Part shown: positions 1 through 50,071 of the stretch, piece after piece
How the letters are laid out: each line of letters opens with the position of its first letter
Position numbering within the stretch: position 1 is the first letter of the stretch
Assembly: GCA_002067095.1 (NCBI GenBank)
Contig: MVQD01000067.1
Location: 1 to 50,071 of the forward strand
Reading direction: 5' to 3'
Source of the DNA: Methanoregulaceae archaeon PtaB.Bin056
GTDB lineage: Archaea > Halobacteriota > Methanomicrobia > Methanomicrobiales > Methanospirillaceae
Length of the DNA stretch: 50,071 nt
Translations under genes and position numbers: made by a program
The notes under the pieces: generated by a model
What the model saw: only the letters and a program-made list of their open reading frames with translations
What the model was told of the DNA's origin: nothing
The model's database searches: none

Positions 1-717
1 TCTTGAGTGAATTGAAATTTTCCTTGCACAAAAAGAATATCGCATAACTTAGATATAAACCTAAGTATTTAAATCAGTAAAAGTGCAGAGTCACCTGCTC
101 ACGTGCGAAAGGTGGGTTGCAAAAGCCCTTGGGTTCCAATGGTGATATGTGGAATCTCCCGGCCATTCCAGGGAATACCGGAAGGCCTGCAAGGAAAAAC
201 CAGGGAAAGAGGGGGTCATTCCAATTGGTCACCTTTTCATCGCGCTCAACCCCAAAAAAATGGTGTATATACGATTTCTTCGGAGTGTTTCCCTGGTTTT
301 TTAGGAATGCGTGAGGTCACGCAAGTGAGTGGCATTCGCGTGCTTCAACCGGGATGCCATATGGATGTGGGCCATCATCGAGCGGGAAGTTGCATATTCA
401 AGGTCACGTATGGGGGGTATCCCCATCCGGGCAGGTCTCATCTCAAATCCCGGCAGATTGGGCGTACCTTTTCACTCTTCTCCCCGTGCAACCATTTGAA
501 TCCAGGAGTGCCGGATCAAAGCAGACTCTCTCGTTTCCCATTGGTCGCGGCTCTCTCCGGGCAGGAAGGGGTTACCCATGTATGATCTTTCCCTGCACAA
601 CTGCCGGGGGTGAGAACGCCCCGCCCCAGTAGCCTCTCCATGCATTCATGCGAGGGATATTCACTTTCACCCTCCCCGGCAGAAGTTTTTCTAGTGGATC
701 GCCTCCAGATAAGAAGT

Positions 718-837
718 GTCTGTATCAATGCCACCTTGAGGATACAGACATGGGCAGAAACGCCCATGGAAAAGTACTCTGCCAAGAGAAACCTGGATTC
801 ACGGGGGATCCCGGTGCCCCCTTTTTACGGGATCCCC
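718..837. other. three consecutive perfect hairpins
   Basis: Three perfect inverted repeats follow one another. GTCTGTATC (718-726) pairs with GATACAGAC (741-749). CATGGGC (749-755) pairs with GCCCATG (762-768) around a 6-nt loop. GGGGATCCCG (804-813) pairs with CGGGATCCCC (828-837). Stems of 9, 7 and 10 bp without mismatch within 120 nt are unlikely by chance, so a structured transcript or a set of protein sites is inferred. The repeats are symmetric, so the strand is unknown. Confidence 0.55.
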
Positions 838-903
838 TTCTCTTTTCCCCAGTGGAAGACCTTCGATCAGCCCCCACGTAATCTTGCATTAAAAGCTTCT
901 GAT

Positions 904-926
904 TTCGATTTAAGGAGTAAATCGAA
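904..926 (+). other. hairpin with AGGAG loop and following T-run
   Basis: A perfect 9-bp stem, TTCGATTTA (904-912) with TAAATCGAA (918-926), closes on a 5-nt loop reading AGGAG. A short T-run (GACTTTTTCC) follows. On the plus strand this resembles an intrinsic terminator or a hairpin that exposes a purine-rich, Shine-Dalgarno-like loop. No start codon with a sensible frame lies just downstream, so a terminator or the end of a structured RNA is more likely than a translation switch. Confidence 0.5.
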
Positions 927-1279
927 GACTTTTTCCTCCCATCGCGGATAACGTGCAAAAAATTCATATACCGTATGTTGCTATACCATATCTTGGGGAC
1001 AATAGGCCCACTGAGAGAAGGATTGCGCGATTACTTCAAAAGAAATCCATGAAATGAATTAAACGGGATGAACAGGCATGGACCTTGCGAAGCCGTGATA
1101 GAAGAGACAAGGCAACGCCAGGAAAGCCTGGGAGTGCCCTGCAGAAAATTGTTCATCGATCCCTCATGTGCAGAACCCCGATCCTCCATCTCATCCAGTT
1201 ACCTATTTAAAGGAAACACAAACCATATCTACACAAAACAGCCCTCCCCCCGGCTGGCATAGCATCCCAATGATAGCCC

Positions 1280-2404
1280 ATGATTACCGTTCTGTTCGTG
1301 GATGACGAGCCGGCCCTCCTGGATGTTTCGAGGCTCTACCTGGAGAAGACCGGGGATATAAAGGTCGACACCTGTTTTTCCGTTGAGCAGGCGATAGAAT
1401 CCCTCAAGGAACGCTCGTACGACGTCATCGTATCTGATTACGAGATGCCGGGGATAGATGGCATAGAGTTCCTGAAATTGTTACGAAACCTTGGTGACCG
1501 CACACCCTTCATCATCTTCACCGGCAGGGGACGCGAGCATGTCGTGATCGAGGCCTTGAACAGTGGCGCCGATTTCTATCTCCAGAAAGGAGGAGACCCC
1601 AAATCACAGTTCGCAGAACTCAGCCACAAGATCAGGCTCTCGGTAGAGCGACAGAGGAACGAGAGGTCACTTCAAATCACGCGGCATTCGGTCGACAAGG
1701 CATCCATCCGGATCTTCTGGTTCGACACCCGTGGAAGGATTATATATGCAAACGAAGCGTCCTGCAAGGCACTCGGGTACACGCCCGAAGAACTCCTGCG
1801 CATGACAATCGGGGAGATCGATCCATTTTTTACAAGGGACGAGTGGGACTTGTTCGTCCAACGATTGCGTGCGCACGGATCGATGATGCTGCAGGCATTT
1901 CACACCCGAAGAGACCGGGAGATGGTCGCAGTCGAGGTCTCGTTCACCATAAGAGACTTTCAGGCGCGGGAAATAATATTCGCATACTCCTGGAGTGCAG
2001 GTGAGTGGTCCGCAAATAAAACACGGGAAAAACAGGTGGAAATTCGCTGTCACCGGATTGCGGATGCGATGCCGTGCCTGTACTTTGAGGTTTCGACCGA
2101 TGGAACACTCCGGTTCTGGAACGATACTGCCTCGGTATTCACGGGGTACCAGTTTAAAAACCGGGCGAATCCCGGAGAGCTTACTTTCCTTGACCTGGTG
2201 CTCAAGGGCCAGCAGGCGCATATTGCCGGGATCATCTCAAGGGTGGGGGAGACATGCCAGAGCGAGATCATCCAGGTCCCTATGGTGGGAACCGGGGGAG
2301 CACACCGGACTGTCATCTTCCAGGCGCATGGATACGAGGGGCAAGCCGGCCGACATTTCGTGCAACTGCTTGAGATCTTCCCAAAGACCATGAGCACCCC
2401 GTGA
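1280..2404 (+). CDS. response regulator with two PAS-like domains
   Basis: The first 120 residues form a receiver domain: an acidic pair at D8/D9, the phospho-acceptor D53 in VSDYEMPG, T81 and K103. Two PAS-like sensor domains follow, about residues 135-245 and 255-370. No histidine kinase, GAF, HD or DNA-binding output domain is visible, and the protein ends at 374 residues after the second PAS. Such receiver-PAS proteins are common in Methanomicrobiales and are thought to relay signals from separate kinases; the input and output here are unknown. It is monocistronic, with gene-free DNA on both sides and a TATA-like box at 1204-1210. No good ribosome-binding site precedes the ATG. Confidence 0.85.
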   Translation: MITVLFVDDEPALLDVSRLYLEKTGDIKVDTCFSVEQAIESLKERSYDVIVSDYEMPGIDGIEFLKLLRNLGDRTPFIIFTGRGREHVVIEALNSGADFYLQKGGDPKSQFAELSHKIRLSVERQRNERSLQITRHSVDKASIRIFWFDTRGRIIYANEASCKALGYTPEELLRMTIGEIDPFFTRDEWDLFVQRLRAHGSMMLQAFHTRRDREMVAVEVSFTIRDFQAREIIFAYSWSAGEWSANKTREKQVEIRCHRIADAMPCLYFEVSTDGTLRFWNDTASVFTGYQFKNRANPGELTFLDLVLKGQQAHIAGIISRVGETCQSEIIQVPMVGTGGAHRTVIFQAHGYEGQAGRHFVQLLEIFPKTMSTP

Positions 2405-3239
2405 GTGAAAGGGGAATGCAAAGCCTCCTGCAGGAGGGATTATTCCCCCACCCCCATTGACTATCGGCACTTTCTTCCACGAAGAGCAAAATTCCCTGCG
2501 CTGGTTTCCAATGCCGGTAGAATTGATGCCACCAGGTGTGGAAGGAGAACTCAGTCCAGATTATCTCCCTGAAAGGATTCATCTCCCTTCGCAGGTCCGA
2601 GGGGAGGGTTCTGGAATAGGGTTTTTTGTTGCTCATTGAGCCAACGAGACGGCGGCTCTCCCCGCCATCAAAGGATTTGCCCTTAAAAATCGTTGCTGAA
2701 TTGGTGTCCAGGAAATCGACTCTTTGCTCTCTGGTAGTGGCAGGATTCACGAACAATGAACATTTTGTGCGGGCTCTCTTCTCCCCCACACCCGGATGCG
2801 ATGCGCCCCCGAGATGGGGCACCCTGGCGGCGTTTGGATAACCGGGGAGGTATGCAGACAACATCTCAATTCAGTTCCCAGAAAAACCAACCAGGAGACA
2901 AATGAGCGGAGACCTTCGGCCAGAGAGCGGACCCCATGTCAGGAAAAAAGGAGTCTTCACCCCAACTACTTGGAAAGATCGCAGTGTAACCCTATCAGTG
3001 TGTTCGCGCTTCAACCACGCTACTCCCTGCTTCCTGCCAACGGGTCTCTTTTATCCCGGATCAGATCCCGCCTGGAATAATGGGATTTTTGGGCATTCTC
3101 CTTCAATGGCGCGGATCTTCTGGGTGGTTTGAGAGATGCCCACCGACTATAATAAACTATATATTGCTATATGATAAGAAATAGAGAGAATACACGGGCG
3201 CAGCATTGGAACGGGGCTTGTTTGCGCCGGGAGGACCCT
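2405..3239. other. gene-free spacer
   Basis: Nothing coding is supported between the response regulator and the DUF5806 gene; short open frames occur on both strands without motifs. Besides the palindrome at 2424-2437, the only clear signal is an AT-rich promoter-like block, ACTATAATAAACTATATATT, around 3146-3165, which probably serves the downstream operon. Confidence 0.6.
2424..2437. other. 14-bp palindrome after the response regulator
   Basis: CCTCCTGCAGGAGG is a perfect 14-bp palindrome 20 nt downstream of the response-regulator stop codon. It could be the 3' end structure of that transcript or a dimeric protein site. It is followed by a short T-poor stretch, so it is not a classic terminator. 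Confidence 0.35.
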
Positions 3240-3809
3240 ATGCGTACACAGTATGGCCAGGAGGATGTCAACAAGTACCGTAAATTCAAGAAGGTGGATG
3301 GTGCGACCTACCGGAAGGTCAACCAGTTCCTCAGAAAGCGGACCTACGTCACCGCAAGGGAATGGGCCATCGCACGCCTCTGTACCGATTTCCGCACGCG
3401 GAGCGGCGCGGAGATGACTTTCATAGGTCAGCATTTACCCGAACTTGTCCCGTTCATGCAGGAATGCTACACCCCCCAGGCAGTGAACCAGGCCCGTAAC
3501 TCGTTCAAGAAGAAGATCTACAAGTCGGGGGCCACGTTCTTTTACGGGGCGATGTGCGGGTTCTTCACGAGCGAGGAACTTGACGACCTGCTCTTTGAGG
3601 CAAGCGAAGTTGCCCGGTTCCTCCTTGAGGTTGAGAAGACATCCCTTGATATCGACGAGGAGATCGAGATAGAGGACCGGATCACCGAGGTGATGAGAAG
3701 CGTCGGAGCGGCGGCCGCAAAGATCCTGCATGCAAGGATGCATGAGGAAGAAAAGGAGGGAGAGGGGCCGGTATCCGCCGGGATGCCTCCGGACGGGGAT
3801 ACCGCATGA
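3240..3809 (+). CDS. DUF5806 family protein
   Basis: The 189-residue product matches the remembered pattern of the archaeal DUF5806 family (a VNQFLRKRTY-like stretch, AREWAIARLC, TPQAVNQAR, and an acidic C-terminal helix). The family is shared by methanogens and haloarchaea and has no established function; it is soluble, with no signal peptide or membrane segment. The ATG at 3240 is chosen over an upstream in-frame ATG at 3171 because GGGAGG sits just before it and the upstream extension looks non-coding. An AT-rich promoter lies at about 3146-3165. Its stop overlaps the mobB start (ATGA), so the two are probably translationally coupled. Confidence 0.8.
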   Translation: MRTQYGQEDVNKYRKFKKVDGATYRKVNQFLRKRTYVTAREWAIARLCTDFRTRSGAEMTFIGQHLPELVPFMQECYTPQAVNQARNSFKKKIYKSGATFFYGAMCGFFTSEELDDLLFEASEVARFLLEVEKTSLDIDEEIEIEDRITEVMRSVGAAAAKILHARMHEEEKEGEGPVSAGMPPDGDTA

Positions 3810-4561
3810 GGGTGATCCATGTCGCAGGGGTCTCTGGATCAGGCAAGACCACCTTCATCAGGTCCCTCATCCCGATGCTCGGGCGAATGGGTCCCACCGC
3901 GGTCGTCAAACACCTTGGCCACCACCGCTACTCGCTCGAGGCCGGCAAGGATACCACACTCTTCCTGGGAGAGGGTGCGTCTGCCTCAGCAGGAGTTGAC
4001 GAGGAGAAGGCAGTGGTGGTGGTCCGCGGGCATACCCTTCGTGAGATCTTCCCGCTGATGTCGTCGATTGGAACAGAGTACCTCCTGGTGGAGGGATGGA
4101 AAAGCCACCCGCTCCCGAAAGTGCGTATCGGAGACCTGCCGGGTGCGACAGACGTGGTCCTTTCCAACCCTACCGCTGGTGAGGTCATTGAGTCCCTTGA
4201 ACTGTTCCCGCATTTTTACTCCCCTGAAGGACTTGCGCGAAAAGTACGGGGTGAGGACCCCGGGTGTGTGGTCCTGACCGGGCGATACCCGGCACCGGTC
4301 GAGAGAGGCACGCCGGATTCAAGAAGAGAGTTTTATCTCCGGTTTTCACCCATTCTAAATGAGATAGCAAGGAGTGCGGAATCCCGTCCCGGGGGAGCGC
4401 ATGCCATAGTGCACCTGCACCAGGGGCTCATCTTTGGGGGGGAGGATGCGGTTCTCGTGGCAGTGGGAGCACCGACTCCCGCAGCCGCCCTCGATGCATT
4501 CTCCTCCTGCCACAGGCACATGCTCTCCGCACTTGGCTCCGGCAGCTCGCACAAGGGGTGA
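3806..4561 (+). CDS. mobB: molybdopterin-guanine dinucleotide biosynthesis protein MobB
   Basis: The N-terminus carries the P-loop GVSGSGKT (residues 8-15) followed by the VVKHLGHH segment typical of MobB. MobB is a GTP-binding adaptor that helps MobA attach GMP to molybdopterin; methanogens need the dinucleotide cofactor for formylmethanofuran and formate dehydrogenases. At 251 residues it is longer than a minimal MobB (about 170), with a C-terminal extension (about residues 175-251) that I do not recognise. It overlaps the DUF5806 gene by 4 nt and abuts glmM, so it sits in the middle of a three-gene operon. No mobA is visible in the window. Confidence 0.85.
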   Translation: MRVIHVAGVSGSGKTTFIRSLIPMLGRMGPTAVVKHLGHHRYSLEAGKDTTLFLGEGASASAGVDEEKAVVVVRGHTLREIFPLMSSIGTEYLLVEGWKSHPLPKVRIGDLPGATDVVLSNPTAGEVIESLELFPHFYSPEGLARKVRGEDPGCVVLTGRYPAPVERGTPDSRREFYLRFSPILNEIARSAESRPGGAHAIVHLHQGLIFGGEDAVLVAVGAPTPAAALDAFSSCHRHMLSALGSGSSHKG

Positions 4562-4563
4562 AG

Positions 4564-5919
4564 ATGGAAGAGAAGAAACTCGAGAAGAGACTCTTCGGTA
4601 CAAACGGGGTGCGTGGCGTGGCAGGAAAGGACCTGACGCCTGCACTTGTGCTCTCGATAGGAACAGCGCTCGGCTCCATGCGCCCTGGCACTATCGCCGT
4701 GGGCAGGGACACACGGACATCGGGACCGGCCCTGGCAAGCGCCCTGAAGGCAGGGCTCCTCTCGGCAGGGTGCGACGTGGTCGACCTTGGCGTCCTGCCG
4801 ACACCGGCGCTCCAGTACCTCGTCCGGGACCACTTCGATGCCGGGGCGGTGGTCACCGCATCGCATAACCCTCCCGAGTACAACGGGATAAAGGTGGTGG
4901 AACCCGACGGCACCGAGATGGGAGACGAGCAGTGCATTGTGCTCGAAGACCATATCTTCAAGGGGACCGCCTGCCATGCCCCCTGGGACCGCGTGGGCCG
5001 CGAGGTTGCGGCGCCATCGATGGTCGAGGAGTACGTAAAGGCGGTCGCAGGTTCATTTCCGCCCGGAACAGGCGACGGGAGACTGGTGGTGGCAGACCCC
5101 GGGTGCGGGGCTGCGGCCCTGACCACTCCCGATATCCTCACCCGCATGGGGTGCAGGGTCTTCTCCCTCAACAGCCAGATGGACGGGACCTTCCCGGGCC
5201 GCCTGCCGGAGCCTTCCCCGGAGGGGCTCGCACCTCTTGCCGACCTCGTGAAGACCACTGGTGCAGATTTTGGTGTTGCCCACGACGGCGATGCGGACCG
5301 GGCAGTCTTCATCGACGACCGCGGGAGATTCGTCGAAGAGAATCGGCAATTCGGCCTGATCGCCGATTTTATCTGCCGCACGCAGAAAGGAGTCGTGGTC
5401 ACCCCTGTGAGCACGTCCCGGTTGATCGAGGTCATAGCGCGCCGCCATGGGTCGAGGGTGGTCTACACCGCGGTGGGCAGCATCTACGTGGCAAGGACCA
5501 TGATCGGGCTCTCTACTGAGGGCACCACGGTTGCATTCGGAGGCGAAGGAAACGGCGGGCTCATATTTCCCGGGCACCAGCTCTGCAGGGACGGGGGTAT
5601 GACCGCCGCAACGATGGTAGCCCTGCTCGCGCACGCCCGGCAGCCACTTTCCGCCCTCGTCGACGCGCTCCCGCAATTCTTCATGATCAAGGAGAAGTTG
5701 CGCGAGAAGGATGGTTCGGGGCTGATAAAACGCCTGATCGAGGTGTTTTCGGGTGATTCGCTCGACCTGACCGACGGGATCCGCATCAACCGTGAAGACT
5801 CGTGGGCCCTGGTCCGGCCTTCCGGGACAGAACCGCTCGTGAGGGTGATGGTGGAATCGGTCTCGGAGACCCGGGCAAGGGAATTGTACGAAGAACTCAT
5901 GGGGCACATCCGGCCCTGA
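4564..5919 (+). CDS. glmM: phosphoglucosamine mutase / phosphohexomutase
   Basis: This 451-residue alpha-D-phosphohexomutase has the catalytic phosphoserine loop TASHNPPEYNG (Ser at about residue 100), the Mg-binding loop DGDADR (about 241-246), the sugar-binding loop GEGNGGLIFP and the C-terminal phosphate site RPSGTEPLVRV. The FGTNGVRG N-terminus is typical of archaeal GlmM, which converts glucosamine-6-phosphate to glucosamine-1-phosphate for UDP-GlcNAc; a phosphomannomutase role cannot be excluded. A GTG at 4558 overlaps the mobB stop, but the ATG at 4564 is better spaced from GGGGTG. A T-rich terminator follows the stop. Confidence 0.88.
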   Translation: MEEKKLEKRLFGTNGVRGVAGKDLTPALVLSIGTALGSMRPGTIAVGRDTRTSGPALASALKAGLLSAGCDVVDLGVLPTPALQYLVRDHFDAGAVVTASHNPPEYNGIKVVEPDGTEMGDEQCIVLEDHIFKGTACHAPWDRVGREVAAPSMVEEYVKAVAGSFPPGTGDGRLVVADPGCGAAALTTPDILTRMGCRVFSLNSQMDGTFPGRLPEPSPEGLAPLADLVKTTGADFGVAHDGDADRAVFIDDRGRFVEENRQFGLIADFICRTQKGVVVTPVSTSRLIEVIARRHGSRVVYTAVGSIYVARTMIGLSTEGTTVAFGGEGNGGLIFPGHQLCRDGGMTAATMVALLAHARQPLSALVDALPQFFMIKEKLREKDGSGLIKRLIEVFSGDSLDLTDGIRINREDSWALVRPSGTEPLVRVMVESVSETRARELYEELMGHIRP

Positions 5920-6258
5920 TCCAAGGCCCGGTCTTTTTTCCTTTTCCGGCGGATCCCAATCGCGGTCGAGGGTATTTTCACAACTATTCTCCCCGCGTCA
6001 GACATGAGGTTTCGCACCATTGGGTGGGGAGTGGTTTTCTGTTCACCACCCTTATACTGAAAATTAACGTTTTTTTTCCAAAAATAAAGGGATAATGGAG
6101 TTTTATTCAGATGAACCCAGCAATGATCATAAACCATTGAATGCGATATATTTCAGAGGCCGGGCCGGACGGGAATGATGATAAGTACGACCGTTGACAG
6201 ATCCCTTCGTGTAAATTCCGCGGGAATGAGAGGGCCCGCGCGGATTGGATATGTGAAC
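5920..6258. other. spacer upstream of acylphosphatase
   Basis: No gene is supported. The segment holds the glmM terminator, an interrupted inverted repeat GGGTGG/CCACCC within about 6023-6053, a T8 run near 6070, and presumably the acylphosphatase promoter. An in-frame ATG at 6175 would extend the acylphosphatase by 28 residues that do not resemble the family. Confidence 0.5.
5931..5949 (+). terminator. T-rich terminator after glmM
   Basis: A T6 run at 5934-5939 and a T4 run just after follow the glmM stop by about 14 nt. Archaeal termination commonly uses such oligo-T tracts without a stem. Confidence 0.55.
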
Positions 6259-6543
6259 ATGAAGACCGTGGAGATCCGCATCTCCGGGAGAGTCCAGAGG
6301 GTGGGGATGCGAAACTGCGTGCGGCATATTGCGGGAACACTGAGCATCAGGGGTGATGTGATGAACCTGCCCGACGGGACCGTCAGGATACGGGCGACCG
6401 GGGACTCCATCACCCTCGACAAGTTCATCTCCATGCTCTACGGGTGCCCGAGAGCCCTTATCAGGGATGTCGAGGTCATGGACATCCCATATACCCCTTT
6501 TTTGGACTTTGCCGTGGTCAGGGCAGAAGAGAAGGCGGATTAG
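6259..6543 (+). CDS. acyP: acylphosphatase-family protein
   Basis: The 94-residue product has the acylphosphatase fold signature: the phosphate cradle GRVQRVGMR with catalytic Arg18, and the NLPDG strand with catalytic Asn36. The family hydrolyses carboxyl-phosphate bonds such as acetyl phosphate. The cradle is unusual: the second Gly of the canonical VQGVGFR is Arg14 and the Phe is Met17, so activity should not be assumed. The ATG at 6259 matches the family N-terminus. The TAG stop overlaps the TAA of the convergent cas1 gene (tail-to-tail at 6540-6543), so the two share no operon but their 3' ends are locked together. Confidence 0.8.
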   Translation: MKTVEIRISGRVQRVGMRNCVRHIAGTLSIRGDVMNLPDGTVRIRATGDSITLDKFISMLYGCPRALIRDVEVMDIPYTPFLDFAVVRAEEKAD

Positions 6544-7502
6544 CGTCCCTCGCAGGACAGGACGAGGTAATCTTCATTCCTTATCAGTGCGCCCTGGAGC
6601 GCCACCACCTGTTCATCGATGATATCCTGGCGGATACGTTGCTGGAGCGCTTTCGTGAGCGCCTGAAGGAGTTCATCGCCGAGGATGCAGCGAGATGGGC
6701 TGCATTCGTAGTCCTCTTCGGCGATTCCTCCCCTCGCAATTGCTGATACCACGCTGTCCACCATCGTCGGTTTGAAGGGGTCGATCAGGTCATAGACAAG
6801 GCCGCCCTTCCCCTTGTGCAAAAAACCCATGTCCGGATCCAGGTGCGCCCCTATGGCCGCAACGCAGGCATTGCCAAAGAGAAGGCCATACCCAAAGGAG
6901 AGCATGGTGTTTACCACATCGAGGTGAGGCCGGGCAGTCCTGCGGCGGAACCCGAGTTCGGGGGGAATGGTCCTTGCAAGGATCTCGTAATACATGTCCG
7001 AGACGAGGCGGTGGACCCGCCGGAGTTCTTCCATCCTGACCAGGAACTCAAGCTCGGCATAACTCTTCTCGAGTATCTCAAGCTCTCCCTCGTAAAAAAG
7101 GGGTTCATCCTTATGATCCTGGAGCCAAATAAGCGCCTGGATCCGGGAATGGACGCTGCCTTTTGCGACTGCCAGGGCAAAGGAGTGGGAGAAAGCCTTT
7201 GCCTGCGCCTCCTTGACCACCTCGTCGTAGCGAAATCCGAATGGCCGGAGGACCCCGAGAGGCTCACCGTCCGCTTCAAAAAAGGAGATGCAGGATCCCG
7301 ATGCGAGCAGCCGTGAAATCACCGAGGTGTGGAGGGAATGGCCCCCCATCACCAGGAGGTGCCTCACCCTGGAGAGTGGCAACTCTTCAGTATTCCCATT
7401 CTTCTGCACGATCAGGGCCCGCGGCGTTGCCTTGAGGTGGGCCCCGAATCCTGACACCAGATACCATGGGACCGGGACGATGATGCACTGCTCCTTTACC
7501 AC
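6540..7502 (-). CDS. cas1: solitary Cas1-family integrase
   Basis: The 320-residue product has the Cas1 architecture: an N-terminal beta domain with PLSRVRHLLVMGG (about 42-54), and a helical domain with RPHLDVVN (191-198), MLSFGYGLL, GFLH (His229) and YDLIDPF (Asp238, Asp241). In active Cas1 a Glu in a GIEG-like helix completes the metal site; counting back from the conserved aromatic pair (Y171/Y172), that position is His164 here, and no nearby Glu fits. No cas2, cas4, effector gene or CRISPR array is visible in the window. Cas1-solo proteins outside CRISPR loci have been described in methanogens. No PolB or terminal repeats of a casposon are seen. About 290 bp of featureless DNA separates its start from paaK. 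Confidence 0.88.
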   Translation of the reverse strand: MVKEQCIIVPVPWYLVSGFGAHLKATPRALIVQKNGNTEELPLSRVRHLLVMGGHSLHTSVISRLLASGSCISFFEADGEPLGVLRPFGFRYDEVVKEAQAKAFSHSFALAVAKGSVHSRIQALIWLQDHKDEPLFYEGELEILEKSYAELEFLVRMEELRRVHRLVSDMYYEILARTIPPELGFRRRTARPHLDVVNTMLSFGYGLLFGNACVAAIGAHLDPDMGFLHKGKGGLVYDLIDPFKPTMVDSVVSAIARGGIAEEDYECSPSRCILGDELLQALTKALQQRIRQDIIDEQVVALQGALIRNEDYLVLSCEGR

Positions 7503-7789
7503 CCTTCGAAAGGGGGTTTTCCGATATACTCATTTCCAGGATTCTGCTACTTCAATGCATCGTCGACACGAATGATCGCAGGCGAGAACGGGTGGGATCG
7601 CATACACTCTCGATGCCATGCCATGACTTGACAATGTTTTTCATCCGCCGGCGCAAGATTCTATGAGTAGCCCACGTCGAATCTGCACGTACGACAATTT
7701 CCTCATCGTCGAGCAGAAAGGGACAGGCTGGACCGGTGGCAGAATGAGAGAGATGACAGGAGCCCGAGAGGACCTGGGGACAAGAGACC

Positions 7790-9079
7790 ATGTTCTGGGA
7801 TGAGAAGACCGAGACCCTCCCAAAAAGAGACCTTGAGGAACTGCAGTTGAAACGTCTCAAGAAGACCGTTGCTCAGGTCCAGAACGTGGAGTTTTACAGG
7901 AGGTTACTCGGGGAAGCCCATGTAAGGCCTGAAGACATCAGGACTCTTGCAGACATCGAGAAGATCCCTTTCACGAGGAAGCAGGACCTTCGTGACGGGT
8001 ACCCATTCGGGTTTTTTGCCGTGCCAATCCACGAGGTGGTGCGCATCCACACCACTTCCGGGACAACCGGAAAACCGACCGTGGTGGGGTATACCAGGAA
8101 CGACCTCCAGACCTGGGCAGATCTGATCGCGAGGAACATGACCATGGTGGGGCTGACGGACCGGGACATCTTCCAGAACATGGTCAACTACGGGATGTTC
8201 ACCGGGGGCCTCGGGTTCCACTATGGTGCCGAGAAGATCGGCATGACGGTGATCCCGAGCGCGACCGGGAACACCAGGAGACAGATCGAGATGATCCAGG
8301 ACTTTGGGGTCACTGCCATCCACTGCACGCCCAGTTACGCAATGCACCTCGCAGAGGTCGCCGAGGAGACGGGCGCATGCCTGGATTCCCTCACCACGGG
8401 GCTTTTTGGCGCGGAGCCATGGTCGGACGCGATGCGGGCAGAACTCGAGAAGAAGCTGGGGGTGACTGCATTTGACTCCTATGGCCTCTCGGAGCTCTTC
8501 GGGCCCGGCGTGGCATTCGAATGCCCCGAACGGGATGGCCTGCACATATGGCACGACTGCTACCTCGTCGAGATCATCGACCCCCTGACAGGGGAGACGC
8601 TCGGGGACGGGGAGCGGGGCGAACTGGTGGTCACTCCGCTTGTCAAGGAGGCCATGCCACTTCTGCGCTACCGGACGGGTGACATCACTATGCGTTTCGA
8701 GGACGAGTGCCTTTGCGGACGGGCCAAAAAGATTGCCCGGATTACCGGGAGGAGCGACGATATGCTGGTCATACGGGGTATCAATGTATTTCCGTCGCAG
8801 ATCGAGCACGTGCTGCTGCGGATACCGGAGGTCGGAAACCACTTCATGGTGTACGTCGACCGGGTCAACCACCTGGACGAGATGACGATAGACGTTGAGA
8901 TCAACCGCGACTACTTCTCGGGCGAACTCCAGGACCTTGCCCGGATACAGAAGAAGGTGGTAAAGGAACTGCGTGACACGCTGGAGCTTCGCACCACTGT
9001 CAAGCTGGTGGAACCTGGTTCCCTCCCACGGTTCGAGGGGAAGGCAAAACGGGTGATCGATCGCAGGGGTGAGATGTGA
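7790..9079 (+). CDS. paaK: phenylacetate-CoA ligase (first copy)
   Basis: This 429-residue AMP-forming acyl-CoA ligase has the nucleotide loop TSGTTGKPT (residues 89-97), the motif DSYGLSELFGP and the PaaK C-terminal hallmark DDMLVIRGINVFPSQIE. PaaK activates aryl acids with ATP and CoA to aryl-CoA plus AMP. In methanogens these genes, often with indolepyruvate oxidoreductase, are thought to let the cell take up aryl acids for aromatic amino acids; iorAB is not in this window. The next gene overlaps its stop (TGATG), giving an operon of two paralogues and an ACT protein. The ATG at 7790 is supported by the family N-terminus. Confidence 0.9.
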   Translation: MFWDEKTETLPKRDLEELQLKRLKKTVAQVQNVEFYRRLLGEAHVRPEDIRTLADIEKIPFTRKQDLRDGYPFGFFAVPIHEVVRIHTTSGTTGKPTVVGYTRNDLQTWADLIARNMTMVGLTDRDIFQNMVNYGMFTGGLGFHYGAEKIGMTVIPSATGNTRRQIEMIQDFGVTAIHCTPSYAMHLAEVAEETGACLDSLTTGLFGAEPWSDAMRAELEKKLGVTAFDSYGLSELFGPGVAFECPERDGLHIWHDCYLVEIIDPLTGETLGDGERGELVVTPLVKEAMPLLRYRTGDITMRFEDECLCGRAKKIARITGRSDDMLVIRGINVFPSQIEHVLLRIPEVGNHFMVYVDRVNHLDEMTIDVEINRDYFSGELQDLARIQKKVVKELRDTLELRTTVKLVEPGSLPRFEGKAKRVIDRRGEM

Positions 9080-10380
9080 TGAGGGCATGGGATCCCCGCA
9101 TCGAGGAGATGCCAAAAGCCGATCTTGCGACAATGCAATACCGGCTTCTCAAGACGCTCGTCTACCGGCTTTACAGCTTCAGCCCCTTTTTCCACCGCCG
9201 CATGGAGGAGAGCAGGGTCCACCCCGACGATATCAGGTCACTTGAAGACATCAGGAAGCTCCCCTTCATGTACAAGCGCGACCTCCGGGACAACTACCCG
9301 GATGGGCTCTTTGTCTGCACACAGGACGACCTGGTGAGGTACCATGTCTCCTCCGGGACCACGGGAAAGCCCACAGTCGTAGGATATACCGAGAGGGACC
9401 TCGAGAACTGGACCGCCTCTCTTGCGCGGGGGCTTGTCTCCTGCGGGCTCGGGCGGGGGGACGTCATCCAGGTCAGCTACGGATACGGCCTCTTCACCGG
9501 CGGGCTTGGACTGCACTACGGGGCGGAACGAATCGGAGCGACCGTGCTTCCGACAAGTGTCGGGAACACCGAGCGTCAGATCGAGCTGATGCAGGACCTC
9601 AAGGCCACCGCGATCGCCTGCACTCCCTCCTACCTCCTCCACATGGGAGAAGTCGCCGAGAAGATGGGGGTCAGCATCAAGGACGACACACTCCTCAAGG
9701 TGGGGATCCTCGGCGCCGAGCCCTGGTCAGAGCAGATGCGGCAACGGATCCAGGAGTGGCTCGGGATCCGTGCGTACGACATTTACGGGACCAGCGAGCT
9801 CTCCGGCCCGATGTTCTGCGAGTGCACCGAGCAGAAAGGGTTCCATGTCTGGGGTGACCTTGCCTACGTCGAGATCCTCGACCCCGAGACGCTTGAGCCA
9901 CTGCCTGCAGGTGAACGGGGGGAGATGGTGATCACCATGCTGCAGAAGGAAGCGCTCCCCATGGTGCGGTACAGGATCGGGGACATCAGCGCAATCGACG
10001 ACTCGGTCTGCGCATGCGGGCGGACCCACCCGCGGGTGCAGCGCATCACCGGGAGGGTCGACGACATGCTCATCATCAGGGGGATCAACGTCTTCCCCTC
10101 GCAGATCGAGTATGCCCTGATGTCGATCCCGGAGGTCGGCCAGCATTTCCAGATCATAGTGGACAGGAAAGGTGCGCTTGATGACATGCTGGTCCAGGTT
10201 GAGGTGAAGAAAGAAGCATTCTCGGACAAGATCACCGACCTGATGAGCATAAGGAAGAAGGTTGAGCACAAGCTCAAGAATATCCTGAATGTCGCAGTGA
10301 GTGTCGAACTTGTCGAGCCCGGGTCACTGCCCAGGTTCGAGGGGAAGGCAAAGCGGGTGATCGACAGGAGGAAGATCTGA
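9079..10380 (+). CDS. paaK: phenylacetate-CoA ligase (second copy)
   Basis: The second PaaK paralogue (433 residues) has SSGTTGKPT, YGTSELSGP and DDMLIIRGINVFPSQIE. It is clearly homologous to the upstream copy along its length but diverged, so this is an old duplication rather than a recent one, and the two probably prefer different aryl acids. The ATG at 9079 lies in the TGATG overlap with the first copy; a GTG at 9076 is one codon upstream. The C-terminal stretch SLPRFEGKAKRVIDRR is shared almost word for word by both copies. Confidence 0.9.
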   Translation: MRAWDPRIEEMPKADLATMQYRLLKTLVYRLYSFSPFFHRRMEESRVHPDDIRSLEDIRKLPFMYKRDLRDNYPDGLFVCTQDDLVRYHVSSGTTGKPTVVGYTERDLENWTASLARGLVSCGLGRGDVIQVSYGYGLFTGGLGLHYGAERIGATVLPTSVGNTERQIELMQDLKATAIACTPSYLLHMGEVAEKMGVSIKDDTLLKVGILGAEPWSEQMRQRIQEWLGIRAYDIYGTSELSGPMFCECTEQKGFHVWGDLAYVEILDPETLEPLPAGERGEMVITMLQKEALPMVRYRIGDISAIDDSVCACGRTHPRVQRITGRVDDMLIIRGINVFPSQIEYALMSIPEVGQHFQIIVDRKGALDDMLVQVEVKKEAFSDKITDLMSIRKKVEHKLKNILNVAVSVELVEPGSLPRFEGKAKRVIDRRKI

Positions 10381-10381
10381 C

Positions 10382-10816
10382 ATGAAAGAGAACAAGTTCG
10401 TGATCAAGCAGATATCGGTATTCTCTGAGAACAAGCCCGGGAGGCTCGCGGCCATCGCCAGGGCACTGCAGGAGGAGAAGATCAACATCATGGCCTTCTC
10501 CATCGCCGAGGCAGACGGGTTTGGGGTGGTGCGGGCGCTCGTTGACAAGCCAAAGAAAGCCCATGAGAAGCTTGGGAAGCTTGGATTCAACGTGGCATTC
10601 ACCGATGTGATCGCAGTCCAGATGAAGGACGAGCCTGGCGGCCTCTACGAGACCGCCCGGATCCTTGGAGAAGGGCAGATCAACATCGAGTATGCCTATG
10701 CGTACTCGGGAAAAGAGGCCGCGGTGCTCATCCTGCGGGTGGACAACGTGGAAGCGGCGATTGCCGCGATCCAGAGGGGCGGGGGGACGCTCATCGAGAG
10801 CTCCCTCTTCCAGTAA
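10382..10816 (+). CDS. tandem ACT-domain protein
   Basis: The 144 residues comprise two ACT domains (about 8-75 and 76-143); the first begins with ISVFSENKPGRLAAIARAL, the standard ACT opening. ACT domains bind amino acids and regulate enzymes. Placed one base after the second paaK, this protein is likely an amino-acid sensor for aryl-acid activation, an arrangement seen in other methanogens. It has no catalytic domain. Its end is convergent with the hexulose-phosphate synthase gene, with 6 nt between them. Confidence 0.88.
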   Translation: MKENKFVIKQISVFSENKPGRLAAIARALQEEKINIMAFSIAEADGFGVVRALVDKPKKAHEKLGKLGFNVAFTDVIAVQMKDEPGGLYETARILGEGQINIEYAYAYSGKEAAVLILRVDNVEAAIAAIQRGGGTLIESSLFQ

Positions 10817-10822
10817 CCCCCC

Positions 10823-12109
10823 TCACTTCTTCTCCCACCTGACCAGCTCGGAGACCCGAGAGAGGGTGCTGCCTCTCCGGATCTCCTCCCTTACTCTCTC
10901 TTCGGTCTTCTTTACTTCCATCGCACGGCGGGCAACCTCGAATGCCCGCTCCCGCGGGACCACCACCACCCCGCTCTCGTCCCCGGCAACCCAGTCCCCG
11001 GGGCGGACTACCTGGCCCCCGCACCTGATCTCGGCATTGATCTCGCCGAATCCCTTGGGCTCGCCTGCATTCGGGACCACGGCACGGGAAAAGACGGGAA
11101 ACCCCAGCCTCCGGATGTCGTCCACGTCCCGGACGGCCCCATCGATCACCACACCCGAGAGCCCGCGCTCCATCGCGCTCATGGTGGCAAGCTCTCCCCA
11201 GCATGCCACGTGCCTTGCGCCCTGGTTGTCGATCACGAGCACGTCACCTGGAGCAGCCACGTCGATTGCTTCGACCGGCTTGGCCCAGTCTCCCGCAAAT
11301 CCCTGCACGGTCACGGCCTTTCCCGCCATCCTTGTGTCCGCGCAGATCGGGGATATCCCCTCCATGGCACCCTTCCTGTGCATCGCATCAGAGATGTTCG
11401 GAGTGGAGACTACGCGCAGGATATCGCGTATTGCCTGTTCCGGGGAGATGTGTTCTTTGCGGGAGAGGGAGGGGTTGTCGATGGCGTCCCTGATCGACCT
11501 GGCCGATGCCGCCACTCCGGCCGAACGGGTGATTGCCCCTCCCACAATGACCACATCCGCACCCCCCATGACGGCCTGCGGGGCTGTGGTAGCGTCAAGG
11601 CCTCCCGCAGCGGCAACCGTGACGTTCACCGCGTCTCTCAGGGCGGTGAGCATCGAGATAGAGCTCTTCCCGATCATCTGCTGGTCGATCCCCACATGGG
11701 CGTTGACGATGTGCACGCCCATCTTCTCCAGCTCGCGGGCGCGTTCGACCGGTGAACGGACATTGATCAGGTCTGCCATCAGCTTCACGCCGTAGAGGTC
11801 CGCTGCCCGGACCGCTTCGGCGATCACGGTATCGTCCGCGTCGGCAAGGATGCAGACCACCGAGGCGCCTGCCTTGGCTGCCATCTCCACCTCAAGCGTG
11901 CCCGTATCTGCGATCTTCATGTCCGCCACGATCTCGCGGCCAGGGAAGAGGGCGCGGAGCCTCCTCACCGCTTCCATCCCCTCGCTCTTGATCAGCGGAG
12001 TCCCTGCCTCGATCCAATCGGCTCCTCCCTCCACCGCCTCCCGGGCAATCTGGACGGCACGGTCAAGCTCCGTGATGTCCAGGGCCACCTGGAGGATAGT
12101 CCGTTTCAT
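10823..12109 (-). CDS. 3-hexulose-6-phosphate synthase fused to RraA-like domain
   Basis: Residues 1-210 form a hexulose-phosphate synthase (OMP decarboxylase superfamily) with the metal and catalytic motif ADMKIADTG and repeated beta-alpha strands. Residues 215-428 form an RraA/demethylmenaquinone methyltransferase-like domain with [19 protein letters not shown] and [10 protein letters not shown]. In archaea the synthase works in reverse with the isomerase to make ribulose 5-phosphate and formaldehyde from hexose phosphate. The RraA-type half may be an aldolase or decarboxylase or regulatory; its role in the fusion is not established. The start [11 protein letters not shown] at 12109 fits the family; the seven residues upstream do not, and no clear ribosome-binding site is seen. 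Confidence 0.85.
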
Positions 12110-12596
12110 AAGAGAGATGTGGCACGGCATGGGCTAAATGGTTGCTGAGCGAGTGCGGCGCCCCCTGAACCCGGGCGACTTCCCGGATGCCTTGAATCAC
12201 ACGTCTCTCCAGGGGGAAGGGGCAGGGGAAAAGGGTGTCTCCTTCGGGGAGCTGAAGGTTTGGGATTCTCCACCGCAAGATGAAACAGACCTCACTCAAT
12301 CACGATGACGCTCTTATGCGATGTGCCCCCACTCTTTCGCATCCCCTAAACGCGATAGGCACAGTTCTGGTGAGAAGGAAGAGATCACGTTGCTCTGCAC
12401 CACCCTGCTCACAGGCTATCGCGTATCGGGGGTGGGGACAGGGGAGGGGGATTCTCCCCCTCCCCACAAGATGTAACAGACCGCAGCGAAGCCCAAAAAA
12501 AGCGTCATCGGGGGGAAGTTCCGGTGGAGTTCGCCCGATGAACGGGGTATGCCTGGGACATCCCCGAGCACACCCCCGCCGCAACAGGCATTGTGC
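12110..12596. other. intergenic region carrying a repeat element
   Basis: This 487-bp gap between the hexulose-phosphate synthase start and the nitroreductase end contains the dispersed repeat element at 12303-12510, plus a diverged partial unit just before it (about 12210-12302; GGGATTCTCC then AACAGACC, as in the 33-kb array). No protein gene is supported. Confidence 0.6.
12303..12510 (+). repeat. dispersed copy of the 214-bp repeat, with inverted ends
   Basis: The unit opens with CGATGACGCT (12303-12312) and shares CATCCCCTAA, CGCGATAGG, ACAGGCTATCGC and GGGGGATTCTCCCC with the array at 33.0-33.8 kb. It is bounded by a perfect 10-bp inverted repeat: AGCGTCATCG at 12501-12510. Read on the minus strand, the right end (12510 back to 12485) continues as an inverted copy of the unit start, including GGGCTTCGC. 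Internal stems are ATGCGA/TCGCAT (12316-12342), CGCGATAG/CTATCGCG (12351-12358 with 12416-12423) and an 11-bp stem at 12441-12465. It looks like a small non-coding element of about 208 bp. Confidence 0.7.
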
Positions 12597-13106
12597 CTAT
12601 TGCTGCTCCACAAACTTCTCAAAGAAGGTTATGTCGTCCAGATCCTTCTTCTTCTGGATAGTGATCTCGGCCGGGAACCCGGCGGGGACGAGCGAGACGA
12701 GGGTATAGCCATCCGGGACGTCCAGAAGCTTCCTGACCGCCTCTGCATATTCCTTCTTCTCCCCTGCGACCCAGCAGCTCCCCACACCATACGACTGGAG
12801 GGCGAGGATGATCGTCTCCGTTGCCGCGCAGCAGTCTTCGAGGTAGTACTTCGCCTTTTTCTCGCCAAATACCGCTATGCAGACCGCAGCGCTTTCAATG
12901 AACTTCCCGTGATCGGTGAGGTCCGCAATCTTCCCGAGGAGAGATTTCTCGCGGACGACACCGAAGAGCCAGGGCTGGAGGTTCATTGCCGTCGGGGCAT
13001 GCCTCGCGCACTCGAGGACGTCCCTGATCACGTTCTCATCCACCTGTTCGGGTTTATATTTGCGGACGCTATGGCGTGACTTGATAATCGTGGTGCCAAT
13101 GTTCAT
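12597..13106 (-). CDS. nitroreductase-family flavoprotein
   Basis: The 169-residue protein has the nitroreductase FMN-binding opening IIKSRHSVRKY and the APTAMNLQPW stretch, and ends with the family GFPAE turn. Such enzymes bind FMN and reduce varied substrates with NAD(P)H; the substrate is not predictable. It is shorter than bacterial NfsB (about 215), as usual for the archaeal subfamily. It appears monocistronic: the repeat element lies downstream and an A/T7 tract upstream ends the neighbouring DUF3821 transcript. Confidence 0.85.
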   Translation of the reverse strand: MNIGTTIIKSRHSVRKYKPEQVDENVIRDVLECARHAPTAMNLQPWLFGVVREKSLLGKIADLTDHGKFIESAAVCIAVFGEKKAKYYLEDCCAATETIILALQSYGVGSCWVAGEKKEYAEAVRKLLDVPDGYTLVSLVPAGFPAEITIQKKKDLDDITFFEKFVEQQ

Positions 13107-13129
13107 GGAGATTTGATCTGCGCACGAGG

Positions 13130-13136
13130 AAAAAAA
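13130..13136 (-). terminator. T-run terminator after the DUF3821 gene
   Basis: On the minus strand a T7 tract lies about 34 nt past the restored stop of the DUF3821 gene and just before the nitroreductase start. Confidence 0.45.
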
Positions 13137-13169
13137 GGTGTCTTCATTGAACAGCCCTGCTGCAGCGAA

Positions 13170-14127
13170 TCAGGGAGATCTCTGCTTCAGGACGCACACC
13201 ACAAGGGCTGCAACTAGTCCCAGGACTGCCGGAAATCCTCCAAACCCGGGCACCGGGGTCGGTGAAGGGGTGGGCTGCGGCGGGGGCGGTGGGAGCCGGG
13301 CTCGTCATCGTCACCTCGACTGTTCCTGAAGTGATCGTGGGTTGCGGGGGAGTGGTGGCAGGGACAGGCGTCGTCCCGGTGATAAGGGGATTGACTCTCT
13401 GGAGGAGGAAGGAGACCTTCTCACTGATTGCCTTCCCGGCAGCCGGGTAATTGTCGGACATCCCGTTCGCGTCGCACCTGGCATACACGGTATACTCGCC
13501 TACAGGATACTCCGCGCTCCCTGTCGCCCATACCGGCCCTGTCTCGAATGGCGACGAGGAGACGACAAGGTTCTCGAGTGAAAATCCCCCAAGAGAGGAG
13601 AATACGAGCGAGTCCGGCCCGTTCAGCCTGATCTTCAGTGGAGCACCGGGAGTATTCGGCCGGTTGGCCATCACCCACAGGTTTGTGTCAATACGAAACC
13701 CCACCGCATCTCCCTTGGGGACCCAGGAGGCAGCCGGGCTGACCACGAACCCTGATGAGTAGTCCACGACACGAATCTCAATGTGTGGCTCCTCCAGGTA
13801 AAATGCGACTGTGTTGTCGGGCAGGAGGAACCATGGCCCGGTCTTCCCTGCAAACGTGATCGGAGACGCATAGAACGCGGTTGGATCCCCGACTGTCACC
13901 TGCGCGGAGGGCACGTGCGAGACCTGGCCTCCCGTCCCATACCACGCAAGAATGGCGCCCTGCGTGGCGCCCGTCGCGGTGATGTCCAGGTTCTCCTCAC
14001 CAACAAAGACAGTCCCCCCCATGGGTATGGCATTCTCCGCCGCGGAAAGCGGGACAACCACGAGGAGAATGGCGCAAAGGAAAAAGACCGCCCCAAGACT
14101 CAACCTTTCTGCCGCTGATCGGTGCAT
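13170..14127 (-). CDS. DUF3821 surface protein with C-terminal frameshift
   Basis: The product starts with a signal peptide (hydrophobic core LGAVFFLCAILLVVVPLSAAENA) and continues with a DUF3821-like ectodomain (GGTVFVGEENLDI, FYASPITFAGKTGPWF). As read, the main frame runs past the Thr/Pro-rich linker into a meaningless tail ending at 13144. A shift at the G5 run 13282-13286 (C5 on the coding strand) brings in TPSPTPVPGFGGFPAVLGL and a hydrophobic anchor with a basic end, stopping at 13170-13172. That tail is the expected PGF-type surface anchor, so a single extra base is inferred: a real mutation, phase variation or a sequencing error. Start at 14127; an N-terminal extension to 14697 only shadows traB. 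Confidence 0.75.
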
Positions 14128-14189
14128 ACACAGGAGAGCACACCCGCCGTGATAAACCTTCTCAGGCAAAAAATGGCACAGCCGTTTCG

Positions 14190-15398
14190 TCAGGTCGACG
14201 AGAACAACCCCGTCGCGGCGGTCCACATGTTGGAGAGGCCCTGGGTGATCAGGACGCCCGGATCGATCCCGAGCAACGGGAAGATGAACATGAAATAGAG
14301 GATAGTCCCGAGCGTGCTCCCCAGGTTGGCAAGCGCGGCGACGAGCACGACCCGGAAGAGGGGCACCTTCATCATCTGAGAGAAGCTCTCGGCCTCGAAT
14401 ATCCGGCGGAAGTCTGCAGGGGCCGGTTTTCGTATCCTGGCCTCCACGATGGCTGCAAACCACCCTGCCGCAACCAGCGGGTTCAACGCCGTGAACCAGG
14501 AGACGCCAAAGCCGGTGAGCGCTGAGAGGGGATGGCCCCGGGCGGCGAGGGTGCACACCGCGGTCAGGACACCATGGACCAGCACCCAGTAGAGGAGTGC
14601 CATTCCCAGCACCTCGAAGCCGATACCCGAGAACGCGATCGCAAGGAGGAGGAAGAGGAAGAGCGCAGTCACCGCGACGCCGAAGATCAGGCCCCATGGC
14701 CTGGACTTCATCTCGGCCGTCAACTCCCGCACGGGGGGCAGGGTCTCCGGGGCATCAAGGTATTTCATGACCCCCTGGACGTGCCCCGCCCCGAGGACCG
14801 CAAGGACACGTGAATGTCCTTTTGTGAGGCCGTCGATCTGATGGGCGAGGTACGCATCCCTCTCGTCAATGAGCGCCCTCGCACCATTCGGGGAGAACTT
14901 CCTGAACTCATCCATGGCCATGGTGAGCATGTCCTGCTCCTTTAAGCTCTCCACATCGATCTCCTCGCCGTCGATGCTGACGACCGAGACGGCGAGCGCG
15001 TAGAGCATCTTCAGCTTCTCAAAAAACGAGAGCGATTTCCAGAACCTGCGGAGGGTTATGTTGATATCACGATCGATTAAGCCGATTGCAATCCCCCGGG
15101 ATTCCGCCTCCTCGATTGCGGCCTTCATCTCCGCGCCGGGCTCCACGCCAAGGTCAAGGCCTATACGGCGCTGGAGGTAGGCAAGGATCCACTGCACGAG
15201 GATCTGGGTGAAGTTTTTTGCCTCCAGGATGTCCTGCACCGACGGATCCCTTGCCTGTTTCCTGATCGCGGCATAGCGGGCAGGATCCAGTTCCACTGCA
15301 ACTACGTCAGGGGAGAACTCCTCGATGGCTCTCCTGACCTCTTCCACGCTCTTTGCCGAGACGTGCGCGGTGCCCACGACACGGAGTTCGCCTGTCAT
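14190..15398 (-). CDS. traB: TraB/GumN family membrane protein
   Basis: The N-terminus RVVGTAHVSAKSVEEVR and VVAVELDPARY are the TraB family signature; a conserved GAGHVQG stretch follows near residue 225. The C-terminal third has several hydrophobic segments (including LIFGVAVTALFLFLLLAIAF), so the protein is anchored in the membrane. Relatives include enterococcal TraB (pheromone shutdown) and Tiki/GumN, some of which are metalloproteases; the archaeal function is unknown. The ATG at 15398 lies in an ATGA overlap with the upstream ykgJ-type gene, which fixes the start and implies coupling. Length 402 residues. Confidence 0.85.
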   Translation of the reverse strand: MTGELRVVGTAHVSAKSVEEVRRAIEEFSPDVVAVELDPARYAAIRKQARDPSVQDILEAKNFTQILVQWILAYLQRRIGLDLGVEPGAEMKAAIEEAESRGIAIGLIDRDINITLRRFWKSLSFFEKLKMLYALAVSVVSIDGEEIDVESLKEQDMLTMAMDEFRKFSPNGARALIDERDAYLAHQIDGLTKGHSRVLAVLGAGHVQGVMKYLDAPETLPPVRELTAEMKSRPWGLIFGVAVTALFLFLLLAIAFSGIGFEVLGMALLYWVLVHGVLTAVCTLAARGHPLSALTGFGVSWFTALNPLVAAGWFAAIVEARIRKPAPADFRRIFEAESFSQMMKVPLFRVVLVAALANLGSTLGTILYFMFIFPLLGIDPGVLITQGLSNMWTAATGLFSST

Positions 15399-15949
15399 AC
15401 CCGCGTCACTCCTTCCCCGTCGATGACGAGGCATCCCTTCTCACGCGGAAGCCTGGCAGAGATTGCCCGGCGGATCTTCTCCCCTTCTTCCTCCTCTGCA
15501 GCCCGCCGGGCACGCAGGGCGCGGGCCATGGCGCGCGCCTCTTCCCAGCCGATGGGACGCCCGAGACCGGGGCAAGGGGACGTCAGGAGGTCCTCGCCAT
15601 CAAGCATGAACGGATAGGTGCGGCATATCCACGGTCTTTCGGCATAGACCTGGCATGAACCGTCGCGATAGAAGATGCAGTCACCCGCAACCCGCCGGAC
15701 CGCCCATCCGAATGTGACTTCTGTGCCGTCGGAAAGCTTGACGTGCTCGGGATAGGGCTCGGCACACTCTTCGGCACGGAGGTGGCAAAGGGAGGATATC
15801 CGGCGGATCTCGCCAGGCGAGACCATGACAAGGTTGTCGTCACCGGCCCCCGGGCGGCAGCACTCCCCGCACATGGTGCAGGAGAACCCGATCTCCCTGA
15901 TGCGCGCAGTGAGTTGCTCTTCGTCGATGGGGGCGCTGTATTCTTTCAT
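15395..15949 (-). CDS. YkgJ family cysteine-cluster protein
   Basis: The 184-residue protein has the YkgJ metal-binding pattern: FSCTMCGECCRPG near the N-terminus, then CIFYRDGSCQVYAERPWICRTYPF and a late SPC. The family is predicted to bind zinc or an Fe-S cluster; its role is not known. The ATG at 15949 is preferred to a GTG at 15955 because GGGAG sits 7-8 nt before it. It overlaps traB by 4 nt and follows the guaA subunit gene directly, so the three are probably one transcript. Confidence 0.85.
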   Translation of the reverse strand: MKEYSAPIDEEQLTARIREIGFSCTMCGECCRPGAGDDNLVMVSPGEIRRISSLCHLRAEECAEPYPEHVKLSDGTEVTFGWAVRRVAGDCIFYRDGSCQVYAERPWICRTYPFMLDGEDLLTSPCPGLGRPIGWEEARAMARALRARRAAEEEEGEKIRRAISARLPREKGCLVIDGEGVTRV

Positions 15950-15951
15950 GG

Positions 15952-16518
15952 TCACTCTCCCCTGCAGATTGCGTCAAAATTCTGGTACACCCTCCGGCCG
16001 TCCCGCGTATGGCTGACCTCGGGGTGCCACTGAAGACCGTAGATGCGAAGGTCGGGCCTTGCGATCGCCTCGTGGGCACAGATGGAAGACCGTGCAAGCA
16101 GCCGGAAACCGGGGGGCATCACTGCCACCTCGTCGGCGTGTGAAGCCCAGACCTGGAGCGTTTCAGGGTATCCCGCGAGGATCTCCCCCTCCTCGACCAC
16201 GTCTACCTGGACGGGGCCGTACCCGCCCGACCTCCCTGGCTGCACCCTGCCCCCAAATTCCGTGGCGATGATGTGAAGGCCCAGACATATCCCAAGCACA
16301 GGGAGATCGAGGTGAAGGTACCGGGCAGCATACCCGCTTCGCCCGATATCCGGCCCGCCTCCGAGCACTATTCCCCGGCATGCTCCCGCCATCTCATCCG
16401 GGGGCGTGGTGTTCGGGACCAGCTTTGCGTTGATATCAAGGTCCCGGAACATTCGAAGGATGAGGTGGTTGAACTGCCCGAAGTTGTTCACCACGTATAT
16501 GGGGAGCATGATCTTCAC
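15952..16518 (-). CDS. guaAA: GMP synthase glutamine amidotransferase subunit
   Basis: A 188-residue class I glutamine amidotransferase. The nucleophile elbow is GICLGLH, with His and Glu of the triad in QWHPEVSH near the C-terminus. Archaeal GMP synthase is split: this subunit supplies ammonia to the separate ATP-pyrophosphatase subunit GuaB, which is not in the window. The start is GTG at 16518 or ATG at 16509; the family opening MLPIYVVNNFGQF favours either. It leads a minus-strand operon with the ykgJ-type gene and traB. Confidence 0.9.
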   Translation of the reverse strand: MKIMLPIYVVNNFGQFNHLILRMFRDLDINAKLVPNTTPPDEMAGACRGIVLGGGPDIGRSGYAARYLHLDLPVLGICLGLHIIATEFGGRVQPGRSGGYGPVQVDVVEEGEILAGYPETLQVWASHADEVAVMPPGFRLLARSSICAHEAIARPDLRIYGLQWHPEVSHTRDGRRVYQNFDAICRGE

Positions 16519-16721
16519 AAGAATGGCCGCTTAAAGTTCAAAATGCCTCCGGCATCCTCATGGGGGAGGCACGCCGCCGGGCCAGGATACCCTCGTCCCG
16601 CGTTCTCCATGACAGCCCTCTTGAGAGGTGCCCGGTTTGGGGGGTTTTCGGAAGAGGACCGATCTCGGCGCATGTGGCCCTTGCAGGTCCCCGGGACCTC
16701 CCTTGAGATCGGGCGGACGGC

Positions 16722-17771
16722 TCACCGGTAAGAAGCGACCGTCTCAAAGATCTTCTCCCTGATAGAAGAGGGGGAGTGGCCGAGCAGGTACGCCATGAAC
16801 ATCGCACCGCCCGCACCCATTCCTTCCTTGACTTCCCCTATGCAGTACCGGGCAAGGCCAGAGTGCCCGAGATCCCCGAATCCCGGGTCCACGTAAACCA
16901 CATCGGCCCCGATGCTCTGTGCAATCTCGGAAAAATTCGCGGACGGGTCATCCCTGACATAGACAGTCGTTGCCACCAGGGGGAGGGGAATGCCCATGGC
17001 CTTCATCACTGCCGCCACGGCAAGCATCTGCGTGCCCCCTGCCAGCACCATCTGGCGGGTGCAGGTGCTTCCCAGTCCCGCGCACAGGGCGATCATCGGG
17101 TCCCCGCAGCACCTGATGATGTCCAGGGGTGACCGCACACTCTCTGCTTCGATCCTGCGGGACACTGCGTCCCACACCTCTTCCTTCATCCTGACGGGGT
17201 TCTCTACGAAACTGGAGCTGACCCTAGCAGGGTACCCGAGCGAACGAAGGACACAGAGTGCCGTGGTGGTCCCCCCGGGGACACACTCGCCCACCACCAG
17301 CAGATCGCACCAGCGGGATAAAAATTCCCCAAGCGACCGGCCGGACTGGTAGAGGTCCCGTGCGAGTGGCACCGCGTCCATGAACCGGGGATCATTCCCG
17401 GGCTCACCGTACACATCCATGCACGGCACAGTGGGGCGAAAAGAGAGCCCGGCATTGATGAAGAGGGCCTTTGTCCCGCAAAGTTCCATGATTGAGCGGG
17501 TAATTGACGCAGGAGTGGGACAACCGGTAGGAGTATCGGGCCTCGCCGGCATACTGGTGATCGAACCCCTCGCAATCAGTTCCGCATCGAGGATCGGGGT
17601 GAGGAGCGTCTTCTCAGGGCTTGGCCCGGCCCCCGAGATGCCCGGTACCACGGAGAGCACCGTATTTGCAAGGATGCTGCAGAAGAGGGGTCGTTCTGCA
17701 GCGATGCCTGGATCTTTCGAGAGAAACGCCATGCCACGCACTCTTCCTAACCATCGGTACTGTGGATCCAT
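16722..17771 (-). CDS. cobT: CobT-like nicotinate-nucleotide phosphoribosyltransferase family protein
   Basis: The protein matches the archaeal CobT-related family (TIGR00303 type): PGISGAGPSPEKTLLTPILDAELI near the N-terminus, a TPTGCPTPASIT turn, GGTTTALCVL, CCGDPMIALCAG, and the C-terminal AGGTQMLAVAAVM. CobT activates the lower-ligand base to its alpha-ribotide in cobamide synthesis. The neighbouring cobZ-like and cobS genes run divergently and support this role. The start is uncertain: ATG at 17771 (349 residues) or at 17732 (336 residues), the latter leaving about 15 residues before the conserved RPLFCSIL. Confidence 0.8.
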   Translation of the reverse strand: MDPQYRWLGRVRGMAFLSKDPGIAAERPLFCSILANTVLSVVPGISGAGPSPEKTLLTPILDAELIARGSITSMPARPDTPTGCPTPASITRSIMELCGTKALFINAGLSFRPTVPCMDVYGEPGNDPRFMDAVPLARDLYQSGRSLGEFLSRWCDLLVVGECVPGGTTTALCVLRSLGYPARVSSSFVENPVRMKEEVWDAVSRRIEAESVRSPLDIIRCCGDPMIALCAGLGSTCTRQMVLAGGTQMLAVAAVMKAMGIPLPLVATTVYVRDDPSANFSEIAQSIGADVVYVDPGFGDLGHSGLARYCIGEVKEGMGAGGAMFMAYLLGHSPSSIREKIFETVASYR

Positions 17772-17850
17772 CAACCTAGCGCTTGACCAGAACGAGTGGC
17801 AACCCTGATAATCCCGGAAACGAGACTGTGTGAGAAGAAGGATACCTGTC

Positions 17851-18285
17851 ATGTTCGAGATCGGTCAACGGTTGCAACAGAAAGGGGCCGGGATGGAAGA
17901 GATTGTCGGCGCGGCAATGGAGCTCTATGTCCCCCACGGCGTCTCGGCAGGGGAAGCCAGGGTAGTGATCAGGCGAATGATCGAGAAGTACATGGAGGAC
18001 CCGAACGTCGCGTCCCTCCTCCTCGGTGCAGTCCTGCTTGAAGACGAGCTCTACTGGAAACGTGTCGACTCGGAGATCAAGGACGACCCCGTCTTCCTCC
18101 TCTCCGACGAGATCATCGGGATGGCGATCGCAGAGTGCATTGGCGGCACCTACGCCCGCTTCGAGTTTACCCGTTACGACCAGAAAAAGCCCGGCATCCT
18201 TGGCTCGCTCGGCCCGTTCCTCGACGATGCCGTGGCCGGCCTCATCGCCGGATGCACCTCCAGGTTCTACAGCGAATGCCACTGA
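17851..18285 (+). CDS. cobZ: CobZ-like alpha-ribazole-phosphate phosphatase (PgpA fold)
   Basis: The 144-residue protein resembles the PgpA (phosphatidylglycerophosphatase A) fold as found in archaeal CobZ, which replaces CobC and removes phosphate from alpha-ribazole-5'-phosphate in cobamide assembly. Features include an N-terminal helical part, the LLSDEIIGMAIAECIGGTYA segment and DDAVAGLIAG. It overlaps cobS by 10 nt and faces away from the cobT-like gene, so the cobamide role is well supported by context. The ATG at 17851 has GAAGGA 8 nt upstream; a GTG at 17830 would add seven residues. Confidence 0.78.
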   Translation: MFEIGQRLQQKGAGMEEIVGAAMELYVPHGVSAGEARVVIRRMIEKYMEDPNVASLLLGAVLLEDELYWKRVDSEIKDDPVFLLSDEIIGMAIAECIGGTYARFEFTRYDQKKPGILGSLGPFLDDAVAGLIAGCTSRFYSECH

Positions 18286-18992
18286 ATGCGGTCATCGCAC
18301 TGCTCCAGTTCACCACGGTCCTCCCCCTCGGAAGAACCCGGGACTTCTCCGCGTTTGCGAGGCGATCGTGGATATACCCCCTCGCAGGATACGTGGTGGG
18401 GGGAATTGCGGCTGCTGCAGTCTTCTTTATCGGCCAGCCGCTCGTTGCCGGCGCCGTTGCCCTTGGGCTCCTCTACCTTTTGACCGGGTGCAACCACCTC
18501 GACGGCCTCATGGATTTTGGCGACGGCCTGATGGCCCATGGTGGAAGGGAGAGGAGACTGAGGGCGCTCTCCGACCGGCAGATCGGTACAGGCGGGATGG
18601 CGATGGCAATTGTCATCTCGATGATCTCGTTCTCGTCGCTCGCCTCGGCCCCGTGCCTCCCCTGTGCCATTGTCATTGCCGAGGTGGGCGGAAAATTCTC
18701 CATGGCGTTTCTCTCAACATTCGGTAAACCCTTCCGTGAAGGCCTCCACTCGTCAATCCAGTCCCATTCAAAGCCATATTTCCCGGTCCTCGCCGCCATC
18801 CTGTGCACTCCGCTCGTGTTCCTCCCCGTTACCCCCATCTCCCTTGCGATGTCGGCTGTCATGATGATCGCCTGCCCCGCTCTCCTCCTTGCGGTCTCGA
18901 ACAGGCTCTTTGGAGGAGTGAACGGCGACGTGACGGGGGCCGGCAACGAGATCACGAGGGCTGCAATCCTTGCCGTGCTCTGCCTGATCTAG
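18276..18992 (+). CDS. cobS: cobalamin-5'-phosphate synthase CobS
   Basis: This 238-residue, mostly hydrophobic protein carries the CobS active-site signature NHLDGLMDFGDGLM with the following RRLRALSDRQIGTGG. It joins adenosylcobinamide-GDP to alpha-ribazole (or its phosphate) at the membrane, the last step of cobamide assembly. Five to six membrane segments can be seen. The ATG at 18276 gives MPLNAVIALLQFTTVLPLG, the family start, and overlaps the end of cobZ. Methanogens need the product as corrinoid cofactor for methyltransferases. Confidence 0.93.
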   Translation: MPLNAVIALLQFTTVLPLGRTRDFSAFARRSWIYPLAGYVVGGIAAAAVFFIGQPLVAGAVALGLLYLLTGCNHLDGLMDFGDGLMAHGGRERRLRALSDRQIGTGGMAMAIVISMISFSSLASAPCLPCAIVIAEVGGKFSMAFLSTFGKPFREGLHSSIQSHSKPYFPVLAAILCTPLVFLPVTPISLAMSAVMMIACPALLLAVSNRLFGGVNGDVTGAGNEITRAAILAVLCLI

Positions 18993-19014
18993 CCAGGACG
19001 CACACCTTTTTCCC

Positions 19015-19935
19015 ATGCCGGACGCAGTATACTGCATGCGCAGGGAGAATATCATTCACATGAAGGGAGGGGTGATCACCGAGAGAGACCCTGGGTACTG
19101 CACCATCCGCACCAGGATCCCCGCGGGGGTCGTGACGAGCGCAATGCTCCGGGGGATTGCGGATATCGCGGATTCCTGCAGGGCGCCCCACATCCATCTC
19201 ACCACCAGGCAGACCATCGAGATACCCCGGGTCGATCCCGGCCTGCTGGACGAGATCTCGCGCTCCCTTGCAGAGAACGGGACGCCGATTGGTTCCGAGA
19301 GGGACGAGGTGGTGAATATCACCGCCTGCCCGGGCATCGAGCGGTGCATATTCGCAAATATCGACTCGATCTCGCTTGCAAAAGAGATCGACGCCCGCCT
19401 CTTCGGGCGGGAGATGCCGGTCAAAGTCCGTATCGCAATCTCTGCATGCCCGAACGCATGCACAAGCCCCATGCTCAACGAGATCGGCATCACCGGCCGG
19501 ATCCAGCCCATCCGGACTCCCGGCGTCTGCACCGGCTGCGGGACGTGCGTTGAATTCTGCAAGGAAGAGGCCATCTCCATCAAGAAAGGAATATCAGTCC
19601 TTGACCCCGCCAGGTGCGTCCAGTGCGGCACCTGCATCCGGTCGTGCCCCTTCCACCTTCTCAAGTCGTCTGGTGAGCACTACCTCATCTCCGTCGGGGG
19701 GAGGAGGGGAAGGCACCCGAGTATCGGGCGGGAACTCATCACCGTGAACTCCCCTTCAGCGGCGGCCGATGTCGTCGAGAAGGTAGTGCAGTGGGTCTAC
19801 CGACGCGCCTGGAGCGGGAGGCTCCTCTCCGAGCAGCTCGATGAGCTGCAGTTTGAGAAGTTCAGGGAAGAGATCATGAGCCAGATCCCGGCCTCCTCAG
19901 TCTTTGGGGCAGGAGAGGTGGATCAAAGTCTGTAA
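19015..19935 (+). CDS. small siroheme reductase-like protein with two 4Fe-4S ferredoxin motifs
   Basis: The protein resembles a half-size nitrite/sulfite reductase. The N-terminal part has HLTTRQTIEI; TACPGIERC and SACPNAC supply the four cysteines for a siroheme-linked 4Fe-4S cluster. A bacterial-type ferredoxin insert (CTGCGTCVEFC and CVQCGTCIRSC) follows at about 177-222. Methanogens encode several such small Dsr-like proteins related to the C-terminal half of F420-dependent sulfite reductase; their substrate is unproven. The start may be 19015 or the ATG at 19060, which has GGGAG upstream and matches the MKGGVI family opening. Lying 22 nt after cobS, it may be co-transcribed with it. Confidence 0.82.
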   Translation: MPDAVYCMRRENIIHMKGGVITERDPGYCTIRTRIPAGVVTSAMLRGIADIADSCRAPHIHLTTRQTIEIPRVDPGLLDEISRSLAENGTPIGSERDEVVNITACPGIERCIFANIDSISLAKEIDARLFGREMPVKVRIAISACPNACTSPMLNEIGITGRIQPIRTPGVCTGCGTCVEFCKEEAISIKKGISVLDPARCVQCGTCIRSCPFHLLKSSGEHYLISVGGRRGRHPSIGRELITVNSPSAAADVVEKVVQWVYRRAWSGRLLSEQLDELQFEKFREEIMSQIPASSVFGAGEVDQSL

Positions 19936-20225
19936 CGAGGCCGGAATCCCTGGTTTTTGTCATCTGCACATTCGATAGCGGATCCGTCCCGGACAAGCTG
20001 GTTAAACTGGAGGGCAGCGGTCATCAGCGCATCATCGGAGGCCGAACCCCTCTTCATCCCCTTTTGTACCTGCTCCTGGGGGGCAGGATACATGCGTGGA
20101 CCGACCTTGATCCCCTTGCAGTGTTCGCAGAACGCACATTTTGTATATACGGACACCTCTCCTGTGGCGCATTCCACCGTGGCGCGGTTGCCGTTCGCAT
20201 CCTTGGTCATCGAAAGGGTCTTCAT
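19923..20225 (-). CDS. small cysteine-motif protein, unknown function
   Basis: I do not recognise this 100-residue protein beyond a general resemblance to small methanogen proteins. It has a compact CAFCEHC motif (residues 30-36), which could hold a metal, plus C19 and a later lone Cys; there is no signal peptide or membrane segment. A GGAAG stretch lies just upstream of the ATG. Its end overlaps the end of the siroheme reductase-like gene by 13 nt, tail to tail. It is divergent from the EF-1alpha gene. Confidence 0.65.
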   Translation of the reverse strand: MKTLSMTKDANGNRATVECATGEVSVYTKCAFCEHCKGIKVGPRMYPAPQEQVQKGMKRGSASDDALMTAALQFNQLVRDGSAIECADDKNQGFRPRYRL

Positions 20226-20343
20226 GCTTCCGGAAGGGGTTTTATCCCGTCACCGATATGATTCTGTCGATAATATCACGGTTTCTGGCGAAATCGCCCA
20301 GAATACGGTCAATCGAAACGATTAATATGGATCCCTTTCCAAT

Positions 20344-20397
20344 ATTTTATACTCGTATAAATGGGCTGAACTCTGACAGGCTCATTTTTATCGGAGG
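20344..20397 (+). promoter_or_regulatory. EF-1alpha promoter and ribosome-binding site
   Basis: An AT-rich TATA-type element (TTTTATACTCGTATAAATGG, about 20345-20364) lies some 45 nt upstream of the gene, and GGAGG at 20393-20397 is 6 nt before the ATG. Both are strong, as expected for a highly expressed gene. Confidence 0.6.
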
Positions 20398-20403
20398 AAT
20401 GAC

Positions 20404-21681
20404 ATGGCAGCTGAAAAGCCTCACATGAATCTGGCGGTTATCGGACACATCGACCATGGGAAATCTACCACGGTCGGAAGGCTTATGTTCGAGACCGGGA
20501 CCGTCCCCGCGCACATCATCGAGGGATACCGCAAGGAGGCCGAAGCCAAGGGCAAGGCCACGTTCGAGTTCGCATGGGTCATGGACAACCTGAAGGAAGA
20601 GCGTGAGAGGGGTATCACCATCGATATCGCCCACAAGCGTTTCGACACTCCCAAGTTCTACTTCACCGTCGTAGACTGCCCCGGGCACAGGGACTTTGTA
20701 AAGAACATGATTACCGGCGCTTCGCAGGCAGATGCGGCCATCCTGGTCGTCGCAGCCCCCGACGGGGTCATGGAGCAGACCAAGGAGCACGTGTTCCTGG
20801 CAAGGACGCTCGGAATCGGGCAGCTCATCGTCGCCATCAACAAGATGGACGCAGCAAAGTACGACCAGAAGCGCTTCGAAGAGGTAAAGAAAGACCTCTC
20901 GGCCCTGATGCAGATGGTCGGCTACAAGCCTTCCGAGACACTCTTCATCCCGATCAGCTCCCTCGCAGGTGCAAACATCTCCAAGAAGAGCCCCGACACC
21001 CCGTGGTATACCGGCCCGACTCTCCTTGAGGCCCTTGATACTCTGAAAGAACCCGAGAAACCGGTGGACAAGCCCCTGCGCCTGCCCATCCAGGACGTAT
21101 ACAGTATCAGCGGCATCGGCACTGTGCCGGTGGGCCGTGTCGAGACAGGCATCATGAAGAAGGGGATGAAGGTCTCCTTCATGCCGGCCAACAAGGAGGG
21201 AGAGATCAAGTCCATCGAGATGCACCACGAGGAGATCCCCCAGGCCCTTCCCGGCGACAACGTAGGTTTCAACGTGCGGGGCATCGCCAAAGGCGACCTC
21301 CGCCGCGGTGACGTCTGCGGACCCGTCGAGGCCCCTCCCACCGTTGCAGACGAGTTCACCGCCCAGATCGTGGTGCTCCAGCACCCCAGCGCCATCACCG
21401 TGGGATACACCCCGGTCTTCCACTGCCACACCACCCAGACCGCCTGCACCTTCATCGAGCTGAAGAAGAAACTCGACCCGAGGACAGGACAGACCAAGGA
21501 GGAGAACCCCACGTTCATCAAGACCGGCGATGCGGCCATCGTCCAGGTCAAGCCGTCCAAACCGATGGTGATCGAGAACGTGAAGGAGCTCCCCCAGCTG
21601 GGAAGGTTTGCGATCAGGGACATGGGCTCGACCATTGCAGCGGGGATGTGCATCGCCATCACCCCGAAGCAGATGCGGTGA
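20404..21681 (+). CDS. tuf: translation elongation factor 1-alpha
   Basis: The 425-residue GTPase has G1 GHIDHGKST, switch [10 protein letters not shown] and G4 NKMD, then the two beta-barrel domains (VGRVETG; the [14 protein letters not shown] and KPSKPMVIE segments). It delivers aminoacyl-tRNA to the ribosome. The order EF-1alpha then S10 is standard in archaea. The start has GGAGG 6 nt upstream. Confidence 0.98.
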
Positions 21682-21712
21682 ACCGCATCCGTGATATTGT
21701 TGGTGAGCACCC

Positions 21713-22021
21713 ATGCAGAAAGCCAGAATACGCCTTACAGGGACGGATTTCAAGAAAGTTGAGATGGTTTGCGATCGTATCCGCGAGATCGCAGAGCGCA
21801 CTGGCGTGAATCTGGCTGGACCGATTCCGCTTCCCACCAAGCGCCTGGTCATCCCTATCCGAAAGAGCCCCGATGGAGAAGGCACTGCAACCTGGGACCG
21901 GTGGCAGATGCGCGTGCACAAGAGACTCATCGATATCGACGCAGACGAGCGGGCACTCCGCCAGCTGATGCGCACGCAGGTCCCAAAGGACATAGGTATC
22001 GAGATCGTCCTCGAAAGTTGA
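21713..22021 (+). CDS. rpsJ: 30S ribosomal protein S10
   Basis: The 102 residues are a complete archaeal S10 ([48 protein letters not shown]). It lies 31 nt behind the EF-1alpha gene with GGTGAG before the ATG, in the conserved archaeal streptomycin-type operon tail. Confidence 0.98.
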
Positions 22022-22031
22022 GGGGAGCGGT

Positions 22032-23681
22032 TTGACCGCAGCCGGCATTGCTCAGAGAATCCGGCCCTTCTTCTCCTTTCACACGTTATTTTTCCTTATA
22101 CTTCTGGGAGGGTTTCTCCTCCGGTTCATATGCCTTGACCTCAAGCTTCTCCACCACGACGAGGCAATACACGCCTGGTTTGCCTATGAGCTGGTGACCA
22201 AGGGGGCCTACGTATATGACCCGATGTACCACGGGCCGCTCCTCTACTACCTTACGGCGGGAATGTTCTTTGTCTTCGGCCAGTCCGACCTTATCGCCCG
22301 GCTCCTGCCTGCACTATTCGGGACCGCCATCATTCCCCTCGTATATGCAATTTACCGTCTGGGCTACCTCGATCGATGCCAGGCGCTCATCGCCGCGCTC
22401 TTCATTGCCGTCTCCCCAGACCTGGTGTACTTCTCCCGGTTCCTCCGCCACGACATATTCCAGCTCTTCTTTTCGGTGCTGGTACTGGTCGCATTGCTCG
22501 CGTACCTGGAGAGAGGAAAGATGCGGTACGCACTTCTCGCGGGGCTCGCCATCGGCGGCGGGATGTGCCTCAAGGAGGACATGCCACTCTTTTTGGTCAT
22601 CATCGCGGTCTTTGGCCTCTTTCTTCTCTGGAAGAGGCCGGTTCCCATCCCCCGCACGTGGATGCGTGATACCCTGCTCTCGGTTCTTCTCGCGGTGGGG
22701 ATCATGGCCGTGTTCTACTCCTCGTTCGGGGTCCATCCCGAGATCCTCCTTACAGGGCTGGAAAAAGCATATACCCACTGGGCTGCCATGCACGGGATGT
22801 GCCGCATATGCGGCCCATGGTTCTTTTATATCCTGCTCTTCCTCCTCTACGAGGTGCCGATCTTCATCCTGGCCCTCTTTGGGGTGATCCAGTTCGCAGA
22901 CCGGCATAATCCCGTCCCCTCCTGGATTGCGCGTGCCAAGGCATTCCTCGCAGCACGTCGAAATGCCGGCGAGGGGGAGCACTCGCCGGTCTCCCGGGCA
23001 TCTTTTATCCCCGCCGCGTGGAACAAGAAGGAGCTCTTCTTCCTCTTCTGCATCATCTGGTTCCTCGCGGCACTGGCTGCCTATGCCTACATCGGGGAGA
23101 AAGTGCCATGGCTTATCATCCACCAGCTCCTCCCCGCAATCTTCATCTCCGTCTACCTGATGGGAAGGAAGAAGGCAGTCTTTGCACTGGCCGGATGCAT
23201 CTTCCTGCTCCTTTTGACCTGGCACGTCGCGTTCATCCCGGCCGACGTGAACGAGCCGATCGTCCAGGTGCAGAACTCCGAGGACATGAGGCTCGTAATG
23301 GCGCTGATCGATGTATCGGACTCCGTGGCGGTCGCTTCAGAGAACTACTGGCCGCTCCCCTGGTATTACCGGGGCGAAGGCTGGTCAAGGATGCACTTTT
23401 ACGGAAAGATCGTGGACGAGGGGACGATCTACAGCGTGGACCCCGACATGGTGATCACCCATGACCAGGCCAGTTTTGTCTCGCTTGCCGGGTACGAGAA
23501 GCACACGTTCAAACTCTCCTACTGGTTCTCGATATATGATAACGAGAACAGGCTCCCCGAGTATTACGTAATGCGGGACGGGAAGATGGGGAGCATCAAC
23601 ATCGACGTCTTCACAAAACCCGGCCTCTACGAGAAGGCAGGGATCAGCCTTCCCTTCACGCCCTATCCCTCGATCTCATAA
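22032..23681 (+). CDS. Agl23-type membrane glycosyltransferase-like protein (TIGR03663 family)
   Basis: The 549-residue protein resembles GT39/PMT-type membrane glycosyltransferases. It has an early luminal HHDEAIHAWFAYEL motif after the first membrane helix, a second YHGPLLYYL motif, about ten hydrophobic helices and a soluble C-terminal domain. The family, called flippase-activity-associated Agl23, goes with archaeal protein glycosylation. It starts at TTG (22032), with GGGGAG 5 nt upstream and only 10 nt after rpsJ. The DUF2298 membrane protein at 29.3 kb is its usual genomic companion. A 7-bp hairpin, CGAGGGA/TCCCTCG at 23721-23739, lies downstream. Confidence 0.85.
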   Translation: MTAAGIAQRIRPFFSFHTLFFLILLGGFLLRFICLDLKLLHHDEAIHAWFAYELVTKGAYVYDPMYHGPLLYYLTAGMFFVFGQSDLIARLLPALFGTAIIPLVYAIYRLGYLDRCQALIAALFIAVSPDLVYFSRFLRHDIFQLFFSVLVLVALLAYLERGKMRYALLAGLAIGGGMCLKEDMPLFLVIIAVFGLFLLWKRPVPIPRTWMRDTLLSVLLAVGIMAVFYSSFGVHPEILLTGLEKAYTHWAAMHGMCRICGPWFFYILLFLLYEVPIFILALFGVIQFADRHNPVPSWIARAKAFLAARRNAGEGEHSPVSRASFIPAAWNKKELFFLFCIIWFLAALAAYAYIGEKVPWLIIHQLLPAIFISVYLMGRKKAVFALAGCIFLLLLTWHVAFIPADVNEPIVQVQNSEDMRLVMALIDVSDSVAVASENYWPLPWYYRGEGWSRMHFYGKIVDEGTIYSVDPDMVITHDQASFVSLAGYEKHTFKLSYWFSIYDNENRLPEYYVMRDGKMGSINIDVFTKPGLYEKAGISLPFTPYPSIS

Positions 23682-23720
23682 GAAAATTTTTTGTTGTGCC
23701 CATGTCGCCGGCCACAGTAT

Positions 23721-23739
23721 CGAGGGAAGTTGTCCCTCG
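23721..23739 (+). terminator. hairpin downstream of the Agl23-type gene
   Basis: CGAGGGA (23721-23727) pairs perfectly with TCCCTCG (23733-23739) around a 5-nt loop, 40 nt past the stop; a T7 run follows near 23763. It probably marks the 3' end of the transcript. Confidence 0.45.
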
Positions 23740-23954
23740 CGGCATTTCCCATCCCCGTATATTTTTTTCCGATCAACTCTCTTCCATGAATACGAAACAA
23801 ATTCCCTTCAGAAATCAACCCGAGGGCTGATACCCCCCAAAAGACTTCTCTTCTCCAATTTGGAAACGCATACACTATCCAGTCACAAGGGGAACCTGGA
23901 GTCGTATTTTAAAAACACCAAAAAGCCATAAAAAGAGGTGGGGAAAAGAGGTTC

Positions 23955-25091
23955 TCAGCCCAGCTCGTCCCATTTCCGGCGGCGGCGGAAGAGGAGGAGC
24001 GCGATCACGGCAACGACCGCGATTACCGCCACCACTATAATTATGACGATCCCGCCTGCGAGGACACCGGCAAACATGGTGCCCACTGCCGCGAGGGGAT
24101 TTGCATCGAGCTGCTCTTTCAGCTTGAGGGCCTCTGCGAGAGCCTCGTCTGCTTTCACCCTGGCATCGTTTGTTTTACTCACCGCCAGGTCGTATTCTTT
24201 TTTGGAGAGCTCGTCTTTTGCCGCGCTGACAAGGTTTGCGGCATTGTCATAGGCCAGGATGATCGGGGTGAGGCGGGGATCGGAGCTCATGCTCCTGTTC
24301 ACCCTGAAATCGGTGATAAGGGCATTCGCCTGGCCGATGACCGCGTCCACGTCATTGATACTCTTTTGTATCCCCAGTTCCCTGGCAAGCACCTCTGCCT
24401 CGGCGATCGCCGCGTTGGCGGCGTTCAACGACTGCTGGGCCCTGGTGTAGTCAGAGGCGGTTTCTGCGTTGTGGATTGCGGAACTTGCCTCGGTGAATTT
24501 CTGCTCGACCGATGAGACATCAACGCCTGATGCAATGAGGTGGTCAATCTGCCCCCTGACCGCGGAGAGCGTTTCCTTTGCCTGCCTGATGGAGGCCCCA
24601 ATCTGGGCTGGGTTGATCACCATCTTCTTCTTTACCACCTCTGAACTCGTGATCTTTGCACCCCTGCTGTCAAGCTCCCTCACTGCAATGACGATCTTCT
24701 CTTCGGAGCCACTTACGGTAGGTGCAAGCCCCTCCATGGTCACTTTCATGGAGAGTTCACGCTTTGAAGGGTAAGAGAGGAGCCAGCCGTTGATATTGAT
24801 GTTCTGGCCGACTTCGGTCTTGGATGGATTCTCGATCCCATCCAGCACGATCGCATAGGTCCAGCTTGGGCTGGCCATCTCGCTTGCAAGCTGCAGGCTG
24901 TTCGCATCATCGAACGTATACCCTCCGCTGGCAGGGAAGTTGATGATAAAGGTTGACCTGACCTGGGTCTGCCCTGAGACAAGGTCCGTTGAGGGCGTGA
25001 TGGCGATGTTACCAACCGATATTGCTGCAACGCCCTGTATCAAAAGACAGAGAAGGGCGATGAATGTCACACACTTCCAGTAGCTCCTCAT
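23955..25091 (-). CDS. secreted coiled-coil protein with C-terminal membrane anchor
   Basis: I cannot name this 378-residue protein. It has a signal peptide (about residues 1-25, ending GVAA), a beta-rich domain (about 26-165), a long Ala/Glu/Lys-rich part that looks like coiled coil (about 170-325), a single C-terminal membrane helix rich in Ile/Val/Ala (about 332-366) and a short tail FRRRRKWDELG in the cytoplasm. The ATG at 25091 has GAGTGA upstream; a GTG at 25100 overlaps the CetZ stop. It is the immediate downstream partner of the CetZ gene and probably translationally coupled. Oligo-T tracts follow its end. Confidence 0.8.
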   Translation of the reverse strand: MRSYWKCVTFIALLCLLIQGVAAISVGNIAITPSTDLVSGQTQVRSTFIINFPASGGYTFDDANSLQLASEMASPSWTYAIVLDGIENPSKTEVGQNININGWLLSYPSKRELSMKVTMEGLAPTVSGSEEKIVIAVRELDSRGAKITSSEVVKKKMVINPAQIGASIRQAKETLSAVRGQIDHLIASGVDVSSVEQKFTEASSAIHNAETASDYTRAQQSLNAANAAIAEAEVLARELGIQKSINDVDAVIGQANALITDFRVNRSMSSDPRLTPIILAYDNAANLVSAAKDELSKKEYDLAVSKTNDARVKADEALAEALKLKEQLDANPLAAVGTMFAGVLAGGIVIIIVVAVIAVVAVIALLLFRRRRKWDELG

Positions 25092-25096
25092 GAATA

Positions 25097-26275
25097 TCAC
25101 TCAAACAATGGTTCAATCTCTTCTTCAAAGGAGAGCGGTTTCTTCTCCTCGATCTTTGCGGCGTCGTCCCTCGTGGAACGGGCAATCTCCATCAGCTCTT
25201 TGATCCGCGGGGCATTTCCCACCGTGGCAAGCACCACGACCGCGGCGACAAAATTGCTGTTCACCGGGTAATCTCCACCCCTGACCTCTACTCCGGCGAT
25301 GTTCTCCTCCACCCAGCTCTTGGCCTTCTCGATCCCTTTCCGGTCAAGCTCATCGGGTGGGCCTGCGACCAGCACGAGCGCACGCTCGGTGCTGCTGAAA
25401 TCGCAGGGAAGCGTGAGCCGGCCGAGCATCGCCCTCCGGACAAGGGAGATCACTTTGGCAGTCCTGTCCTCCCCAAGGAGCACCTCCTCGGCCGCCTCTT
25501 TCTTCCGGAGTGATCCTTTTATTCCGCCAAAGATACCACCCACGGTCTTCTTCGTCTTCTTTGTCACGACCTCGGTGATCGCGTACCCGACAGAGGTGAT
25601 CCCGCCGCCACGGAGGGTGTTGATGATCTCGCTTGAGTCAACCACCATCTCGCCGATACCGGCCGACCCTACCTCCCCCGCCCGGAAGAGGACACCGAAC
25701 CTCCGGACGATCTCATCGTTGAGGCGGGAGAAGGCGGTTTTTATGCTCTCCCCTTCGTTTTTCCATGCACTGTTGTCAAATATGAAGGTGTTGTCCGCTT
25801 CCTTCACGAGGGTCGCGAGGCTTCTTGCGGCATTGTACGAGTAGAGCTTTCCCTCTTCGGGCGCGGGAAGGATGCCGAGAACATAGACGGGTTCCCTGTA
25901 AATTTTCTTCAACGACCTCGTCAGCACCGGCGTGCCGCCCGAACCCGTGCCCCCTCCGAGCCCCGCGACGACCATGAATGCATCAATGTCGTGGGTTCCC
26001 CGCTTGTCAATGGCACTGACGATGCTGTCGATCTCGTCAAACGTGACCTTTGCCCCCATGGCATTGTCCGTTCCCACGCCATGACCCTTGACAACGGTCT
26101 GCCCGATGAGAATGCGGTCTTTCATGTCGATATGCTTCAGGCCCATGAGGTCTGTGCGTGCGGTATTGACGGCGATGCCACGGAAGCTGTTCCGCCCAAG
26201 CTTCTTGTCCTGCTCCAGGAACATGTCCACGATCTTTCCGCCCGCCTGACCAAAACCGATGAAGAATATTCTCAT
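25097..26275 (-). CDS. cetZ: CetZ-type tubulin/FtsZ-family GTPase
   Basis: The 392-residue protein has the tubulin signature GLGGGTGSGG (about 108-117), the N-terminal GFGQAGGKIVD phosphate loop, an NTARTDLMGL strand and a C-terminal domain with LPCDFSSTERALVLVAGPP. It lacks the extra C-terminal FtsZ peptide, and its length and sequence fit the archaeal CetZ group, whose known haloarchaeal member controls cell shape rather than division. The start ATG at 26275 fits the family; seven upstream residues from a GTG at 26296 do not. It faces away from the surface-glycan gene cluster on the other strand. Confidence 0.85.
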   Translation of the reverse strand: MRIFFIGFGQAGGKIVDMFLEQDKKLGRNSFRGIAVNTARTDLMGLKHIDMKDRILIGQTVVKGHGVGTDNAMGAKVTFDEIDSIVSAIDKRGTHDIDAFMVVAGLGGGTGSGGTPVLTRSLKKIYREPVYVLGILPAPEEGKLYSYNAARSLATLVKEADNTFIFDNSAWKNEGESIKTAFSRLNDEIVRRFGVLFRAGEVGSAGIGEMVVDSSEIINTLRGGGITSVGYAITEVVTKKTKKTVGGIFGGIKGSLRKKEAAEEVLLGEDRTAKVISLVRRAMLGRLTLPCDFSSTERALVLVAGPPDELDRKGIEKAKSWVEENIAGVEVRGGDYPVNSNFVAAVVVLATVGNAPRIKELMEIARSTRDDAAKIEEKKPLSFEEEIEPLFE

Positions 26276-26457
26276 GAAATTGACCCACCAGCCCACAAAT
26301 TACGCAAGATGCTCAAATTGCCTCAATGAATATGGTTTCTTCCGGGAGTTCAAATACTTTCCTTCTTTCTCATCTGTCTCAAACTGAATTTAATTGCGGT
26401 ATTTGGAATCCGGAGCCTTTTTCATCCCCTTTTTCCAACTTATACTGAGCGCCGGAT

Positions 26458-27684
26458 ATGAGGATCTGCATCATAGGCGGAGGCCTGACGGGCCTCACTG
26501 CGGCCTATCGTCTTGGAAAAGACCACGAGGTCGATCTCTACGAGAAGCGGGGCTGCCTCGGAGGCTGTGTCTCATCCTACGAGACAGGGGACTATTCCAT
26601 CGAGGAGTTCTACCACCACTGCTTTGCAGGAGACTCCCGCCTCCTTTCCCTTATGAAATCGCTTCGTATTGCAGACCGGCTGGAATGGCTGAAAGGGACC
26701 AGCGGGTACTATGCTGACGGCACCATCTATCCCCTCAACTCTCCCGGGGAGATCCTTCGTTATCCCTACCTGTCCTTCACCGACAAGATACGGCTTGCAC
26801 TCCTGACTATTCGCGCAAGTAAGATGGACACAGGTCCGCTGGATCGGATCACCGCCCGGGACTTCGTTGTCCGGGAGATCGGGGAGCGGGCCTACCGGTC
26901 GTTCTTCGAGCCCCTGCTCGCCAGCAAATTCGGGGACCGGAGGGACGAGATCTCTGCGGCATGGCTCATCAGCCGTATCGCAATCCGGTCCAACCGTGGA
27001 CTTTCCGGCGAACGGCTGGGATACCTGGGGGGGGGATTCTTTACGCTGATCGACGCACTCGCCGAGCAGGTGGGAAAGAATTGCGTGATACGCCTCCATG
27101 ACCCGGCAACCTCCCTCTCCCGGGAGACCCATGGGTGGAGGGTGAACGGCCAGCGGTACGATGCGGTCATCTCCACCATCCCCCCTCACACCGTCCCGGG
27201 GGGAGTGCTCTCCCACCTCCCCCGGATCCCCTACCAGGGGGCCGCGTGCATGCTCCTCTCACTGGAACAGGACGTCACGTCCGGTATCTACTGGCTGAAC
27301 ATGAAAGACCCGGCCCCATACGGAGCAGTCGTCGCCCACACCAACTTCGTTCCCTTTGAGCGCTACGGGGAGCACCTTGTCTACCTGGCGTCCTACTTCC
27401 AGGACACCCTCCCTCCAAGGAAAGATCAGGCGATGCGCGAAGACTTCTGCCGCAGGTTCCATGTGCAGCCGGGCGACATCCGGTGGCACAGGATGGCAGT
27501 CGACCCGCTCGCGGGACCACTCTATACCACCGGTTTCCGCGAGCGGGTCCTGCCGTACCAGGAGAAAGGCCTCTACCTGGCCGGGATGTTCTCAGGGCCG
27601 AACTATCCCGAGCGGAGCATGGACGGGGCCGTGTGCGCCGCGGAGGAGGTCGCCGCCCTGCTCACCAGGGAGGAAGGGGCCTGA
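26458..27684 (+). CDS. FAD-dependent oxidoreductase (amine oxidase/protoporphyrinogen oxidase-like)
   Basis: The 408-residue flavoprotein opens with a dinucleotide fold, IIGGGLTGLTAAYRL, followed by DLYEKRGCLGGC, and closes with the second FAD motif GLYLAGMFSGPNYPERSMDGAV. It belongs to the NAD(P)/FAD amine-oxidase superfamily with protoporphyrinogen oxidase and phytoene desaturase. Its place one base before a polyprenyl-phosphate sugar transferase suggests action on the lipid carrier or a sugar, for example as a reductase, but that is inference. It heads the plus-strand surface cluster, divergent from cetZ. Confidence 0.82.
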   Translation: MRICIIGGGLTGLTAAYRLGKDHEVDLYEKRGCLGGCVSSYETGDYSIEEFYHHCFAGDSRLLSLMKSLRIADRLEWLKGTSGYYADGTIYPLNSPGEILRYPYLSFTDKIRLALLTIRASKMDTGPLDRITARDFVVREIGERAYRSFFEPLLASKFGDRRDEISAAWLISRIAIRSNRGLSGERLGYLGGGFFTLIDALAEQVGKNCVIRLHDPATSLSRETHGWRVNGQRYDAVISTIPPHTVPGGVLSHLPRIPYQGAACMLLSLEQDVTSGIYWLNMKDPAPYGAVVAHTNFVPFERYGEHLVYLASYFQDTLPPRKDQAMREDFCRRFHVQPGDIRWHRMAVDPLAGPLYTTGFRERVLPYQEKGLYLAGMFSGPNYPERSMDGAVCAAEEVAALLTREEGA

Positions 27685-27685
27685 C

Positions 27686-28402
27686 ATGGAGACCACGGAA
27701 GTTACTGCCGTCATCCCGGTGTACAATGACAGGGAGGGCCTCCGGGCAGCGATACCAAGGTCGATCGAGGTGCTTGCGGCCATCGACCCGGGTTTTGAAC
27801 TCATCGTTGCCGAGGACGGGAGCACTGACGGGAGCGCGGAGGAGGTCATGGCATGGGAAGAGCGGGACTCCCGCGTCAGGCTCCTGCACAGCGATGCACG
27901 GCTGGGCAGGGGCCGGGCCCTCACCAGGGCATTTGGCGAGGCCCGGGGACGCATCGTCTGTTATTACGACGTGGACCTTGCAACTGACATCTCCCACCTC
28001 CCCGAATTGATCAGGGCCATACGGGAGGGGGCCGATGCGGCTACAGGCTCAAGGCTCCTCCCCGGGAGCACGATTCAAAGGAGCGGGGGCCGCGAACTTG
28101 CAAGCCGCGGCTACAACCTCATGGTCCGCACAATTCTCGGGAGCAGGCTCCATGACCACCAGTGCGGGTTCAAGGCGTTCCAAAAGGACCGCCTCATGGA
28201 CCTCCTCCCATCCGTTCGGGACACCCACTGGTTCTGGGACACCGAGGTGCTGATACGGGCACAGCGGAAGGGGTACCGGGTTGTCGAGTTCCCGGTCCGC
28301 TGGAGTGAGGGATCCGGGACGACGGTCAAAAAGAACGACGTCTACCGGATGGGCAGGGCGGTTCTCAGGTTATGGTGGCAGCTGCATGTGGAAAAAGATT
28401 AG
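27686..28402 (+). CDS. family 2 glycosyltransferase, dolichol-phosphate type
   Basis: The 238-residue GT2 has the VTAVIPVYNDREGL opening, AEDGSTDGS for the nucleotide, YYDVDLATD as the metal DxD-like motif, and TGSRLLPGS with HDHQCGFKAF typical of Dpm1/DpgS enzymes. It likely loads a sugar on dolichyl phosphate in the cytoplasm. It overlaps the next gene, an LPG-synthase-type membrane protein, by 17 nt; in haloarchaeal AglD these two parts are one polypeptide, so the pair is a split AglD equivalent. The ATG at 27686 follows the upstream stop by 1 nt. Confidence 0.88.
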   Translation: METTEVTAVIPVYNDREGLRAAIPRSIEVLAAIDPGFELIVAEDGSTDGSAEEVMAWEERDSRVRLLHSDARLGRGRALTRAFGEARGRIVCYYDVDLATDISHLPELIRAIREGADAATGSRLLPGSTIQRSGGRELASRGYNLMVRTILGSRLHDHQCGFKAFQKDRLMDLLPSVRDTHWFWDTEVLIRAQRKGYRVVEFPVRWSEGSGTTVKKNDVYRMGRAVLRLWWQLHVEKD

Positions 28403-29357
28403 CACCATCATCGTCTCCACCGCGATCGCCGTCGGTATCATCGCGTTCATGCTCTTTCGCATCTGGGACGACCTCCTCGTCGCCCTGGAGCACGCCGTGT
28501 GGTACTACCTTCTCCTTGCCTCGCTCGTCTGCCTGGCCGCCTGGTGGGCGAGGGGCATCCGATACCGGAGCATCCTCGCCTCGCTTGGGATTCCCGTCGG
28601 AGTGAACTTCTCTGTGGCATGCATCTTCGTCTCACAGACTGCAAACCTCATCGTGCCTGCACGGCTCGGCGACCTGGTCAGGATCTTCATCCTCGGGCAC
28701 GAGAAGCACGCACCTGTCTCGAAGGGGATCTCGTCCCTTGTCGTGGAGCGGGTGTTTGACATCGTCACGGTCGCCCTTCTCGGGGCTATATCGCTCCTTT
28801 TTGTCCTGGACGTCCCTGACTGGTTTTATACCCTCATCCTGCTTCCCCTCGCAGCAGGGGCGGTCTTCTTTGCAGTACTGTTCTTTATCGGCAAGTTCAG
28901 ATCAGGGAACAGGATCATCAATATCCTGCTTTCCATCATGGAGCAGATAAAGGAGGCATCTCTCTCCGTCCGGGCAGTGGTGGTCCTTTCCGGCAGTTCC
29001 ATCCTCATATGGCTCATGGACGTGGCGGTGTGCGTCTTTGTCGTGATGATGTTCCAGGAAGCAATACCCTTTGCAGTGGTGGTCCTTGCAATCGTCGTCG
29101 GAAACCTCGTGAAGGCAGTTCCCCTCACCCCCGGAGGGGTTGGGACCTACGAGCTGGCACTTGCCCTCACCTTCACGCTCGCAGGAGTTCCTGCCGCGGA
29201 GGCGGCGATGATTGCGGTCGTCGATCACCTGGTCAAGAACCTCATCACGCTCGGCGGCGGGATAGCCTCCATCTATTATTTTGGCGGGTGGGTCCTGGAC
29301 AGCATAAAGAACGCGTTCGAGAAGCGGTTCGGAGGGATAAAACCTGGCGGGGTATGA
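28386..29357 (+). CDS. lysylphosphatidylglycerol synthase-like membrane protein (flippase-like)
   Basis: The 323-residue protein has about eight hydrophobic helices and the family motifs NLIVPARLGDLVRIFILG and PLTPGGVGTYELAL. The family (UPF0104/LPG_synthase_TM) includes the C-terminal half of haloarchaeal AglD and is thought to move or bind lipid-linked sugars. The ATG at 28386 lies inside the preceding glycosyltransferase gene. Its 3' end also overlaps the next gene if that one starts at CTG 29344. Confidence 0.87.
   Translation: MWKKISTIIVSTAIAVGIIAFMLFRIWDDLLVALEHAVWYYLLLASLVCLAAWWARGIRYRSILASLGIPVGVNFSVACIFVSQTANLIVPARLGDLVRIFILGHEKHAPVSKGISSLVVERVFDIVTVALLGAISLLFVLDVPDWFYTLILLPLAAGAVFFAVLFFIGKFRSGNRIINILLSIMEQIKEASLSVRAVVVLSGSSILIWLMDVAVCVFVVMMFQEAIPFAVVVLAIVVGNLVKAVPLTPGGVGTYELALALTFTLAGVPAAEAAMIAVVDHLVKNLITLGGGIASIYYFGGWVLDSIKNAFEKRFGGIKPGGV
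29331..29346 (+). promoter_or_regulatory. ribosome-binding site pointing to a CTG start
   Basis: GGAGGG at 29331-29336 lies 7 nt before CTG at 29344-29346, the ideal distance. This CTG is in frame with the DUF2298 gene, after an in-frame TAA at 29338-29340. No ATG, GTG or TTG exists in that frame until 29410. Confidence 0.6.
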
Positions 29358-31479
29358 GTTCCAGGCACTGGCAGTCATCTCCTGGCTGCTCCTGATCTTT
29401 TTCCTCCACATGGCCCTCTGGCCGTACCTGAAAGGGGCTTTCCACGAGTTCGCCTACCCGGTCTCCTTCCCCGCGTCCGTCCTCTTCTTCTCCCTCCTCT
29501 CCTGGTATTGCGGGCTCCTTCACCTCCCCTTATTCATCGCTCTCGTCCCCTTCGCGGTTCTCTTTATCCGGGCCGCATGGAAGGGGGAATACTCACGGAA
29601 AGCCTTCGTTGGCCAGGGGGTGTGGGTGTTCCTCTTCCTGCTCTTCTTCTTTGCGATGGTGAGTGTCAGGTTTGTCAACCCGAGCATCTCGTACGCGGAG
29701 AAGTTCATGGACCACGCGTTCCTCGCCTCCATCATGAGGGTGCCGGTCGTTCCGCCGCTTGACCCCTGGTTTCTCGGGGGATACCTGAATGTCTACTATT
29801 ACTTCGGATACTGGATGATCGGTGCGCTGGGAACCGTGAGCGGGGTGCCGTCGTATATCACCTTCAACCTGGCGCTCCCGACCGTTCTCGGCCTCTCGGC
29901 GATGATGATGTACGCGCTGGGTCGCCTCCTGACCCGCCGGTTCGCATACCTCACCCTTGCCACATTCATTGTCGCAAACCCGTCGTTTTTCTGGCAAGTC
30001 ATACAGGGAAAGAGCCTTGGGTCCGTCTTCTGGGACAGCACCCGGACCATTCCCGACACGATCAACGAGTATCCCCTCTTCTCGTTTTTGTGGGGTGACG
30101 TCCATCCCCACGTGATCGGGATCTTCAACCAGGTGCTCTACCTCTTCATCCTCGTCTATGCCTGGACCCGCTGGCGATCGCTTCGGGCACGGGAACGACT
30201 CTCAGTCATTCTCATTGCAGCGCTCAGCCTCGGCGCCATGCCGCTCATCAACACCTGGGACGTCATCGTCTATGCCCCTGTGACGGTCCTCGTCGGCCTC
30301 ATGATATGGTACCAGGGGGGAACGCCGTCTCCGCCACCCGGTGCCGGGAACCTTGAGATCATCCGTTCGGCAATAAAGAGGGCGACAGCAGGCGTCTCTG
30401 GACTCCTGGGGAGAAGAGTGGGGGAGAGGGGAAAAGAGGACGCAGATGCCCTGCAGAAGGTTTCGGGACACCCGTGTGCGTTCATCCTCATGGTACCGGG
30501 TATCTCAGTGCTCCTCTACCTCCCGTTTTACTTCCAGATGAACACCCGGGGGATCCAGGGGGTGGGCATCGTGCACACCCCGACCGGTCCCGTGGACTTC
30601 CTGCTTGTGCACGGGCTCTTCCTTGTCCTGATGGTCCTCTACCTTTACAAGGATATCTGGAAGCGCCCGCTTCTCCTGCTCATCCCCCTCGTGGCCTGGC
30701 TTTCCGGGCATGGCGCAGCCGCGCTTGCCGCCATCCCGCTGGTCTATCTCCTTTGCAGGAGGACGAGATCTCCCGCAGAGGTGCTTGCAATCATCGGGCT
30801 CTCCATCGTCATCATGTGCGAGGCATTCTTCCTGGTGGACAACATGGGGGAGACCTACTACCGGATGAACACCATCTTCAAGTTCTACATCTCCGCCTGG
30901 CTGCTGATGGGTGCCTCGTCGTTTGCGATGCTTTCAGAGATGCTTGACCGGCGGTTTGACGCAATCCGATCCCCGGCATGGCTGAAACGGGCTGCACTGA
31001 TCGCGGTGGCCATCCTCATGCTGGTCACTCCCCTCGTCCTCCCTCTCGACTCCCCGTATAGGGGCGCGACGCTGGATGGCCTTGACTACGTGAACTCGGC
31101 CTATCCCGGCGACGCGGAGGCGGTGGCGTTCATCCGGGAGCTTCCCGGTGTTCAAGGCATCGTGGAGGCGATCGGGGGTGATTACACCTACTATTCCCGG
31201 GTCTCTTCCTTCACAGGGGTCCCGGCCGTACTGGGATGGTCGTTCCACGAGTTCATGTGGCGGGACGATACGGACGGGTGGTACGGGAGACGGATTGAGG
31301 ACGTCAGAACCATGTACGAGCAGCCTGATCGGACGGCAGCCCTGATGCGGGTGTACAACGCAACCCACATCTACGTGGGGGACCTCGAGAGGGAGCAATA
31401 CGCCGTCAGGGTGGACGAGGCCGGGCTTTTACCCGTATACGACCGCGCCGGGGTCCGGATTTACGCCCTTCCCGGCTGA
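29344..31479 (+). CDS. DUF2298 multi-spanning membrane protein
   Basis: The protein (711 residues from CTG 29344; 689 from ATG 29410) has more than a dozen hydrophobic helices and the family motifs DPWFLGGYLNVYYYFGYW near residue 135 and FSFLWGDVHPHVIG near 235. DUF2298 proteins are putative membrane glycosyltransferases that co-occur with the Agl23 family, here at 22.0 kb. Starting at 29410 would cut the first helix (QALAVISWLLLIFFLHM) in half and leaves no ribosome-binding site, whereas CTG at 29344 has one 7 nt upstream. The CTG start is an inference. Its 5' end overlaps the upstream gene by 14 nt. Confidence 0.82.
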   Translation: MAGYEFQALAVISWLLLIFFLHMALWPYLKGAFHEFAYPVSFPASVLFFSLLSWYCGLLHLPLFIALVPFAVLFIRAAWKGEYSRKAFVGQGVWVFLFLLFFFAMVSVRFVNPSISYAEKFMDHAFLASIMRVPVVPPLDPWFLGGYLNVYYYFGYWMIGALGTVSGVPSYITFNLALPTVLGLSAMMMYALGRLLTRRFAYLTLATFIVANPSFFWQVIQGKSLGSVFWDSTRTIPDTINEYPLFSFLWGDVHPHVIGIFNQVLYLFILVYAWTRWRSLRARERLSVILIAALSLGAMPLINTWDVIVYAPVTVLVGLMIWYQGGTPSPPPGAGNLEIIRSAIKRATAGVSGLLGRRVGERGKEDADALQKVSGHPCAFILMVPGISVLLYLPFYFQMNTRGIQGVGIVHTPTGPVDFLLVHGLFLVLMVLYLYKDIWKRPLLLLIPLVAWLSGHGAAALAAIPLVYLLCRRTRSPAEVLAIIGLSIVIMCEAFFLVDNMGETYYRMNTIFKFYISAWLLMGASSFAMLSEMLDRRFDAIRSPAWLKRAALIAVAILMLVTPLVLPLDSPYRGATLDGLDYVNSAYPGDAEAVAFIRELPGVQGIVEAIGGDYTYYSRVSSFTGVPAVLGWSFHEFMWRDDTDGWYGRRIEDVRTMYEQPDRTAALMRVYNATHIYVGDLEREQYAVRVDEAGLLPVYDRAGVRIYALPG

Positions 31480-31608
31480 TTCCCGGCCTGAAATCCGGTG
31501 GAAAACCGCGATCTTCCAAACCTTTATGTCTGCATCTGTCGAAATGATATGGCTACATCGTCGTCACTGACTGATGAGTGATGAGGGAGATTTACGCTAC
31601 TCCTGAAT

Positions 31609-31616
31609 GAGGTGAG
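31609..31616 (+). promoter_or_regulatory. strong ribosome-binding site of L7Ae
   Basis: GAGGTGAG is a near-perfect match to the archaeal anti-Shine-Dalgarno sequence, two nt before the ATG at 31619. A TATA-like CTTTATG lies near 31522. Confidence 0.55.
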
Positions 31617-31618
31617 TT

Positions 31619-31987
31619 ATGGCAAAGACATACGTGAAATTCCAGGTTTCTGAAGAGATTCAGAACAAGGCCCTCGAAGCCCTGGAGGTTGCCAGGGATA
31701 CGGGGAAGATCAAGAAGGGGTCGAACGAGGCGACGAAGGCAATCGAGCGCAGTATCGCCTCGCTTGTGCTGATCGGAGCCGATGTGGAGCCGGAAGAGAT
31801 TGTAATGCACCTTCCGCCGCTCTGCGAGGAGAAGAAGATCCCGTTCATCTTCATCAACAAGCAGAACGATATCGGCACCGCCAGCGGGCTGGACGTGGGA
31901 TCTGCTGCTGCCGCGATTGTCAAGCCCGGGAAAGCCAAGGAAATGATCGACGAGATCGCAAAACAGGTCGCCGATCTGAGAGCGTGA
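31619..31987 (+). CDS. rpl7ae: 50S ribosomal protein L7Ae
   Basis: The 122 residues are a complete archaeal L7Ae ([39 protein letters not shown] motif split across the middle). It binds kink-turns in 23S rRNA, box C/D and H/ACA guide RNAs and RNase P RNA. It leads the conserved L7Ae-S28e-L24e-NDK operon. Confidence 0.97.
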
Positions 31988-31994
31988 GCGGGCC

Positions 31995-32204
31995 ATGGCA
32001 GACGAAGGAACTCCCGCAGAGGTGATCGAAGTGATTGGCTCCACAGGGATGCACGGCGAGGCTATGCAGGTGAAGTGCAGGATCCTCGACGGCAACAACA
32101 AGGGCCGGATCATCACGCGCAACACGGTCGGACCCATCCGCGAGGGGGATGTGCTGATGCTGCTGGAGACCGAGCGCGAGGCCAAGAAGCTCTCCCGGCG
32201 GTGA
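31995..32204 (+). CDS. rps28e: 30S ribosomal protein S28e
   Basis: The 69-residue protein has the S28e pattern [19 protein letters not shown] and ends with the conserved [14 protein letters not shown]-type tail. It starts 7 nt after rpl7ae. Confidence 0.97.
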
Positions 32205-32211
32205 GGAGATC

Positions 32212-32403
32212 ATGGTCGAACAGAGAAACTGCAGTTTCTGCGGGGACGCAATCGAACCGGGGACCGGCAAGATGTTCGTCCGGAGGGACGGCACGGTCTA
32301 CTACTTCTGCAGCACCAAGTGCCAGAACAACTTCAGGCTTGGCCGGGCCGCCCGGCGGGTCCCGTGGACCCAGGCCGGAAGAAAGGCGATGGGGAAGGAG
32401 TGA
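32212..32403 (+). CDS. rpl24e: 50S ribosomal protein L24e
   Basis: The 63-residue zinc-binding protein has [13 protein letters not shown] and a CSTKCQNNF pair that complete the four-cysteine zinc site. It starts 7 nt after rps28e, with GAGGAG upstream of the ATG. Confidence 0.97.
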
Positions 32404-32411
32404 GCCCTCCC

Positions 32412-32861
32412 ATGGACCGCACCTTCGTCATGGTCAAGCCTGACGGCGTTGCCAGGGGGCTCATCGGCGAAGTGGTCTCCCGCCTGGAGCAGAAGGGCTT
32501 CAAGCTCGTGGCGGCACGCCTCGAGAGGCTGCCCGAGAAGAGGGTCATGGAACAGTACCGTGAGCACCTGGAGAAGCCGTTCTTCCCTTCGCTTCGCCAC
32601 TACATCGAGAGCGGTCCCTGCTTCCTGATGGTCTGGGAGGGCAGGGATGCCGCGGCGGTGGTCCGGCGCATCGTCGGCGCGACGAACCCGGCGGAGGCTG
32701 CCCCGGGTACCATCCGCGGGGACCTTGCAATGGACATCGGGAGAAACGTGATTCACGCGTCCGACTCCCCGGAGAGCGCTGCCCGCGAGATCGCCCTCCA
32801 CTTCCCCGCAACGGAGATCGTCTCCTACAAGCGGGTGGACGAGACAGTGCTCTACGAGTGA
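32412..32861 (+). CDS. ndk: nucleoside diphosphate kinase
   Basis: The 149-residue enzyme has the NDK opening [13 protein letters not shown] and the catalytic histidine in [12 protein letters not shown]. It exchanges gamma phosphates between NTPs and NDPs. The ATG at 32412 fits the family exactly. It ends the ribosomal protein operon and is followed by a T-rich terminator. Confidence 0.97.
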
Positions 32862-32865
32862 CTCA

Positions 32866-32875
32866 TTCTTTTTTA
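32866..32875 (+). terminator. oligo-T terminator after ndk
   Basis: A TTCTTTTTTA tract follows the ndk stop by 5 nt and probably ends the ribosomal protein operon. Confidence 0.5.
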
Positions 32876-33042
32876 CTCCCCCTATCTCAAGCGTTTTTCA
32901 CCCTTCTGGCGAATCAAAACCAACCCTTCGTCAATAGTGCAGTCCTGCTTTCCGTTTCGCTGGACTGTGCATGACCTTTTCCGGATAAGAACAGTGCTCA
33001 GACGCAGGGCCTGCTTCTGATATCAGAATATCACTCCCCTCT
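32876..33042. other. spacer before the repeat array
   Basis: This 167-bp stretch between the ndk terminator and the first repeat shows no gene and no clear similarity to the repeat units, except its last dozen bases (CACTCCCCTCTCGATG), which match the end of the preceding unit in later copies. Confidence 0.5.
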
Positions 33043-33825
33043 CGATGACGTTCTTGGGGCTTCGCCCCGCCACTGTGGCGTCCCCTAAGCGCGATAGGGC
33101 CAGTGCGAAGCCGCAAGTACTATCCAATCTGTCCGGTTGTTACCCTGCCCACAGACTATCGCGTATCGAGGGGGAGGTCTGGAGGGGGGATTCTCCCCAC
33201 TCCGGTTGCAGGTTCCAGTCAAACTGTTTCAAGATAAACAGACCGCACTCGCTCACGATGACGCTCTTGGGGCTTCGCCCCGCCACTGTGGCATCCCCTA
33301 AGCGAGATAGGAACAGTGCGAAGCCGCAAGTACTATCCAATCTGTGCCGTTATTACCCTGCCCACAGGCTATCGCATATAGAAGGGGAGGTCTGGAGGGG
33401 GGATTCTCCCCACTCCGGTTGCAGGTTCCCTTCAAACTGTTTCAAGAGAAACAGACCGCACTCCCCTCACGATGACGTTCTTGGGGCTTCGCCCCGCCAC
33501 TGTGGCATCCCCTAAGCGCGATAGGGCCAGTGCGAAGCCGCAAGTACTATCCAATCTGTGCCGTTATTACCCTGCCCACAGACAATCGCATATAGAAGGG
33601 GTGGTGTGGAGGGGGGATTCTCCCCACTCCGGTTGCAGGTTCCAGTCAAACTGTTTCAAGATAAACAGACCGCACTCCCCTCACGATGACGCTCTTGGGG
33701 CTTCGCCCCGCCACTGTGGCATCCCCTAAGCGCGATAAGGCCAGTGCTGGGTATCTATCATTATCCGAAGTTTTCCAATTTGCTCTTCCCACAGATTATC
33801 CCGTATCGTGAAGAAGTGGATATTT
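33043..33825 (+). repeat. tandem array of four 213-214-bp repeats
   Basis: Units begin with CGATGACG at 33043, 33256, 33470 and 33684 (periods 213, 214, 214). The first three are nearly identical; the fourth diverges after about 33748 and fades by about 33825. Each holds a GGGGC/GCCCC hairpin with a TTC loop (33056-33068 in unit 1), a GGGGA/TCCCC hairpin with the same loop (33186-33198), and a long-range pairing between CGCGATAG (33090-33097) and CTATCGCG (33156-33163). Open frames in the array repeat the same peptide but shift frame at the 214-nt steps, so they are not credible genes. A related element lies at 12.3 kb. Confidence 0.85.
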
Positions 33826-33947
33826 CCCCCCACCTTGATGGTGAAAACCGTGATTCAATGAGACCCACAGGTCGCCCGGGGAAAAGGGGCAGCCATCCCG
33901 GCAACACCAGAAATATCAAAATATTCCCGCCCCCCACACCAAATGGT
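33826..33947. other. spacer before the nitrilase-type gene
   Basis: No gene is supported. An AT-rich AAATATCAAAATATTC block near 33911-33926 may be the promoter of the hydrolase gene. Confidence 0.45.
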
Positions 33948-34760
33948 ATGAAGCTCTTCTGCGCCCAGGTCACAAGCGTCTGGGAAGACCCGGTGGCCAC
34001 CCTGAAGAGAGTGGAGCCCTGCATCGCAAGGGCGTCGCGGGGCGGTGGCGATCTCATCTGCTTCCCTGAGCAGTTCGCCACCGGGTGGGACCCCGAGTCA
34101 TCCCTGCACGTGCAGGGAATCGACGGTCCCATCACGGGGAGACTGCGTTCGCTCGCGGAAGAGTATTCAATCGCGATCTTGGGCTCTTTCCGTGAGGAGA
34201 CGGGGGGGGCCCCGCGGAACACGTGCGTGGTGGTCTCTTCCGATGGGGAAATCCTCTCAACCTACTCCAAGTGCCACCTCTTCTCCCCGGCATCCGAGGA
34301 CCTGCATTATACCCGGGGAGACGCCATCGCCACCTTCTCCATCAGGGGAATAGAATGCGGGCTTGCCATCTGCTATGACCTGCGTTTCACCTCCCTCTTC
34401 CGCCTGTATGCGGATGCAGGTGTCCACGCGGTGCTGGTGCCTGCGGCCTGGCCGGAAGCACGGCTCCAGCACTGGGAACTCTTCATACGGACCCGGGCGC
34501 TCGAATACCAGGTCTACGTCGCAGGCATCAACACGACCGGCATCACCCCTGTCGACCTCTACGGCGGCGGCTCCATGGTGGCGGACCCTACGGGCGGTCT
34601 CCTTGCCCGTGCAGGGCGCGAGGAGGCGCTCATCTCATGCGAGCTCGACCGGGAATACGTCGAACTGGTGAGAGCCGCGCTCCCCGTCGCCAGGGACAGG
34701 CGCGATGACCTTGGACCTCCTCCGGAGCGAAGACCGGAGAGACCGGCAAAGAACCGGTGA
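33948..34760 (+). CDS. carbon-nitrogen hydrolase (nitrilase superfamily)
   Basis: The 270-residue hydrolase has the full catalytic triad of the superfamily: Glu in CFPEQF, Lys in YSKCHLF and the nucleophile Cys in AICYDLRF. The closest pattern is the omega-amidase/YafV-type branch, which hydrolyses alpha-keto amides such as 2-oxoglutaramate; the substrate is not certain. Start ATG 33948 fits the family; 68 in-frame residues upstream come from the repeat flank and are not coding. It precedes thrC by 123 nt. Confidence 0.85.
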   Translation: MKLFCAQVTSVWEDPVATLKRVEPCIARASRGGGDLICFPEQFATGWDPESSLHVQGIDGPITGRLRSLAEEYSIAILGSFREETGGAPRNTCVVVSSDGEILSTYSKCHLFSPASEDLHYTRGDAIATFSIRGIECGLAICYDLRFTSLFRLYADAGVHAVLVPAAWPEARLQHWELFIRTRALEYQVYVAGINTTGITPVDLYGGGSMVADPTGGLLARAGREEALISCELDREYVELVRAALPVARDRRDDLGPPPERRPERPAKNR

Positions 34761-34883
34761 GCTGCGCTGCCGGATGAAGAGCCCGGCTCACTTCTCTCCG
34801 GAGAGCCGGTGCCGGCCGGAGGCCTTGCATCTCTCTCTCCCTGTGCACCTCCTTTTTCCCCTCTGGACGCACAATATATACTC

Positions 34884-36092
34884 ATGTACCGTCTCGTGTG
34901 CGTAGAGTGCGGGGCGTCGTTCCCACCTGACGAGATATTATACCAGTGCACGCGCTGCGGCCACCTGCTGGCGGTGGAATACGACCTCGAGACCATCAGC
35001 GTCGACCGGGCTGCATGGAACAGGCGACCGCTCTCGGTCTGGCGATACAAAGAGATCCTCCCGGTCTCGATTGCACCGGTCTCCCTTAAGGAAGGGGGGA
35101 CGCCCCTCTACCACCTCTCCCGCATCGGGGAGGAGATCGGGGTCCCCCACCTCTATGCCAAGCACGAGGGGATGAACCCCACCGGTTCGTTCAAGGACCG
35201 CGGCATGACGGTCGGGGTGAGCATGGCGCTTCAGCTCGGCAAGACATCCGTTGCCTGCGCGAGCACCGGCAACACCTCCGCGAGCCTCGCTGCATACGCC
35301 GCGAAGGCCAACATCCCTGCTGTCGTCCTGCTGCCGGCCGGAAAAGTGGCGCTCGGCAAGGTGGCCCAGGCCCTCATGCACGGTGCGCGGGTCCTCTCCA
35401 TCCGCGGGAACTTCGACAGGGCACTTGAGATGGTGCACGAGCTCTGCCTCACCCATGGTCTCTACCTTCTCAACTCGGTCAACCCCTTCCGCCTGGAAGG
35501 ACAGAAGACAATCGGGTTCGAGGCCCTTGACCAGCTGGGGGAGGTGCCTGACCGGATGGTGCTGCCGGTCGGAAACGCCGGGAATATCTCTGCAGTCTAC
35601 AAGGGTTTCACCGAACTCGTATCCCTCGGGATGATGGACCGAATCCCGATGATGACCGGGATCCAGGCAGCGGGATCGAGCCCTGTCGTCAGGGCGATAC
35701 ACGGGGGACTGCCCGAGGTGATCCCCGAGCGGAACCCCGAGACCGTTGCCACCGCCATCCGCATAGGCGCACCGGTGAATGCCGAGAAGGCACTTGCCGC
35801 TATCCGGAAGACACGGGGAACCGCCGAGTCAGTGACCGATGATGAGATCCTGTCAATGCAGCGGGACCTCGCACGAAAGGAGGGGATCGGGGTTGAGCCC
35901 GCGTCTGCGGCATCGGTTGCCGGGGTGAAGAGACTTCGGGAGATGGGCGCAATCGACCGCGACGAGAAGATTGTGTGCGTGGTGACCGGGCACCTCCTGA
36001 AAGACCCGGAGACGGTGATCAGGCAATGCGAGCCGCCCCTGGAGATCGATGCAGATCTGCGTTCCTTGCTCTCTGCCTTGCAGCGCTCCTGA
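34884..36092 (+). CDS. thrC: threonine synthase
   Basis: The 402-residue PLP enzyme begins with a four-cysteine zinc ribbon (CVECGASF and CTRCGHLL), then KHEGMNPTGSFKDRG with the PLP-binding Lys, STGNTSASLAAYAA and PVGNAGNISAVYKG. It converts O-phosphohomoserine to threonine. The long, zinc-ribbon type is common in archaea. The ATG at 34884 follows the AT-rich ACAATATATA. It overlaps the next gene by 67 nt. Confidence 0.95.
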   Translation: MYRLVCVECGASFPPDEILYQCTRCGHLLAVEYDLETISVDRAAWNRRPLSVWRYKEILPVSIAPVSLKEGGTPLYHLSRIGEEIGVPHLYAKHEGMNPTGSFKDRGMTVGVSMALQLGKTSVACASTGNTSASLAAYAAKANIPAVVLLPAGKVALGKVAQALMHGARVLSIRGNFDRALEMVHELCLTHGLYLLNSVNPFRLEGQKTIGFEALDQLGEVPDRMVLPVGNAGNISAVYKGFTELVSLGMMDRIPMMTGIQAAGSSPVVRAIHGGLPEVIPERNPETVATAIRIGAPVNAEKALAAIRKTRGTAESVTDDEILSMQRDLARKEGIGVEPASAASVAGVKRLREMGAIDRDEKIVCVVTGHLLKDPETVIRQCEPPLEIDADLRSLLSALQRS

Positions 36093-36640
36093 CGGTCCTG
36101 CCGGCTGCCGGACTTGGTGCTGCATACCGGATCACAGAGAACGGCACTTCGTATTATGCCACCCTCGATCTCGCTGATGCCGAGGGTTTCGAGTTCTACG
36201 AGACAGGGATGCTTGGCGAGCGCATTCCCCTGAGAGTATCGGATGTTATGCTCTCTGGCGACTGCGATCCCTGCCCGTTTGAGTGGATCGGGAATACTGC
36301 CATCACATTCGAGAAGGGCAATTATTCCCTCTCTTACCGCGGCCCTGTGCGTGACAACCACTTTCACGCCACTTTTGAGTCTCCCAGGCAGGTCAACGTC
36401 TCTCTCCCCCCCGGGCTCGATGTCCGGAACCCGGCGCTCGGGATGATAAGCCAGGGCGGGACTGTTGCCGATTCCTCGGGGGGAGGGATTGATGTCACCT
36501 GGAATTCCACCAGAACCGCCGAGATCAGGTTCTATGACGAGGGCAGGGAGAACCTGCTGTATATCTTCGCCAATTTCTGGATCATCATCGCAGTGGTAAT
36601 GCTCGTCCCGTTCCTTCTCAGCATGAGAAAGAGGGAGTAG
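36026..36640 (+). CDS. exoprotein with C-terminal membrane anchor (possible DUF5803)
   Basis: The 204-residue protein has a signal peptide (about residues 1-32, ending near GLGAAY), an ectodomain of mostly beta strands (about 33-170) with several N-glycosylation-like NGT/NYS/NVS/NST sites and a CDPC motif, a C-terminal membrane helix (NFWIIIAVVMLVPFLL) and a short basic tail MRKRE. It vaguely resembles DUF5803 proteins of archaea, which have no known role. Start ATG 36026 lies inside thrC, with AGG upstream; the overlap of 67 nt suggests coupling. Confidence 0.75.
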   Translation: MRAAPGDRCRSAFLALCLAALLTVLPAAGLGAAYRITENGTSYYATLDLADAEGFEFYETGMLGERIPLRVSDVMLSGDCDPCPFEWIGNTAITFEKGNYSLSYRGPVRDNHFHATFESPRQVNVSLPPGLDVRNPALGMISQGGTVADSSGGGIDVTWNSTRTAEIRFYDEGRENLLYIFANFWIIIAVVMLVPFLLSMRKRE

Positions 36641-36808
36641 CCTCCGAATCTGCCATTGGACCATTCTGACGCACCCAGAAATCTTCACCCCCGGAAATCT
36701 ATGGCGGCCGGAGTGAACAGGAAAAATGGATCCTTTCTACCCGGTGCGGGGAGGATTGGTGCTCCTGGTACCTTTTAAGTGGGTTTCCTCCACACTCCCA
36801 CGCAGGAT

Positions 36809-36846
36809 AACCCCCGCTGCCCCCGAATGGCGCCCCGCCGGGGGTT
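36809..36846. other. inverted repeat in the thrC-porB intergenic region
   Basis: AACCCCCG (36809-36816) pairs perfectly with CGGGGGTT (36839-36846) around a 22-nt loop, in the convergent 289-bp gap between the exoprotein and porB. It may end either transcript. Confidence 0.35.
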
Positions 36847-36914
36847 TAATGCCTGAATTCGGAATGCAGAGGGCACACTCGATCCAATCTTCCCATACAA
36901 AACAGCGGGGAGGC

Positions 36915-36922
36915 AAAAAAAA
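36915..36922 (-). terminator. T8 terminator after porB
   Basis: On the minus strand a T8 run lies 7 nt past the porB stop codon. Confidence 0.55.
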
Positions 36923-36929
36923 GAGGGGA

Positions 36930-37823
36930 TTATTTTTTCAACTTGATATCAATTCCGAAACGCTCCGCGTTCCGGTCGGCAACCGCCTGGATCTTTGCGA
37001 TCTCGGGCTCGTTGCGGGTCGGTTTGAAGAGGTGCCGGAACCTGCGCTGTTCCTTGAGGTACGCCTCCACCGGCTTTCTCACCACCTTCTTGACCCTGGT
37101 CACCTTCCCTTCCTCCATCTCGTAGTTGACCCAGAGCCCCGTCTCGATGGCGAGTTTGCCGATGGCCATGGTCTTCTCGCCTTCGAATCCCCACCCCGTG
37201 CAGCACGGGGCATGGACCTGCAGGTAGCAGGGCCCCTCGGTCGCAAGGGCTTTCTCGACCTTCTTCTTCAGGTCGGGGAGGTAGGCGATGGACGCGGTTG
37301 CCACGTAGGGTGCACCATGGGCTGCGAGGATCATGGGGAGGTCCTTTTTTGGGCGGCGGTTCCCTGTTGAGCATTTACCTGCCGGGCTCGTGGTGGTGCT
37401 CGCATCGTACGGGGTCGCACCCGACCGCTGGATGCCGGTGTTCATGTAGGCCTCGTTGTCGTAGCAGATGTACACGAAGTCATGGCCCCGCTCGAACGCA
37501 CCCGAGAGGCAGAGGATGCCGATATCGAAGGTGGCACCGTCACCGCCGAGCGCGATCACCTTCTCTTTCCTGCCCTGTTTCTTCAGGGACGCCACTATCC
37601 CGGATGCAACGGCCGAGTTGTTCTCGAAGAGGGAGTGGATCCAGGGGACTTTCCACGCAGTCTCGGGGTACGGGGTCGAGAAGACCTCCATGCATCCCGT
37701 TGCTGAGACGACGATGGTGTCCTTTCCGGCCGCGTCAAGGATGGTCCTTGCGGCCATCGCAGCCGCGCAGCCACCGCATGCCCGGTGCCCGTACTCGAAG
37801 AGGCCACACGATTCCCCGGTCAT
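36930..37823 (-). CDS. porB: pyruvate:ferredoxin oxidoreductase beta subunit
   Basis: The 297-residue subunit binds thiamine diphosphate: [11 protein letters not shown] near the N-terminus, [12 protein letters not shown] with the Mg-binding GDG, and [19 protein letters not shown]. Cysteines near the ends hold a 4Fe-4S cluster. It ends the porCDAB operon; the ATG at 37823 overlaps the porA stop (ATGA). In hydrogenotrophic methanogens Por makes pyruvate from acetyl-CoA and CO2 for biosynthesis. Confidence 0.96.
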
Positions 37824-38977
37824 GATACCAACTCCTGGCGGAGACCATAGAAGAGGTCTCCCTTGCCCTGCCCGGCCATGTCCACCACGGCCCTGATGTC
37901 CTTCTTCCGCACGTCCCTTCCTCCAAGGGCAATGATATAGTCGAGCACGGGCACCTGTTGCCCGTAGAGTGCATCCCTGACCTCAAGTGCTACCGCCCCC
38001 TTGGTCCCAAGCGAGACGTTCTTGTCGAGGACCGCGACCCGGTTCACCCCGGCGAGGGCAGATCGTACCTCTTTTTCCGGGAACGGCCGGAAACTGCGGA
38101 GTCTCAGGAGCCCGACCTTTTTGCCGTCCTTTCTCATCTCGTCGATCGCGTCCTTGACAGTCCCGCAGATCGAACCCATGGCCACGATTGCACAGTCTGC
38201 GTCGTCGAGACGGTATGACTCGACAAGGTCACTGTAATCCCTTCCGAACATCTCCCCGAACTCCCTTCCTGCCGAAGCGATCTTCTTTGCAGCTCCCTTC
38301 ACTGCCTGGTCGATCTGGTAGCGGAACTCCATGTAGTAGTCGGGGGAGGCAAAGAGGCCGAACGAGATGGGGTCCGCGCTGTCCAGGCGCTGGACGGGAG
38401 TGTACCTGGGGAGGTAGCTGTCCGCCTGCTCCTGCGTGAGCATGTCGACCGGCTCGTAGGTATGGGAGAGGATGAACCCGTCGAAGCAGACGAACGCGGG
38501 GAGGAGGACGTTTCTGTCCTCGGCGACTTTATATGCCAGGTAGTGGAGATCGGCCGCCTCCTGGTTGTCCTCAGCATAGAACTGGAGCCACCCGGAGTCC
38601 CGCAGGGATATGGAGTCCTGCTGGTCGTTCCAGATAGAGAGCGGAGCACCCATCGCCCGGTTCACAATGGACATCACGACCGGCATCCGCATCCCCGCAC
38701 AGTTGAAGCAGACCTCGAACATCAGGGCCAGCCCCTGCGAGGTGGTGGCGGAGTAGACCCTCGATCCTGCTGCGCTTGCCCCGAGGCATGCGGAGAGGGC
38801 CGAGAACTCGCTCTCGACCGTGATGTACTCGGCGTCCAGTTGGCAGTTGGCCACCATCTCTGCCAGCGCCTCCACGATGTGGGTCTGGGGGGTGATAGGA
38901 TAGGCCGCAATGACCTCGGGCCGGCAGTGCTTCACCGAGTGGGCTACCGCGTGCGACCCTTCCATGAACTCCATCAT
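37820..38977 (-). CDS. porA: pyruvate:ferredoxin oxidoreductase alpha subunit
   Basis: The 385-residue alpha chain has the family pattern [20 protein letters not shown] near the N-terminus, [21 protein letters not shown], and [10 protein letters not shown]. It forms the ThDP enzyme core with porB. GGAGAAG lies 7 nt before the ATG at 38977, and the gene overlaps porB by 4 nt. Confidence 0.96.
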
Positions 38978-38978
38978 C

Positions 38979-39239
38979 TTACTTCTCCTCCTTCTTCATC
39001 TCGATGGCCTGGCTCGGGCACTCCTCTGCACAGAGGCCGCACCCTTTGCAGTAGTCGTAGTCGGGGACAGGCTGGCCCTCCCCGTCCTCCGCGATACAGC
39101 CTTCGGGGCAGACCTGGGAGCACAGGCCGCACTTCGTGCACTTCTCGTGGAGGAACTCGGGTCGGAACGTCCGCCAGGAGCCCGTTTTGTTCTCCTTTGC
39201 CTTGCCCGGCTTTGCCGTGCATCCAAGACCGAGTGCCAT
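38979..39239 (-). CDS. porD: pyruvate:ferredoxin oxidoreductase delta subunit (ferredoxin)
   Basis: The 86-residue protein is an eight-cysteine ferredoxin: CTKCGLCSQVCPEGC and CKGCGLCAEECPSQA. It passes electrons from the Por core to ferredoxin. One nt separates its stop from porA. Confidence 0.95.
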   Translation of the reverse strand: MALGLGCTAKPGKAKENKTGSWRTFRPEFLHEKCTKCGLCSQVCPEGCIAEDGEGQPVPDYDYCKGCGLCAEECPSQAIEMKKEEK

Positions 39240-39242
39240 GGC

Positions 39243-39794
39243 TCAGGACACCCCCTTCACGAACTCGAATGCCTCGCGTGCTGCGGCAACGTTCTTTTCG
39301 GCCAGCTCGCCCGGGAACCTCTGGCGGATCGCGCCCTCGAGTGCGGGAAACGCAATCTCCCCGCTTGCGGCGGCAAATGCCCCCATGAGGGTGGTGTTGG
39401 TGATGGGAAGCCCCAGGTGCTTCAGGGCTACTGAAGTGGCGTCGATGGTGATGACCTTCACCCCTTCAGGGATCGGGTAGGTGAGCGCCTTCTCGGTGTT
39501 CACGATCACGATCCCACCTTTCTTGAGGCCCTGGAATACGTTCACGTCCCGGATCAGGGTGCTGTCCTGCACAATGATGTAATCGGGCTCGTATACCTGG
39601 CTTCTCAACCGGACCTTCTGGTTATCGAACCGGACGAACGCCTGGACCGGCGCGCCCCTGCGCTCCACCCCGAAGGCCGGAAACGCCTGGGCATACACCC
39701 CGCCCGCGAATGCCGCCACGGCGATCAGTTCTGCGGCGGTGACCGAACCCTGTCCGCCGCGGCCATGAATACGCAGCTCGCGCAAAGAAATCAC
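39243..39794 (-). CDS. porC: pyruvate:ferredoxin oxidoreductase gamma subunit
   Basis: The 183-residue gamma chain opens with RIHGRGGQGSVTAAELIAVAA and carries PAFGVERRGAPVQAFVR. It leads the porCDAB operon. The start is GTG 39794 or TTG 39785; the family usually begins within a few residues of RIHGRGGQG, and GTGAT before the TTG would suit it. An AT-rich AAAATTATACT promoter-like block lies just upstream on the minus strand. Confidence 0.94.
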   Translation of the reverse strand: MISLRELRIHGRGGQGSVTAAELIAVAAFAGGVYAQAFPAFGVERRGAPVQAFVRFDNQKVRLRSQVYEPDYIIVQDSTLIRDVNVFQGLKKGGIVIVNTEKALTYPIPEGVKVITIDATSVALKHLGLPITNTTLMGAFAAASGEIAFPALEGAIRQRFPGELAEKNVAAAREAFEFVKGVS

Positions 39795-39918
39795 AGTATA
39801 ATTTTACATGATTAATCATACTAAAATGTTGAGATTTCTCGCGGGCAATGATCAAAAAGACCCGGACATCTCGCGTGCAACCCCGGCTGAAGCGCCGCAG
39901 GTCTGAAAGACCCTTGTA

Positions 39919-40794
39919 TCAGGAGCGCACTTCGAGGCCAAGGATGTCGCCGGCCCCGGAGAAGACCTCTTCTGCGATGAGGGCAAGGCCGTCCGCAGCG
40001 CACCACTCGTCGTAGACAAAGACCTCTCTTCCGAGAAGGGATCGCACATCGTTTGCAATCACCGGCGCCATGGTGCCGGCGAGAGCGACGCGGGCCCCCG
40101 GGGCAAGGAGAAGGAGTGCGGCGCATTCCATGGCCGAAAAGAGTGCCAGCGCGGGAACCTGGTCCGCGGGGGGTAGGGTGTGGTATACCCCTGCATGGAG
40201 GAACGCCTCGTTTGCGGTCGACTCGCAGCGGTCCACCCTGCGGATGGCGTCCACGTCGAGCGCCCCGTGCTCGGTTCCGGGAGCAAAGATGCAGGCATCG
40301 AGGGCACCTACAAGGCGCCCATCCCTCACCAGGATGCTGACAGTGTTTGAACTTACGTCTGATACCACCACGTCACCCCCGAGATCCCGGACCACCCTGA
40401 ACGCAATCCCGACCTTCTCCGGGCTGGCCTGGTGGGAATACACAAAAAAGCGCGGGTCGGTGGGGGACCCGCGGTGAAGGCCGGGGACGGCGACCGCGGG
40501 GATGCCGCTTTCTTCGACCTGGTCGAAGACCCGGGTCCCGCCCCCCGTATGCTTTCCGGCCCCTTCCCTGCTGACAAGGCCGCGGTTCCTGAGGAGGCGG
40601 AGGGGGGTGATTGCCGAGAAGTTGTCGCCCATCGAGTAGGTGAGGGCAATCCCCTCGATCTCTTCGGGGGGCCCGAGGCGGGAGAGGTCCTCTATGCAGA
40701 ACGAGACCGCATCTTCCCGCGCAACCTTGAACCGCCGGTCTTTCCCCGCAGAGAAGCGGATCGCCGAGGTCCCGTGGTCTATCCCGATGAACAT
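39919..40794 (-). CDS. methanogenesis marker protein 12
   Basis: The 291-residue protein opens with FIGIDHGTSAIRF, an ASKHA-like nucleotide strand, and matches the methanogen-specific marker 12 family. The marker proteins occur only in methanogens and relatives; several have since been linked to McrA modification or cofactor F430, but the role of number 12 is not established to my knowledge. A later stretch, VALAGTMAPVIANDV, fits a second phosphate loop. It stands alone on the minus strand between por and the DUF368 gene. Confidence 0.85.
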   Translation of the reverse strand: MFIGIDHGTSAIRFSAGKDRRFKVAREDAVSFCIEDLSRLGPPEEIEGIALTYSMGDNFSAITPLRLLRNRGLVSREGAGKHTGGGTRVFDQVEESGIPAVAVPGLHRGSPTDPRFFVYSHQASPEKVGIAFRVVRDLGGDVVVSDVSSNTVSILVRDGRLVGALDACIFAPGTEHGALDVDAIRRVDRCESTANEAFLHAGVYHTLPPADQVPALALFSAMECAALLLLAPGARVALAGTMAPVIANDVRSLLGREVFVYDEWCAADGLALIAEEVFSGAGDILGLEVRS

Positions 40795-40867
40795 CGAAGT
40801 ATCCTTTGGCGTGCTGGCGAATATATCATTTCGATCCGGAGGGGCACCTCATTTTCCCTTGCGCAGG

Positions 40868-41755
40868 TCATGGCCGGGGACTCATCCCGGGTGCCGAGAA
40901 ACGGCGGAGAGCGAGTTCAAAGAGGAGGATCAGGAGTATCCCTGCTGCACATGGGACAAAGACCGAGGAGACAGTTCCTCCCGCAGCAACGATCCGGTCA
41001 TACATCATCCTCGTCGAGCCAAGCATCAGCCCGGTGAGAAACGCCAGCGACTGGGTGTGATAGGTGCGCAGGACCACCTTGAGGACTCGGCTCATGGATA
41101 TGATGCCCGCCACACCCCCTGTCATGTAAACAGCAAGGGGAAGAATGTCGATGCGGGCAATTGCCGAGAGGAGGTATTCATACTGGTTCATGACCAGGGT
41201 GAGGTACGCACCTGAAACACCCGGCAGGATCATGGCGCACAGGGCAATGAAACCAGTGACAAAGAGCACCGGCAGCGAATGGCCAAGCCCCGACTGCCCG
41301 AGCCCGCCGACGAGATACCCGGCAGCGAGGCCCAGTGCCACCCATACGGTAGCGATGACCGCGTCCCACTGCTCGATCCGGTATGCGATCAGGACCGATG
41401 AGGCGACAATCAGACCGAAGAAGAATGCGTACGTCCAGGCAGGAGCCGTCTGCAAAAGCATGAGGACGATCCTCGACATTGCCAGCAGCCCGATGCCGAT
41501 CCCTGACAGGAGAATGGCCAGGAAGAAGGGATCGACACGGGCTATTGCTTCGACAGCCTCCTCTCTCCGCCTGCGGATGAGCGCGCTGACGGGGGTCAGA
41601 CTGATGCTGCCGATTGCCGAGATCAGGCGCTCGTAGATCCCCGTAATCAGGGCGATCGTGCCTCCGGAGACGCCGGGAATGATATCGCACATTCCCATGA
41701 GCGCCCCCTTGAGGACGATCAGGGCGCCTTGCGGCGCGTCGATTCTTGGAACCAC
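40868..41755 (-). CDS. DUF368 family membrane transporter (polyprenyl-phosphate translocase-like)
   Basis: The 295-residue protein has about eight membrane helices and two copies of a re-entrant motif, DIIPGVSGGTIALITG near the start and PGVSGAYLTLVMNQYEYLL in the middle. Bacterial DUF368 members recycle undecaprenyl phosphate across the membrane; in an archaeon the likely substrate is dolichyl phosphate, a carrier for the glycan cluster at 22-31 kb. That is inference. The start is GTG 41755, or a start nearer MGMCDIIPG about 20 residues on. It is divergent from the epimerase gene across a short AT-rich block (41779-41789). Confidence 0.82.
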   Translation of the reverse strand: MVPRIDAPQGALIVLKGALMGMCDIIPGVSGGTIALITGIYERLISAIGSISLTPVSALIRRRREEAVEAIARVDPFFLAILLSGIGIGLLAMSRIVLMLLQTAPAWTYAFFFGLIVASSVLIAYRIEQWDAVIATVWVALGLAAGYLVGGLGQSGLGHSLPVLFVTGFIALCAMILPGVSGAYLTLVMNQYEYLLSAIARIDILPLAVYMTGGVAGIISMSRVLKVVLRTYHTQSLAFLTGLMLGSTRMMYDRIVAAGGTVSSVFVPCAAGILLILLFELALRRFSAPGMSPRP

Positions 41756-41778
41756 ACCTTTAGTATGAGAGAGAGACG

Positions 41779-41789
41779 TTTAATATTGA
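41779..41789. promoter_or_regulatory. shared divergent promoter element
   Basis: TTTAATATTGA is the only AT-rich block in the short gap between the divergent DUF368 and epimerase genes and could serve as TATA box for either. For DUF368 it lies about 25-35 nt before the start, implying little or no leader. Confidence 0.45.
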
Positions 41790-41812
41790 TTACAGGGGAG
41801 AAGGGAAGAACC

Positions 41813-42760
41813 TTGAAAGCGGTCGTCACAGGAGGAGCCGGGTTCATCGGATCGCACCTCGTTGATGCCCTGGTCGCGCGGGGAGACGAAGTCACGGTCA
41901 TCGACAACCTCTCAACCGGAAATCTCCGGCATATCGCGCGGCATCTCGATTCCGGTGCGGCCCGGTTCGTCGGTAAGGATCTCCTCGGGGAGGGATGGCA
42001 GGACGCGGTACAGGGGGCCGACCGGGTCTACCACCTCGCCGCAGATCCCGACGTCAGGGCGAGTGCGGGCAACCCGTCTACGGTGTATGCACAGAATGTG
42101 ACGGCGACGGTGAGAGTGCTCGAGGCGATGCGCGAAGCCGGGTGCGGCGAGGTGGTCTTCACCTCCACCTCGACGGTTTACGGAGAGGCGGATCTCATCC
42201 CGACGCCGGAGGAGTATCCCGGCATGCAGCCCATATCCATCTACGGAAGCACAAAACTCGCGTGCGAGGCGATGATCTCGGGTTATGCCCACACGTATGG
42301 CTGGAGATCGTGGGTGTTCCGGTTCGCAAACATCATCGGGGAGCGGAGCAACCATGGCGTTATCTGGGATTTCATCCAAAAACTGCGCGCAAATCCCCGC
42401 GAACTGGAGATACTCGGCGACGGCAGGCAGCAAAAGTCCTATTGTCCGGTATCGGTCTGCGTGGATGCCGTGCTGTTCGCCGTCGACCGCACAAATGAAC
42501 CCTTCTCCTGCTTCAACATCGGGACAGAGGACTGGATCGACGTGACCTCGATCGCGTCGATCGTAACCGCCGAGATGGGCCTTCGGGGCGTCTCTTTCCG
42601 GTACACCGGCGGCGACCGGGGCTGGGTGGGAGACGTCCCACGGATGCTCCTCTCGGTCGAGAAGCTCAAGTCGCTCGGCTGGCGGCCTGGGATGACTTCT
42701 GAAGCGGCGGTCAGGGAGGCTGCAAGGGCGCTGTTACGGGAAACAGGCCAGATCCCCTGA
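41813..42760 (+). CDS. NAD-dependent epimerase/dehydratase (UDP-glucose 4-epimerase-like)
   Basis: The 315-residue SDR enzyme has the Rossmann loop TGGAGFIGSHL, YHLAADPDV, TSTSTVYGE and the catalytic YGSTK. It interconverts UDP-sugars, for example UDP-Glc/Gal, for surface glycans. The start is TTG 41813 (MKAVVTGG), with GGGGAG and AAGGGA upstream; an ATG at 41765 would add 16 residues unlike the family. It leads a plus-strand run with the phosphoglycerate mutase gene. Confidence 0.87.
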   Translation: MKAVVTGGAGFIGSHLVDALVARGDEVTVIDNLSTGNLRHIARHLDSGAARFVGKDLLGEGWQDAVQGADRVYHLAADPDVRASAGNPSTVYAQNVTATVRVLEAMREAGCGEVVFTSTSTVYGEADLIPTPEEYPGMQPISIYGSTKLACEAMISGYAHTYGWRSWVFRFANIIGERSNHGVIWDFIQKLRANPRELEILGDGRQQKSYCPVSVCVDAVLFAVDRTNEPFSCFNIGTEDWIDVTSIASIVTAEMGLRGVSFRYTGGDRGWVGDVPRMLLSVEKLKSLGWRPGMTSEAAVREAARALLRETGQIP

Positions 42761-42785
42761 CAGGGGCTTTGAAGGCAGGGCAGAC

Positions 42786-43949
42786 ATGAAGAAGAAGTAC
42801 CTGGTTATCCTCGGAGATGGGATGGCGGACGAGCCTGTCCCCGGGCTCGGAGGCCGGACACCCCTCGAGGCAGCGAAAACCCCGAACATGGACCGCATCG
42901 CAAGGGAAGGTTCCTGCGGCCTCCTGCGGACCGTCCCCGACGGGTGCGAGGCAGGCTCCGATATCGCCAACCTCTCGATCCTCGGCTACGATCCCCGCCG
43001 CTACTACACGGGGAGGGGCCCGCTTGAGGCGGCGAGCATCGGGATATCCCTCGGGAACACCGACATGGCCTACCGCTGCAACCTCGTCACCGTCAGGGAC
43101 GGGATCATGGAAGACTTCTCTGCAGGGCACATCACGAGCGCGGAGGGGGCTCTTCTCCTCTCTTCCCTGGAGCGGGAGGTGTCTCCCGCGCGGGTATATG
43201 CAGGCGTGAGCTACCGCAACCTGCTGGTCCTTCCGGATGCCGGAGGGGCGACGACCGTCCCTCCCCACGACATCGTGGGCCAGGAGGTCGCACTCCATCT
43301 CCCTTCAGGCAGGGACGCACCCCTCCTCCTGGCCTGCATGCACGCATCGGAGAGGGTCTTTGCAGGCCACCGCGTGAATGAGGACCGGGTAACCCGCGGG
43401 CTCCGGCCGGCGACGCAGATATGGCCCTGGAGCGGCGGCAGGGTCCCCGCGCTCCCGCCTTTTCACGAGAAGTACGGCATGCGGGGCGGGATCATCTCCG
43501 CAGTCGACCTCCTCAAAGGCATAGGCAGGTATGCGGGGATGGAGATCATCGAAGTCCCAGGTGCAACAGGGTACCTGGACACCGACTACCAGGCAAAGGC
43601 GCGCTATGCGCTCTCGGCACTGAAGCGCCTGGACTTCGTCTACGTGCACGTCGAGGCTCCTGACGAGGCCGGCCACCTCGGGAGCGTGGAAGAGAAAGTG
43701 ACCGCAATCGAGCGGCTCGACGAGATGATAGGCACCATCATGCAGGAGTTCCGGGGGGTCATTGCAGTCCTCCCGGACCACCCGACACCTGTACGGACCC
43801 GGACCCATTCCCGCGAACCGGTTCCCTTTGCGGTTTTGGGAAAAGGAAAGGACGGCTGCCGGTCGTTCTCCGAGAAGGAGGCAGGCAGAGGAGACTTTGC
43901 GCTGATGGAGGGGCCGGACTTCCTCCCTCACCTCTTTTCCGAAGGCTGA
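42786..43949 (+). CDS. apgM: 2,3-bisphosphoglycerate-independent phosphoglycerate mutase (archaeal type)
   Basis: The 387-residue alkaline-phosphatase-superfamily enzyme has VILGDGMADEP with the first metal Asp, KTPNMDRIAREG, GSDIANLSILGYDP with the catalytic Ser, and the late HVEAPDEAGHLG and VLPDHPTPV metal sites. It interconverts 3- and 2-phosphoglycerate. It lies 25 nt after the epimerase gene and may be in its operon. The ATG at 42786 fits the family start. Confidence 0.92.
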   Translation: MKKKYLVILGDGMADEPVPGLGGRTPLEAAKTPNMDRIAREGSCGLLRTVPDGCEAGSDIANLSILGYDPRRYYTGRGPLEAASIGISLGNTDMAYRCNLVTVRDGIMEDFSAGHITSAEGALLLSSLEREVSPARVYAGVSYRNLLVLPDAGGATTVPPHDIVGQEVALHLPSGRDAPLLLACMHASERVFAGHRVNEDRVTRGLRPATQIWPWSGGRVPALPPFHEKYGMRGGIISAVDLLKGIGRYAGMEIIEVPGATGYLDTDYQAKARYALSALKRLDFVYVHVEAPDEAGHLGSVEEKVTAIERLDEMIGTIMQEFRGVIAVLPDHPTPVRTRTHSREPVPFAVLGKGKDGCRSFSEKEAGRGDFALMEGPDFLPHLFSEG

Positions 43950-44025
43950 ACGGGCACGTCCACTCGCGAGACGAGCCCTCCAGGGGGAAAGATTGGTATC
44001 CCCCCGTCGCCATCACTGGTGTGGC

Positions 44026-45558
44026 ATGAACGAGTCATGGCTGTTCGCCGAGCTCGAACGGGTGGCAGGGCCGCTCACCCCCCTGCAGAGGATACTCCTC
44101 GGTACCGACGGTTCGGTGACAAGGATCCTCGAGCTTGCGACCGGGGCACCGGTAACCATCACCACCCTTTTGCAGACAGTGGAATCGGCCGGGCCAGAGG
44201 TCGCAGAGATACTGGCTGTTCCCCTGGGCCAGGAGGTCAACCACCGCATCGTGGAACTGAAGAACACCAGAACCGGCGAGACCCTCATCTACGCAGAGTC
44301 CTATACGCCACTCTCCCGGCTCTCGCCGTCATTCCGGGAGGACCTGATGCGGGCCGATACCCCGATCGGGAGGATCCTGGAGCAGCACCAGCTGGAGACG
44401 CGGAGGGAGATCGTCAAGATGTCTGCCGGCCAAAGGCCGGCTCCGGTCGCCGCGTCATTCGGGCTCTCTGGGAAGCCGAGGTTCCTCTCCCGGCAGTACC
44501 GGATCATCCACCAGGAGCACCCCCTGATCCATATCGAGGAGATCTTCCCCGCCGCGCTCTTTTCGGGAGAGACGAGGGTGGTGATCGATGCGCCTTCAAG
44601 ACTGCACCTGGGTCTCCTCGACATGAACGGGGCGCTCGGGAGGGTTGACGGGGGAATAGGGCTTGCACTCGACGATCCCAGAATCGTCATCTCTGCAAGG
44701 CGGAGCGATACGTTCCTCGCGGAAGGCGGTGACGCGGACGCACGGGAGAGGGTCCTTGCCGCGGCGTCGGCAGTCTCCGGCTCACTCAACCTTCCCGGCG
44801 CCGCAGAGTTCACCATCCAGGCGCAGTTCCCCGGCCACGCAGGCCTTGGCAGGGGGACTCAACTCGCCCTCTCGGCTGCGTGTGCACTCTGCCGCCTTTA
44901 CGGCCAGGACTGGACGGCCAGGGACCTGGCGCGGATGACCGGGCGCGGGGGGACTTCGGGGATCGGGACCGCGGCCTTTGGAGCAGGGGGGTTCATACTC
45001 GACGGCGGGCACTCGTTTGGAGCGCGCCTTGACAAGACTGCGTTCCTTCCCTCCTCGGCCTCGCCCGGGGTCCGACCCCCGGAAGTGATCCTCCGGCGCG
45101 ATTTCCCGGAGGCCTGGAAGATCCTGCTGGTTATTCCTGACATCGCACCCGGGGCAAGCGGGGGAGCCGAGAGAGATCTCTTCAGTCGGTACTGCCCGGT
45201 GCCGCTCGAGGAGGTGCGCGAACTCTGCCACCTCGCGATGGTGTCCCTCCTTCCGGGCCTTGCCGAGGAGGACCTTGACCTCTTTGGCTCTGCGATCAAC
45301 AGGATGCAGGAACTCGGGTTCAAGAAGGTGGAGAACCAGCTGCAGCCCTCTCTGGTCGCAGACCTCATGGAGGCGATGCGGGATGCAGGCGCGGCGGGTG
45401 CGGGGCTGAGTTCGTTCGGTCCCGCGGTATATGCCATCGGAGAAGGGCGGATGCAGGACGTGGAGAGTGCGGCAAGGGAGACCATCCCCTCTCTTGGGGG
45501 AGACCGTGTGCTCCTCACCAGAGCCAGGAATTCCGGGGCGGTGGTCACTGTCGCATGA
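44026..45558 (+). CDS. mptG: chorismate lyase-like (DUF98) domain fused to beta-RFAP synthase MptG
   Basis: Residues 1-175 look like a DUF98/UbiC-type chorismate lyase (LTPLQRILLGTDGSVTRILE; LIYAESYTPLSRL), which would make 4-hydroxybenzoate and pyruvate from chorismate. Residues 187-510 are MptG: IDAPSRLHLGLLDMNGALGR, GLGRGTQLALSAACAL and GRGGTSGIGTAAFGAGGF of the GHMP-like fold. MptG condenses a benzoate with PRPP, releasing CO2 and pyrophosphate, the first committed step of methanopterin synthesis. The fusion fits work proposing 4-hydroxybenzoate, not 4-aminobenzoate, as its true substrate. The ATG at 44026 follows GGTG. No in-frame stop divides the halves. Confidence 0.88.
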   Translation: MNESWLFAELERVAGPLTPLQRILLGTDGSVTRILELATGAPVTITTLLQTVESAGPEVAEILAVPLGQEVNHRIVELKNTRTGETLIYAESYTPLSRLSPSFREDLMRADTPIGRILEQHQLETRREIVKMSAGQRPAPVAASFGLSGKPRFLSRQYRIIHQEHPLIHIEEIFPAALFSGETRVVIDAPSRLHLGLLDMNGALGRVDGGIGLALDDPRIVISARRSDTFLAEGGDADARERVLAAASAVSGSLNLPGAAEFTIQAQFPGHAGLGRGTQLALSAACALCRLYGQDWTARDLARMTGRGGTSGIGTAAFGAGGFILDGGHSFGARLDKTAFLPSSASPGVRPPEVILRRDFPEAWKILLVIPDIAPGASGGAERDLFSRYCPVPLEEVRELCHLAMVSLLPGLAEEDLDLFGSAINRMQELGFKKVENQLQPSLVADLMEAMRDAGAAGAGLSSFGPAVYAIGEGRMQDVESAARETIPSLGGDRVLLTRARNSGAVVTVA

Positions 45559-45623
45559 CCCCTCCCGCCAGGGCAATTTGGGGGAGGCACTTTCATTAGA
45601 ATGTGCCGCGCTAGTATGGTACT

Positions 45624-46118
45624 ATGAGCGGGCCAAGGACCCTCACCATCGGGATCACGGTGAACCTGGAGCACTACGAGAACCTCCGTCTCGAAGTGAA
45701 CGGGGAGGTGAAGGACCAGGAGGATGCCCGCGACCTTGCCCGGTTCCTCTCCGACGTGCTCGGGACCTACGGGCGCGGCGACCCGGCGACCGCCGAGAGG
45801 ATAGAGAGCTTCCGGCGCCGTGTCCTCCCTCCCGATGGAGAGAGGCGCGACCCGGTCTCAGAAACCCCTGGAAAGGGAGATGAGCCCGCTTTGGCAGGTG
45901 CTGCACCCTGTCCAACGCCCGCTCCGGCATGCGAGACCACCGCGCCACCTCCCGCGTCGCGAAGCCCCCCCTCGCCACTATCTGCGGCTGAAAAAGGGCC
46001 CGCAGCAGGAGCATTCATATGCGAGGAATGCGCAGCACCAGTGAACCAGGCGGAGCAGAAGATGAGCATGCTCTTTGCAAGCAGGGTCCTGTGCAGGAAA
46101 TGCCTCAAAAAAGTCTGA
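45624..46118 (+). CDS. zinc-ribbon protein of unknown function
   Basis: I do not recognise the family. The 164-residue protein has a compact N-terminal domain (about 1-68, TIGITVNLEHYENLRLEVNG), a Pro/Ala-rich linker (about 70-125) and a C-terminal zinc-ribbon-like part with CEEC and CRKC (about 130-164). The linker suggests the two ends move independently. It ends 42 nt before the likely orc1 start, so the two may be co-transcribed, hinting at a DNA- or RNA-related role. Confidence 0.7.
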   Translation: MSGPRTLTIGITVNLEHYENLRLEVNGEVKDQEDARDLARFLSDVLGTYGRGDPATAERIESFRRRVLPPDGERRDPVSETPGKGDEPALAGAAPCPTPAPACETTAPPPASRSPPSPLSAAEKGPAAGAFICEECAAPVNQAEQKMSMLFASRVLCRKCLKKV

Positions 46119-46160
46119 CGGGTGAATCGCGTTGAACCGGATGGAGAAGGTGTTGCCCTG

Positions 46161-47285
46161 GTGAAGAAGAACCTCCTTATGTGGGATGAGACTCTCTTTC
46201 GTGACCCGGAGGTGTTTGAGATCGATTACGTCCCCGAGCAGTTCAACTTCCGGGAGACGCAGATGCGCGAACTCGCGTTCCAGATCAGGCCTGGGCTGCG
46301 GGGGGGCCGGCCCCTCAACACCATCTGCCGCGGCCTCCCCGGGACGGGCAAGACCACCAGCGTGAAGAAGCTCTTTGCCGAGATCGAGGAGACCACCAGG
46401 AAGCTTGTCCCCATCCATGTCAACTGCCAGATCGACAACACCAAGTTTGCCATCTTCTCCCAGATCTACCGGAGGCTCTCGGGCCATCTCCCCCCCTCAT
46501 CGGGGACCTCCTTCAAGCAGGTCTTCGATGCGATCGCGAGGATCCTCGCAAAGGAGGAGCAGGTGCTCCTGGTAGCGCTCGACGACGCCAATTACCTGCT
46601 CTACGAGAACGAGATAAACAAGGTGCTCTACACGCTCCTCCGCTCTCACGAGGCATATCCCGGGACGAGAGTGGGGGTGATCATGATTGTCAGCGACATG
46701 GACGTGGATATCGCACGCGAGGTTGATGCGCGGGTATCCTCGGTCTTCCGGCCGACCGAGATCTACTTCCCTCCCTATACCACTGAGGAGGTAAAAAGCA
46801 TCATCAGCGAACGGGTGATGCAGGGGCTCTACCCCGGGTGCCTCCCGTCCCCCATGTTCGATCTCGTGGTGGAGCAGACGCAGAAGAGCGGGGACTTGAG
46901 GGTGGGCGTCGACCTGCTGAAACGTGCCGCGCTGAACGCGGAGAAGCGGGCAAGCCGCGTGATTGAGACGGAGGATATATGCGGTGCCTACAAGGTATCG
47001 CGCTACCTCCACCTGGCATACTCCGTGAAGTCCCTCAAGGCCGAGGAGAAAGCCCTGCTTCTCACCCTCGCCACCCATGCCGGTGAGGGAGGGGAGATGA
47101 ATGCCGGGGAGGTCTACAAGGCAGTCAAACAAGAGTCCGGAGTCGGCTACACGCGCTTCTATGAAATAGTGAAGAAGTTCGATGCCATGCGACTCGTGAA
47201 CCTGGAATACCGTGACGGGAAGGGCCGCACGAGGGTGATCACCCTCAGATACGACCCGGCAAAAATAATCGAATACCTCTCCTGA
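46161..47285 (+). CDS. cdc6: ORC1-type DNA replication protein (Orc1/Cdc6)
   Basis: The 374-residue AAA+ protein has Walker A GLPGTGKTTSVKKLF, Walker B VLLVALDDANYL, sensor motifs and a C-terminal winged helix (about 290-374). It recognises replication origins and loads the MCM helicase. The GTG at 46161 is chosen because GGTG lies 8 nt upstream and MKKNLLMWDETLFRDPEVF matches the family start; a GTG at 46122 adds 13 residues. No origin-recognition-box cluster is evident in its short flanks, so it may not be the origin-linked copy. Confidence 0.9.
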   Translation: MKKNLLMWDETLFRDPEVFEIDYVPEQFNFRETQMRELAFQIRPGLRGGRPLNTICRGLPGTGKTTSVKKLFAEIEETTRKLVPIHVNCQIDNTKFAIFSQIYRRLSGHLPPSSGTSFKQVFDAIARILAKEEQVLLVALDDANYLLYENEINKVLYTLLRSHEAYPGTRVGVIMIVSDMDVDIAREVDARVSSVFRPTEIYFPPYTTEEVKSIISERVMQGLYPGCLPSPMFDLVVEQTQKSGDLRVGVDLLKRAALNAEKRASRVIETEDICGAYKVSRYLHLAYSVKSLKAEEKALLLTLATHAGEGGEMNAGEVYKAVKQESGVGYTRFYEIVKKFDAMRLVNLEYRDGKGRTRVITLRYDPAKIIEYLS

Positions 47286-47289
47286 TCTT

Positions 47290-47300
47290 TTTATAAAACG
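47290..47300 (+). promoter_or_regulatory. mch TATA box
   Basis: TTTATAAAAC about 60 nt before the mch start is the clearest TATA element in the region; the gap to orc1 is short, so mch has its own strong promoter. Confidence 0.6.
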
Positions 47301-47360
47301 ATCATTTGATAACTCTTATCACTTCTGCTGCTATGTTCTATGGTAAAGGGGGTACTCCAC

Positions 47361-48305
47361 GTGCTCAGTGTAAACGAACTTGCCTTAGAGATTTTTGAAA
47401 ACCTGGCGGAATACGCCGAAGAATTCAACGCTGCATACCATGAACTTGATAACGGCGCACGGATCATCGATTGCGGGGTAAGCACACGGGGAGGGTACGC
47501 GGCCGGCCGCGCCTTCACCGAGATCTGCATGGGAGGACTTGGAGAGGTCAATTTCAGGATGGCAGACATCAGGGAGTTCCCCCTTCCTTTCATCGACGTG
47601 TTCACCGACTTTCCCTCAATCTCCTGCCTCGGCGCCCAGAAGGCAGGATGGACGATCAAGCACAACAACTACTTCGCCATGGGCAGCGGGCCTGCAAGGG
47701 CACTCTCCCTCAAGCCCAAGCACACCTACGAGGTGATCGAGTACGAGGACGACTTTGACTCGGCGGTCATTGCCCTCGAGAGCGACCACCTCCCCAACGG
47801 AGAGGTCATGGAGAAGATCGCAGAGGACTGCCATGTCGACGTGGGCAACGTCTGCGCCGTGGTTGCCCCCACGGCCTCAATCGTGGGTTCCATCCAGGTC
47901 GCCGGCCGTTGCGTGGAGACTGCCATCTACAAGCTGAACGAGCTCCACTTTGACACCCGCAAGGTCGTCGCGGCATTCGGATGCGCACCCCTTCCCCCCG
48001 TCCGGGGCCCGAAACTTGCGATGGGGGTGACAAACGATGCCACCATCTACCACGGAAGGATCATGCTGACCATGAAGGCCCCCGAGATCAAGGACTACCT
48101 GGAGAAGATCCCAAGCAACAAGTCCAAGGGATACGGAAAGCCCTTCAACGAGATCTTCAAGGAAGCAGGGTACGACTTCTACAAGATCGATACCTCCCTC
48201 TTCTCCCCGGCCGAAGTCGTGATCAACGAGACGTCTGAAGGCGTAGTCTACCACTGCGGCGCTGTGAACCCTGAAGTGACGCTCAAGTCGTTCGGGCTCA
48301 TCTAA
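47361..48305 (+). CDS. mch: methenyltetrahydromethanopterin cyclohydrolase
   Basis: The 314-residue enzyme hydrolyses or forms 5,10-methenyl-H4MPT in the CO2-to-methane pathway. Landmarks are DCGVSTRGGYAAGR, MGSGPARAL, VAPTASIVGSIQVAGR and the late GKPFNEIFKEAGYDFYKID. The GTG at 47361 (MLSVNELALEI) matches the family start and has GGGGG 8-9 nt upstream; an ATG at 47340 would add seven residues. An oligo-T tract follows the stop. Confidence 0.96.
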   Translation: MLSVNELALEIFENLAEYAEEFNAAYHELDNGARIIDCGVSTRGGYAAGRAFTEICMGGLGEVNFRMADIREFPLPFIDVFTDFPSISCLGAQKAGWTIKHNNYFAMGSGPARALSLKPKHTYEVIEYEDDFDSAVIALESDHLPNGEVMEKIAEDCHVDVGNVCAVVAPTASIVGSIQVAGRCVETAIYKLNELHFDTRKVVAAFGCAPLPPVRGPKLAMGVTNDATIYHGRIMLTMKAPEIKDYLEKIPSNKSKGYGKPFNEIFKEAGYDFYKIDTSLFSPAEVVINETSEGVVYHCGAVNPEVTLKSFGLI

Positions 48306-48315
48306 CCACGCGTCC

Positions 48316-48322
48316 TCTTTTT
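48316..48322 (+). terminator. oligo-T tract after mch
   Basis: A T5 run in CTCTTTTTGG lies about 12 nt after the mch stop and probably ends its transcript. Confidence 0.45.
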
Positions 48323-48444
48323 GGTCCCCGGCACGGGGGTGCCCGGCTCCCTGGTCCGGAATTAATGCAAGTGAGCCGGGTTTCCGGCCCTCACGGTGCC
48401 TTCGAAGAAAGACTGTTGATGCATCGGAGAGAACAATTCAAGGT

Positions 48445-49101
48445 ATGGACACCCCGCGCGAGGCATGGAACGCCGACTACGCGATGAGAGGGCGGCGATG
48501 GGCCAGGGGCCACTGCAGGCTGCCGTCATTTCATCCCCACGAGAGGGTGCTCGACGCCGGGTGCGGCGACGGGAAGAGCCTGGCCACAATCGTTGGCGAA
48601 CGGGAATTCCCGGGGGGTGTCGGCGCACGCTGCCCCGAAGTGGTGGCATTTGACTTCTCCCGTGAGGCGATCCGGATATGCGCATCCCGTTTTTCGGGAA
48701 ACGAGTGCGTCCACCTGGTATCGGCCGACGCGTCCAGGATGCCGTACCGGGCAGCATCGTTCGATGCGGTGCTCCTCTTTCACATCCTCGGCCACGCCGC
48801 CGCCGGGCCGAGGAGAGAGATCTGCAGCGAGGTGGAGAGAGTGATCAGGCGCGGGGGGTATGTCTACCTCCGCGTCTTCTCTGCCGCGGACTTCCGCTCA
48901 GGGAAGGGAGAGGAGATCGAGGAGATGACGTTTCTTCGCGGCGACGGCACTTTCACCCACTATTTCTCTCTTGCCGAGATCCCGGCGCTCTTCCCGAACC
49001 TTTGTCTCATCTCGATAGAGAGGGTCTCCTGGACTCTCCGGGTGCGGGGCGAACACCTGCCCAGGGAGGAGATTCATGCGGTGTTCCGGGCAGGCGCCTG
49101 A
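48445..49101 (+). CDS. class I SAM-dependent methyltransferase
   Basis: The 218-residue protein has the SAM motif VLDAGCGDGKSLATI, then VVAFDFSREAIRICASRF, SADASRMPYRAASFDAVL and RVIRRGGYVYLRVF, the usual order of motifs I-IV. The substrate cannot be told. It stands alone between mch and the tRNA gene. A 7-bp hairpin (CTCCCCG/CGGGGAG, 49188-49204) lies downstream. Confidence 0.85.
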   Translation: MDTPREAWNADYAMRGRRWARGHCRLPSFHPHERVLDAGCGDGKSLATIVGEREFPGGVGARCPEVVAFDFSREAIRICASRFSGNECVHLVSADASRMPYRAASFDAVLLFHILGHAAAGPRREICSEVERVIRRGGYVYLRVFSAADFRSGKGEEIEEMTFLRGDGTFTHYFSLAEIPALFPNLCLISIERVSWTLRVRGEHLPREEIHAVFRAGA

Positions 49102-49187
49102 GGGAACCAATCGGAATGCCATACCAGCCCATGGCGTCCCCTGCCCCTCCTCCCTTTATCCGCATCACCTGGCGGAGCGAGGGGAAT

Positions 49188-49204
49188 CTCCCCGTCGCGG
49201 GGAG
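49188..49204 (+). terminator. hairpin after the methyltransferase gene
   Basis: CTCCCCG (49188-49194) pairs perfectly with CGGGGAG (49198-49204) around a TCG loop, followed by an A-run. It likely marks the end of the upstream transcript. Confidence 0.4.
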
Positions 49205-49222
49205 AAAAACCCGATGGATGAG

Positions 49223-49230
49223 TTTAATAC
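49223..49230 (+). promoter_or_regulatory. TATA box of tRNA-Val
   Basis: TTTAATAC lies about 30 nt before the mature tRNA 5' end, the expected distance for an archaeal TATA box with a short 5' leader. Confidence 0.5.
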
Positions 49231-49259
49231 CCACACCGTTGAATCTTTCAGGCAAATCG

Positions 49260-49333
49260 GGGCCCGTGGTCTAGTCGGTTATGACGTCGCCCTTACACGG
49301 CGGAGGTCGCCGGTTCGAATCCGGCCGGGCCCA
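49260..49333 (+). tRNA. tRNA-Val (anticodon TAC)
   Basis: The acceptor arms GGGCCCG (49260-49266) and CGGGCCC (49326-49332) pair perfectly, with A as discriminator. The D-arm reads GTCTAGTCGGTTATGAC, the anticodon loop CTTACAC gives TAC (valine), and the T-arm has GGTTCGAATCC. There is no intron, and CCA is not encoded. A T5 run near 49359 may end transcription. Confidence 0.95.
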
Positions 49334-50071
49334 CTATTCTCCTGTATGCCTTGCCGCTCTTTTTATTCAGGGAGAATACTGTGAGCGAGTTTCCGGGTGC
49401 GCATTCAGATATTCGGCAGCCGGGTTTCGCGGGGCAAGGCCGGTGCCTGAGAATGACGGCAGGGTGTAAAAGGTGCCTGCGCGGAATTATATGATGGCAA
49501 CAGGGCTCTTTTCGCATATCCTGTGTCATGCTCCATATCTGAGGTGCCGACCCTGGGGCCCTGGCCATGCGAGGTCCAGGGGAGACCGCGTGACTCCACG
49601 AACACCGCATAACACGCAAGGCCGGAATAGCAGGAGCGATTGTTGAAGCGCACCCTGCCATCTCTTTACGCATCACCCGGTAGAAATATTTAAATATCAG
49701 GAACTGCGGCACCACCAGGATTTCATGGAAAAAAAAGGCCGCGTTTATGCGTTCCATGGTGAATCGGTCTCCTCAGTCTGCCTGAAACGATGAGAAGAGC
49801 GAATTTTGACGTTCGTAAAAATACTGATTAAAATGCTTTATTTGAATTTTTAAACCCAATAAATTGATTTCTACCCTTGCATGACCATAAGGCTCCCGAT
49901 TGGCAATTCCGTCATAAAACGTCAGACGCGTGCCAAAAGAGACCCGGAATAATCACTTTGAACGATGTAATTTATATAGAAGAAGATGAAATGGATTTTT
50001 TGGTGCACCGTTCAGCGGGCGACGCCTGCCTGAAAAAGCACTATACAATCAAGGTGGCATCAATATAGGCA
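49334..50071. other. gene-free, AT-richer tail after tRNA-Val
   Basis: No protein gene is supported in the last 738 bp; open frames are short and lack motifs. Base composition turns clearly AT-rich from about 49.68 kb (for example 49800-49865), unlike the rest of the window. No second copy of the tRNA 3' end, no integrase and no known repeat is seen within the window. The next gene probably begins beyond the end. Confidence 0.5.

Follow-up and report, generated by a model that had tools for sequence, protein, structure and literature searches.

The window, by which we mean the whole 50,071-nucleotide stretch of DNA that was analysed, carries a tandem array in the gap between ndk, which ends at 32858, and a nitrilase-type hydrolase gene that starts at about 33948. 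Tandem Repeats Finder places the array at 33032-33747 with a period of 214, 3.4 copies and 93% matches. Its score of 1271 leaves no room for chance. The unit boundaries were set by nhmmer with a profile built from 50 units, and by this profile the array spans 33031-33833, its units lying head to tail. The tandem arrangement, the 213-214-bp period and the intergenic position beside ndk, all noted in the original prediction, are borne out. The units are as follows, R1 being a covariance model of the 79-nt left core:

33031..33206, + strand: repeat unit 1 (nhmmer profile); left arm divergent at its 5' end
33236..33419, + strand: repeat unit 2 (nhmmer profile); 91-95% identity with units 1 and 3
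33449..33633, + strand: repeat unit 3 (nhmmer profile); left core scoring 103.6 bits with model R1
33663..33833, + strand: repeat unit 4 (nhmmer profile); left core as in the others, loop of a different subtype, right arm degenerate
12282..12466, + strand: lone unit of the same repeat family, elsewhere in the window (BLAST, model R1 and nhmmer profile)

How alike are the four units of the array? The ungapped identity over 213 nt is 91% for units 1 and 2, 93% for units 1 and 3, and 95% for units 2 and 3, so the claim of three near-identical copies stands. The fourth had been taken for a decaying copy. Its identity with units 1-3 is 94-97% over the initial 64 nt and falls to about 47% when all 213 nt are counted. 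After nt 64 it switches to another loop type, one common to related species; in another species the final unit of the orthologous array has a matching loop and right half. We conclude that unit 4 is a separate subtype and not a decayed copy.

Could the array be the remnant of a repeated coding sequence? Because 213 nt make 71 codons, one frame is open across units 1 and 2 (33045-33515, 156 aa), which is an exception to the earlier statement that no protein frame persists across units. However, this frame is closed in unit 3. Other units of the family measure about 165-215 bp, many of them not multiples of three, and conservation tracks the stems rather than codons. A coding origin is hardly credible.

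Upstream of ndk, in the ribosomal-protein region of the window, a 27-bp tandem repeat runs for 1.9 copies (32073-32124).

Arms, loops and hairpins of the unit

The left arm of the unit reads, in order, ACCGCACTC..GACGYTCTYGGGGCTNNCGCCCCGCCRCTGTGGCA..CCCC..GCGATAGGGCCAGTGC. It is followed by a variable loop of about 42-52 nt, by the right arm ACCCTGCCCACAGGCTATCGCGTATCGGGG, by a G-rich/C-rich hairpin and by a short linker. In unit 3 the parts lie as follows, with the percentage of cells paired over 62 units:

33483..33495, + strand: hairpin A (GGGGC-TTC-GCCCC), helix 1, 92.3% paired; counterpart in every unit of the window array
33496..33506, + strand: hairpin B (GCCA-CTG-TGGC), helix 2, 88.1% paired
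33509..33524, + strand: central long stem, 5' strand (CCCC..CGCGATAG), helix 3, 79.1% paired
33534..33582, + strand: variable loop; the loops are distinct types common to several species
33583..33598, + strand: central long stem, 3' strand, helix 3
33606..33633, + strand: hairpin C (G-rich arm, C-rich arm), helix 4, 91.5% paired

Across the four helices of the 62 units 85.5% of cells are paired, against 49-59% when the partners are slid by 1-3 columns, and the covariation score is 0.216 against 0.07-0.125 in the slid controls; the arms were paired by hand before counting, so that the structure is partly the analyst's choice, to which the slid controls are a partial answer. In the central long stem 7 of the 16 pairs show changes on both sides, and hairpin C shows compensatory CG/GC and GC/AU changes. 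These changes uphold the earlier claim that the internal stems are conserved. On the plain alignment RNAalifold, run once, recovered almost no structure; the stems emerged only after this pairing by hand and counting.

If the stems are kept, might they be those of an RNA? The units could be structured non-coding RNA genes, or one RNA of several identical domains, read from the + strand, in which the variable loop would confer specificity. Compensatory changes in four helices favour this reading. So does the retention of loop types, which recur across species and loci and are kept between species at common loci (L202 with L207, L095 with L099). In the helices of the + strand G-T mismatch pairs also exceed A-C pairs (152 vs 80), but the excess comes from a few positions and is weak when counted by pair position (20 vs 10). 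It hints at RNA, no more. Against RNA genes, the linkers between units have, by eye on the sequence, no obvious promoter; the orientation of arrays relative to co-directional neighbours is divided just 6 vs 3 by independent locus; and the core also occurs within mobile elements. Rfam, searched over the window, put only a tRNA elsewhere above its gathering score and found nothing beyond chance over the array. This counts further against RNA genes, rules out a known RNA family, and agrees with the earlier failure to recognise any named element. On balance we hold RNA genes to be a possible but less likely reading. It is distinctly improbable that the units constitute genus-wide modular structured RNAs (or a nucleic-acid binding system) in which the mobile-element core would act as a scaffold for interchangeable loops kept between species.

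Two loci of one species, G012 (L192 and L193), have long perfect hairpins in place of the variable loop, for example GCAGTTGGGGC-GAGGA-GCCCCAACTGC.

A variable segment between constant arms also invites comparison with a CRISPR-like or integron-like array, in which right-plus-left arms of about 150 nt would alternate with inserts of 35-50 nt. Some arrays do open with only the right half of a unit and close with only a left half. But the inserts are related to one another, and many units, loci and species have insert types in common, by which the reading is largely refuted. The repeats are also far above CRISPR size, as the original prediction had judged, and the flanking genes are ordinary and unrelated. 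Such an array is very unlikely.

Spread and placement of the family

A search of relatives by BLAST and covariance model had been proposed, and it finds related copies in other genomes. BLAST gives 8 matches in the window's own genome (G000), one of them the lone copy in the window, and matches in 11 of the 12 other Methanolinea genomes. With model R1 the own genome yields at least 23 matches (E <= 0.01), and the model matches 12 of the 13 Methanolinea genomes and 40 of the 199 Methanomicrobiales genomes, mostly of Methanolinea's own family. Neither BLAST nor R1 finds a copy in G007, a Methanolinea genome that is 99% complete in 5 contigs. Two contigs of the own genome start inside repeat units (L086, G000:C61:1, and L087, G000:C62:1); the arrays therefore interrupt the assembly, and the copies counted are a minimum. 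A pattern scan of 84,980 named species, one genome apiece, returned 48 stretches, nearly all from Methanolinea, Methanoregula, Methanoregulaceae UBA467, other Methanomicrobiales or unplaced Euryarchaeota. Its few bacterial matches look like chance. The copies throughout Methanolinea rule out a single-locus duplication, and a plasmid or phage element is ruled out because none of the plasmids, phages and viral contigs searched holds a match. No earlier description of the family was found in open-licence papers. The repeat family is real and, apparently, previously undescribed.

Where do the units lie? Annotation of 12 genomes gave 159 units at 71 places, many of them tandem, with 1-8 copies per array, and the units at any one place always share a single orientation. 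None of the 71 arrays overlaps a gene predicted by our in-house, simple codon model. Convergent genes flank 15 of 27 independent loci. Among ordinary pairs of neighbouring genes the figure is 6 of 64 (p = 6e-6), and among those with a gap above 60 bp it is 4 of 31 (p = 7e-4). Fourteen loci are common to at least two species, the criterion being that their flanking genes correspond, side for side. The flanking genes have no common theme (PGK, an AMP-binding enzyme, a CoaBC-like flavoprotein, YcaO, an ABCE1-like ATPase, a permease and others). One array locus, L097 (2875-4750 and its neighbours), lies by genes for an amino-acid permease and a HicB-like antitoxin and is common to many Methanolinea species.

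The gap between ndk and the nitrilase gene holds 8 units in G011, 4 in G000, 3 in G004, 1 in G002 and a partial unit in G012, while in seven other species the gap is 95-263 bp long and has none. Most likely, then, the site was filled within a subclade and the number of units changed later. In the gap of G012 (L158) a different direct repeat (TCTCGCTCGGGAATCCGAAAGGAAAAGAGCG, about 3 copies) adjoins the partial unit. With regard to RNA genes, placement of this kind argues both ways: residence at common loci is long, but the number of units follows no regular pattern, and at a given locus several species have none.

The same placement could be that of DNA sites. In this reading the host would use the palindromes as has been proposed for bacterial BIMEs, whether as sites for topoisomerase or nucleoid proteins or as insulators between converging transcripts. 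The enrichment between convergent genes, the conservation of the palindromes and their retention at common loci beside unrelated genes are all consistent with it. However, selection against damage yields an equal placement, and the lack of any copy in the nearly complete G007 implies that the sites are dispensable there. Nor does a T run follow hairpin C in the sequences inspected, so that it is unlike an intrinsic terminator. We consider host-used DNA sites unlikely.

Do the units of different loci evolve in concert? Raw averages favoured concerted evolution, but the paired comparison gave it no support (paralogues 0.671, orthologues 0.660; p = 0.49), and we do not claim it. The original prediction had proposed recent amplification or gene conversion; recent local amplification stands, whereas gene conversion between loci is not demonstrated by the paired comparison.

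The MITE form in sister genera and the origin of the array

In three other genera, represented by G019 (UBA467), G024 and G181, the motif GGCTYTGTTGAMATCCT stands on one side of the core and its inverse on the other. These inverted ends are 17 bp long and mostly lie 260-295 bp from each other. The motif occurs 32 times in G019, 11 times in G024 and 64 times in G181, but 0 times in the own genome and 0 times in its nearest relative, G011; a reversed-motif control gave 0 in all five. Among 20 end pairs examined, 18 have the core between the ends. Comparison of the 8-bp flanks of these 20 pairs gives 103 agreeing letters out of 160, where 60.7 would be expected and 20,000 shuffles never exceeded 90. 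The target-site duplication is thus 8 bp in the related genera; the empty sites of Methanolinea are too diverged for it to be measured. At 260-295 bp the elements are non-coding and have no room for a transposase gene. The core-bearing elements of G019, G024 and G181 are MITEs. In Methanoregula (G189) the core lacks these ends in the copies aligned. The original prediction spoke of a new structured family unless the unit should match a catalogued IS or MITE. The core does lie inside MITEs in other genera, and that MITE was not found catalogued. The repeat unit is thus more than an independent structured family, since elsewhere its core sits within elements with inverted ends and target duplications. 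The arrays of Methanolinea lack these inverted ends; they are related to the MITE, and we do not file them as MITEs.

What might have moved these elements? The ends GGCTYTGTTGAMATCCT resemble the IS6/IS26 consensus GGTTCTGTTGCAAA (PMC6807381, PMC7986276), and ISfinder holds two MITEs with IS6/IS26-like ends, of 227 and 336 bp (PMC7986276, PMC6807381). The elements of G019, G024 and G181 are like these in being gene-free, about 260-295 bp long and bounded by 8-bp target duplications. The Methanolinea arrays, unlike them, are tandem and have no such ends. PF13610, the IS6-type transposase, was not found in seven genomes, although metagenome-assembled genomes may lack insertion sequences. Loci of PF01609, the IS4/IS5-type transposase, are present, but those checked are not bounded by GGCTYTGTTGAMATCCT ends.

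We conclude, with a probability of roughly 0.55, that the array in the window belongs to a family of non-coding intergenic repeats, rich in palindromes and related to MITEs, that occurs in the Methanoregulaceae and that, in Methanolinea, has become a short satellite through local recombination. A transposase acting in trans would move, or would once have moved, the 260-295-bp elements of the sister genera, and the Methanolinea form would have spread as a MITE-related element. In Methanolinea the core, without the MITE ends, persists as head-to-tail arrays at old, common loci. Units may be gained and lost when the long arms, being nearly identical, recombine unequally or let replication slip, and this could account for the near-identical triplet in the window, the loop types probably being older. 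Gaps between convergent genes would tolerate the arrays because an insert there does little harm. The hairpins may be kept through copying or binding proteins that recognise folded or palindromic DNA, which we rank ahead of use of the palindromes by the host.

Several observations weigh against this MITE-derived satellite. The inverted ends are absent from G000 and G011, so that mobility within Methanolinea we can only infer, and no helper transposase was recognised among PF13610 in the seven genomes or among the PF01609 loci checked. The + strand excess of G-T over A-C hints instead at RNA. Residence at common loci together with covarying stems exceeds what is expected of neutral debris, and it is for this reason that RNA genes and host-used DNA sites remain candidates. 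A benefit of the arrays to the host is a candidate only.

By analogy, the family resembles MITE-derived intergenic palindromes in the way it would work and bacterial BIMEs in its placement. Like REP/BIME sequences (PMC2817692, PMC3733652), the Methanolinea repeats are palindromic, intergenic, near gene ends, clustered and a mosaic of subtypes. But the palindromes there are 20-40 bp long, and here the units are archaeal, 165-215 bp long, with four hairpins and in head-to-tail order only. A REP/RAYT system is ruled out, both by this unit size, which is too large, and by the Y1 (RAYT-type) transposase, found in 0 of 13 Methanolinea genomes while control genomes were positive.

A survey describes non-coding long-repeat satellites as rare in prokaryotes and names Leptospira interrogans and Methanocella conradii as the sole cases (PMC6749651). 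The Methanolinea arrays belong to the same class, being related long-unit tandem arrays at several genomic places. Unlike those satellites, they occur genus-wide at common loci, are structured, and share their core with mobile elements of sister genera. The structured repeat can be traced from its MITE form, seen in sister genera, to the short satellites kept at common loci across a whole archaeal genus. It offers a test case for how mobile debris settles stably into a compact genome and perhaps comes to be used there.

At one locus of G024 (L083, G024:C1:828400-830300) several copies of the core lie side by side in inverted pairs, so that in this genome the MITE form is clustered.

Follow-up and report, generated by a model that had tools for sequence, protein, structure and literature searches.

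The window, i.e. the whole 50,071-nucleotide stretch of Methanoregulaceae archaeon PtaB.Bin056 that was analysed, contains on its plus strand one gene (P0001, 44026..45558, 510 amino acids plus stop codon) in which an Rv2949c-like chorismate-lyase domain (DUF98, PF01947) is joined to MptG (beta-RFAP synthase). The encoded protein is probably a bifunctional entry enzyme to the arylamine part of tetrahydromethanopterin, which would convert chorismate to 4-hydroxybenzoate and use this compound as the substrate of its MptG half. New here are the bifunctional form, its spread, the one-way dependence of DUF98 on MptG across the phylum, and the pattern of losses; no earlier description of a DUF98-MptG fusion was found in the open-access literature, subscription papers being mostly outside that search.

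Structure and genomic context of the fusion gene

The gene is a single open frame from its ATG codon. The lyase domain covers amino acids 25-178 (44098..44559, + strand) with a Pfam score of 104.8 bits against a gathering cut-off of 22 bits, and is followed by the MptG domain at amino acids 186-506 (44581..45543, +), which exceeded the NCBIfam cut-offs of both the MptG equivalog NF040726 (371.1 against 328 bits) and the MptG subfamily TIGR00144 (338.7 against 113.5 bits). The claim of an earlier note on this DNA, that one polypeptide carries a DUF98-like domain and beta-RFAP synthase, is thus borne out, both domains passing curated cut-offs within one frame. Among solved structures, 2nwi (AF1396, a DUF98 protein) matched amino acids 17-180 with an E-value of 1.2e-33, and ForT (6yqq) matched amino acids 185-509 with 7e-39. 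ForT, an enzyme of C-nucleoside antibiotic formation within the MptG superfamily, has the PRPP-using C-glycoside synthase fold in common with the C-terminal half, but it is without a lyase domain, and its acid substrate differs from that of MptG.

An in-frame TTG codon at position 43993 precedes the ATG by 33 nt and follows the G-rich stretch GGGGGAAAGA; a start there would add an N-terminal extension (43993..44025, +). In three other loci (L041, L042 and L049) a TTG codon 33 nt upstream is likewise preceded by an identical or near-identical stretch, and because of this arrangement the true start of the gene may be the TTG, giving a product of 521 amino acids.

Upstream of the fusion lies a phosphoglycerate-mutase family gene (42786-43949, +). 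Downstream follow a gene for a 164-aa protein (45624-46118, +), for which no Pfam or NCBIfam match was obtained, an Orc1/Cdc6 gene, and mch, encoding methenyl-H4MPT cyclohydrolase (47340-48305), 1.8 kb from the fusion. Named relatives retrieved by way of mch (the best 80 of 101) were mostly Methanolinea and Methanoregula MAGs, and the fusion was visible at 11 of these 80 mch loci, many of which had short flanks.

Conserved residues and fold of the DUF98 half

Invariance of residues was first counted on 59 distinct DUF98 domains (14 stand-alone) and then widened to 76 genomes, in 42 of which the domain is fused and in 34 stand-alone. Arginine at position 74 (codon 44245..44247, +) and glutamate at position 172 (codon 44539..44541, +) were present in 76 of 76 genomes, as were D28-G29-S30, T32, N72, P113, G115 and R127, while position 114 was occupied by I in 73 genomes, V in two and L in one. 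The active-site arginine and glutamate of E. coli UbiC we take to be R76 and E155, and the ligand contacts presumably M34, R76, L114 and E155. Of these contacts, M34 corresponds to position 31 (occupied by V, I or M), R76 to R74, L114 to position 114, and E155 to one of E171 and E172. Similarity to UbiC at the sequence level is weak (hhalign probability 42, E-value 2.7e-4, 22% identity), and the profile alignment pairs the UbiC glutamate with E171; since position 171 varies across the 76 genomes and position 172 is invariant, E172 is proposed as the counterpart of the catalytic glutamate, with R74 as that of R76. Loss of catalytic residues, which the earlier note had named as evidence against a lyase, was found in none of the 76 DUF98 domains, and a decayed lyase half was ruled out by the invariant residues.

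A structure predicted with AlphaFold from 12 sequences was of good quality in the DUF98 half and of poor quality in the MptG half (mean pLDDT 64.8, pTM 0.44). The predicted DUF98 half superposed on 2nwi with a Z-score of 24.4 over 160 residues (rmsd 1.7), and on E. coli chorismate lyase (1g81) with a Z-score of 14.3 over 148 residues at 22% identity. With UbiC the domain thus has the fold in common and, by our proposal, the active-site arginine and glutamate. Non-catalytic UTRA effector domains, however, have the same fold, and they superposed on the predicted model at Z-scores of up to 18.2, above that of 1g81, so the fold alone is no proof of a lyase. In the scans of P0001, the UTRA family PF07702 remained under its cut-off (18.5 against 23.8 bits), as did the cyanobacterial chorismate-lyase equivalog NF037993 (48.9 against 175 bits), and PF04345 was absent from the Pfam matches listed up to an E-value of 1.

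The UTRA domains, second only to 2nwi in fold similarity, and the sub-threshold PF07702 score lend themselves to a reading of the DUF98 half as a UTRA-like sensor of chorismate, 4-hydroxybenzoate or pABA, which would tune an MptG that uses pABA. We regard such a sensor as quite unlikely: the 34 genomes with stand-alone DUF98, where a sensor would have no attached domain to act on, likewise have R74 and E172 without exception; a fused DNA-binding domain is absent; and no PabB-type gene was seen that could supply the pABA. A catalytic chorismate lyase is the preferred reading of the N-terminal half. Domain, fold and residues are those of the DUF98 family to which 2nwi belongs, and the difference lies in the fusion to MptG.

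The MptG half

The MptG half scores above both family cut-offs and retains the aspartate and arginine of the acid-binding region; what sets it apart from other beta-RFAP synthases is the additional N-terminal chorismate-lyase domain. In the alignment of 88 MptG domains, D199 was present in 86 (E in the other two) and R206 (codon 44641..44643, +) in all 88. By their spacing, these residues are equivalent to D19 and R26 of the Methanothermobacter thermautotrophicus enzyme, MTH0830 itself lying outside the alignment. According to an excerpt of PMC6787355, alanine variants of D19 and R26 in M. thermautotrophicus MptG were inactive, and MptG enzymes were assayed with pABA, which they accepted as a substrate.

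Distribution and origin of the fusion

Among the 61 genomes of the order, own genome included, 44 carried the fusion as a stop-free, full-length frame, and 15 carried neither half. In one of the other two (G014) the DUF98 domain runs to a contig end, and the other (G056) has MptG alone and no DUF98. Given the 44 full-length frames, an assembly artefact was ruled out. No unfused complete DUF98 was identified in the 61 genomes, all PF01947 matches being in frames of over 500 amino acids except for the cut copy in G014. When 49 of the best 80 named genomes were compared, 40 had both halves in one frame, two had pieces at contig ends, one had a remnant, and six were without the fusion; five of these six had only a distant MptG-like paralogue (see below) and one had no match at all.

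The phylum was sampled with 146 genomes, each at least 90% complete. PF01947 was present in 81 of these and MptG over the cut-off in 103, so that 81 genomes had DUF98 together with MptG, 22 had MptG only, 43 had neither, and none had DUF98 only. This co-occurrence is confounded by kinship, and a part of the group with neither gene, with two to four PF00425 genes, may be folate users. Among 14 control genomes, PF01947 was found in three, those of Synechococcus elongatus, Methanocaldococcus jannaschii and Methanosarcina acetivorans. The fusion accounts for 31 of the 81 DUF98 genomes, 22 of them in the order, seven in family f21 and two in family f12. The survey of fusions across methanogens called for in the earlier note hence showed that in the 146 genomes of the phylum DUF98 occurs only where MptG is present, and that the fusion is found, besides the 44 genomes of the order, in two further families.

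In the remaining 50 of the 81 genomes DUF98 is a separate gene, and a neighbour of mptG in one only (G061). At that locus (L132, G061:C9:70704-72192), the order is the reverse of that in the fusion, with mptG first and a stand-alone DUF98 gene after it on the same strand.

Direct hand-over, as suggested in the earlier note, goes further than the bifunctional enzyme itself: 4-hydroxybenzoate would pass from the lyase site to that of MptG without leaving the protein. Such channelling is possible, though doubtful. The two domains abut, the PF01947 match ending at amino acid 178 and that of NF040726 beginning at 186, and the order as well as families f12 and f21 have retained the fusion; yet contact between the domains is not generally needed, because DUF98 is separate in the 50 genomes, and the MptG half was predicted too poorly for a path to be traced. 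A fusion is a sign of coupling and does not by itself amount to channelling.

A single origin of the fusion agrees with the trees of both domains. In the MptG tree, a clade of the 42 fused rows with G056 was 14.8 log units better than the free quick tree (p-AU 0.81), and a clade of the fused rows without G056 was 7.9 units better (p-AU 0.67), the quick tree having placed one fused row with a long branch (G023) outside the fused group. In the DUF98 tree, from which one row with a very long branch (G163) was left out, one fused clade was 2.4 units worse and was not rejected (p-AU 0.43). The position of G056 near the fused rows, on a long branch, suggests that this genome has lost its lyase half.

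Source of the aromatic ring

The genome of PtaB.Bin056 has a single PF00425 gene, which matched best to archaeal TrpE (471 bits, under the cut-off of 512), PabB models giving lower scores. Next to it lies trpG, with trpC and trpB further on, and frames reading as trpD, trpF and trpA are located between and after these; scans covered four of the seven frames. The earlier note had asked for separate pab genes to be looked for, and as regards PabB none was seen: a separate PabB was ruled out, the sole PF00425 gene being located in the trp operon.

The same pattern extends over the order, where 52 of the 61 genomes had a PF00425 match, one each save for G004, G006 and G027, in which the two pieces seem to be one split gene. 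In the phylum, 28 of the 146 genomes had more than one PF00425 match, and none of these 28 had MptG over the cut-off or DUF98. The four phylum genomes without a PF00425 match include three with DUF98 (G060, G086 and G128).

With one PF00425 gene at most, TrpE is the only candidate maker of an amino-chorismate in the order. This would suit another route, in which TrpE and TrpG produce an amino-chorismate, the DUF98 half cleaves pyruvate from it to yield pABA, and MptG still acts on pABA, the substrate accepted by the enzymes assayed in the excerpt of PMC6787355. A title in the reference list of PMC8305020 names 2-amino-2-deoxyisochorismate as an intermediate of pABA formation in Bacillus subtilis. 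The three genomes with DUF98 and without any PF00425 match speak against this route, as do the published enzymes of the hydroxy route (PMC3261824, seen as an extract), and we hold it to be very unlikely. With 4-hydroxybenzoate as the product of the lyase half, the precursor part of the earlier note is well supported, by sequence (R74 and E172 kept) and by distribution (DUF98 only with MptG, and no PabB).

The argument has its limits in the 22 of 103 MptG genomes without DUF98 (e.g. G063, G068, G073, G083 and G160) and in the fusion-less genomes of the order, in which no second PF00425 gene of the PabB type was found either. Of the 22, 21 have exactly one PF00425 gene and one has none, and another source of the ring must therefore exist.

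Losses of the fusion, a remnant and a distant paralogue

The two halves were mostly lost together. In family f2 (28 genomes), 13 genomes have the full fusion, 12 have none, and three (G229, G230 and G234) have contig-end pieces or broken frames; PF00425 is missing in five of the 28, and four genomes (G244, G246, G247 and G238) are without both the fusion and PF00425. As the presence of the fusion is patchy inside the genera g25, g87 and g88, the gene has been lost several times.

The dihydropteroate-synthase-like family TIGR00284, which we take to be the step after MptG in the methanopterin pathway, was matched in 59 of the 61 genomes of the order, 47 of them over the cut-off. It was retained in 14 of the 15 genomes with neither half (11 over the cut-off, and one other a fragment), and most fusion-less genomes thus still appear to make the coenzyme, judged by this gene content. 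Genome G055, listed as 99% complete, has TIGR00284 over the cut-off, yet it is without DUF98 and without any MptG-like match.

The complete chromosome of Methanoregula sp. SKADARSKE-2 (G198; 1,949,073 bp) contains a remnant of the fusion, a DUF98 frame of 175 amino acids (L221, G198:C1:814500-821500, frame 3037-3564, - strand) which has K at position 172 and ends three residues later. No match to any of 92 MptG domains was obtained in the 7 kb around it, and a search of the whole genome with P0001 gave nothing beyond this remnant and the paralogue. Candidatus Methanoregula pelomyxae, an endosymbiont of the amoeba Pelomyxa schiedti, is given the same genome size of 1,949,073 bp in an excerpt of PMC10579272, where ordinary methanogenesis via H4MPT is described for it.

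The distant MptG-like paralogue was identified in 58 of the 61 genomes of the order, fusion-less ones included, at 22-30% identity. At one locus (L032 5345-6454, - strand; G000:C106:245431-246351) it adjoins a DUF2148 gene. Two scanned copies scored 88 and 91 bits with NF040726, and 78 and 80 bits with TIGR00144, under both cut-offs, and in four aligned copies R206 was replaced by A or D and the GRGGTSG stretch was altered. The paralogue might nevertheless serve the fusion-less genomes.

A wider reading of these losses, which we put forward tentatively as a rather doubtful one, is that the order is split between fusion-bearing prototrophs, which would derive the ring from chorismate, and auxotrophs, in which the whole gene was repeatedly lost and which would rely on an aromatic taken up from outside, for example pABA, perhaps by way of the paralogue, which is retained in nearly all of them. 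Ring supply would then be an exchanged vitamin trait, host-dependent in the amoeba endosymbionts. Methanomicrobium mobile (Methanomicrobiaceae) requires PABA and indole, according to an extract of PMC10658910.

Proposed role in tetrahydromethanopterin biosynthesis

For M. jannaschii, 4-hydroxybenzoate has been proposed as the precursor of the methanopterin arylamine. In the mechanism proposed for the fusion, the N-terminal DUF98 half would remove pyruvate from chorismate to give 4-hydroxybenzoate, which the C-terminal MptG half would condense with PRPP, CO2 and PPi being released, to form the hydroxybenzene riboside phosphate (RFHP). RFHP would then be converted through a succinyl intermediate to the amine by PurB, as reported for M. 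jannaschii: an excerpt of PMC3261824 credits to White 2011 (Biochemistry 50:6041) the conversion of RFHP to the succinyl compound and of this to the amine, the last step by M. jannaschii PurB. For this organism we infer that both halves are active on these substrates, that the reactions run in this order, and that the fusion is of benefit by coupling the formation of 4-hydroxybenzoate to its use.

The hydroxy route is an earlier proposal, and the fusion is best read as an extension of the route described for M. jannaschii. The proposed precursor and the MptG step are the same, and PF01947 is present in both; the difference is that lyase and MptG here form one polypeptide, known from its sequence.

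To our knowledge, the question of pABA versus 4-hydroxybenzoate had so far been argued from labelling, from extracts and from enzymes, in a small number of methanogens. The fusion, the one-way co-occurrence, the absent PabB-type gene and the joint loss are independent genetic evidence on the ring precursor, and they open the question to tests on a single protein and on pairs of close species that differ in the fusion. The coenzyme concerned is the carbon carrier of methanogenesis, of which 4-hydroxybenzoate would be a building block, and the pattern suggests which methanogens would need an aromatic vitamin, which is of practical value for their culturing.
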